From the NCBI GenBank assembly GCA_017432075.1, contig JAFRJV010000083.1, forward strand, positions 1-35,780: a DNA stretch of 35,780 nt, read 5' to 3'. Position 1 is the stretch's first letter. Every line of letters begins with the position of its first letter. Source of the DNA: Mogibacterium sp. GTDB lineage: Bacteria > Bacillota > Clostridia > Peptostreptococcales > Anaerovoracaceae. The position numbers and the translations under genes were made by a program. The notes under the pieces were generated by a model, which was given only the letters and a program-made list of their open reading frames with translations, made no database searches and was not told the DNA's origin. Below are positions 1 to 35,780 of the stretch, in pieces.

Positions 1-1121
1 GCGATGCACTTTCAAGAGACGGATACTTCAGTATCCGCGGCATCAAGAATACGGACGGCATCGCAAGAGTAGACGCGACCTTCAGCTGGAAGAACTCAGG
101 CGGAACAGAGGGAAGCTCAGTGGTACAGGGCGCTACACTTGAGAACATCATCAACTACATCGGACTTGCTGAAGGAGCAGAGATAGATACAATAACTGCA
201 ATTTCCACGGATGAGAGAACTGCAGAATACAAAGCGAGCGAGATCACAACAGCTGACAGGGACGGCAATAAGGCGATGTTCATCTGGAAGGAAGACGGCG
301 CCAATGCACAGAAGACCATAATCGGACAGTTCAAGGAAGGCGAGGAAAACAAAGGCAGATGGGCTAAGGACGTCGTAAAGATCGTCGTCACAAAGAAGAC
401 CGGCGGTGATGAACCTGCGGTAGATCCAGCCACTGTTACTGAAGAAATCAATGAACTCCCTTCGACAGTCACGACTGCTGATAAGGAAGCCATCGAAAAG
501 GCCCGTGCTGATTACGAAGCCCTTACAGAGGAAGAACAGAAAAATCTGCCGGCAGGTACAGTCGAAAAACTTGAGGCTGCCGAAGCCAAGCTTGAAGCGG
601 CAGAGATCAGAGAGGCTGCCGACTCAGTAAAGACGTTAGCTGAATCTTTACTGAAAGCCGCTCAGGGCAGATACTCATCGGCAAACTATACTGCTTCTAC
701 TTATATGGCTTATGAGCGTGCATATACCGCAGCTCAGGCTGTAATGAGCAACCCTGATGCAACAAAAGATGAGATAGAGGCAGCCATGACTGCTCTTGAA
801 ACAGCAAAAGCTGCACTCGTTCTGAAAAAAGCAAACCCGATGCAGGTAAAGAAAACGACCAAGCTTCTTAAAGCCAAGTCACTTAGAAAATCCAAAAAAA
901 CTGCTAAACCTGTTACAGTCAAAAATGCAGTTGGGAAAGTAACTTTCAAGAAGGTATCAGGAACCAAAAAACTGAAAATAAATTCAAAGAACGGAAAGGT
1001 TACTGTAAAGAAAGGAACTAAGAAAGGGACATACAGGATCAAGGTCAGGATCACTGCAGCGGGCAATGATTACTACAAAGCCGCGACCAAGACTGTTATT
1101 GTCAAGGTCAAGGTCAAATAG
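1..1121 (+). CDS. C-terminal part of a large secreted surface protein (partial)
   Basis: The frame is open from base 3 with no stop, so the gene begins upstream; the GTG at 120 is internal. The visible part starts with a segment resembling the sulfite-oxidase/molybdopterin-binding fold (GATLENIINYIGL, then strands), the same kind of domain seen in the proteins at 4146 and 6513. Two helical segments follow: one of the 'LTEEEQKNL...KLEAAEAKLEAAE' type, and one FIVAR-like (YMAYERAYTAAQAV...EIEAAMTALETAKAAL). The end is a very Lys-rich beta domain of about 90 residues (TKKLKINSKNGKVTVKKGTKK), a tail I know from secreted proteins of gut Clostridia and Actinobacteria, probably for wall or polyanion attachment. 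No LPXTG motif is present. It probably belongs with the downstream transporter locus; the ligand is unknown. Confidence 0.75.
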   Translation, partial: DALSRDGYFSIRGIKNTDGIARVDATFSWKNSGGTEGSSVVQGATLENIINYIGLAEGAEIDTITAISTDERTAEYKASEITTADRDGNKAMFIWKEDGANAQKTIIGQFKEGEENKGRWAKDVVKIVVTKKTGGDEPAVDPATVTEEINELPSTVTTADKEAIEKARADYEALTEEEQKNLPAGTVEKLEAAEAKLEAAEIREAADSVKTLAESLLKAAQGRYSSANYTASTYMAYERAYTAAQAVMSNPDATKDEIEAAMTALETAKAALVLKKANPMQVKKTTKLLKAKSLRKSKKTAKPVTVKNAVGKVTFKKVSGTKKLKINSKNGKVTVKKGTKKGTYRIKVRITAAGNDYYKAATKTVIVKVKVK

Positions 1122-1163
1122 TATCAGTCCTGACGGCATATTCTAAGAAGTCATAATCAGCAG

Positions 1164-1196
1164 CAATAGCTCTCCCGCCAACAGGGAGAGCTATTG
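1164..1196 (+). other. Intergenic 13-bp hairpin between surface protein and transporter
   Basis: Perfect 13-bp inverted repeat (CAATAGCTCTCCC / GGGAGAGCTATTG) with a 7-base loop, 43 bases after the surface-protein stop. The sequence after it (TGGTAAAATGC) has no U-tract, so it is not a textbook terminator. It may be an mRNA 3'-end stabiliser, a partial attenuator or a processing site separating expression of the abundant surface protein from the importer. Confidence 0.6.
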
Positions 1197-1236
1197 TGGT
1201 AAAATGCAGTTAAAATCATAAAGGCAAGAGGGGATC

Positions 1237-2277
1237 ATGCAGAGCACTCATTTATCATCAGGAGGCAATGGGCACAAAGGGAGACTGGTTATTCCGGCTC
1301 TCTTTGTTGTGTTGCTTGCATTGATCCTGGCATGCCTTTGCATAGGAAAGTATCAGATATCACCGGGTGAATGTCTGAAGATCCTTGCAGGCAAACTGAC
1401 CGGTGCACAGCCGAAGTGGGACGGTATGGACGAGAACATGCTGATGGGAGTCAGACTTCCGCGTGTGATGGCTTCGGTAATTGTCGGTGCTGCTCTCGCT
1501 CTGTCCGGAGCGGTATATCAAGGGATATTCAAAAATCCTTTGGTATCTCCGGATTTTCTGGGCGTTTCAGGCGGAGCCTGTGTAGGAGCAGCGATAGCTA
1601 TTCTGCTGTCGTTTTCATCAGTGATGGTACAGATCACGGCTTTTGCCGGAGGTCTGGCGGCTGTTGCAGTAACCATGCTTATACCGAAGCTGCTGCGAAG
1701 CGAATCGGGCATCATGCTGGTGCTCGCGGGAATAATCGTAGGCGGCGCCATGTCCTCGATACTGGGATTCATAAAGTACATTGCTGATCCTGAGACACAG
1801 CTTGCGGCCATTACATACTGGCAGCTCGGCAGCTTTGCTTATGTAGACAATAAGTCCGTTCTGAGCATACTCCCTCTGAGTATTGCAGCTGCAGCAGTGC
1901 TGATCGGCATGTCGTGGTGGATCAACATCCTCTCACTTGGAGATCAGGAAGCAAAGAGCCTTGGTGCGAGGGTGGATCTGCTCAGGAGCGTGTGTATCAT
2001 ATGCTCGACTTTGCTGACTGCAGGCGCTGTCTGCATATCAGGTACGATAGGCTGGGTAGGACTTGTGATACCGCATTTCGGACGAATGCTTGCAGGTTCC
2101 GATAACAGAACACTGCTTCCGGCTTCGATGATAATCGGAAGCATCTTCATGCTTTTCGTAGATACGTTAACAAGAATGGCAGGCCCGGCGGAGATGCCGG
2201 TGAGCATACTGACCGGGCTGATCGGAGCCCCGTTCTTTGCATGGCTGCTGTACCGCCAGCGCCGCATATTGAATTAG
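1237..2277 (+). CDS. FecCD-family ABC transporter permease
   Basis: Membrane permease of the BtuC/FecD/FhuB class, which moves iron-siderophore, heme or cobalamin-type complexes across the membrane. The 346-residue length is normal for the family. There are about ten hydrophobic segments and the family signatures RLPRVMASVIVGAALALSG near the N-terminus and GTIGWVGLVIPHFGR in the cytoplasmic coupling region, plus a PAEMPVSILTGLIGAPFF end. The AAGAGGGG ribosome binding site lies 4-11 bases before the ATG. It is followed after 11 bases by its ATPase and then the lipoprotein receptor, a complete importer. Substrate cannot be read from sequence; the DUF2149/ExbB neighbours hint at a bulky metal complex. 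Confidence 0.93.
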   Translation: MQSTHLSSGGNGHKGRLVIPALFVVLLALILACLCIGKYQISPGECLKILAGKLTGAQPKWDGMDENMLMGVRLPRVMASVIVGAALALSGAVYQGIFKNPLVSPDFLGVSGGACVGAAIAILLSFSSVMVQITAFAGGLAAVAVTMLIPKLLRSESGIMLVLAGIIVGGAMSSILGFIKYIADPETQLAAITYWQLGSFAYVDNKSVLSILPLSIAAAAVLIGMSWWINILSLGDQEAKSLGARVDLLRSVCIICSTLLTAGAVCISGTIGWVGLVIPHFGRMLAGSDNRTLLPASMIIGSIFMLFVDTLTRMAGPAEMPVSILTGLIGAPFFAWLLYRQRRILN

Positions 2278-2288
2278 TTTGACCAACT

Positions 2289-3077
2289 ATGAGCGAGATC
2301 ATTTACGAAGTCGAGAATATAAGCTTCAGATATCCGGGCTACGAACGCGATGTGCTGAACGGAGCCTCTATTAGTCTGCATAAAGGCGAGATCCTTTGCA
2401 TTCTTGGGCCAAACGGAGCAGGAAAGACGACCCTGCTGTCATGCATGGCAGGACTTCTGAAACCTTTTGCAGGGACTATCAGGTTATGCGGCAGGGATCT
2501 TACAGGAATGAGCGAAAAGGAGACAGCAAGACTGGTCGGGTTCGTACCTCAGATGCATGTTCCTTCATTCGACTACAGGGTGATCGACTTTGTACTGATG
2601 GGCAGGGCGCCGCATACAGGCCTTTTCAGCAGACCGACAGCTGCTGAGGAACAGCAGTGTATGGAGGTCCTTGAAAATATGGGGCTTGCACATATCGCTG
2701 AAAAGTCATATCTGGATATCAGCGGCGGTGAGAGACAGCAGCTCCTTATAGCGCGTGCCATTATTCAGAGCCCTGAAGCTATTCTTTTTGATGAGCCGAC
2801 GGCTCATCTTGATTACGGCAATCAGCACCGCACTCTCAGCAGGATAAAACAAATGGCGTCAGAAGGCTATTCAGTAGTGATTACTACACACAACCCTGAC
2901 CATGCCCTTCTCCTCGGAGATCAGGCGGCGATCGTCAGTGAAGACGGAACTGTAACACAGGGCGCCACTTCTGACATTCTTACTGAAGAGATACTGAGCG
3001 AAGTCTACGGAATGGATATAAGGATAAGATATATCGAAGAACTGGGGAGGACGGCATGTCTCGTACCGGGCTTATAA
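2289..3077 (+). CDS. ABC transporter ATP-binding protein (FecE/BtuD type)
   Basis: Cytoplasmic ATPase that powers the neighbouring FecCD permease. Walker A is GPNGAGKTT (about residues 39-47), the signature is LDISGGERQ, Walker B is AILFDEPTAHLDYG, and the switch histidine is in ITTHNPDHAL. The 262-residue length fits the metal-chelate uptake family. The 3' end overlaps the next gene by 22 bases, and the ribosome binding site of that gene (GGGAGG) lies inside this coding sequence, so the two are translationally coupled. Confidence 0.95.
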   Translation: MSEIIYEVENISFRYPGYERDVLNGASISLHKGEILCILGPNGAGKTTLLSCMAGLLKPFAGTIRLCGRDLTGMSEKETARLVGFVPQMHVPSFDYRVIDFVLMGRAPHTGLFSRPTAAEEQQCMEVLENMGLAHIAEKSYLDISGGERQQLLIARAIIQSPEAILFDEPTAHLDYGNQHRTLSRIKQMASEGYSVVITTHNPDHALLLGDQAAIVSEDGTVTQGATSDILTEEILSEVYGMDIRIRYIEELGRTACLVPGL

Positions 3078-4138
3078 AAAAGACGGCGGCTGTACTGCTT
3101 GCTGCGCTGCTTCTCTTATCTTCGATCACGATCACGGGTTGCGGCAAAAATCCTGCGGACAGTACAGATCCGGGCATAAATGCTGCCGGAACAGTGATAT
3201 CTGAGACTGATACAGAGCTGACAGTCATAGATCAGGCCGGCAGGGAAGTTACTGTAATGAAGGATCCGGAGTCGATCGCGCTTTGCTATAGAGTCGTTAT
3301 CAGATTCCTGATAAATCTTGGAGTGGGGGACCGGATAACCGGAATAGGCAAATCCGAGCCGTTCCTCGAAGAGCTGCAGCCGTCTCTCAAGGACTGCATT
3401 GATGTAGGCAAGGGTGTTGCAGATATTGAAGCACTGGCAGAGCTGAAACCTGATCTGTTTATACATAAGGCATCCGACACGGAAACTCTCGAAGCGGTAC
3501 AGAAGATAGGTATACCTGCTATCGGTATAGATGTTGAGACTCCTGAAGAAATGGTTACCGCACTGGAACTGCTTGGAAAGGTGTGCGGAGCAGAGGACAA
3601 AGCACAGGAACTCATTGAGTATTATCAGGGCAGCATAGAAAGGTCACGTAGCCTTGCTGACACCATAAGCGATGAGGACCGTGTGACAGCGATAGTAATG
3701 GGATCATCCATCGGAAAAGTTGCAGATGGTTCCATGCTGCAGGGAAGGATGCTCGAGACAGCAGGGGCTGTCAACTGTGCAGCAGATCTCAAGGCAACAG
3801 AACTTTGGCCGGCAGCAGGAACGGAGCAGATATTCAGCTGGGACCCGGACTATATTTTCATCACGGGAAGTGAGGGGGCCGTATATACAGCTGAAGATAT
3901 ATATAATGATCCGGCATGGTCTGAACTTAAGGCGGTAAAGAACAGACACGTGGTCATGATACCGTCAGAACGCGATTCATGGGAATTCCCCGGCGTTATA
4001 AGCGCTCTGGGTATCGATTACATGATGTCGGTAATGTATCCGGATCTGTTGAGTGAGAGCGAGCTTGAAAAGAATGTTTCGGCATTCTATGAGCTTGCAT
4101 ACGGCAAGGCATACAGCAGAGAAGAACTGGGGTATTAA
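3056..4138 (+). CDS. Substrate-binding lipoprotein of metal-chelate ABC transporter
   Basis: Extracytoplasmic receptor of the TroA/BtuF-like fold (class III binding protein). A lipoprotein signal peptide ends in ITITGC, with Cys29 as lipid-anchored residue. The mature part shows the family pattern: QAGREVTVMKDPESIA at the start, DIEALAELKPDLFI in the first lobe, a long linking helix, and AVKNRHVVMIPSERDSWEFPG near the end. The 360-residue length is usual for lipoprotein members. It overlaps the ATPase gene and completes the importer. Likely ligands are iron chelates, heme or corrinoids; the sequence does not decide between them. Confidence 0.92.
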   Translation: MSRTGLIKKTAAVLLAALLLLSSITITGCGKNPADSTDPGINAAGTVISETDTELTVIDQAGREVTVMKDPESIALCYRVVIRFLINLGVGDRITGIGKSEPFLEELQPSLKDCIDVGKGVADIEALAELKPDLFIHKASDTETLEAVQKIGIPAIGIDVETPEEMVTALELLGKVCGAEDKAQELIEYYQGSIERSRSLADTISDEDRVTAIVMGSSIGKVADGSMLQGRMLETAGAVNCAADLKATELWPAAGTEQIFSWDPDYIFITGSEGAVYTAEDIYNDPAWSELKAVKNRHVVMIPSERDSWEFPGVISALGIDYMMSVMYPDLLSESELEKNVSAFYELAYGKAYSREELGY

Positions 4139-4145
4139 ACGGTAT

Positions 4146-5510
4146 ATGCGCAAGCCTGAACATGGACGGATAACATCGAAAATAATGGCAGGTCTGGCAG
4201 CAGCACTTCTTTTGCTGTCACAGTTTGCCTGGATGCTTCCGGCGATCACTTATGCTGAAACGGCCGGGGATGTTTTAGTTGTCCGTGTACAGTATTACGG
4301 TGAGATAGGTGACAAGATACGTGAGAAGGCGCGCTTCACAAGAAATCAGCTGGAAGCAATGGGCTCACGCACTTACTATTACTCAAATATTACCAGGGTC
4401 GGTACCGTAATGAGCATGGCGGCTCACGGGCCGGAGGTCATGACGATAATACAGCAGGCGCGTATAGACCCGGGATCCATAAAAAATGTCACGTTCAGGA
4501 CTACTGACGGTTATACCCGCAATTTTACTGTTGAAGGTCATCTTAAGGCAAAGAAGTACTATTATCCTAATCTTTCTTCGTTATATGAAAGAAACGAGGC
4601 GGGAAATGCCCTGACCCCGCTTGAGGGTGCAACAGAAGGGCGTGAGGCAGTGCCTGCGATACTGGCACTTCAGTTCGGTGAATCGAAAGAGCCGGGCATT
4701 CATGCAGAGGAACTTCAGATGGACACCAAAAAGACATACAGGTTCTGTATGGGTCAGGGGGAACTGAAGGAAGGGAAGATGACGAACCCAAGTGACAACG
4801 GCGGGGATATAACATCCATGGAATCCTGCCACAGCATTTACGGGATCGACATCACACTTGCCGGCTCGCCGATACGCGGAATGAGCCTGGACCTGGACGA
4901 TCCGAATATTGAAGTAGGAAGTTATAAGCAGATATCAGCACATCTTGATGTTGATGAGCTCTTCGCGGACGAATTTACGGCGGATGATCTGACCTGGATC
5001 AGCAGTGACCCGTCGATAGCTGAAGTCGACAGCAGCGGCGAAGTGACAGTCCACAGGCAGGGTACTGTGACAATAACGGCTATTGCGCCGGATGGCACCA
5101 AAGCTTCAATTACTATCAACGGCGTCGGTGATGACGAGGAAGAAGAGAAAGAAGAGGAAAAAGTCAGCAAAGAGCCTGATAAAGAAAACAATACCACAAG
5201 CAGCAGAAGAAGGAGCAGTACCGTAACTGCGGATAATTCGAAACCTGCTGATAATACCGAAACAAAAACAGCGGAGCAGACTGCTAAAGCTGTCTCCATA
5301 AAATACCACGAAATCGTACTTGGAGATCTGGTCGTTGAGGAGGCATCACCTGTTGAGGAATACAGGAATAAGATGTCCGAAAACGCCCAGGCTCTTGATG
5401 AGGCACGTACTTACAGCCCTGCAGCTGCTGCAGGAACTGCAGCCGGAGCGGGATCACTCTGCTTTGCAGGTGCTCTTGCGAGAATAATCCGTTACAGGAG
5501 AAACTTCTAA
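4146..5510 (+). CDS. Secreted Big2-domain surface protein with sulfite-oxidase-like N-terminal region
   Basis: 454 residues from the ATG at 4146, 7 bases after the lipoprotein stop; this start gives a proper signal peptide with predicted cleavage after TYA37, whereas upstream in-frame codons lie inside the previous gene. Residues about 43-245 form a beta-rich region (QYYGE, FTRNQLEAM, ITRVGTVMSMAAHGPEV, FRTTDGYTRNFTV) that I read as a divergent Mo-cofactor/sulfite-oxidase-like fold. Residues 246-327 are a Big2 domain (WISSDPSIAEVDSSGEVTV, GTVTITAIAPDG). An acidic/Lys linker and Ser/Arg stretch follow, and the last 29 residues are a membrane segment with a basic tail (RIIRYRRNF). It is thus held at the outer face of the membrane. 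Ligand unknown; the position between the importer and ExbB-like gene suggests capture or handing over of the substrate. Confidence 0.8.
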   Translation: MRKPEHGRITSKIMAGLAAALLLLSQFAWMLPAITYAETAGDVLVVRVQYYGEIGDKIREKARFTRNQLEAMGSRTYYYSNITRVGTVMSMAAHGPEVMTIIQQARIDPGSIKNVTFRTTDGYTRNFTVEGHLKAKKYYYPNLSSLYERNEAGNALTPLEGATEGREAVPAILALQFGESKEPGIHAEELQMDTKKTYRFCMGQGELKEGKMTNPSDNGGDITSMESCHSIYGIDITLAGSPIRGMSLDLDDPNIEVGSYKQISAHLDVDELFADEFTADDLTWISSDPSIAEVDSSGEVTVHRQGTVTITAIAPDGTKASITINGVGDDEEEEKEEEKVSKEPDKENNTTSSRRRSSTVTADNSKPADNTETKTAEQTAKAVSIKYHEIVLGDLVVEEASPVEEYRNKMSENAQALDEARTYSPAAAAGTAAGAGSLCFAGALARIIRYRRNF

Positions 5511-5522
5511 AAGGAGAAAGAA

Positions 5523-6185
5523 ATGTCAGAAGCAGTGAAAGATGTATTGAGAGTTATCTGTGAATCTCTGCAGATCCCGACTATCGTCATACTCATAATT
5601 TTTATGGCGGTATCAGTAGTGATGCTTGGAGGTATCATTGCAGAGTTCTTTACGGATCACCGGAAACTGAAAACAAGCATTCCTGATCTGATCGACACTC
5701 TTCAGGGAAAGAGTTCGGCTGAAATGGGAAAGGAAATAAACAGCGCAAAGATCCTGAAAAGACAGAAAAGCGCATTGATATACCTGATCAGGAGAGTTTC
5801 ATATCCGGACAATACACGTGAAGCACTGGCACGCCAGCTTATAGCAGATGAAGAGGCGCGCTACAGAAAGATAACCAAGGTCACTGATATAATCGCCAGG
5901 GTAGCTCCTATGTTTGGACTTATGGGTACTCTTATCCCTCTGGGACCGGGCCTTATCGCTCTGGGTCAGGGAGATACCAAGACCCTGTCCGATTCACTGC
6001 TTATTGCATTTGATACCACGGTCGCGGGACTTGTGACCGGTGCCATATCCTATGTTATATCCGGCATCCGCAAGGGATGGTATGAAAGATATATGGTTGC
6101 GCTGGAGACGCTTATGGAGACTGTTCTGGAAGAGCAGTCAAATGAGCGCAGAAGTGCCGGCAGCGAGCTGAAGAAAGGCATGTAA
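5523..6185 (+). CDS. MotA/TolQ/ExbB-family proton channel protein
   Basis: 220 residues, preceded by AAAGGAGAAAGAA. Three membrane segments are visible: about 18-42, 128-148 and 160-182, with a cytoplasmic domain between the first and second as in ExbB/TolQ. The two pore helices carry FGLMGTLIPLG (131-141) and AFDTTVAGLVTG (162-173), the family's conserved core with its pore threonines. ExbB/TolQ proteins form pentamers that use proton flow, with an ExbD/TolR partner, to do mechanical work on surface receptors. The next gene, one base after this stop, is the probable partner. Its presence in a genome window with no outer-membrane genes is unusual. Confidence 0.9.
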   Translation: MSEAVKDVLRVICESLQIPTIVILIIFMAVSVVMLGGIIAEFFTDHRKLKTSIPDLIDTLQGKSSAEMGKEINSAKILKRQKSALIYLIRRVSYPDNTREALARQLIADEEARYRKITKVTDIIARVAPMFGLMGTLIPLGPGLIALGQGDTKTLSDSLLIAFDTTVAGLVTGAISYVISGIRKGWYERYMVALETLMETVLEEQSNERRSAGSELKKGM

Positions 6186-6186
6186 T

Positions 6187-6498
6187 ATGAGACTTAGCAA
6201 AGACAAAGGCCTGCGGGTCAGATACAAAGATGACGATTTCAGCCCGATGGAGGGCGTCGGAAATATGGCAGATGCAATGCTGGTCTTCGCCTGCGGCATA
6301 TTGCTGGCTCTTATCATGAGCTGGAATGTAGAGATCACAGAACACGGTGAGATCAACTATGACTCAGGCCTTAAGTATGAAGTCGACGGAATAGGCGAAG
6401 AGGCATATGAGGACATAGACCCGGCGGAAGGACTGGAAGAGATGGGCAAGGTATATTACGATCCTGATACCGGGAAGTACTACGTGATCGAGAATTGA
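6187..6498 (+). CDS. DUF2149 family protein, probable ExbD-like partner
   Basis: 103 residues; start codon follows the ExbB-like stop after one base, implying coupled translation. A short basic cytoplasmic N-terminus (KGLRVRYKDDDFSPMEG) leads into a single membrane helix (about 27-46, GNMADAMLVFACGILLALIM) that carries Asp29 near its cytoplasmic end, where ExbD/TolR place their proton-carrying Asp. The outer domain is short and ends GKVYYDPDTGKYYVIEN. This matches DUF2149 as I know it from methanogens and anaerobic Firmicutes, usually beside MotA/TolQ/ExbB genes. The ExbD-like role is inference from topology, the Asp and pairing. Confidence 0.8.
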   Translation: MRLSKDKGLRVRYKDDDFSPMEGVGNMADAMLVFACGILLALIMSWNVEITEHGEINYDSGLKYEVDGIGEEAYEDIDPAEGLEEMGKVYYDPDTGKYYVIEN

Positions 6499-6512
6499 TG
6501 GATTAAACCGCT

Positions 6513-7022
6513 ATGAATGTCAGAAACCGGAAAAACCTGCGAATCATTAAGTCTGTGCTGCTGATCACATGCCTGCTGATCACCTCGATGCTGGCTTCGT
6601 GCGGAACGGATGACATCGATATCAGTTCTTATGAGAATGAGCGGATAGAGCTCATAGGTATAGAAGAAGAACCTATAAGCCTTACCATTGCTGATCTCAA
6701 GGCAATGGATTGCAAAACGCTGAAGACTGAAAGCACGAGTGACAAGATAGGAAAGGTGAGGGCGACCGGACCTGAACTGGATACTGTGCTCGGCTCGTTA
6801 GGTGCAGCCAAGGCTGATTTCTCAAAGATCATTATCAACGGATCGGATGAATACGATGTAAAGCTTCTGAAGGATTATATCACTGAACACGATATCTATC
6901 TGGCCATAGGAATCGATGGAGAACCGCTGGATGAAGAAAGTGCTCCGTGCAGGATCATTATTCCGAAATCGGATTCAGCATACTGGGTAAGAATGGTCAA
7001 GTCGATCGAATTCGTAAAGTGA
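6513..7022 (+). CDS. Lipoprotein with sulfite-oxidase-like (molybdopterin-binding) fold, cofactor ligand missing
   Basis: 169 residues with a lipoprotein signal ending SMLASC (Cys30). The mature part follows the oxidoreductase molybdopterin-binding domain layout: SLTIADLKAM at the start, a buried strand, GPELDTVLGSLG, the IIINGSDEYDVKL strand, YLAIGIDGEPL, then SAPCRIIIPKSDSAYWVRMVKSIEFV. In true sulfite-oxidase-family enzymes a Cys after the LKAM strand ligates molybdenum; here that stretch (CKTLKTESTSDKIGK) has only a Cys at an early, unusual spot, and the usual Arg/His pterin contacts are not obvious. A non-enzymatic binding role at the outer membrane face is more likely than catalysis. 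Confidence 0.7.
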   Translation: MNVRNRKNLRIIKSVLLITCLLITSMLASCGTDDIDISSYENERIELIGIEEEPISLTIADLKAMDCKTLKTESTSDKIGKVRATGPELDTVLGSLGAAKADFSKIIINGSDEYDVKLLKDYITEHDIYLAIGIDGEPLDEESAPCRIIIPKSDSAYWVRMVKSIEFVK

Positions 7023-7045
7023 AGTGCCGCTTCGAGGTTAAGACT

Positions 7046-7249
7046 ATGTATGATGAGGTCTGGGCAGTTGATGCAGAACGAATAAAAGTTTTTTTCAGCG
7101 AACATCCTGACGATGTTACAGTGATACCCATGCCTGAAAGAACGCTGGGGTCGATGACTATGCCTCAGACAAGGATAATAATCAAGGGAGAAAACGCGGA
7201 TGAACTGTACCGCCGCTTCTATCTCAGTTTTATGACTGCGGGGGGATAG
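7046..7249 (+). CDS. Small protein of unknown function at end of uptake operon
   Basis: 67 residues from ATG 7046, chosen because GAGG sits 8 bases upstream; a GTG at 7019 overlapping the lipoprotein stop is an alternative (76 residues). The frame is also open further upstream, but that part lies inside the lipoprotein gene. The product has no signal peptide or membrane segment and contains HPDDVTVIPMPERT and ADELYRRFYLSFMTAGG. No family recognised. It is the last gene before the operon's terminator, so it is probably co-transcribed and possibly a cytoplasmic accessory. Confidence 0.5.
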   Translation: MYDEVWAVDAERIKVFFSEHPDDVTVIPMPERTLGSMTMPQTRIIIKGENADELYRRFYLSFMTAGG

Positions 7250-7263
7250 ACGACCATGGAATA

Positions 7264-7295
7264 AAAACGGGCCGGGAATGATCCCGGCCCGTTTT
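7264..7295. terminator. Bidirectional rho-independent terminator
   Basis: A perfect 13-bp stem: four A-T pairs, then ACGGGCCGGG-type GC pairs, with loop AATGAT and T-runs on both strands. It lies between the convergent uptake operon (stop 7249, + strand) and the NuoG-like gene (stop 7325, minus strand) and can end both transcripts. Confidence 0.93.
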
Positions 7296-7324
7296 AGTGT
7301 TCTGATAATTAATTATTATACTCA

Positions 7325-8077
7325 TCAAAGTGCTTCATAGCCGAAGGTGCTGGCCATTACACGGGCCATTCTCTCCTTGCGGCATGTGTCACAAAGACAA
7401 TCCGGCTCGTTGCCGCTCCTCTTAGCAGCTTCCGCTATCTGTTCAGGAGTGCCTATGACTTCGCCGCAGCGCTCGCAGTGAACAAGCTCGAATGTCTTGC
7501 CCCAGATAGTGCGGGTGTTGAAGTCTTCAGTCATCTCTATCGCATTTGTAGGGCATACCTTTGCGCATGCACCGCATCCGATGCAGACACTGCTTGGATC
7601 TCCGTAAGGAGTAGAGATGGCTTTTGTGATTCCCCTGTTTACTGTGGAGATAGCCCCGACAGAGAGCGATCCGCACACCTTTGCGCAGAGTCCGCACATG
7701 ACGCATTTTTCTCCGTCAACCTTGAGGAACCTGTCGATCTCCGGTGCCTTGTAGTATTTACACAGTCTTGCGATCTCCGGACTTTCCGGAGCGCGTTTTG
7801 CAAGCAGGGTGAGGATCATGGCACGTTCGCGTTTGATGCGCTCACTGTTGGTTTCGACTTCTATCTCGCTGTTTACCGGATAGACACAGGATACCACGAC
7901 GCTCTTTCTGCCTCTGTCCGTGATTTCTACTATGCACAGACGGCAGGCGCCCATGCCTTCTTCGATGGAATCATGCTGACAGAGGGTAGGGATGGTGATG
8001 CCGTTGCGGCGTGCTATATTAAGCAGGAATTCACCTTTTTCGCAGGTACATTCTTTGCCATCGATTTTTATGATCAT
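7325..8077 (-). CDS. NuoG/HoxU-like iron-sulfur electron-transfer subunit
   Basis: 250 residues from the ATG at 8077, which overlaps the NuoF-like stop (TAATG) and has GGGAGG upstream; a longer frame from 8119 would run into that gene. An N-terminal plant-type [2Fe-2S] domain (CQHDS...GACRLC...VSC) is followed by a degenerate middle, two [4Fe-4S] motifs (CVMCGLCAKVC and CIGCGACAKVC), and an extra C-terminal Cys4 knuckle (CERCG...CLCDTC). This is the wire found at the N-terminus of NuoG and of HydA-type hydrogenases, here as a separate subunit. With the NuoF- and NuoE-like genes it forms a diaphorase-type module serving the AOR catalytic subunit. Confidence 0.88.
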   Translation of the reverse strand: MIIKIDGKECTCEKGEFLLNIARRNGITIPTLCQHDSIEEGMGACRLCIVEITDRGRKSVVVSCVYPVNSEIEVETNSERIKRERAMILTLLAKRAPESPEIARLCKYYKAPEIDRFLKVDGEKCVMCGLCAKVCGSLSVGAISTVNRGITKAISTPYGDPSSVCIGCGACAKVCPTNAIEMTEDFNTRTIWGKTFELVHCERCGEVIGTPEQIAEAAKRSGNEPDCLCDTCRKERMARVMASTFGYEAL

Positions 8078-9867
8078 TATGCCTGCCTCCCTTCTGTAAA
8101 TACTGCGTCGAATCTGCATGTCTCACGGCAGCTTCCGCATGCGATGCATATGTCGGCGTCTATGCTGTGAGGCTGCTTTACCGATCCGGATATTGCGCCG
8201 GCAGGGCATGCTCTTGCACAAGAAGTGCATCCTCTGCACTTTTCAGGATCTATCCTGAATGTAGTCAGGGCCTTGCAGACTCCTGCAGGGCATCTGTGCT
8301 CGAGGATATGTGCCTCATATTCATCCCTGAAGTACTTCAGGGTGGTCAGAACAGGGTTAGGAGCTGACTTGCCGAGTGCACAGAGCGAGCAGTCTATCAT
8401 CATCTCACCGAGCGACTCCAGAAGGTCAAGATCTTCCATGGTCCCGCGTCCTTCGCAGATGTCCGTGAGGATCTCGAGCATCTGCTTGAGGCCTTCACGG
8501 CAAGGAGTGCATTTGCCGCAGGATTCGCCGCAGAGGAAGTTGACGTAGTATCTTGCAACGTCGACCATGCAGCTGCGGTCATCCATAACGATCATGCCGC
8601 CGGATCCCATCATGGCTCCATATGCCTTCAGAGTGTCGAAGTCGACCGGAAGATCGAGCATGCTTTCAGGTATGCATCCGCCTGACGGTCCGCCGGTCTG
8701 TACAGCCTTGAACGGTCTGTCGCCTTTGAGACCGCCGCCTATGTCGAATATGAGCTCGCGGAGGGTAGTGCCCATAGGAACTTCAACAAGTCCTGTTCTT
8801 TTCACTTTACCTACAAGGGCAAAAACCTTGGTGCCTTTGCTCTTTTCGGTTCCCACCGAAGCGTAGGATGCACCGCCGTGGCTGATTATGTAAGGAACGT
8901 TTGCGAGAGTCTCAACGTTGTTGAGGACTGTCGGCTGATTCCACAGACCTCTCTGTACGGATCTGATGTACTTTGCACGTGGTTCTCCGACCTTTCCCTC
9001 AACGGACTGCATCAGTGCGGTAGACTCACCGCATACGAAGGCTCCGCCGCCGCGGACGACTTCGAGGTGAAGTTTTCTGCCGGATCCGCAGATATCGTCT
9101 CCGATGAATCCTGCAGCTTTAGCATCTGCAAGAGCTTTTTTGACATTCTTTACCGCCAGGTTGTACTCGTCGCGGATATAGAGGTATCCCTGCTCTGATC
9201 CGATAGCCAGCGCACAGATGGCAAGGCCTTCGATTACGCTGTGAGGGTCTCCTTCGAGTATGGACCTGTCCATGAATGCACCCGGGTCACCTTCATCACC
9301 GTTACAGGCAACGTACTTAGGGAAGTTGTCATATCCGAGCGCTGTGCGCCATTTGCGTCCGGTAGGGAATCCGGCTCCGCCGCGGCCTCTGAGGCCGGAA
9401 GCATCGATCTCATCGATTATTTCTTCCGGAGTCATTCCCAGGGCTTTTTTGAGAGCCTCGTAACCGCCTGAAGCGATATAGTCTTCTATATGGGAAGGAG
9501 AGATCTTACCTATGTTGCGAAGGGCGATCTTCATCTGAGGAGCGTAGAACGGGTTCTCGTCCTGGCTCTTTACGTATTCACCTTTATCATTCCTATACAG
9601 CAGTTTTTCAACCAGCTCTCCGTTGATAATGGTCTTATCAATGATATCTTTTACATCAGACACCTTTACATGGTAATAGGAGATCTCATCAGGGAGGATG
9701 GTTACAAGTGGTCCGTTTTCACAGAAGCCGTTGCATCCTGTGCGCTTTATATCACACTCTACAAGGATGCCGTCTTCGGTGGCTGTCAGACGTTCGAACT
9801 CTTCTGCGACTTTGGCGCTGCCGTTGGCCAGACATCCTGTGCCGCAGCAAATGCGAATGGTTTTCAT
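8077..9867 (-). CDS. NuoF/HydB/HndC-like NAD(H)- and FMN-binding subunit
   Basis: 596 residues. The N-terminal thioredoxin-like [2Fe-2S] domain (CCGTGC...GCNGFC) is followed by the flavin/NADH domain (GLRGRGGAGFPTGRKW, GDEGDPGAF, GGGAFVCGEST), an SLBB-like region, the [4Fe-4S] motif CGESCGKCTPC, and a C-terminal pair of [4Fe-4S] motifs (CRGCTSCARAC and CIACGSCRETC). This extended layout is that of HydB/HndC in hydrogenase and bifurcating complexes rather than of plain NuoF. It should exchange electrons between NAD(H) and the Fe-S chain of the aldehyde oxidoreductase. GGAGGG lies upstream of the ATG, 3 bases after the NuoE-like stop. Confidence 0.93.
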   Translation of the reverse strand: MKTIRICCGTGCLANGSAKVAEEFERLTATEDGILVECDIKRTGCNGFCENGPLVTILPDEISYYHVKVSDVKDIIDKTIINGELVEKLLYRNDKGEYVKSQDENPFYAPQMKIALRNIGKISPSHIEDYIASGGYEALKKALGMTPEEIIDEIDASGLRGRGGAGFPTGRKWRTALGYDNFPKYVACNGDEGDPGAFMDRSILEGDPHSVIEGLAICALAIGSEQGYLYIRDEYNLAVKNVKKALADAKAAGFIGDDICGSGRKLHLEVVRGGGAFVCGESTALMQSVEGKVGEPRAKYIRSVQRGLWNQPTVLNNVETLANVPYIISHGGASYASVGTEKSKGTKVFALVGKVKRTGLVEVPMGTTLRELIFDIGGGLKGDRPFKAVQTGGPSGGCIPESMLDLPVDFDTLKAYGAMMGSGGMIVMDDRSCMVDVARYYVNFLCGESCGKCTPCREGLKQMLEILTDICEGRGTMEDLDLLESLGEMMIDCSLCALGKSAPNPVLTTLKYFRDEYEAHILEHRCPAGVCKALTTFRIDPEKCRGCTSCARACPAGAISGSVKQPHSIDADICIACGSCRETCRFDAVFTEGRQA

Positions 9868-9870
9868 CTT

Positions 9871-10338
9871 CTAGCCCTCCTTCCTGTAGGATTCGATCAC
9901 ACCCGGAAGCTTCTCCATTGTCATCTTTCCGTAGTACGTGTCATCCACGACCATGACAGGAGCCAGAGCACACGAACCGAGGCAGTTTACCAGCTCAAGG
10001 CTGAACAGACCGTCCTCTGTAGTCTCACCATCGGATATGCCGAGAACACGGGTCACACCTTCTACGAGTGTCATGGAACCGCGGATATGGCAGGCAGTAC
10101 CGTCGCATAATTTGATAATATGCTTTCCCTTCGGCTTAAGCGAAAGTGCCTTATAGAAGGTCGCCATGGAATAGAGAGAGGAGAGGGGCACGCTGAGATA
10201 ATCTGCAAGCGCTTCGAGTCCTTCTCTCGGGATATACTGGAATTCATGCTGCAGGTCCTGCATGATAGCCAGGCTGTAATGCTGGTCAGCAGGATAACTC
10301 TGCAGTATCTTTTTTATTTTATCTACATTAACAGGCAA
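9871..10338 (-). CDS. NuoE/HydC-like thioredoxin-fold [2Fe-2S] subunit
   Basis: 155 residues with a probable TTG start; the next in-frame ATG would cut into the conserved N-terminal helix bundle (ILQSYPADQHYSLAIMQDLQ). The [2Fe-2S] cysteines are in LCDGTACHIRG and NCLGSCALAP. YIPREGLEALADYLSVPLSSLYSMATFY is the typical helical region. It pairs with the NuoF-like subunit in NADH-linked dehydrogenases and hydrogenases. The ribosome binding site is weak (AAGG about 13 bases upstream), which with the TTG start suggests modest translation. Confidence 0.9.
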   Translation of the reverse strand: MPVNVDKIKKILQSYPADQHYSLAIMQDLQHEFQYIPREGLEALADYLSVPLSSLYSMATFYKALSLKPKGKHIIKLCDGTACHIRGSMTLVEGVTRVLGISDGETTEDGLFSLELVNCLGSCALAPVMVVDDTYYGKMTMEKLPGVIESYRKEG

Positions 10339-10360
10339 TTGTTCGTACCAGCCTTTCTGT

Positions 10361-10645
10361 TTAGCCCCCTGCTACAACAGGGAATACAAGTACGGTATCT
10401 GTGTCTTTAAGAGGAGCTTCCGGGCCGCCGATGAAATCTATGCGGCGTCCGTTGACCATGATGATCGAACGGTCGCTTATGCCGCTGCCGTCAGGAGTGA
10501 GCAGCTCCGAGCGGAATTTATCGCCGAATCTGTCTGCTATCTGATGACATAGTTCGATGACTGTGGCTGCTTTTTCAGGCCATTCCATCTCTTTGCATCC
10601 GGCAAAATCCGGATCGCGGTAGTATGCGAAGTATTTTACAGTCAT
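10361..10645 (-). CDS. MoaD/ThiS-family sulfur-carrier protein linked to AOR
   Basis: 94 residues from ATG 10645, chosen for the AGAGGAGG site 6 bases upstream rather than an earlier in-frame start. It has a beta-grasp fold pattern (TVKYFAYYRD at the start, IIMVNGR in the middle) and the C-terminal Gly-Gly (VFPVVAGG) that is thiocarboxylated in MoaD to donate sulfur to the pterin dithiolene. It is longer than classic MoaD (about 80) and belongs to the form often found beside AOR genes. The HesA/MoeB-like protein at 14046-14732 is its likely activator. No moaE partner lies in the window. Confidence 0.85.
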   Translation of the reverse strand: MTVKYFAYYRDPDFAGCKEMEWPEKAATVIELCHQIADRFGDKFRSELLTPDGSGISDRSIIMVNGRRIDFIGGPEAPLKDTDTVLVFPVVAGG

Positions 10646-10672
10646 ACCGGACCTCCTCTGATAATGCACCAA

Positions 10673-10703
10673 ATCCGGAAGCGGTGATTTGCCGCTCCCG
10701 GAT
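10673..10703 (-). other. Intercistronic hairpin between aldehyde oxidoreductase and moaD-like gene
   Basis: A 12-bp stem with one G-U pair (ATCCGGGAGCGG / CCGCTTCCGGAT on the minus strand) and a 7-base loop, in the 93-base gap after the AOR stop. The following minus-strand bases (TTGGTGCATT) contain no strong U-tract. It probably acts as a partial terminator or 3'-end stabiliser, keeping the upstream catalytic gene more abundant than the moaD and diaphorase genes. Confidence 0.65.
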
Positions 10704-10738
10704 CAATAGATGTATTTATCAAATAATATCAGATGTTA

Positions 10739-12544
10739 TTAGTTGAGACCAAGCTCCGCATCCTTTTCAGGAGTAGGGATACCATCAGCTGTCCAGCCGC
10801 GTACCTCATAGTACTCCTTGAGCATCGTATGGAGCTCGCTGACCTTGCCCTTGGCAGGGCCGTTCTTGAGCTCTTCTCTGAGCAGACGAGGCGGGAGAGT
10901 ATCCTTTTCTACACCTGCTACGATGTTGAACTTCTTTTCGAGGTTCCAGATGCGCTCACCCTTGAGCAGGATGTCTTCGTCGGATTCACCGTCCCAGCCG
11001 CATGCCTCTCTCAGCATGCCTGCGATCTCCGGCAGTCCCTGGCCGAATGTAGTAAACAGGCAGATTCCGGAGGAATCGCAGAGTGCTGTCAGATCCTGGA
11101 AGACCTTGAGCAGTGCAGCTTTTCCTTCAGTTACAAGCGGATCCATGGCTACCGGGATACCGAGTACTTCAGGCGAGATCATGTATCCTCTTACATGGCA
11201 GCCGCCTCTGTTGGATGTAGCGTAGTTGAGGCCGATACCCTGGATGGCACGTCCGTCGTAAGCAGGCATTTCCTGCTTCTTAACGGACATCGAGAGTTCA
11301 GGATGACCATATTTCTCTGCCATGCGGTATGAACCGAGGCCGAGTATCTTTCCGAAGCCTTCGCCCTTGCATGTCATTTCGGTAGCATCTACCATAGCCT
11401 GGGCATCACCGAATCTCAGCGGGAATCCGACTTCTTCTTCCTTGATGCATCCCATCTCGAAGAGCTCCATAGCGCATGCTATGGTAGCACCCATTGTGAT
11501 AGGGTCGAGACCGTACTGATTGCAGAGGAAGTTCGCTTTGCAGACAGCGCCCAGATCATCTACTCCGCAGTCAGATCCGAACGACCAGCCTGCTTCGTAC
11601 TCAGGACCTTCGCCTCTTGACTTGAAAGCTCCTTCTGCAATGTCTACGATTCTGCCGCAGCCGATGGAGCAGCCGAAGCAGCCTTTATTGCGGATCAGAT
11701 GTCTGGCAGCAAGTGTTTCACCCGAGATATCGTCAGCCTGTGGGAAGAGGGCTCCGTCTCGTCCGTTGTTGACAGGAAGTCCGCCTACACCGTTGACGAT
11801 ATTTACAAGGATCATGGTTCCGAGCTGTCCGAGACCGGCACCCGTTACAGGATGTGCAGCGAGTGTTGCTCTTGCATCTGCACATTCCTTGAAGAATGCA
11901 TCCGGATGAGCGACCTTGACAGACTGTGTTCCCTTAACAACAATAGCTTTGAGTTTCTTCGAACCCATTACAGCTCCTGTACCGCCTCTGCCGGCAGCGC
12001 GGTGCTTGTCGTTCATGATGCCTGCAAAGAGTACTCCTTCTTCAGCAGCCTTTGAAATAGTGGCTACTCTGAAGTTCTCACCGCACTCTGCATAGAGAGC
12101 CTCTGTAGCATCGAATACGTCCGAGCCCCAGATGGCTTCTGCGTCTCTCAGCTCAACGAAGTCATCGTTGATGTAGAGATATACAGGCTTTTCGGAAATG
12201 CCCTCGAAGATGATGCCGTCATATCCGGCATACTTCAGTTCAGGACCGAAATGTCCGCCTGAGTTGGATGCTTCAATGGTTCCTGTGAGAGGAGATTTGC
12301 AGATGACGTTGTAACGTCCGCCTGATGTTGCAAATGTACCTGTCAGAGGACCTGTCATGAAGATGAGGTTGTTGCCCGGACCGAACACGTCGCACTTAGG
12401 GTCGCACTCATCGCAGAAATACTTGGTTCCGAGACCTCTGGCACCTACGAAATCATGGGCGCTTTTTTCGTTGAGAGGCTCTTTTGTGATCTTACCGCTT
12501 TCAAGATTGACGCGGAGGATCTTTCCGATATATCCGTTATTCAT
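10739..12544 (-). CDS. aor: Tungsten-type aldehyde:ferredoxin oxidoreductase catalytic subunit
   Basis: 601 residues, the usual AOR size. Enzymes of this family hold a tungsten (or molybdenum) bis-pterin cofactor and one [4Fe-4S] cluster and oxidise aldehydes to acids or the reverse. Cluster ligands are Cys289, Cys292, Cys296 (GCFGCSIGC) and Cys495 (DSSGIC), at nearly the same positions as in Pyrococcus AOR. Cofactor-binding regions GARGLGTKYF, SGGRYNV and NRGGCHVRGY are present. GGAGG inside the end of the ferredoxin gene precedes the ATG, with a 2-base gap. The partner subunits (polyferredoxin, NuoE/F/G-like) point to an NAD-linked complex like AorABC or bifurcating WOR rather than a simple ferredoxin-dependent enzyme. 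The aldehyde is unknown. Confidence 0.93.
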   Translation of the reverse strand: MNNGYIGKILRVNLESGKITKEPLNEKSAHDFVGARGLGTKYFCDECDPKCDVFGPGNNLIFMTGPLTGTFATSGGRYNVICKSPLTGTIEASNSGGHFGPELKYAGYDGIIFEGISEKPVYLYINDDFVELRDAEAIWGSDVFDATEALYAECGENFRVATISKAAEEGVLFAGIMNDKHRAAGRGGTGAVMGSKKLKAIVVKGTQSVKVAHPDAFFKECADARATLAAHPVTGAGLGQLGTMILVNIVNGVGGLPVNNGRDGALFPQADDISGETLAARHLIRNKGCFGCSIGCGRIVDIAEGAFKSRGEGPEYEAGWSFGSDCGVDDLGAVCKANFLCNQYGLDPITMGATIACAMELFEMGCIKEEEVGFPLRFGDAQAMVDATEMTCKGEGFGKILGLGSYRMAEKYGHPELSMSVKKQEMPAYDGRAIQGIGLNYATSNRGGCHVRGYMISPEVLGIPVAMDPLVTEGKAALLKVFQDLTALCDSSGICLFTTFGQGLPEIAGMLREACGWDGESDEDILLKGERIWNLEKKFNIVAGVEKDTLPPRLLREELKNGPAKGKVSELHTMLKEYYEVRGWTADGIPTPEKDAELGLN

Positions 12545-12546
12545 CT

Positions 12547-13017
12547 TTACGCCTCCTCTCCGATAAGATCTCTGTACTGTGCGCTTACTGCAGCTCTCTT
12601 ATCATGGATCGCATCAGTATCGATGAACTCAAGAGCATGTCCAGGGCAGAATTTTACGCACTTAGGGTCGCCGTCGCAGAGGTCACACTTGAATACCTTC
12701 TTAAGAGCAGGGTGATACGAGATGTTGCCGAGCGGGCAGGCATTCTCGCACATCTTGCAGCCGATGCACTTCTTATAGTTGATGACAACTGCGTTGTTTT
12801 CATTGCGGGTGATGGCTTTTACAGGACATACCTTCATGCATGAAGGCTCTTCACACTGAAGGCACATCATCGGAATAGCTACAGCAGCTTTCTCATACTC
12901 GAATACATGAACATTGGCATACTTAGGATTGAATTCTCCGTAGTGGCCGAATGAACATGCAAGCTCGCATGTACGGCAGCCGATGCATTTTTCCGGCTTT
13001 ATCACTAACTGTTTCAT
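12547..13017 (-). CDS. Polyferredoxin subunit of aldehyde oxidoreductase (AorA-like)
   Basis: 156 residues with four [4Fe-4S] sets: CIGCRTCELAC near the N-terminus, CLQCEEPSCMKVCP, CIGCKMCENACP, and CDLCDGDPKCVKFCP. This pattern is that of HycB/DMSO-reductase-B-like electron-transfer subunits and of AorA. It is first in the minus-strand operon and probably carries electrons between the AOR active subunit and the NuoEFG-like module or ferredoxin. The start ATG has no good site nearby: the only strong Shine-Dalgarno (GGGAGGTGA) lies 27 bases upstream. Confidence 0.9.
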   Translation of the reverse strand: MKQLVIKPEKCIGCRTCELACSFGHYGEFNPKYANVHVFEYEKAAVAIPMMCLQCEEPSCMKVCPVKAITRNENNAVVINYKKCIGCKMCENACPLGNISYHPALKKVFKCDLCDGDPKCVKFCPGHALEFIDTDAIHDKRAAVSAQYRDLIGEEA

Positions 13018-13183
13018 AATATCGCGGGCACTGAAAAAGGCCCTTCACCTCCCTTATAAATACTTTTATAAAAGAACTAATATCTACGTATTTATTTTAA
13101 AACAAAGTTATTCCTTAAAATAATATCGGGAAAAGGGTTCCATATTGCTTTTTGGAATAAGCGGAGAATATAATCCAGATATC
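13018..13183. promoter_or_regulatory. Divergent control region between aldehyde oxidoreductase operon and lysR
   Basis: AT-rich 166-base gap. A 12-bp palindrome (CTTTTATAAAAG, 13063-13074) lies 46 bases upstream of the ferredoxin start codon and just ahead of its Shine-Dalgarno (RC of 13045-13053); it is a candidate operator, though I cannot assign it to the LysR protein. For lysR, a perfect TATAAT (13169-13174) with TTGCTT 18 bases upstream ends only 9 bases before the start codon. No riboswitch that I recognise is present. Confidence 0.5.
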
Positions 13184-14065
13184 ATGAACATACAGAATCT
13201 CAGATATTTCGCAATAGTAGCCAAGCTTGAGAACGTTTCAAGAGCTGCGGAGCTGATGCACACCTCGCAGTCTTCCATTTCCAAGAACATTTTCACTCTT
13301 GAAGAAGAGCTCGGAACGAAGCTTTTTGACAGACACGGCAAAAAGCTTGTACTTAATGATGCCGGAAAGAGATTTCTGCAGAGCTGCGACCGTATCCTTC
13401 AGGAGACCGAGACTGTGACAAAGGATCTCAGGCATATGTCTTCAGGAGATGATAATCTTATAAGGATATGTGCTGAAGGACTGGATCCTCACTTGTTCAC
13501 ATTCATGTCTATATTCCGGGTGTCTTATCCTGAAGTGGAATATGCAGTGGACTCGATCCCGGATGGTGAGGAGCTTCCTGACATCAACAGATATGACCTG
13601 ATCATCTATCCTGATGAGCTGAAGTACAGGAAGTTCAAGGGCATAGATTTCTATACTGAAAAATATATGTTTGCAGTCAGAAACGATAACCCGTTGTCCG
13701 AGAGGGTATCTCTGCCGGTCAAGATGATGAACGGACTGCCTATGGTATTCCTGAACCATAAGCTTGCGTACGAGTATCCTTACCATGTTTGCCTGGCGCA
13801 GACAGTTAAGATGAGCTCAGTAAATTTCGTGGATTCAAGGGATCTGCATCGCCAGATGATTTCCAACGGCATAGCCTGCGGATTCGTCCCGGAGGGAAGT
13901 GCGGAGATCTACCGAAACGACAGCAGGATCAAACTGCTTCATCTGACTGACGAGCGGTTCTCAAGACAGATGAAGGCTTGCTTTAAAAGAGAAAAGCACC
14001 TCTCCGTTCTGGGAGGTGCCTTCAGGAAGTCCATGATAGAGTATTTCAATCTGCAAAGTGAATGA
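13184..14065 (+). CDS. LysR-family transcriptional regulator
   Basis: 293 residues from ATG 13184, which gives the standard N-terminus (MNIQNLRYFAIVAKLENVSRAA). The winged helix-turn-helix (SRAAELMHTSQSSISKNI, EEELGTKLFDRHGKKLVLNDAG) is followed by the linker helix and a substrate-binding domain of usual length but quite divergent. It is transcribed away from the aldehyde oxidoreductase operon, the classic arrangement for control of the divergent operon; the inducer might be an aldehyde, acid or the cofactor. No close ribosome binding site exists, and the -10 box almost abuts the ATG. The 3' end overlaps the HesA-like gene by 20 bases tail to tail. Confidence 0.9.
   Translation: MNIQNLRYFAIVAKLENVSRAAELMHTSQSSISKNIFTLEEELGTKLFDRHGKKLVLNDAGKRFLQSCDRILQETETVTKDLRHMSSGDDNLIRICAEGLDPHLFTFMSIFRVSYPEVEYAVDSIPDGEELPDINRYDLIIYPDELKYRKFKGIDFYTEKYMFAVRNDNPLSERVSLPVKMMNGLPMVFLNHKLAYEYPYHVCLAQTVKMSSVNFVDSRDLHRQMISNGIACGFVPEGSAEIYRNDSRIKLLHLTDERFSRQMKACFKREKHLSVLGGAFRKSMIEYFNLQSE
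13984..14019 (-). terminator. Terminator for the hesA-like operon, inside the 3' end of lysR
   Basis: On the minus strand, GCACCTCCC and GGAGAGGTGC-type arms form a 9-bp stem (13996-14019), followed by TTTTCTCTTTT. It lies 27 bases beyond the minus-strand stop at 14046, within the coding sequence of lysR, so the minus transcript reads antisense to the end of lysR before stopping. Confidence 0.8.
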
Positions 14066-14732
14066 TATCGAAGCTCATATCGGCGATCGAGCCTATAAGC
14101 AGACTTTTTTCAAGCGGTACATCAAGGCCGCACAGATATCTGATCGCTGTCGATGCTTCTATCGCCGCGCAGATCGCAGGAGTTACGGGCAGGGAAGTCT
14201 TTGATGCAGGAGTGTAGCCTTCAGGATACATCTGGTGCAGTAATCCGGAGCCCGGAGGAACAAGCATGGCCTGAAGATCCCAGCCGCAGATCGCACCGTG
14301 AACAATAGCAAGACCTGCTTCAGCGGCTGCATCTTCCAGAACGAGTCTGGAAGCCGCATTATCAAGAGCATCAACAACAAGATCCGCATCCGCCATCAGT
14401 ACGGATGCGTTTTCTTTTGTAAAGAATTCACACACCGGTGTGACATCGATCGAAGGATCGATCGCTCTGACGCGTTCAGCAGCTGCGAGAGCTTTTTTCT
14501 GACCTATGTTTTCAGAAGTGCTGAGTATCTGTCTGTTAAGGTTCGATTCCTCGAATACATCACCGTCTACCACGGTGAGGGCGCCGACTCCGACACGTGC
14601 CAGATACTCTATTATATTGCCGCCGAGTCCGCCGCAGCCCACAACAAGAACTCTGCTGACGGCAAGTTTTTCCATGTTTTCTTCAGACAGGGCAGGAATG
14701 TTCCTGCTGTGTCTTGCCTTTATCTCTGCCAT
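14046..14732 (-). CDS. HesA/MoeB/ThiF-family adenylyltransferase
   Basis: 228 residues from ATG 14732 (AGAGG upstream, one base after the preceding stop). E1-like enzymes adenylate the C-terminal Gly-Gly of MoaD/ThiS carriers. Visible motifs are the nucleotide-binding GCGGLGG, DGDVFEESNLNRQ with the catalytic Arg, and VVDALDNAASR. The paired CxxC zinc motifs found in E. coli MoeB are absent; the C-terminal half has only isolated cysteines (AICGW, PAICAA, YLCG). This fits the shorter HesA-like branch often found with AOR genes. Its likely client is the MoaD-like protein at 10361-10645. Confidence 0.87.
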   Translation of the reverse strand: MAEIKARHSRNIPALSEENMEKLAVSRVLVVGCGGLGGNIIEYLARVGVGALTVVDGDVFEESNLNRQILSTSENIGQKKALAAAERVRAIDPSIDVTPVCEFFTKENASVLMADADLVVDALDNAASRLVLEDAAAEAGLAIVHGAICGWDLQAMLVPPGSGLLHQMYPEGYTPASKTSLPVTPAICAAIEASTAIRYLCGLDVPLEKSLLIGSIADMSFDIIHFAD

Positions 14733-14733
14733 C

Positions 14734-15669
14734 TCATACCTCTTTTCCATTGCTTTGAATACGGCAGGCCAGATTTCTGCCAAGCTTTTCTCCCTGTGTC
14801 GAGGCACTGTCCGCTATGTCATGTACGAAGTCTGCATTCCCGCAGAAGTGCAGCCAGCCCGGATATCCGTTATCATTTTCCAGACCTTCTGCCAGCGATC
14901 TGTCAGGCTCAAGCCCGAGAGCTGTTATAAGTGTGTCGCACTCAATGAGTTCGTCTGTTCCGCTGTCAAGATGATGAAGAGTTACTCCCGTAAGGTGAGG
15001 CGAGCCATGTATTTCCGTTACCGTGGAATTAAGTGTCACGGGAATGTCATATGCACGGATGCATTCTTCCTGATTGCGCTTCATGCCGCCGAGATGATCT
15101 TTCTGCTCAGCCATCCCTACTACAGTCTTTCCAAGCTGGATGAATCTCCGGGCCATTATCTGTCCGATATCTCCGCTTCCCAGAATGAATACATTGTTTC
15201 CCGTGTCATAGCCGCCGAGCTCGATCATTTCCTGTGCTTCACCGGCGGTATATACGCCTTCCGGTCTTGTACCTGATACAGGCAGTGACCAGAGCGGTCT
15301 CTCCGTGCATCCGGTAGCGAGTATGCATTCCCTGAAACTGATACGGCTGAGTCCTTCAGAACCGGAGACCAGGGCAGTTTTGTCTGATGACAGCGACAGT
15401 ACGCGGCAGTCAGAAAGGTAGATTGCGGATGATTCATCAAAACGGCGGAATTCCTCCTTCGAGTATTCCGGGCCGGTCATCTCTTTCCCGTACCTGCCGA
15501 GGCCGAATCCGCTGTGAACGCATTGCGTGAGCACACCACCCGGTACCTTTCTGTCATCAGCAACGATCACCGAAGCACCTGAAGCTGAAGCGGCAACAGC
15601 GGCAGACATTCCTGCAGCACCGCTTCCTACGATAAGGATATCTGTTGTGAGCGCCCGTATCTGTGACAT
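14734..15669 (-). CDS. NAD(P)/FAD-dependent oxidoreductase
   Basis: 311 residues. The N-terminal FAD Rossmann motif (VGSGAAGMSAA), the ATG motif (ILATGCTERP), the second nucleotide-binding motif (ILGSGDIGQIMARRF) and the C-terminal FAD site (HFCGNADFVHDIADSASTQG) are present. No redox-active CxxC of the thioredoxin-reductase type is seen. It resembles the small flavoprotein that often pairs with a GlpA-like FAD protein in anaerobes; that partner is the divergent gene at 15765. The natural substrate is unknown. The next gene, hesA-like, starts one base after its stop. Confidence 0.85.
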   Translation of the reverse strand: MSQIRALTTDILIVGSGAAGMSAAVAASASGASVIVADDRKVPGGVLTQCVHSGFGLGRYGKEMTGPEYSKEEFRRFDESSAIYLSDCRVLSLSSDKTALVSGSEGLSRISFRECILATGCTERPLWSLPVSGTRPEGVYTAGEAQEMIELGGYDTGNNVFILGSGDIGQIMARRFIQLGKTVVGMAEQKDHLGGMKRNQEECIRAYDIPVTLNSTVTEIHGSPHLTGVTLHHLDSGTDELIECDTLITALGLEPDRSLAEGLENDNGYPGWLHFCGNADFVHDIADSASTQGEKLGRNLACRIQSNGKEV

Positions 15670-15696
15670 GAAAGCTCCTTCTGATCATTTTCAAAA

Positions 15697-15725
15697 ACTC
15701 TAGCACGATTGAAGCTTATCTGCAA
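15697..15725 (-). promoter_or_regulatory. Predicted promoter for the minus-strand FAD oxidoreductase/hesA operon
   Basis: Minus strand: -35 TTGCAG (15725-15720), 17-base spacer ending in TGC, extended -10 TAGAGT (15702-15697). It lies 28 bases upstream of the start codon and interlocks with the divergent + strand promoter. Confidence 0.55.
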
Positions 15726-15737
15726 ATGAGATATATT
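15709..15737 (+). promoter_or_regulatory. Predicted promoter for the FAD protein and moaC-moeA operon
   Basis: Plus strand: -35 TTGAAG (15709-15714), 17-base spacer, -10 TATATT (15732-15737), 28 bases before the ATG at 15765. Its -35 lies inside the spacer of the opposing promoter, and the reverse is also true. Confidence 0.65.
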
Positions 15738-15764
15738 TAAATTTGGAAAAAGGAAAGGCGACTG

Positions 15765-17174
15765 ATGATCAGCACGGATGTACTTATTATAGGAGCAGGA
15801 CTTCTTGGATGTTTCACCGCAAGGAACCTGACAGAATATGATATCGATGTCATTGTTCTCGAAAAGGAGGACGATGTTTGCCGTGGGATTTCAAAGGCCA
15901 ATACCGGCATAATCTACAGCGGTTACGACCACAAGCCCGGATCTGAAAAACACAAGCTCTGCGTACAGGCGAACGAAGCGTTCGACAGGCTTTGCCATGA
16001 GCTTGAAGTGCCGTTCAGACGTCCGGGCTCGCTTATGATAAGCTACGGCCCAAAAGGAGATGCTGTCATAGCACGCAAGTACAGGGACGGCATCGAAGGA
16101 GGTGTTCAGGGTCTCAGCCTTCTGAACGGAAGTGAAGCTGAAGCCATGGAACCGGCACTTGCCAAAGGCATCACGAGTGCCCTGTACTCTTCAGAAACAG
16201 GCACAGTGGATCCATGGGAGCTATGCATAGCTGCGTATGAGAACGCGAGAGAAAACGGAGCGCAGTTTGTTTTCGGCTGCTGTGTCACCGGCATAAAAAG
16301 GAAAGACGGCGGATTTATCGCAGAGACTCAGGGGGATACCTTCTTTGCGAAGACGGTGGTAAATGCGGCAGGACTGTCATCCGATGTCATAAGGGAGATG
16401 AGCGAAAAGCCGCTTATAAGACTGTTCCCTACAGCTGCAGACTATATAGTGCTCGACAGATCGGCGGGCAGCATAGTGGATCATGTGATATTCCATGAGG
16501 GAGAGGATGGCAAGGGACTCACGCTCGTTCCGACTGTCGACGGAAACCTTCTTATCGGTCCTACCAACAGAGAGGCATCGGAAGGAGAAACGAAAGCGTG
16601 CGATATGCGGACAGACTGCAGCGGACTGGAGCTTCTGAAGGCTCTTTGCGAAGAAATAGTACCGGATGCCGATCTCAGCAAACAGATAAGGACATTCGGC
16701 TCTCTCAGGCCGAATCCGTATTTTGTATCTCTGTGCGACGGGGATGTAATAAAAAGAGAAGACAATATTAAAGATATACGTATAACTGAGGAAAACGGTC
16801 TCTTCAGTCTGATCGGTATCAAGACGCCTGGACTGACCTTCTCGAACGAGCTTGGAAAAGCGGTTGCAGACATGGCTGCAGCGTATGCAGGAAAAACTGA
16901 GCCTAATACAGACTTTGACCCGCACAGAAAGGCGATAATAAGGGTGCGTGATCTCAGCGAAGAGGAGCGTGCTGATCTGATATGCAGTGACAGCGCATAC
17001 GGAGAAGTAGTATGTCCATGCATGGATGTAACAAAAGCCGAGATACTTCAGGCAGTAAAAAGAGGTGCGCATGACTTCGAATCAGTCAAACGGCGTACAG
17101 GAGCCGGCTTCGGAAAATGTCAGGGAAGCCGCTGCCGCAGACGTATTATGGATATCATCGCGAAAGGGGAATGA
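15765..17174 (+). CDS. GlpA-like FAD-dependent oxidoreductase with C-terminal BFD-type [2Fe-2S] domain
   Basis: 469 residues. The N-terminal DAO-type FAD motif (VLIIGAGLLGCFTARNL) is followed by EKEDDVCRGISKANTGIIYSG-type contacts and the glycerol-3-phosphate-dehydrogenase/L-2-hydroxyglutarate-oxidase body. The C-terminal BFD-like [2Fe-2S] domain has ligands Cys417, Cys419, Cys452 and Cys457 (VCPCMDV, GKCQGSRC). In anaerobes such proteins usually work with a second flavoprotein, as encoded divergently at 14734-15669; the DUF1667 third partner is not in the window. Substrate unknown. The next gene, moaC, begins right at this stop, so it heads the cofactor operon. Confidence 0.87.
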   Translation: MISTDVLIIGAGLLGCFTARNLTEYDIDVIVLEKEDDVCRGISKANTGIIYSGYDHKPGSEKHKLCVQANEAFDRLCHELEVPFRRPGSLMISYGPKGDAVIARKYRDGIEGGVQGLSLLNGSEAEAMEPALAKGITSALYSSETGTVDPWELCIAAYENARENGAQFVFGCCVTGIKRKDGGFIAETQGDTFFAKTVVNAAGLSSDVIREMSEKPLIRLFPTAADYIVLDRSAGSIVDHVIFHEGEDGKGLTLVPTVDGNLLIGPTNREASEGETKACDMRTDCSGLELLKALCEEIVPDADLSKQIRTFGSLRPNPYFVSLCDGDVIKREDNIKDIRITEENGLFSLIGIKTPGLTFSNELGKAVADMAAAYAGKTEPNTDFDPHRKAIIRVRDLSEEERADLICSDSAYGEVVCPCMDVTKAEILQAVKRGAHDFESVKRRTGAGFGKCQGSRCRRRIMDIIAKGE

Positions 17175-17176
17175 CT

Positions 17177-17650
17177 ATGAGCGAATTCACACATTTTGAT
17201 GAAAAAGGCAACGCTTACATGGTCGATGTTTCAGATAAGGAGATCACCAGGAGAAGTGCTTCTGCACGTGGAACTATAAATGTGAGCCGTGAAGTGATGG
17301 ATGCTGTCCTGGGAAAGAAGATAAAAAAGGGCGATGTGTTTACCGTTGCGCAGGTGGCCGGCATTATGGGCACCAAGCGTACGTCAGACCTCGTTCCGAT
17401 GTGCCATCCGCTGAGCCTCACAAATGCGAAAGTAAGTTTTGACATAGATGAAGAGGCGTGTTCCATTACTGCATACTGTACTGCTGTAACGGATGGCAAG
17501 ACAGGCGTGGAGATGGAGGCACTTACAGGCGTCAGTGTTGCTTTGCTCACCATATATGATATGTGCAAGGCAATAGACAGGCGCATGGTTATCAGCGATA
17601 TCCGGCTTGTCGAAAAAACAGGCGGAAAGAGCGGCGATTTTAAGTTTTAA
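17177..17650 (+). CDS. moaC: Cyclic pyranopterin monophosphate synthase MoaC
   Basis: 157 residues, the normal MoaC length. MoaC rearranges the MoaA product into cyclic pyranopterin monophosphate, the first stable pterin intermediate of Mo/W cofactor synthesis. Signatures are GTKRTSDLVPMCHPL (substrate pocket), TDGKTGVEMEALTGVSVALLTIYDMCKA and the catalytic Lys/His residues. ATG 17177 is chosen because AAGGGG lies 7 bases upstream; an ATG at 17171 overlapping the previous stop is possible. Confidence 0.95.
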   Translation: MSEFTHFDEKGNAYMVDVSDKEITRRSASARGTINVSREVMDAVLGKKIKKGDVFTVAQVAGIMGTKRTSDLVPMCHPLSLTNAKVSFDIDEEACSITAYCTAVTDGKTGVEMEALTGVSVALLTIYDMCKAIDRRMVISDIRLVEKTGGKSGDFKF

Positions 17651-17688
17651 AAGCTTATATACAGAGTAAGTAGTGGCAGAATCAGTCT

Positions 17689-18663
17689 ATGGTTGATAAA
17701 TTCGGGCGGACAATAGAATATATGCGCGTTTCAATCACCGACAGGTGTGATCTGAGGTGCAGATACTGCATGCCTGAAGGCTGCGAGAAGGTCTCTATGA
17801 GCCAGATCCTTACATATGAGGAGATCGTGCGCATATGCAGAGTATCAGCAGATCTCGGTATAAGCCGCATCAAAATAACCGGAGGGGAACCCTTCGTGCG
17901 GCTCGGCTGTACCGGTCTCATAAGAGAGATAAAGTCCCTTGAAGGCATAGAGGAAGTCACTGTCACTACGAACGGGCAGACGCTTGACAAATATATAGAA
18001 GAGCTTAAAGACATAGGGATCGACGGCATAAACATCAGCCTTGATACACTTGACCCGGAGAGATACGAATACATAACGGGAAGGGGATCCCTAGAGAAGA
18101 CACTCAGATCGATCGAACTTGCAGCATCCTCAGGAATAAGAACCAAGATCAATACCATTCCTATAAAGGGGTTCAATGATGATGAGATAGCAGACATGGC
18201 GGCCATGGCATTCAGATACGGCATAGATGTTCGTTTTATTGAGCTGATGCCTCTGGGAATGGCAGATAGCGGCATAGGTTTTTCAAACACCGAAGTGCTG
18301 AAGAAACTTAAAGAAACATGGCCTGATCTCGAGCCTGACGGAAGTGTCCATGGCAACGGTCCGGCAGTATATTATAAGCGGCCGGGTGTAAAAGGCGGTA
18401 TCGGGCTTATAAGTGCCATTCACGGAAAGTTCTGTGCGTCGTGCAACAGAGTGCGCCTGACATCACAGGGGCAGCTGAAACCGTGTCTCAGCTTCGATCT
18501 GGGAACAGATCTGCGGCCGTTCCTTGGCGGAACTGATGAGGAACTGAGGGAAGCGATACGGAAAGCGATCTGCGAAAAGCCGGAGGGACATTGCTTTGAC
18601 GAAAAGGACTACAGCAGTGATGAAAGCGCTGAGCACAGGCTCATGTCACAAATAGGAGGTTAG
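17689..18663 (+). CDS. moaA: GTP 3',8-cyclase MoaA (radical SAM)
   Basis: 324 residues. The radical-SAM cluster is Cys20-x3-Cys24-x2-Cys27, and the second C-terminal cluster is Cys249-x2-Cys252-x13-Cys266. TGGEP is the SAM motif. The protein ends in QIGG, the double glycine tail needed for MoaA activity. It turns GTP into the cyclic precursor used by MoaC, whose gene lies 38 bases upstream. The Shine-Dalgarno is weak. Confidence 0.96.
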   Translation: MVDKFGRTIEYMRVSITDRCDLRCRYCMPEGCEKVSMSQILTYEEIVRICRVSADLGISRIKITGGEPFVRLGCTGLIREIKSLEGIEEVTVTTNGQTLDKYIEELKDIGIDGINISLDTLDPERYEYITGRGSLEKTLRSIELAASSGIRTKINTIPIKGFNDDEIADMAAMAFRYGIDVRFIELMPLGMADSGIGFSNTEVLKKLKETWPDLEPDGSVHGNGPAVYYKRPGVKGGIGLISAIHGKFCASCNRVRLTSQGQLKPCLSFDLGTDLRPFLGGTDEELREAIRKAICEKPEGHCFDEKDYSSDESAEHRLMSQIGG

Positions 18664-18668
18664 ATAAG

Positions 18669-19613
18669 ATGGAAAGCAAGGGCAGAGTGATCGCAGTTTG
18701 CATAAGTGAAAAAAAGGGGACGCAAAAGACTGTGGTACCTTCGATCGATCTCGTTCCGGAATGGGGCATAAAAGGAGACGCTCATGCGGGCAATTGGCAC
18801 AGGCAGGTGAGTCTGCTTGCGCTCGAGAAGATAGAAGCGTTCCGGGAGAGAGGTGCGGATGTCGAATTCGGAGCTTTCGGTGAGAATATCATAGTCGAAG
18901 GATTTGACCTGAGAAACCTGCCGGTAGGCACAAGGTTCAGGATCGGTGATGCGCTCCTCGAGCTCACTCAGATCGGCAAGGAATGTCATGATCACTGCGC
19001 GATCTACCACCAGGTAGGCGACTGCATCATGCCGAGAGAAGGTGTTTTTACGATAGTCCTTGAAGGCGGCACCGTTAAGGCCGGCGATGAGATCGAAATG
19101 ATAGAGGCAGCTCCTGACAGGGCATTCACGGCTGCATGGATAACGCTTTCCGACAAGGGAGCGGCGGGAGAACGCGAAGACAAAAGCGGACCGCTGATCG
19201 GAGAGATACTGACAGAAGCAGGTTATAACGTGGTAGAAGGAGTGCTCATACCGGACGAACCTGCAGAGCTCAAGAGACAGCTCATGAGACTGGCTGACCA
19301 GAGGCAGGTAAATGTCATTTTCACAACCGGAGGAACGGGATTCTCAAAAAGAGACAGAACTCCCGAAGCGACAAAGGATGTGTGCGACCGAATGACTCCG
19401 GGGATAGCTGAAGCTATACGGGCATATTCGATGACCAAGACCCCTACCGCCATGCTTTCGAGAGCGACTGCGGGTATGAGAAATGAGACTCTGATCATCA
19501 ACCTTCCGGGAAGCCCGAAGGCGGTAAGGGAATGTCTTGAATTTCTGCTGCATCCGCTGGAGCACGGACTGGAGATAATGCTTGGGCGCACGGGTGAGTG
19601 CGCAAGGAACTGA
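18669..19613 (+). CDS. MOSC domain fused to MogA/MoaB molybdopterin adenylyltransferase
   Basis: 314 residues. The N-terminal part (about 1-148) is a MOSC domain (IDLVPEWGIKGDAHAG, FGENIIVEG, QIGKECHDHCAIY) of the small clostridial type, thought to bind sulfur or the cofactor. The C-terminal part (about 150-314) is MogA/MoaB, which adenylates molybdopterin (AAWITLSDKGAAGEREDKSG, FTTGGTGFSKRDRTPEAT, LPGSPKAV). The fusion joins cofactor adenylation to a possible sulfuration or handing-on step. GGAGG precedes the start, overlapping the end of moaA. Confidence 0.93.
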   Translation: MESKGRVIAVCISEKKGTQKTVVPSIDLVPEWGIKGDAHAGNWHRQVSLLALEKIEAFRERGADVEFGAFGENIIVEGFDLRNLPVGTRFRIGDALLELTQIGKECHDHCAIYHQVGDCIMPREGVFTIVLEGGTVKAGDEIEMIEAAPDRAFTAAWITLSDKGAAGEREDKSGPLIGEILTEAGYNVVEGVLIPDEPAELKRQLMRLADQRQVNVIFTTGGTGFSKRDRTPEATKDVCDRMTPGIAEAIRAYSMTKTPTAMLSRATAGMRNETLIINLPGSPKAVRECLEFLLHPLEHGLEIMLGRTGECARN

Positions 19614-19625
19614 GGAGGAAAGAGT

Positions 19626-20858
19626 ATGGATCTTCTCAGAGTTGATACCATAGATGCGGCAAGTGGAAAGCTGGAGGATCACTGCGGCAGTATTATGCCG
19701 CGGACTGAGACTGTAAACCTGTATGGATCCATTGACCGCGTTCTTGCTCAGAACATAATCTCGAATGAAAACATCCCGCCGTACAGAAGGTCGATAATGG
19801 ACGGATATGCTGTAAGGAGCAGAGATCTTGGCGCGGCCGGAGATATGGTGCCTTCATTTCTGAAAATATCCGGAGAAGTGCTGCTTGGCACTGATTCTTC
19901 GGATCTTGTTCTGGAGCCGGGGCACTGCATATATGTACCTACCGGAGGATTTGTTCCGGATGGTGCTGATGCTGTAGTGATGGTGGAGTACTGCGAGCCT
20001 TTCGGAAGCGGTATGCTTGCAGTATCAAAATCAGCCTCAGCGGGAGAAAATATAGTGCAGGTCGGAGAAGATGTGGCGAAGGGCGATCTTCTGCTTCCGA
20101 AAGGAAGAAGACTGAGGCCTCAGGACATTGGAGTGCTTGCTGCAGCCGGTGTCACGGAAGTTCCGGTATTTGTGCCATGGCGGGTAACGGTGATCTCGAC
20201 CGGGGATGAGCTTGTCAGTCCTGAAGAGATGCCGGGTCCGGGGCAGATACGCGATATCAATTCCTATACCATCGCGGCGCGAAGTGCGGCGGAGGGGCTG
20301 AACGTTGTTAAAACAGTATCCCTCAGGGACGATGAAACCGTTATAGCAGCTGTCCTTGAAGAGGCAAAAGCAGAAAGTGATGTCATTGTTATGTCCGGAG
20401 GAAGCTCACAGGGCAAAAAGGATATGACAGCTGAGCTCATAGAAAAGGCGGCAGACTGCGGGGTGCTGACCCACGGTATCGCAGCTAAACCGGGAAAACC
20501 GACTATTACAGGATTCGATAAAAACAGCGGAACTCTGTTCATAGGGCTTCCGGGTCATCCTGCGGCGGCGATAATAGTATTTGAGCAGCTGCTTATAAGA
20601 CTGTGGCGCAGCATGACAGCCCAGAGCCCGGAGATCACGATAAAAGCTGTTGTAAAAACAAATATCCCATCTGCGCCGGGCAGGAGAACGTTCCAGCTCG
20701 TTACGCTGAAGGATGGAGATGTACCTGAAGCAGTGCCTGTGTTTGCGAGATCGGGAATGATATCCCCGGTAAGTCTGGCCGACGGTTTCTTCGAGATGGA
20801 GGAGAACCGCGAAGGTGTGAAAGACGGAGATATCGTGGAAGTCCATCTTTGGAAGTAA
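19626..20858 (+). CDS. moeA: Molybdopterin molybdenumtransferase MoeA (first copy)
   Basis: 410 residues with the four-domain MoeA layout: ENIPPYRRSIMDGYAV at the start, YVPTGGFVPDGADAVVMVEYCE, the MogA-like domain (STGDELVSPEEMPGPGQIRDINSY, VMSGGSSQGKKDMT, AAKPGKPTITG, GLPGHPAAAIIVFEQ) and a C-terminal beta domain. MoeA inserts molybdate or tungstate into the adenylated pterin made by the preceding MogA domain. GGAGGAAA lies just before the ATG. The second copy follows immediately. Confidence 0.95.
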   Translation: MDLLRVDTIDAASGKLEDHCGSIMPRTETVNLYGSIDRVLAQNIISNENIPPYRRSIMDGYAVRSRDLGAAGDMVPSFLKISGEVLLGTDSSDLVLEPGHCIYVPTGGFVPDGADAVVMVEYCEPFGSGMLAVSKSASAGENIVQVGEDVAKGDLLLPKGRRLRPQDIGVLAAAGVTEVPVFVPWRVTVISTGDELVSPEEMPGPGQIRDINSYTIAARSAAEGLNVVKTVSLRDDETVIAAVLEEAKAESDVIVMSGGSSQGKKDMTAELIEKAADCGVLTHGIAAKPGKPTITGFDKNSGTLFIGLPGHPAAAIIVFEQLLIRLWRSMTAQSPEITIKAVVKTNIPSAPGRRTFQLVTLKDGDVPEAVPVFARSGMISPVSLADGFFEMEENREGVKDGDIVEVHLWK

Positions 20859-20870
20859 AGGAAATAGGGG

Positions 20871-22781
20871 ATGAAGAGAAATCTGTATCTGACTACAAGA
20901 CCTGTTGAAGAAGCAAGAGAAATATATATGAAGGCTCTCGGAGATGCTGCGGAGCCTCATGCGGAAACGGTAAGGGTGATAGACGCGCTGGGAAGGATCA
21001 CATCCGAAGCGGTTTACGCCGGATATTCGTCACCGCTTTACAACTCAGCAGCTATGGACGGAATCGCGGTCATCTCATCGAGAACCGCCGGAGCGTCAGA
21101 GGCATCGCCTGTTACGCTGAAAGAAGGAGAGGATTACGTGATAGTCGATACCGGTGATCCTGTCAGGAAGCCATACGACGCCGTCATCATGGCAGAGGAT
21201 ACTCAGGAGACAGAAGGCGGCATGGTGATAAGAGCTGCCGCTCCGGCATGGCAGCATGTAAGGCCTGTCGGTGAAGACATAGTCGAAGGCGAGATGATAC
21301 TCACACGCTGCCACAGGATACGCCCTATAGACATAGGCGTCCTTTTATCAGGCGGTGTTACGGAGATATCCGTATTTGCACGGCCAAAGGTAGGAATAAT
21401 CCCGACGGGGACGGAGATCGTGGAGCCTTATGAGGATCCGGAAGAAGGAGATATCATCGAGTCAAATTCCAGGATGTTCGAAGCAATGGTACGTGAACAG
21501 GGCGGTATCCCGCACAGGTATGACATTGTTCCGGATGACTATGAAATGATAAAGGCAAGCGTGCAGAAAGCTCTCGATGAGAACGACATGGTGATCGTGA
21601 ATGCCGGATCCAGCGCTGGTACTGAGGATTACACGGTCCACGTCCTCAGAGAGATAGGTGAGGTATTTGTGCATGGCGTCGCAATGAAGCCCGGAAAGCC
21701 TGTGATTCTGGCAAAGGCATGCGGAAAGCCTGTCATCGGGATCCCGGGATATCCTGTTTCAGCATATCTTGCGGTAGAGAACTTCGCTTATCCGGTGATC
21801 AGAAAATATACGGGAGCCGTGGACTCTGAAGGCAGGAGCATCAAGGCAGTTCTTTCACGCAGACTGGTATCTTCACTGAAACACAGAGAGTATGTGCGTG
21901 TAAGGGTCGGCCGCGTAGGAGACAGGTATGTCTGTGCTCCGCTCGCAAGAGGTGCGGGTGCTGCCATGAGCATGGTGAGGGCCGACGGATTCTGCGTGAT
22001 ACCTCAGGAAAGGGAGGGATATGAAGCAGGAGAGACCGTAGATGTCACGCTGCTCTGCTCACCTGAAGAGATAGACAGAACAATAGTATGCACCGGAAGC
22101 CACGATATGCTGCTCGATGTGATCTCCGACCTTATGTCGGGGGAAAGCGAGGGCATCAGGCTTTCGAGCACTCATATAGGAAGCCTCGGCGGACTCATGG
22201 CGCTGCAGAGGGGGGAGGCGCATATCACGCCTACGCACCTGCTCGATGAGGAGACCGGAGTATATAATGTGTCATATATACGGCAGCTGTTCCCTGGAGA
22301 AGAGATGGTTCTGGTAAAAGGTGTCGGAAGGATACAGGGGCTGATGGCTGCCCCGGGCAATCCGCTTGGCATAAAAGGTATAGAGGATCTGACTGGAATA
22401 AAATATGTCAACAGGCAGAGAGGAGCCGGCACGCGCGTGCTTCTCGATTACAAACTGAAGCAGGCCGGGATTTCACCTTCAGAAGTAGATGGCTATGATG
22501 CGGAAGCTGCCACTCACATGGCTGTAGCAGCACAGGTCGCAAGCGGCGAGGCAGACTGCGGAATGGGCGTTTACTCTGCAGCGCACGCGATGGGCCTGGA
22601 TTTCATACCTGTGGGTGAGGAGGAGTACGACTTTGCCATGAGACCGGAGACACTTGAGCTTCCGGAAATGCAGAGTTTCCTCAGACTGTTGACGGGCGAT
22701 GAGTTCAGAGCTGAGCTTGACAGACTTGGCGGATACACCACGGAACACACCGGAGAGATCAGATATATTGATCCGGAATAA
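20871..22781 (+). CDS. MoeA second copy fused to a periplasmic-binding-protein-like domain
   Basis: 636 residues. The first about 400 are MoeA (SPLYNSAAMDGIAV, GDPVRKPYDAVIMAEDTQ, PTGTEIVEP, VNAGSSAGTEDYTVHV, AMKPGKPVILA, GIPGYPVSAYLAVE). The remaining about 230 are a PBP-like domain (CTGSHDMLLDVISDLM, STHIGSLGGLMALQRGEAHITPTHLLDEETG, RQRGAGTRVLLDYKL, ASGEADCGMGVYSAA). This MoeA-PBP form occurs in archaea and anaerobes. The extra domain may sense or choose the oxyanion or another ligand; that is inference. It is the last gene of the operon. Confidence 0.93.
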   Translation: MKRNLYLTTRPVEEAREIYMKALGDAAEPHAETVRVIDALGRITSEAVYAGYSSPLYNSAAMDGIAVISSRTAGASEASPVTLKEGEDYVIVDTGDPVRKPYDAVIMAEDTQETEGGMVIRAAAPAWQHVRPVGEDIVEGEMILTRCHRIRPIDIGVLLSGGVTEISVFARPKVGIIPTGTEIVEPYEDPEEGDIIESNSRMFEAMVREQGGIPHRYDIVPDDYEMIKASVQKALDENDMVIVNAGSSAGTEDYTVHVLREIGEVFVHGVAMKPGKPVILAKACGKPVIGIPGYPVSAYLAVENFAYPVIRKYTGAVDSEGRSIKAVLSRRLVSSLKHREYVRVRVGRVGDRYVCAPLARGAGAAMSMVRADGFCVIPQEREGYEAGETVDVTLLCSPEEIDRTIVCTGSHDMLLDVISDLMSGESEGIRLSSTHIGSLGGLMALQRGEAHITPTHLLDEETGVYNVSYIRQLFPGEEMVLVKGVGRIQGLMAAPGNPLGIKGIEDLTGIKYVNRQRGAGTRVLLDYKLKQAGISPSEVDGYDAEAATHMAVAAQVASGEADCGMGVYSAAHAMGLDFIPVGEEEYDFAMRPETLELPEMQSFLRLLTGDEFRAELDRLGGYTTEHTGEIRYIDPE

Positions 22782-22817
22782 AAAGAGAAAAAAGCCGGGC
22801 TGGTTTACAGCTCGGCT
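22781..22817 (-). terminator. Terminator overlapping the stop codon of the zinc-ribbon gene
   Basis: On the minus strand, AGCCGAGCT and AGCCCGGCT arms (22817-22793, 9 bp with one G-U) are followed by TTTTTTCTCTTTT. The loop (GTAAACC) contains the TAA stop of the gene ending at 22805. In the + direction there is no U-tract, so it serves mainly the minus-strand operon. Confidence 0.85.
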
Positions 22818-23275
22818 CCGCAGTCATAACAGTATGGAGCGCCTTTAGGATTCAGGGTGCCGCATTCCGGACACACCGTCATGGCCGATTCATCGACCGC
22901 ATCGGTTACCTGTATCCTGACGCCTATATCGAGCTTTTCCGCTATCGACTCGGCATAGCGGTTGAGCTTTTTATTTTGCCTGTAAAAGGTCTTTCCGCAT
23001 GCCTTGCGAAGTGCGTCAAGGCCTGTGCGGTATCCCTCATCCGTAAGCCAGAGGATCGTGACCACATCGTGTATGCCGTTTCTGTCTGTTATGAAGGTGA
23101 CGTTGCGTACTTCATCGCAGTACACTGCGGCATAGATGGAATCTGCCAGAGCGAGCACACCGAAATCGACCGGGCGTCCTTCTTCATTAAGAAATACGGC
23201 CGCTTTCGGAGTCATTTTCATCTCGCTGAACCGCTGAGCATGCCTATTAACGATATAGTAGTTACTGTCAAGCAT
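22805..23275 (-). CDS. Zinc-ribbon protein of unknown function
   Basis: 156 residues. The N-terminal about 120 residues match no family I recognise (FGVLALADSIYAAVYCDEV, GIHDVVTILWLTDEGYRTGLDALRKACGKTFYRQNKKLNRYAESIAEKL). The end is a zinc ribbon (CPECGTLNPKGAPYCYDCG). No signal peptide or membrane segment. It follows the aldo/keto reductase by 14 bases and shares its transcript. No Shine-Dalgarno is visible, so translation may be coupled; a start at 23221 is an alternative. Confidence 0.75.
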   Translation of the reverse strand: MLDSNYYIVNRHAQRFSEMKMTPKAAVFLNEEGRPVDFGVLALADSIYAAVYCDEVRNVTFITDRNGIHDVVTILWLTDEGYRTGLDALRKACGKTFYRQNKKLNRYAESIAEKLDIGVRIQVTDAVDESAMTVCPECGTLNPKGAPYCYDCGAEL

Positions 23276-23289
23276 ATTTCAAATGACTT

Positions 23290-24321
23290 TTAATCGACTT
23301 TGACTTCTCCCGCGAGGACCTTTTTATAATCCTCATAGTTCTTTTTAAGCAGATTCGGGGTATCGAGTTCGTACGGGCAGTGAGCAGTGCACTGTCCGCA
23401 TTCTATGCACGTTTCGATTTTCTTCATTTCCTCCTGCCAGTGCTCGTTGAGCCATGATGCGGAAGGTGCACGCCTCAGCATGAGAGACATCCTGGCGCAG
23501 TTGTTGATTGCGATACCCATCGGGCATGTAGCGAGGCAGTAGCCGCAGCCTCTGCAGAAGTCTCCCGCGAGAGCTTTCTTTTCTCCCTCGATGTATTCGC
23601 GCATCTCATCAGTGAGAACAGGAGTGTTGTCCATGTAAGACAGCCACTCGTCGAGTTCGCTCTCTTTCTGAACGCCCCATATAGGGAGCACATCAGGGTA
23701 GTCCTCAAGGAATGCCATGGCGACGTCAGATCTTGTGATGAGGCCGCCTGCAAGGCTCTTCATTGCAATGAAACCCATGCCTTTGGCGATGCAGCGCTCA
23801 ACGAGTTCATAGTCCTTAGGATCAGCAAGGAAGCTGAACGGGAACTGAAGCGTCTCATAAAGACCGGAATCCACGAGGTCGAAAGCCACGCCGATCTTGT
23901 GTGCCGTGACACCTATATGGCGGATCTTGCCGGCTTCCTTTGCCTCGAGCAGAGCTTCGTAAACGCCCGTACCGTCTCCCGGTGCGTAGACCTGGCTTAC
24001 CATGTGGAGCTGATACAGATCGATGTAGTCCGTGCGGAGCTCCCTGAGTGATGTTTCAAGGTCTTCTCTGACCTTATCACCTGTGGTGCCTGCGGTCTTA
24101 GTAGCGATGTAGACCTTGTCGCGCATTCCTTCAAAAGCGATACCGAGCTTGGTCTCGCTGTCGGTGTACGCTCTTGCAGTATCGAAATAGCGCATGCCGC
24201 CTTCATATGCTTTTCTAAGCAGGGCAACGGCATCCTCGGTGCTTCTCCTCTGGATAGGAAGCGCTCCGAAAGCGTTCTGCGGCACTGTTATGCCGGTGCC
24301 TCCCAGCGTAAGGTCTCTCAT
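23290..24321 (-). CDS. Aldo/keto reductase with C-terminal ferredoxin domain
   Basis: 343 residues from ATG 24321 (GGGGG 8 bases upstream; an ATG two codons earlier is too close to it). The aldo/keto reductase barrel carries YFDTARAYTDSETKLG with catalytic Asp and Tyr, the Lys in VYIATKT and the His in DLYQLHMVS. The C-terminal about 90 residues add two [4Fe-4S] motifs (CRGCGYCLATCP and CIECGQCTAHCP). This type is common in Clostridia; physiological substrates are unclear. It lies between the M32 peptidase and zinc-ribbon genes with short gaps. Confidence 0.93.
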   Translation of the reverse strand: MRDLTLGGTGITVPQNAFGALPIQRRSTEDAVALLRKAYEGGMRYFDTARAYTDSETKLGIAFEGMRDKVYIATKTAGTTGDKVREDLETSLRELRTDYIDLYQLHMVSQVYAPGDGTGVYEALLEAKEAGKIRHIGVTAHKIGVAFDLVDSGLYETLQFPFSFLADPKDYELVERCIAKGMGFIAMKSLAGGLITRSDVAMAFLEDYPDVLPIWGVQKESELDEWLSYMDNTPVLTDEMREYIEGEKKALAGDFCRGCGYCLATCPMGIAINNCARMSLMLRRAPSASWLNEHWQEEMKKIETCIECGQCTAHCPYELDTPNLLKKNYEDYKKVLAGEVKVD

Positions 24322-24344
24322 TTTCATTTCCCCCTTTTTTATCT

Positions 24345-25856
24345 TTAAAGTCCGTACAGTTCAGTATACTTCTCTTCAAGGTAATTTATATAGTAACCCG
24401 GATCAAATTCCGCCCCATATACTCTGTCCAGCAGTTCTGAAGGCTTGAATCTTCCGCCGTGCTGCCAGATGTGCTCACGGTTCCAGTCGTTTACAGGACC
24501 GAAGTCGCCGCTCTCAATGCAGGCGTCTATATCAACCGTCTCGCGCATCTTTGCGAGGAACTGTGCACCGTATGCGTTTCCGAGTGCATAGGAAGGGAAG
24601 TAGCCGAACAGACCGCTTGCCCAGTGGCTGTCCTGGAGCACACCCTGTTTGTCGTCAGGCACATCGATGCCAAGGTATTCCTTATACATGCGGTTCCACT
24701 CTTCAGGGAGATCCTTTACTTCGAGCTCATCATGCATTATACGTTTTTCAAGCTCATAGCGAACCATTATGTGCAGAGAATAGGTAAGTTCATCCGCTTC
24801 AGTTCTGATGAGGGAAGGTTGAGCCTTGTTCACGGCACGGTATAATTCCTCTGCATAGTGTCCTTCCATCTGCTCCGGGAAGACGCGTACCAGTTCAGGG
24901 AATACCAGGCGGCAAAATGCTCTGCTTCTTCCGATGATATTCTCGTAGAATCTGCTCTGACTTTCGTGTATGCTCATCGACACTCCGCCGTCAAGAACTG
25001 TATAAGCCAGTTCATCAGCAGAACCTGTATCGTAAAGCGCGTGCCCGCCTTCATGGACCACACTGTACATCGAATACGCGAAATCATTCTCGTAATAATG
25101 TGTTGTGATACGTTCGTCATGGTGCGAGCCGAGGCTTGTGGTAAAAGGATGCTCAGTTGTTGAGAGTCCCACATGGCCGAGATCGAGGCCTATCATCTTC
25201 ATGAGATAATAGGACAGTTCCTCCTGATCAGCGGCAGGGAAGGATCCGTGTCTGATGCTGTCGTCGACCTGCTCAGCTTCCGAAATACGCTTCAGAAGAG
25301 GCACTATGCCGGCACGGAGTCTTTCGAAAAACCTGTCGCAGGTCTCCATGTTGAGGCCTTCTTCATACTCGTTAAGGCAGTGATCATAGGGATCCATATC
25401 AGGATCGATGTACTTCGCAAACTTCTTCTGGTATGCGAAGAGATCCTCAAGATATGGGCAGAACATATTGAAGTCAGACGCATTCTTTGCTCTTTCCCAT
25501 ACATCTTCGGCCTTCACGAGAAGCTCCTGATAGGCGATGTATTCATCCATAGGGATCTTCTTCATATTACGGATGTCCCTGAGAAGCAGATATACCATGC
25601 GCTTTTCATCAAGGCTGAGTCCGTCCCTGTTTGCATCGAGAAACTCAAGCAGCTCTGCTGTCTCGTCGGATGTGCTCTGCCTGTAGATCTCCTCCGAGAG
25701 AATAGACATTGAAACAGCTCTGTTATCAGCTGTTTCCTTTGGCGCAGTTGTACATCCGTCATAATAAATGAGGCCCATTGCATGCTCATAAGCAGCCATT
25801 TTACGCTGCAGTGCCATGAGCTGTGCGCGGGCTTCATCAAGAGTAATGTTTGTCAT
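24345..25856 (-). CDS. Carboxypeptidase Taq-type metallopeptidase (family M32)
   Basis: 503 residues, the usual M32 length. The HExxH zinc motif is VVHEGGHALYD (about residues 266-270) and the second ligand region is IHESQSRFYEN (about 296). Also visible are GVSMSIHESQ and DSHWASGLFGYFPSYALGN, typical of the family. It removes C-terminal residues from peptides in the cytoplasm. GGAGG lies 10 bases upstream of the ATG. It is first in the minus-strand operon and diverges from the MATE gene across an 80-base gap with many TATAAT-like words. Confidence 0.95.
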   Translation of the reverse strand: MTNITLDEARAQLMALQRKMAAYEHAMGLIYYDGCTTAPKETADNRAVSMSILSEEIYRQSTSDETAELLEFLDANRDGLSLDEKRMVYLLLRDIRNMKKIPMDEYIAYQELLVKAEDVWERAKNASDFNMFCPYLEDLFAYQKKFAKYIDPDMDPYDHCLNEYEEGLNMETCDRFFERLRAGIVPLLKRISEAEQVDDSIRHGSFPAADQEELSYYLMKMIGLDLGHVGLSTTEHPFTTSLGSHHDERITTHYYENDFAYSMYSVVHEGGHALYDTGSADELAYTVLDGGVSMSIHESQSRFYENIIGRSRAFCRLVFPELVRVFPEQMEGHYAEELYRAVNKAQPSLIRTEADELTYSLHIMVRYELEKRIMHDELEVKDLPEEWNRMYKEYLGIDVPDDKQGVLQDSHWASGLFGYFPSYALGNAYGAQFLAKMRETVDIDACIESGDFGPVNDWNREHIWQHGGRFKPSELLDRVYGAEFDPGYYINYLEEKYTELYGL

Positions 25857-25936
25857 AAAATTAATACCTCCGGTAACTGATTAAGTGTATTATATTATAA
25901 AATAATCTCAGTTGATTAGCCACAGGCAGCAGCATT

Positions 25937-27289
25937 TTGGAATTCAATAAAAAAGCACTCAACAGAAAACTAATAAAAATAGCGACACCTATAGCCATAC
26001 AGGGCATCGTATCAGCGACTCTTTCTATGGTCGACAACATCATGGTGGGATTTCTGGGAGAGACCGAGCTTGCAGCAGTAGGTGTGGGATCCCAGCTGTT
26101 TATGGTGCATTATCTTGTGCTGTTCGGGATACTGTCCGGATCTGCGACCTTCATGGCCCAGTTCTATGGTACAAAGGACATGGGCAACATACGCAAGGTA
26201 ATAGGCTTTGATTTTACGCTTCTCGCTGTTCTCGGAGCAGTGCTGTTCATTCTTGTAAACTGCTTCACCGACAGCATCCTGTCTGTATATACTGAAGACC
26301 CTGCCGTAAAGGCTCTGGCTGCGCAGTACGTGAGGATCAACAGCCTTTCGTTCCTGCTTCTGGCGGTATCCTCGCCTCTGGAAATGGCGTTCAAGGCGAC
26401 ACAGCAGGTCAGGATACCTATGCTGATAAGCAACGTGATCTTCTTCACAAATATTGCTATCAATTACGTACTCATCTTCGGTAAGTTAGGTTTCCCGAAG
26501 ATGGGAGTTGCGGGTGCGGCGATAGGTACGATCTCATCAAGGATCATAGAAGTCATCATGAATTCGCTGTTCGCTTTCCGTACACGGAATGAGTTCTGCG
26601 GAAAGGTAAGAAGCTATTTCGGATGGGATCGTGAACTTGTGAAGAGGATCATAAAGAATGCCACGCCGACGACCATAAATGAATTTTTCTGGAGCTTCGG
26701 GCAGACGATGTATGTGGCAGCATTCAGCCGCATAAGTACTACTGCATATGCGGCCTATCAGGCGGCGAATTCCATTTTCAATATATTCAACTTTGCAGCA
26801 TTCAGCATAGGAGATGCAGCGCTGATACTCATAGGTGAAAAACTGGGTGAAGGCGACATGGATTACACATGGAAGCTTTCAAAACATCTGATCAAAGCCA
26901 GTTTGCTTGCAGGTCTCATTATTGGAACGATAACCATATTATTGTCACAACCGCTGTCGGGCATATTCAAACTCACTGACATGGGTAAGATGTATACCAG
27001 GTACATACTTATAGTGTTCGGAGCAACGATGGCGGCGGATCTTTTCAATGGCCTGCAGATCGCAGGCATACTGAGAGCGGGAGGAGACACAAAATTTGCC
27101 ATGATCTCAGAGAGCGCATGCATATGGCTGGTAGCTGTTCCTCTGGCATTCACCGCATCTCTCGTCTGGCATCTGCCGGTGCACCTGGCTCTGCTCGTGA
27201 CCAGAACTGAAATGATCATCAGAGGAACCATCCTCGCAAAACGTTATCTCTCAAAGAAGTGGATGAATACGGTAATAACCGATCTTTAG
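25937..27289 (+). CDS. MATE-family multidrug/metabolite exporter
   Basis: 450 residues with a probable TTG start: no ATG is available before the first membrane helix, and the next in-frame ATG (26029 region) would remove it. Twelve membrane segments in two similar halves are apparent; IATPIAIQGIVSATLSMVDNIMVGFLG is the typical MATE N-terminus. It is an Na+- or H+-driven efflux pump of unknown substrate. The ribosome binding site is weak (AGG 10 bases before TTG). No obvious link to either neighbour. Confidence 0.93.
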   Translation: MEFNKKALNRKLIKIATPIAIQGIVSATLSMVDNIMVGFLGETELAAVGVGSQLFMVHYLVLFGILSGSATFMAQFYGTKDMGNIRKVIGFDFTLLAVLGAVLFILVNCFTDSILSVYTEDPAVKALAAQYVRINSLSFLLLAVSSPLEMAFKATQQVRIPMLISNVIFFTNIAINYVLIFGKLGFPKMGVAGAAIGTISSRIIEVIMNSLFAFRTRNEFCGKVRSYFGWDRELVKRIIKNATPTTINEFFWSFGQTMYVAAFSRISTTAYAAYQAANSIFNIFNFAAFSIGDAALILIGEKLGEGDMDYTWKLSKHLIKASLLAGLIIGTITILLSQPLSGIFKLTDMGKMYTRYILIVFGATMAADLFNGLQIAGILRAGGDTKFAMISESACIWLVAVPLAFTASLVWHLPVHLALLVTRTEMIIRGTILAKRYLSKKWMNTVITDL

Positions 27290-27313
27290 ATCCGGTACCG
27301 GGAGGTATCATCG

Positions 27314-28897
27314 ATGAAAAATAAAACCAGAAAACAATATCTGCTGGCGGTCCTGGCATTTCTCCTGTTCTATGCCGTTCTGCTGATCCTGCTCGTCATG
27401 AGCGAGAAGGACCAGCCCGGCGCGCATATACACACCATAGGAGATGCGATCTGGTACTCACTGGTCACGATATCTACTGTCGGTTACGGAGATGTCACAC
27501 CTGTATCGCACGCAGGACATATTATAGGGATCATCTTCCTCCTGATGTCAATGGGATTACTGGTCGCGTTATTCGGATCTGTCGTATCGGTACTCACCAG
27601 TGAAGGCTTTCCGATGCTCAGACTGGGATTCAGAAGACGCAGCAACTGGTACTATTTCGCTGAGTTTACTTCAGAGGCCGATGTACTTGCCCGGGATATC
27701 CTCCGCGAGGATCCCGACGGAGTCATTATTTTCGGCATAAACAAGGAAATGGAGATCGAAAAGCCTGACTATCCCTGCTACTTTATCAATGTGTCTCCGG
27801 CAAAAATAGTAGCCCATAAGAAGGGGATAGGGGAAAGGTGCAAGCTGTTCTTCCTCGATGAGAATGACATCGGCGGAAATCTGAAAGCGATGCATGCCCA
27901 TGAACTCGACGCTGACGTATATGCCCGTACAATGAGCGGATCTGAGAAGATGTCGGGCAATATCCATCTGTTCCAGAGTTATGACTGCTGCGCCAGAAGC
28001 TACTGGAGAGAACATCCTCTGCATCATATGGAAGACATGATCGTCATCATCGGTTTCGGACACTACGGGACCGCATTGCTTGAACGCGCGATCCTCATGA
28101 ACATAAACGATTCAGATTTTGATGTATCTTACCATGTGTTCGGTGACAGCAGGAGATTCAGACAGATACACGACAATCTCAGCACTGCGATGGGAATAAA
28201 TGAGAAGCATGAGGGCCATGACAGCATCTTCTTTCATGAAGAAGGCTGGGAGAGCGCTCATGAGATCATAAGACATGCCGACAGGATCATAATATGCGAG
28301 GACGATGTGGAGACCGGTTGGGATATCTACTGGCAGATACAGCGTTTCTATAATAACAAGAACCGTATCCACCTCAGGAGCAACCGCATCACTCCGGGAG
28401 TAAACTATTTCGGCACGAATGAACAGATATTTACCGTAAACCAGATCGTCCGCACAAGGCTCAATGACGCAGCGAGGCTCATGAATGACCTGTACCGCAG
28501 GAGTGTTAAGGAAAGTCTCGACTGGGATGAACTGAACGACAGACTCAAGCAGTCAAAAATCGCTGCAGCCGACCATCTTATCGTTAAAATAAAACTGCTG
28601 CTGGACGGCCGGGAGATAACCGATCTGGACTATGAGACTTTCAAGGCGGCATACGACTCGCTCTGCGAGGCAAAAAAGGATCCTGCAAAGCTGGATATGC
28701 TCCGCAGGATAGAACATGCACGATGGGTGCGCTTTTATGCGTATTACAACTGGAAATACGGTAAAGTAAAGGATCCTTACAAGCGTGAGAACCCGATGAT
28801 ATGTGAGTACGATGACATGACTGAAGCCCAGAAGGCATATCATGACCGCGCGTGGGATCTCATAGGCGAACTTGCAAAACAGCTGAGCAGCAACTGA
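27314..28897 (+). CDS. Two-TM K+ channel with Rossmann and RyR domains
   Basis: 527 residues. Membrane helices at about 10-29 and 70-95 flank a pore loop with the K+ selectivity filter TVGYGD (55-60). The cytoplasmic part has an RCK/TrkA-N-like region, including a nucleotide-binding motif (IIGFGHYGTALLE, near 246). The end (about 466-516) is a RyR domain: EHARWVRFYAYYNWKYG, DPYKRENPMICEYDDM, AQKAYHDRAWDLI. RyR domains in bacteria have been proposed to bind nucleotide-type ligands, so this is likely a ligand-gated K+ efflux channel. GGGAGG precedes the ATG. It converges with trkH, with only 2 bases between stops. Confidence 0.88.
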   Translation: MKNKTRKQYLLAVLAFLLFYAVLLILLVMSEKDQPGAHIHTIGDAIWYSLVTISTVGYGDVTPVSHAGHIIGIIFLLMSMGLLVALFGSVVSVLTSEGFPMLRLGFRRRSNWYYFAEFTSEADVLARDILREDPDGVIIFGINKEMEIEKPDYPCYFINVSPAKIVAHKKGIGERCKLFFLDENDIGGNLKAMHAHELDADVYARTMSGSEKMSGNIHLFQSYDCCARSYWREHPLHHMEDMIVIIGFGHYGTALLERAILMNINDSDFDVSYHVFGDSRRFRQIHDNLSTAMGINEKHEGHDSIFFHEEGWESAHEIIRHADRIIICEDDVETGWDIYWQIQRFYNNKNRIHLRSNRITPGVNYFGTNEQIFTVNQIVRTRLNDAARLMNDLYRRSVKESLDWDELNDRLKQSKIAAADHLIVKIKLLLDGREITDLDYETFKAAYDSLCEAKKDPAKLDMLRRIEHARWVRFYAYYNWKYGKVKDPYKRENPMICEYDDMTEAQKAYHDRAWDLIGELAKQLSSN

Positions 28898-28899
28898 TA

Positions 28900-30342
28900 T
28901 CAGCGCTTCCAGGTCCTGACTGAGAAGAGGAAGAGGACAGGGAAGAGTTCGAGTCTGCCCGCGAGCATATCAAACGCCAGCACCAGCTTTGAAAGGCCTG
29001 AGAATGCTGCAAAATTGCCTGCCGGACCGACCATCCCAAGACCCGGACCGATGTTGTTTATACATGCGATGACACCCGTCACATTTACTTCAAACGGGAA
29101 ATTGTTGAGGGATACCAGAACCACGCTGACTACCGTTACCAGACAGTAAACAGTAAGGTATATCATGCAGGTATTAAGGGTATCTTCCTCCACGATCCGT
29201 CCCTCAAAGCGGATACTTTCAACGGACCTTGAGTGGATCATTCTGCGCATGCTTCTTTTGGCAGTGCGCAGAAGCAGCATGATTCTCGACACTTTCAGAC
29301 CTCCGCCCGTGCTTCCCGCGCACGCGCCGATGAACATCAGCAATACGAGAAGGGTGCGTGAGTACTCCGGCCACTGGTCAAAATCCATTGTACCGAATCC
29401 GGTCGTAGTGATGATCGATGAAACAGAAAAGAATGAATGACGAACAGCCTGATGGAGGGATCCGTACAGGCTGTTTATATTTATCGCGATCGTTATCACG
29501 GCAAAGGCAACGATGCCCAGATACCAGTGAAATTCCTCACTCCTGATGGCGGCCTTAAATCTCCTCAGGAAAACAAGGTAATAGATGTTGAAGTTGACAC
29601 CGAACATCAGCATAAAAATACTTATGACGACTTCAAAGTATTCGCTGTCATAATGACCTATGCTGGCGCCGTGGTTCGAGAAACCACCCGTGCCGGCAGT
29701 GCCGAACACATTGATGAAACAGTCAAACAGAGGCATTCCCCCCGCAAGAAGGAGGACAAGCAGCAGTGCCGACATCGCAAAATAGATGCCGTAGAGAATC
29801 GCTGCTGTGTCGCGCATCTTCGGGACGAGCTTTGCAGAGGAAGGTCCCGGCGCTTCAGCTCTGAGAATATACATGCTTCTCTTGCCGCCAAGCGGAACGA
29901 TTATCATACTGAATACAAGTATTCCCATGCCGCCGATCCAGTGTGTGAAGCTGCGCCAGAACAGCATGGCGTTGTCGAGAGACTCTATGTCTGTAAGTAT
30001 GCTTGAACCCGTTGTGGTAAATCCCGATACTGTCTCAAAGAACGCATCGATGAACCCCGGGATCTGCCTGCTTATGACAAAAGGAAGGCAGCCGAAGAAA
30101 CTGAGCACGATCCATGAAAGACCGGTGATGGCAAAGCCTTCGCGTGCGTAAATACTGCTCTTGCCGGGTCTGACAAGACTGAGAAGTCCGCCTGCAGCAG
30201 CAGTAAGAACTGCTGTGATCAGGAATGCGCGTACAGAAGCATGCTCATGATAGATCAGTCCCACTATCACAGGGATGATAAGCAGGCCCGCTTCAATCAA
30301 TAATATTTGTCCTACTGTATGTAATACTACTTTTGTTTTCAT
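28900..30342 (-). CDS. trkH: Potassium uptake protein TrkH
   Basis: 480 residues; K+ transporter with four pore loops and the filters TTTGSS, TAGTGGF, TTTGFGT and NIGPGLG, each with the key Gly. AGSTGGGLKVSR and SSIITTTGFGTMDF are strongly conserved. The gene starts 3 bases after trkA with no separate ribosome binding site, so translation is coupled. TrkA, bound below the membrane, gates it by NAD(H) or ATP/ADP. Confidence 0.96.
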   Translation of the reverse strand: MKTKVVLHTVGQILLIEAGLLIIPVIVGLIYHEHASVRAFLITAVLTAAAGGLLSLVRPGKSSIYAREGFAITGLSWIVLSFFGCLPFVISRQIPGFIDAFFETVSGFTTTGSSILTDIESLDNAMLFWRSFTHWIGGMGILVFSMIIVPLGGKRSMYILRAEAPGPSSAKLVPKMRDTAAILYGIYFAMSALLLVLLLAGGMPLFDCFINVFGTAGTGGFSNHGASIGHYDSEYFEVVISIFMLMFGVNFNIYYLVFLRRFKAAIRSEEFHWYLGIVAFAVITIAININSLYGSLHQAVRHSFFSVSSIITTTGFGTMDFDQWPEYSRTLLVLLMFIGACAGSTGGGLKVSRIMLLLRTAKRSMRRMIHSRSVESIRFEGRIVEEDTLNTCMIYLTVYCLVTVVSVVLVSLNNFPFEVNVTGVIACINNIGPGLGMVGPAGNFAAFSGLSKLVLAFDMLAGRLELFPVLFLFSVRTWKR

Positions 30343-30345
30343 AAA

Positions 30346-31704
30346 TTATCGAAGGATCATGGAAAGATCCGTCAGCTGCTTTAACGTTGTTGCAATTATG
30401 ACATTGTCACCCTGCTCGATGGTGTCATTGCCGCGGGGTATGATCACGGTCCGGTTGCGCAGAATTCCGCATATCAGGATTCCTTCCTTGAGTTTCATGT
30501 CCTTCAGCGGGATCCCGGTAAGGTTTTCGTGCTTTTCTTTTACTTTGAATTCAAGCGCTTCTGCAGAGTTTTCGGATATACGGTACACTGTCTCAACATT
30601 ACTGCTGCCTGCGCTTTCCGCAGCGCGTACGTAGCCGATGACACGGTTTGCAACTATGTCACGAGGGCAGACGATACTGCCGGCACGGTCAGCGTCAATA
30701 AGATCTATCATGTTGTTTCTGGAGATCTTGGTGACGACTTTAGGGACGCCTTCGCGCTCGGCGTACATCCCCATAAGAACATTGACTTCGTCGATACCGG
30801 TTAGGGCTATGAACGCATCTGCCTCATCCAGACCTTCTTCATCGAGTATCTCACGGCTGGTACCGCTGGCATTTATGACGAGAAGATCAGGAAGAGTCTG
30901 ATTGAACGTTTCGGCATTTTCCGGATCACTTTCGATAACAACAGGTTTCATGCCTATCCCGCGCATCATGCGTACGAGATAATACGCTATCATACCGGCG
31001 CCCATTATGATGACATGTTTAGGCATCCGGCTGATGATACCGCATAGTTTGAGGAAGTGTTCCGCTTCTTTAGGCTCAGCTGCGAAACTTATGACATCGC
31101 CCTTCATAAGAGTTACGGTGCCGTCAGGAATGATAGTGGTGCCGTTTCTCCTGATAGCGCATACCAGAGCTTTGGAGTTGTATTTCATCCCAAGATCCTG
31201 CAATGTCATCGAGGTGACAGGACCGTCTTTCGTCAGACGGAATTCTACGATCTCAAACAGACCGTGTCTGAAAGGTTCCACAGACATGAGGCCCGGGAAG
31301 CGAAGCACGGAAAAAATCTCCTGAGCTGCATAGAGTTCAGGGTTTATCGTCATGGAAAGCCCCATGTCTTCAGAGAATAATTCGATCTCATCGGCAAGAT
31401 CCGGCTTGCGTACGCGGGCTATGGTATGCGAAGCACCGAGCTTTCTTGCCAGAAGGCAGCAGATCATGTTTACTTCATCACTGTTTGTTGCCGCTATGAC
31501 AAGATCAGCGGTACTGACACCTGCTTCAATGAGCAGATTCCTATCGGTTCCGTTCCCGGACAGACAAAGGATGTCAAGACTGTTCTGCAGTTCCAGGAGC
31601 TTTTTCTCATTGCGCTCTATTGCGACTATCTGATGACCTTCCTGGGCAAGCTGATCAATGAGTATGCCGCCGACTTTTCCGGTGCCGATTACGATTATTT
31701 TCAC
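30346..31704 (-). CDS. trkA: Trk system regulatory subunit TrkA
   Basis: 452 residues with a GTG start (GAGG 8 bases upstream). Two RCK units in tandem: the first Rossmann motif GTGKVGGILIDQL with acidic VAIERN, the second IIMGAGMIAYYLVRMM with VVIESD, each followed by a TrkA-C domain. This is full-length TrkA as in enterobacteria. It controls the TrkH pore encoded next. A promoter for this operon lies within the gap before the GTPase-nuclease gene. Confidence 0.96.
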   Translation of the reverse strand: MKIIVIGTGKVGGILIDQLAQEGHQIVAIERNEKKLLELQNSLDILCLSGNGTDRNLLIEAGVSTADLVIAATNSDEVNMICCLLARKLGASHTIARVRKPDLADEIELFSEDMGLSMTINPELYAAQEIFSVLRFPGLMSVEPFRHGLFEIVEFRLTKDGPVTSMTLQDLGMKYNSKALVCAIRRNGTTIIPDGTVTLMKGDVISFAAEPKEAEHFLKLCGIISRMPKHVIIMGAGMIAYYLVRMMRGIGMKPVVIESDPENAETFNQTLPDLLVINASGTSREILDEEGLDEADAFIALTGIDEVNVLMGMYAEREGVPKVVTKISRNNMIDLIDADRAGSIVCPRDIVANRVIGYVRAAESAGSSNVETVYRISENSAEALEFKVKEKHENLTGIPLKDMKLKEGILICGILRNRTVIIPRGNDTIEQGDNVIIATTLKQLTDLSMILR

Positions 31705-31732
31705 TTGATTGCCTCGCTCTCAAATATATAAT
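31705..31732 (+). promoter_or_regulatory. Predicted promoter for the GTPase-NYN gene
   Basis: Plus strand: TTGATT (31705-31710), 16-base spacer, perfect TATAAT (31727-31732). Predicted start near 31739 gives a leader of about 60 bases before the ATG at 31800. It lies inside the leader of the divergent trkA transcript. Confidence 0.6.
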
Positions 31733-31746
31733 TATCTTTTGATAGA

Positions 31747-31775
31747 CTTATACCACACGCATATTTCACAAGCAA
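31747..31775 (-). promoter_or_regulatory. Predicted promoter for trkA-trkH
   Basis: Minus strand: TTGCTT (31775-31770), 17-base spacer, extended -10 TGGTATAAG (TATAAG at 31752-31747). Predicted start near 31740. It faces the + strand promoter at 31705-31732, so each polymerase would have to pass over the other promoter. Confidence 0.5.
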
Positions 31776-31799
31776 ACAAAACCGACCGGTGAAGAGTTA

Positions 31800-34499
31800 A
31801 TGGATACAAAAAAAATCACACTCGGAATACTGGCACATGTGGATGCCGGCAAGACTACCTTGTCGGAGGCTTTGCTGTACCTTACGGGTGAGATCAGAAA
31901 ACCGGGCAGGGTAGACCACGGCGATGCTTTTCTTGACGATGATCCTATTGAGAGAAACAGAGGAATAACCATCTTTTCCAGGCAGGCACGCTTCAGCATA
32001 AAAGGAGCTGAGGGAGCAGATACCGAAGTGACTCTCATAGACACTCCGGGTCATGTCGACTTTGCGGCAGAAATGGAGAGATCGCTTTCCGTGCTGGATT
32101 ACGCTCTTCTGGTAATAAGCGGATCCGAAGGTGTGCAGGCACACACGAAGACGCTGTACCGTCTGCTGAAAGAGAGGAAGATCCCCGTATTTGCTTTTGT
32201 TAACAAGATGGATATAGCCGTAAGGAAAAAAGAAGATATCCTGAAGGAACTTGCGGCAGACCTGAATGCAGGCCTTGTGGATTTCAGCGGTGCTTCGGAG
32301 AGGACCGAGGAATTCACGGATGCCGTGACGCTGTACTCACCGGAGCTTGCAGAGATAGTTCTTGACGGAGAAATGCCTGATGACGGGCATATCGCAGATG
32401 CGGTGCTGAGAGGAGAGATCATCCCGTGCATGTTCGGATCGGCGCTGAAGATGGAGGGCGTCGAAGGTCTTCTTGGTGTATTGGGAAGATATACAAAAGA
32501 GCCTGCATACGGTGAAGAATTCGGTGCAAGAGTATATAAGACGGCGGCCTCTGATGAAGGCGAGAGGCTGAGTTTCATAAAGATCACAGGCGGAGAACTT
32601 AAAGTTAAGGATAAGGTGAAGATAAACAGCGCGTCGGGAGACGAAGGCGGCGAGGAGAAGGTGAACAGGATAATGCTGTTCTCCGGCAGCCGCTGCGTCC
32701 CTGTCGATTCCGCAGCGGCCGGCACGGTCTGCGCCGTGACGGGGCCCGCCCGGGCCCTGCCGGGAGACGGTCTCGGCGCCGAGCCGCCTCTGAGCGGCGC
32801 GTCGATAAAGCCATTCATGGTATACTCGGTGAATGGTCCTGAAGGCATGGACCCTTATCTTCTTATGAAAGATCTGAAGCTGCTTGCAGAGGAAGACCCG
32901 ATGCTCAACGTGTCGAGAAACCCTGACGGCAGCATAGATATCAGGCTTATGGGTCAGGTGCAGCTCGAAGTGCTGCAGACCGTGATAAAAGACAGATTCG
33001 GTTATGATGTCAGCTTCGGCACGGGAAGCGTGCTCTATCTTGAGACCATAGCCGGCAAATATGAAGGGGTGGGGCACTTTGAACCACTCAGGCATTACGC
33101 AGAAGTACACCTCATCGTTGAACCCGGTGAACGCGGCAGTGGTATAGTTATCACCAGCGCTGTTCCCGAAGATGAACTGGCTCTCAACTGGCAGAGGCTC
33201 ATAATGACTCATCTTTATGAGAAGGAACATACCGGTGTGCTGACCGGATCGCCTCTTACTGATGTTCGGATCACTCTGGCAGCGGGAAGAGCTCATGAGA
33301 AGCATACAGTTGGAGGAGATTTCCGCGAGGCCACATACAGGGCTGTCAGGAACGCTCTGATGCAGGCGAGAGCAGACGGCAAAGCATTGCTGCTTGAGCC
33401 GTGGTGCGAGTATGAGATAGAACTTCCGGCACGCAGTGTAGGCCGTGCAATGACGGATATAAGGCAGATGGGCGGAAGCCAGGACACGCTTGAGCAGACT
33501 GAGGACACAGCGAAGATCAAAGGACGCGTGCCTGCATCGGAGATAGCGGGCTACCAGCTCACTTTGAGCGGATATACTTCCGGTGAAGGTAGGCTCTCGT
33601 GCACTCCCGGCGGTTACGACGAATGTCACGATGCGGCATCTGTTATCGAAGAAAAAGGATATGATCCTGAAAGGGACGTTGAAAATCCCGCTGATTCCGT
33701 ATTCGTCAATCACAGCGGAAGCGACATCGTGAAGTGGGACGAGGTAGCTGAACACATGCATATAGGAAGCGTTTTTAAGCGCACGGCGTCATCACCTTCG
33801 TACGGGCGCGTTCCTCAGACGCATACTTCCTCTTCAGAAATCCTGGATGTAAGGGAAGCGGCAAAGAGAAGGATCGCTGCCGAAAAAGAACTGAAAAACA
33901 TATTTGAGCGTACCTACGGCGCCTCAAAAAAGACGCGCTACCGGGAAGCCAGGGAAAAAGACTACAGGCACCGGCCGGAGCTGACTGAAGAAGAGGCTGC
34001 AAGAAATGAAGCCCGCAATCAGGAGATAAAGGCCCGCCGTGAGCACAAGTCGGTAAAGAGCGAAGACAAGCCGCTCATGATACTGATCGACGGATATAAC
34101 ATCATCTTTGCAGACGATTATCTGAAGGACCTTTTTGCCCGCGATGCAGGATCCGCCAGAGACCAGCTTCTGGACAGACTGAGCAACTATGCCGGTTATA
34201 CCGGATTCGAGGTGACGGTAGTCTTCGACGCATACAATGTATCCATGAGCGAAGCCCGTGAGGAGGAGCGTAACGGCGTTAAAGTAGTCTTCACTGCTGA
34301 AAATGAACCTGCAGATATCCGCATGGGTATCATGACTGATGCAGCCAGGGACCGTCAGATATACGTGGTGTCATCAGACAGCCTCGTGCAGCAGGACGCA
34401 TTTACGCATGGCGCGCTCAGGATATCTTCACGGGAATTCCTTTCCGAGCTTTCCAGAGCGGAGCAGGAAATAAGGGATCATCTGAAGCGAGGCGATTGA
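31800..34499 (+). CDS. TetM/EF-G-like ribosomal GTPase fused to YacP/Rae1-type NYN ribonuclease domain
   Basis: 899 residues; ribosome-protection proteins are normally about 640. The GTPase motifs are intact: AHVDAGKTT (12-20), RNRGITIFSR switch (53-61), DTPGH (81-85), NKMD (135-138), GSALK. The EF-G domains II to V follow (VQLEVLQTVIKDRFGYDV, HTVGGDFREATYRAVRNAL, AKIKGRVPASEIAGYQLTL). A charged helical linker (about 690-757) leads to an NYN domain from about 759 with LMILIDGYNIIF, VTVVFDAYNV, NEPADIRMG and VVSSDSLVQQ, the acidic active-site layout of YacP/Rae1. Rae1 of Bacillus cuts mRNA in the ribosomal A site. The fusion suggests GTP-driven entry of a nuclease into ribosomes. Similar fusions are often auto-labelled tetracycline resistance, which is not supported here. 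The ribosome binding site is weak (GAAGAG). Confidence 0.88.
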   Translation: MDTKKITLGILAHVDAGKTTLSEALLYLTGEIRKPGRVDHGDAFLDDDPIERNRGITIFSRQARFSIKGAEGADTEVTLIDTPGHVDFAAEMERSLSVLDYALLVISGSEGVQAHTKTLYRLLKERKIPVFAFVNKMDIAVRKKEDILKELAADLNAGLVDFSGASERTEEFTDAVTLYSPELAEIVLDGEMPDDGHIADAVLRGEIIPCMFGSALKMEGVEGLLGVLGRYTKEPAYGEEFGARVYKTAASDEGERLSFIKITGGELKVKDKVKINSASGDEGGEEKVNRIMLFSGSRCVPVDSAAAGTVCAVTGPARALPGDGLGAEPPLSGASIKPFMVYSVNGPEGMDPYLLMKDLKLLAEEDPMLNVSRNPDGSIDIRLMGQVQLEVLQTVIKDRFGYDVSFGTGSVLYLETIAGKYEGVGHFEPLRHYAEVHLIVEPGERGSGIVITSAVPEDELALNWQRLIMTHLYEKEHTGVLTGSPLTDVRITLAAGRAHEKHTVGGDFREATYRAVRNALMQARADGKALLLEPWCEYEIELPARSVGRAMTDIRQMGGSQDTLEQTEDTAKIKGRVPASEIAGYQLTLSGYTSGEGRLSCTPGGYDECHDAASVIEEKGYDPERDVENPADSVFVNHSGSDIVKWDEVAEHMHIGSVFKRTASSPSYGRVPQTHTSSSEILDVREAAKRRIAAEKELKNIFERTYGASKKTRYREAREKDYRHRPELTEEEAARNEARNQEIKARREHKSVKSEDKPLMILIDGYNIIFADDYLKDLFARDAGSARDQLLDRLSNYAGYTGFEVTVVFDAYNVSMSEAREEERNGVKVVFTAENEPADIRMGIMTDAARDRQIYVVSSDSLVQQDAFTHGALRISSREFLSELSRAEQEIRDHLKRGD

Positions 34500-34559
34500 T
34501 TTGTTAACAATACGGTGTTATTTTTGGAACATCGGAAAAACTGAAAGGATAAAGGAAAA

Positions 34560-35207
34560 ATGAAAAAACACATCAGAAACATCCTTGTGGCACTCATGAC
34601 ACTGTCACTTATCATGCTCGCCGGATGCGGCGGAGGAAGCAGCGAACAGGCAGAAGCTCCTGAAACTTCACAGCCTGAAGCAGCTGAGACAGCGGAACCT
34701 GCAGATCCAATAGGCATCCACCACGCTGAGATCACTATAAAGGATTATGGAACAGTATCCGTTGAACTTGATGGAGATACTGCTCCGATCACAGTACAGA
34801 ATTTCATGGATCTCGCAAACTCAGGATTCTATGACGGACTTACGTTCCACCGTATCATCGACGGATTCATGATCCAGGGCGGAGACCCGAACGGTGACGG
34901 TACCGGCGGATCAGGAAGGAATATCGTCGGAGAGTTTGAAGCAAACGGATACGCCAACAGCATTGCGCACACTAAAGGCGTTATCTCAATGGCCAGGGCA
35001 CAGGATCCAAACAGCGCAAGCTCGCAGTTCTTCATCATGGTTGAAGATGCACCGCATCTTGACGGAATGTATGCCGCATTCGGACACGTGACAGACGGAC
35101 AGGACGTTGTTGACAAGATCGCTGCAGATGCTAAGCCTCTTGATGACAATGGAACCATGGCGCCGGAAAATCAGCCGGTCATCGAATCTGTAAAGATCAT
35201 CGACTGA
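34560..35207 (+). CDS. Cyclophilin-type peptidyl-prolyl isomerase lipoprotein
   Basis: 215 residues. Lipoprotein signal ending in MLAGC (Cys23), then a Glu/Pro-rich spacer of about 25 residues, then a cyclophilin domain with FHRIIDGFMIQGGD (catalytic Arg), the SSQFFIMVEDAPHLDGMYAAFGHV core and a short C-terminus. It speeds proline isomerisation in proteins folding outside the membrane. AAGGA lies before the ATG. The 60-base gap before it contains the palindrome TTGTTAACAA (34501-34510) but no clear promoter. Confidence 0.94.
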   Translation: MKKHIRNILVALMTLSLIMLAGCGGGSSEQAEAPETSQPEAAETAEPADPIGIHHAEITIKDYGTVSVELDGDTAPITVQNFMDLANSGFYDGLTFHRIIDGFMIQGGDPNGDGTGGSGRNIVGEFEANGYANSIAHTKGVISMARAQDPNSASSQFFIMVEDAPHLDGMYAAFGHVTDGQDVVDKIAADAKPLDDNGTMAPENQPVIESVKIID

Positions 35208-35248
35208 TAACAGGAGATTTTATAGTATACTTACATTTGTTAACTAAT

Positions 35249-35265
35249 GCAGGCCATGCGCCTGC
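35249..35265 (+). other. Small GC-rich hairpin in the mscL leader
   Basis: GCAGGC and GCCTGC arms with loop CATGC, located 28 bases before the mscL start codon and upstream of its Shine-Dalgarno. It has no U-tract. It could affect leader stability; no known element is recognised. Confidence 0.35.
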
Positions 35266-35293
35266 GGAACAAGATAAAGAAAAGGAGAAAGAA

Positions 35294-35683
35294 ATGATCA
35301 AGGAATTCAAGGAATTTATCAGCAAGGGTAATGTAATGGACATGGCAGTAGGCATCATCATCGGCGGAGCTTTCACCAAGATCGTTACCGCTCTCGTTGA
35401 GGCTATACTGATGCCTTTCATCGGGATCATCTGCGGCGGAAAGAGCGTAGAAGACATGTCGGTCATGGTAGGAAACGCATCCATCGGTTACGGAGCATTC
35501 CTACAGGCTATCATCGACTTCCTGCTGGTCGCACTGGTGCTGTTCATGATCCTCAAGGCATTCAACAAGGCAAAGTCCGTAGTTGTAAAGGAAGAGGAAG
35601 AGGCACCTGCAGAGCCTGAACCGGTTCCTGCTGACGTAGAGCTTCTTACAGAGATCCGCGACCTGCTGAAGGAGAAAAAGTAA
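35294..35683 (+). CDS. mscL: Large-conductance mechanosensitive channel MscL
   Basis: 129 residues from ATG 35294, which has AAAGGAGA 5 bases upstream; in-frame codons before it (from 35237) have no site. The N-terminus IKEFKEFISKGNVMDMAVGIIIGGAF with the first membrane helix, the second helix (AIIDFLLVALVLFMILKAFN), and the charged C-terminal bundle (LLTEIRDLLKEKK) are typical. It opens under hypo-osmotic shock. Together with the K+ channel and Trk genes a few kilobases away it forms a loose osmotic-balance neighbourhood. Confidence 0.96.
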   Translation: MIKEFKEFISKGNVMDMAVGIIIGGAFTKIVTALVEAILMPFIGIICGGKSVEDMSVMVGNASIGYGAFLQAIIDFLLVALVLFMILKAFNKAKSVVVKEEEEAPAEPEPVPADVELLTEIRDLLKEKK

Positions 35684-35718
35684 TATTCACGGATCATTCG
35701 AAAAAGAACGAGGGTATC

Positions 35719-35780
35719 ATGGATAAAGAAAGACAGGCTAAATATATAGAACATCTGCAGAGGATGATCAGAATAGAAAC
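35719..35780 (+). CDS. Start of an M20-family peptidase gene (partial)
   Basis: The ATG at 35719 has GAGGG about 5 bases upstream; the frame runs off the window. The 20 visible residues (MDKERQAKYIEHLQRMIRIE) match the usual N-terminus of M20/M28-type dipeptidases and aminoacylases. The assignment rests only on this stretch. Confidence 0.5.
   Translation, partial: MDKERQAKYIEHLQRMIRIE

Follow-up and report, generated by a model that had tools for sequence, protein, structure and literature searches.

The window analysed here is a 35,780-nt stretch of DNA from a Mogibacterium species. Its forward strand carries a single open reading frame that joins an elongation factor-like GTPase to a nuclease domain, with trkA (on the opposite strand) on one side and a cyclophilin-type gene on the other. 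The features of this gene are as follows.

31800..34499, + strand: whole fused gene, 899 aa (open reading frame with an ATG start and 0 internal stops)
31815..32495, + strand: GTPase (G) domain, residues 6-232, with intact P-loop, switch and DTPGH motifs (Pfam PF00009 GTP_EFTU; motif conservation in 101 fused proteins)
32523..33020, + strand: EF-G domains II (residues 242-323) and III (residues 338-407) (Pfam PF22042, PF14492)
33027..33368, + strand: EF-G domain IV, residues 410-523 (Pfam PF03764)
33300..33326, + strand: domain IV tip loop KHTVGGDFR, residues 501-509, at the place where the Tet loop would be (alignment)
33390..33632, + strand: EF-G domain V, residues 531-611 (Pfam PF00679, E 6e-17)
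33633..33767, + strand: conserved extension after domain V, residues 612-656, common to unfused GTPases and missing in four compared Tet proteins (alignment)
33768..34073, + strand: charged and variable linker, residues 657-758, with a conserved EL..IF..TYG at 697-707 (alignment, composition, substitution rates)
34080..34490, + strand: NYN_YacP (Rae1-type) nuclease domain, residues 761-897, lacking the C-terminal tail found in free Rae1 (Pfam and alignments)
34089..34091, + strand: catalytic-site Asp764, equivalent to Rae1 D7 (alignment to the solved YacP chain; conservation)
34227..34229, + strand: conserved Asp810, equivalent to Rae1 D53 (same evidence)
34314..34316, + strand: conserved Asp839, equivalent to Rae1 D81 (same evidence)
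34377..34379, + strand: conserved Asp860, equivalent to Rae1 D104 (same evidence)

A preliminary description of this DNA had proposed an intact EF-G/TetM-shaped GTPase followed, through a charged linker, by an NYN domain with YacP/Rae1-like acidic motifs, and the domain analysis bears this out, well beyond chance. A Pfam search with the 899-aa protein matched GTP_EFTU at residues 6-232 (E 7e-49) and NYN_YacP at residues 761-897 (E 1e-36, scoring 126.8 bits where the cut-off is 24.6 and spanning profile positions 1-140 of 166), while domain III (338-407) scored 26.8 bits, slightly below its cut-off of 27. Domains G, II, III, IV and V follow one another in the EF-G order, as they do in Tet proteins. 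The nearest solved relatives of the GTPase part are EF-G and TetO, with EF-G scoring best, and that of the NYN part is Bacillus subtilis YacP (5mq8/5mq9, E about 6e-23); alignment to this solved Rae1 chain recovers all four acids. The charged linker is also present, K, R, D and E making up 44% of residues 661-758, but approximately residues 612-656 turned out to be a conserved extension instead, and the linker proper contains a short conserved motif.

An assignment that did not survive is that of a ribosome-protection-type GTPase, as tip loop, model scores and phylogeny all place the protein outside Tet. The tip loop reads KHTxGGDFR across the fused family, compared with YSPVSTPADFR in the four Tet proteins fetched for comparison, where, according to passages of PMC4342817, this loop displaces the drug. 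Similarity to the NCBIfam tet_protect model extends over the whole length, yet the score of 379 bits lies below the cut-off of 775; that to the EF-G equivalog (231.7 bits) is below its cut-off of 659.4 as well. All nine unfused GTPases compared, with open frames of 644-674 aa, have both the extension and an HTxGGD tip. In the tree, fused and unfused GTPases are separated from the four Tet rows with support 93, or 97* in a reduced tree from which three long fused rows and an incomplete EF-G row were removed; the outgroup sits on a long branch, which leaves the root unsure. By tip loop, NCBIfam cut-off and tree, the GTPase is thus, at the level of sequence comparison, not a ribosome-protection (Tet) protein.

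These observations bear directly on a published suggestion (in the passages of PMC4342817) that the protein is a resistance factor, clearing tetracycline or another A-site drug from the ribosome in the manner of Tet, with the RNase as an added mechanism. The domain order shared by EF-G and Tet, the 379-bit similarity and the Tet name of one database record are what this reading has in its favour, and we regard it as very improbable: the tip loop is of another kind, the tet_protect score is far under 775, and the protein groups with unfused GTPases away from Tet. Furthermore, what the fusion displaces is Rae1 (see below), not tet genes, and PLSDB predicts no resistance genes on the two plasmid-borne fused copies, though it lists them for control records that carry tet(M) or tet(W). 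We therefore reject tetracycline resistance, against which tip loop, cut-off and tree all speak; an action on some other drug would be improbable. The anticipated misannotation does occur but is not universal among the two annotated fused genes examined: one bears the record name 'TetM/TetW/TetO/TetS family tetracycline resistance ribosomal protection protein', the other that of a 'translation factor GTPase family protein'. Correcting the name matters for resistance-gene counts, since this clostridial gene is sometimes named as Tet while lacking the Tet tip loop.

Both active sites are conserved across the fused family, as judged from an alignment of 101 full-length fused proteins (those shorter than 820 aa, or not covering both ends, were excluded). 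D764, D810 and D839 are each found in 101/101 proteins and D860 in 100/101, and the positions equivalent to D7, D53, D81 and D104 show 99-100% conservation in both the fused and the free-standing proteins. On the GTPase side, the P-loop K18 is present in 101 and the DTPGH His85 in 100 of the 101 proteins, as are, within the tip loop, K501 (99), H502 (100), T503 (100), D507 (100), F508 (100) and R509 (99) and, within the extension, S633 (100), F635 (101) and W646 (100). Relative to a protein 86% identical (L069), dN/dS is 0.06 for the GTPase and 0.02 for the NYN region, synonymous sites being close to saturated; these ratios indicate that purifying selection is acting on both halves. The linker evolves faster, with a dN of 0.25 against the same protein.

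The nuclease domain does differ from free Rae1 at its C-terminus. Between 61 and 68 residues follow the last Asp in all 39 free Rae1 proteins, against at most 46 in 57 of the 101 fused proteins. The tail arginine (R165/R166 in B. subtilis, where WRRG lies near the tail end of the YacP chain) occurs in 34/39 free proteins and only 4/101 fused ones, and is missing in the window protein. In the passages of PMC6613710, R166P of B. subtilis Rae1 is among several suppressor mutations that the authors took as loss of Rae1 function, and those passages give no single-substitution result. A tail conserved in 39/39 free and shortened in 57/101 fused proteins would be explained by docking through the GTPase; on this view, the free enzyme would depend on its tail for docking or stability, a role that would have passed to the GTPase part in the fusion.

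The preliminary description had called for a search for the same fusion in other genomes, and it proved widespread. An alignment of the C-terminal part of 26 fused proteins (A1), used to scan GTDB genome contigs, yielded at least 594 stretches encoding a relative of the query, which may include free Rae1 and unfused GTPases; among the best 80 of these at least 594, the best open frame spans the GTPase into the NYN domain in 80/80, some of them ending at contig edges. For a census, even draws of 128 genomes from the class and 398 from the phylum were used. In the class draw, PF05991 matched in 85/128 genomes, which open frames divide into 47 fused and 38 free-standing (168-213 aa); a GTPase model (A2) recovers 47/47 of the fused genomes. 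Among these 47, the fusion is interrupted in G493, where the parts fall into different frames, and the NYN match of G518 is partial. In the phylum draw, PF05991 matched in 214/398 genomes, 184/398 had no match at all, and A2 identified fused genes in 25/398. The fused genes are known here from genome sequence alone.

The surroundings of the gene are variable. Among the best 80 of the at least 594 loci, some of them short, no conserved operon partner was found: no cluster of neighbours exceeded four loci, and the neighbours seen in the window recur in at most 3 loci, the window included. The only larger cluster, of six loci, is a reverse-frame shadow of the fused gene. PADLOC gave no match to a defence system, and Rfam gave no match to an RNA element in the window at the gathering threshold. 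A phage or mobile origin was also considered and rejected, since of 27 IMG/VR stretches that matched a pattern, 0 were relatives. In the plasmid and phage collections, two records each contained a match spanning at least 80% of the query; the plasmid records (252 kb and 518 kb) are typed as non-mobilizable, and one of the two phage records is an unverified and unannotated faecal scaffold.

One relationship of the fused gene is consistent: it excludes and displaces free Rae1. Across both draws there are 65 distinct fused genomes, and in 0/65 does another NYN_YacP exceed the Pfam cut-off, the one extra match (G563, E 5.5e-4) being below it. In comparison, free-standing Rae1 is found in 38/81 non-fused class genomes and in 189/373 non-fused phylum genomes, the latter figure counting all non-fused genomes among the 214 matches as free-standing, with open frames inspected for all but the weakest. 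Fisher tests of fused versus free Rae1 give p 6e-10 (class) and 5e-8 (phylum), values that ignore relatedness and hence overstate independence. More telling are the four families that hold both states: f59 (G222 fused; G053 and G091 free), f157 (G471, G496 and G559 fused; G539 free), f158 (G472 fused; G497, G519, G540 and G560 free) and f162, where the two states occur inside one genus (G476 and G563 fused; G500 free).

Synteny provides a closer view of this displacement. In B. subtilis the gene order is cysS-mrnC-rlmB-rae1-sigH. An intact rae1 likewise lies between rlmB and sigH in the free-standing genomes G500, G539 and G053 (by tblastn in all three, and by Pfam in G500 and G053); in a fourth, G497, rae1 does not adjoin rlmB, so the slot is a feature of 3/4 free genomes examined. 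A tblastn search with 42 Rae1 queries (E 0.01) found intact rae1 between the two genes in 0/16 fused genomes where rlmB still adjoins sigH; in one set of 30 fused loci, 21 had no rlmB match nearby and are uninformative about the slot. Relics of the gene can be recognised in some of the 16. The slot of G476 retains a stretch with 46% identity to the Rae1 of G500, a member of the same genus, over 98 positions with six stops in the alignment, and that of G559 retains a 39-aa C-terminal relic (E 2e-6); weak matches occur in G542 (E 2e-4) and G522 (E 0.002). The other 12/16 slots show no rae1 match, their rlmB-sigH gaps ranging from 27 to 424 nt. In the genome of the window, no free rae1 follows rlmB, the frames downstream of which we take by eye to be rpmG, secE and nusG, and the fused gene sits elsewhere; this genome is 83% complete, so that the case for its lacking free rae1 is built on the position after rlmB and on related genomes. 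The loss of free rae1 where the fusion took hold is thus shown by census, synteny and relics, and we infer the direction of the replacement. Exclusion and displacement are the best evidence here that the fusion would do the ribosome-linked job of Rae1.

The history of the two halves was examined with separate trees. In an NYN tree of 101 fused rows (thinned from 130, and separate from the 101-protein conservation set) and 39 free-standing ones, fused and free domains fall on opposite sides of one branch (SH-aLRT 99, quick search). The fused label on the GTPase tree needs 3 changes with all rows and 1 change, at an unstarred support of 87, in the reduced tree. Most simply, the fusion would have a single origin, which is compatible with the GTPase tree. 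One fusion event as an established result on the GTPase side was considered and rejected in view of the 3 changes in the full tree and support of 87 for the single change in the reduced one. Within the NYN tree, fused domains from seven GTDB families (f1, f14, f59, f157, f162, f176 and f180) cluster closely, which suggests horizontal spread of the fusion.

Outside the fusion, the two proteins do not travel together. Unfused GTPases occur with free Rae1 in 6/12 genomes and without it in 6/12 (a count that excludes the diverged G346, at E 1e-60 and lacking an NYN match; an additional, partial copy in G382; and six rows with E 1e-36 to 1e-40 that match only model positions 18-194). As most genomes with free Rae1 are also without the GTPase, neither half needs the other, and an obligate pairing of GTPase and Rae1 in trans is not supported. 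The job itself is dispensable, as many genomes have neither form (184/398 without an NYN_YacP match). Both the independence of the halves and this dispensability count against the explanation favoured below.

This independence is also what lends some weight to a fusion of convenience, in which two proteins with separate ribosome-related jobs were joined for co-expression or local concentration of the nuclease, so that Rae1 would still be replaced but with no gating by GTP. An unfused GTPase without Rae1 in 6/12 genomes, a free Rae1 that functions in most of its genomes with no such GTPase present, and a linker that is long, charged and variable would all fit such an arrangement. It is nevertheless an unlikely account of the family, because the extension and linker motifs are conserved family-wide, the Rae1 tail is shortened in 57/101 fused proteins and none of the 65 fused genomes has a second free NYN_YacP over the cut-off. 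Together, the shortened tail, conserved motifs and missing second NYN_YacP suggest that the fused form took over docking.

Replacement of Rae1 similarly weighs on the possibility of an enzyme of ribosome assembly or RNA maturation, whose GTPase would dock on ribosomes or subunits while the NYN domain acts in the processing of rRNA or tRNA. Maturation of rRNA and tRNA was the role originally suggested for NYN domains (an idea cited in the passages of PMC4342817), and LepA, an EF-G-like GTPase, is linked to 30S biogenesis in those of PMC12787274. However, the protein that the fusion replaces is, according to the passages of PMC12320835 and PMC10100781, a translation-dependent nuclease able by itself to attack A-site mRNA, and the lack of any NYN_YacP match in 184/398 phylum genomes would be unexpected for a maturation step. 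We consider such a role highly unlikely.

We conclude that the fused protein probably represents Rae1 in these bacteria, recast as one part of a translation GTPase. A distinct subfamily of EF-G/Tet-shaped GTPases, with its own tip loop and post-domain-V extension, would have gained a Rae1-type NYN nuclease. The preliminary description had envisaged a single-protein machine that would recognise a stalled or drug-bound ribosome, enter it by GTP hydrolysis and cleave the mRNA there, and this is supported in part: GTPase and nuclease do lie on one polypeptide, with both sites conserved and free Rae1 displaced, and what has to be given up is its Tet-type label.

How such a protein might act can be outlined from its relatives. 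EF-G and Tet factors occupy the A-site side of the ribosome, with domain IV at the decoding centre. The GTP form of the fusion may bind ribosomes with an accessible A site, where domain IV would probe the decoding centre. The A site would scarcely hold domain IV and the NYN domain together, so a sequential step would be needed: after hydrolysis or a domain movement, in which the GTPase moves or leaves, the tethered nuclease would enter and cut the A-site mRNA. The truncated message would then pass to tmRNA-SmpB and exonucleases, and tmRNA-SmpB could clear the ribosome; SmpB is found in 9/10 fused genomes checked, that of the window included, G522 being the exception. Competition between domain IV and the NYN domain for the A site would count against this explanation. 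Docking on the ribosome, gating by GTP and cleavage in the A site are thus predictions from sequence, and in its most specific form the proposal is tentative, with chances we place somewhat short of even: GTP binding and hydrolysis would gate the mRNA cut made by the tethered Rae1 domain on a paused ribosome, the tip loop and extension would read the state of the A site, and this system would have replaced the free nuclease in these Clostridia. If true, this would amount to GTP-controlled no-go decay within a single polypeptide. Joining a Rae1 domain to a class of GTPase that visits the A site makes the coupling of recognition and cleavage testable and offers a handle on how Rae1 recognises its targets.

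Among known systems, the B. subtilis Rae1/YacP chain (5mq8, 5mq9) resembles the NYN domain (E about 6e-23) and has the same four acids; it is a free protein of 170 aa with a tail, encoded after rlmB, whereas in the fusion the nuclease is the C-terminal domain of a GTPase and its tail is shortened. The unfused GTPases of Ligilactobacillus salivarius (L178), Paenibacillus cellulosilyticus (L179) and Subdoligranulum variabile (L181), at about 42-43% identity, fall on the same side of the tree and share the tip loop and extension, but stop after the extension, without a nuclease. Tet(M), Tet(O) and Tet(W) share domains G and II-V at about 29-31% identity (L182, L183), and differ in having the YSPVSTPADFR tip and neither extension nor nuclease. 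Elongation factor G has the same domain order, and the tip loop of an EF-G-like row (L068) differs.

The architecture is not new, having been in print since 2015; what is new here is its distribution, the exclusion and displacement of Rae1, the identity of the GTPase and the loss of the tail. The activity of Rae1 was reportedly published by Leroy in 2017, after the 2015 work of Atkinson. In a literature search that left aside Leroy 2017, Condon 2018 (Rae1 distribution) and Deves 2023, the fusion is described in Atkinson 2015 only (BMC Genomics, PMC4342817), whose passages report, from ten Clostridiales species, Tet proteins that carry a YacP-like NYN domain and raise a possible new resistance mechanism. 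Those proteins, of identical architecture as far as the passages describe them, almost certainly belong to the same family. There they are classed as Tet, whereas in our analysis the GTPase is set apart from Tet, and free Rae1 is excluded and displaced.

The fused gene joins an EF-G/TetM-shaped GTPase to a C-terminal NYN_YacP (Rae1-type) nuclease domain. The divergent fused protein of genome G436 (L065) has lost the KHTxGGDFR loop at the tip of domain IV and most of the extension that follows domain V, while the nuclease motifs are kept. In genome G493 (contig C2, about 126183-127546) the fusion is broken, with the NYN part in a frame of 351 aa and the GTPase part in a frame of 588 aa, a break that may be real decay or an assembly error. 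A complete fused gene was also found on a 32-kb faecal scaffold labelled 'Bacteriophage sp.' (MT835563.1, 5421-8012; L184), the record of which is unverified and unannotated; a search of IMG/VR found no relative.

In the genome from which the window derives, no match to sigH was found after rlmB (L233, contig C65), nor anywhere in the whole assembly (83% complete) at E 1e-25. Two other genes of the window are described here:

20871-22781, plus strand: a single protein of 636 aa, in which a PBP_like domain comes after MoeA domains
27314-28897, plus strand: an ion-channel-like protein of 527 aa

The latter gene adjoins trkH and trkA, which lie on the opposite strand, and residues 467-511 of its product show a weak match to the RyR domain (22.2 bits, below the cut-off of 27.4).

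GTPases of the subfamily to which the fused protein belongs also occur without the nuclease. On a Ligilactobacillus salivarius plasmid (L178:2399-4917), the neighbours of the unfused GTPase are rpsN (S14) and a gene whose product is named 'putative metal homeostasis protein'; transposase genes lie close by. The genome of one relative, G455, carries both a fused gene (L047) and a separate frame of 649 aa (C16:55154-57064), which has 39% identity to residues 4-661 and looks like an unfused GTPase.
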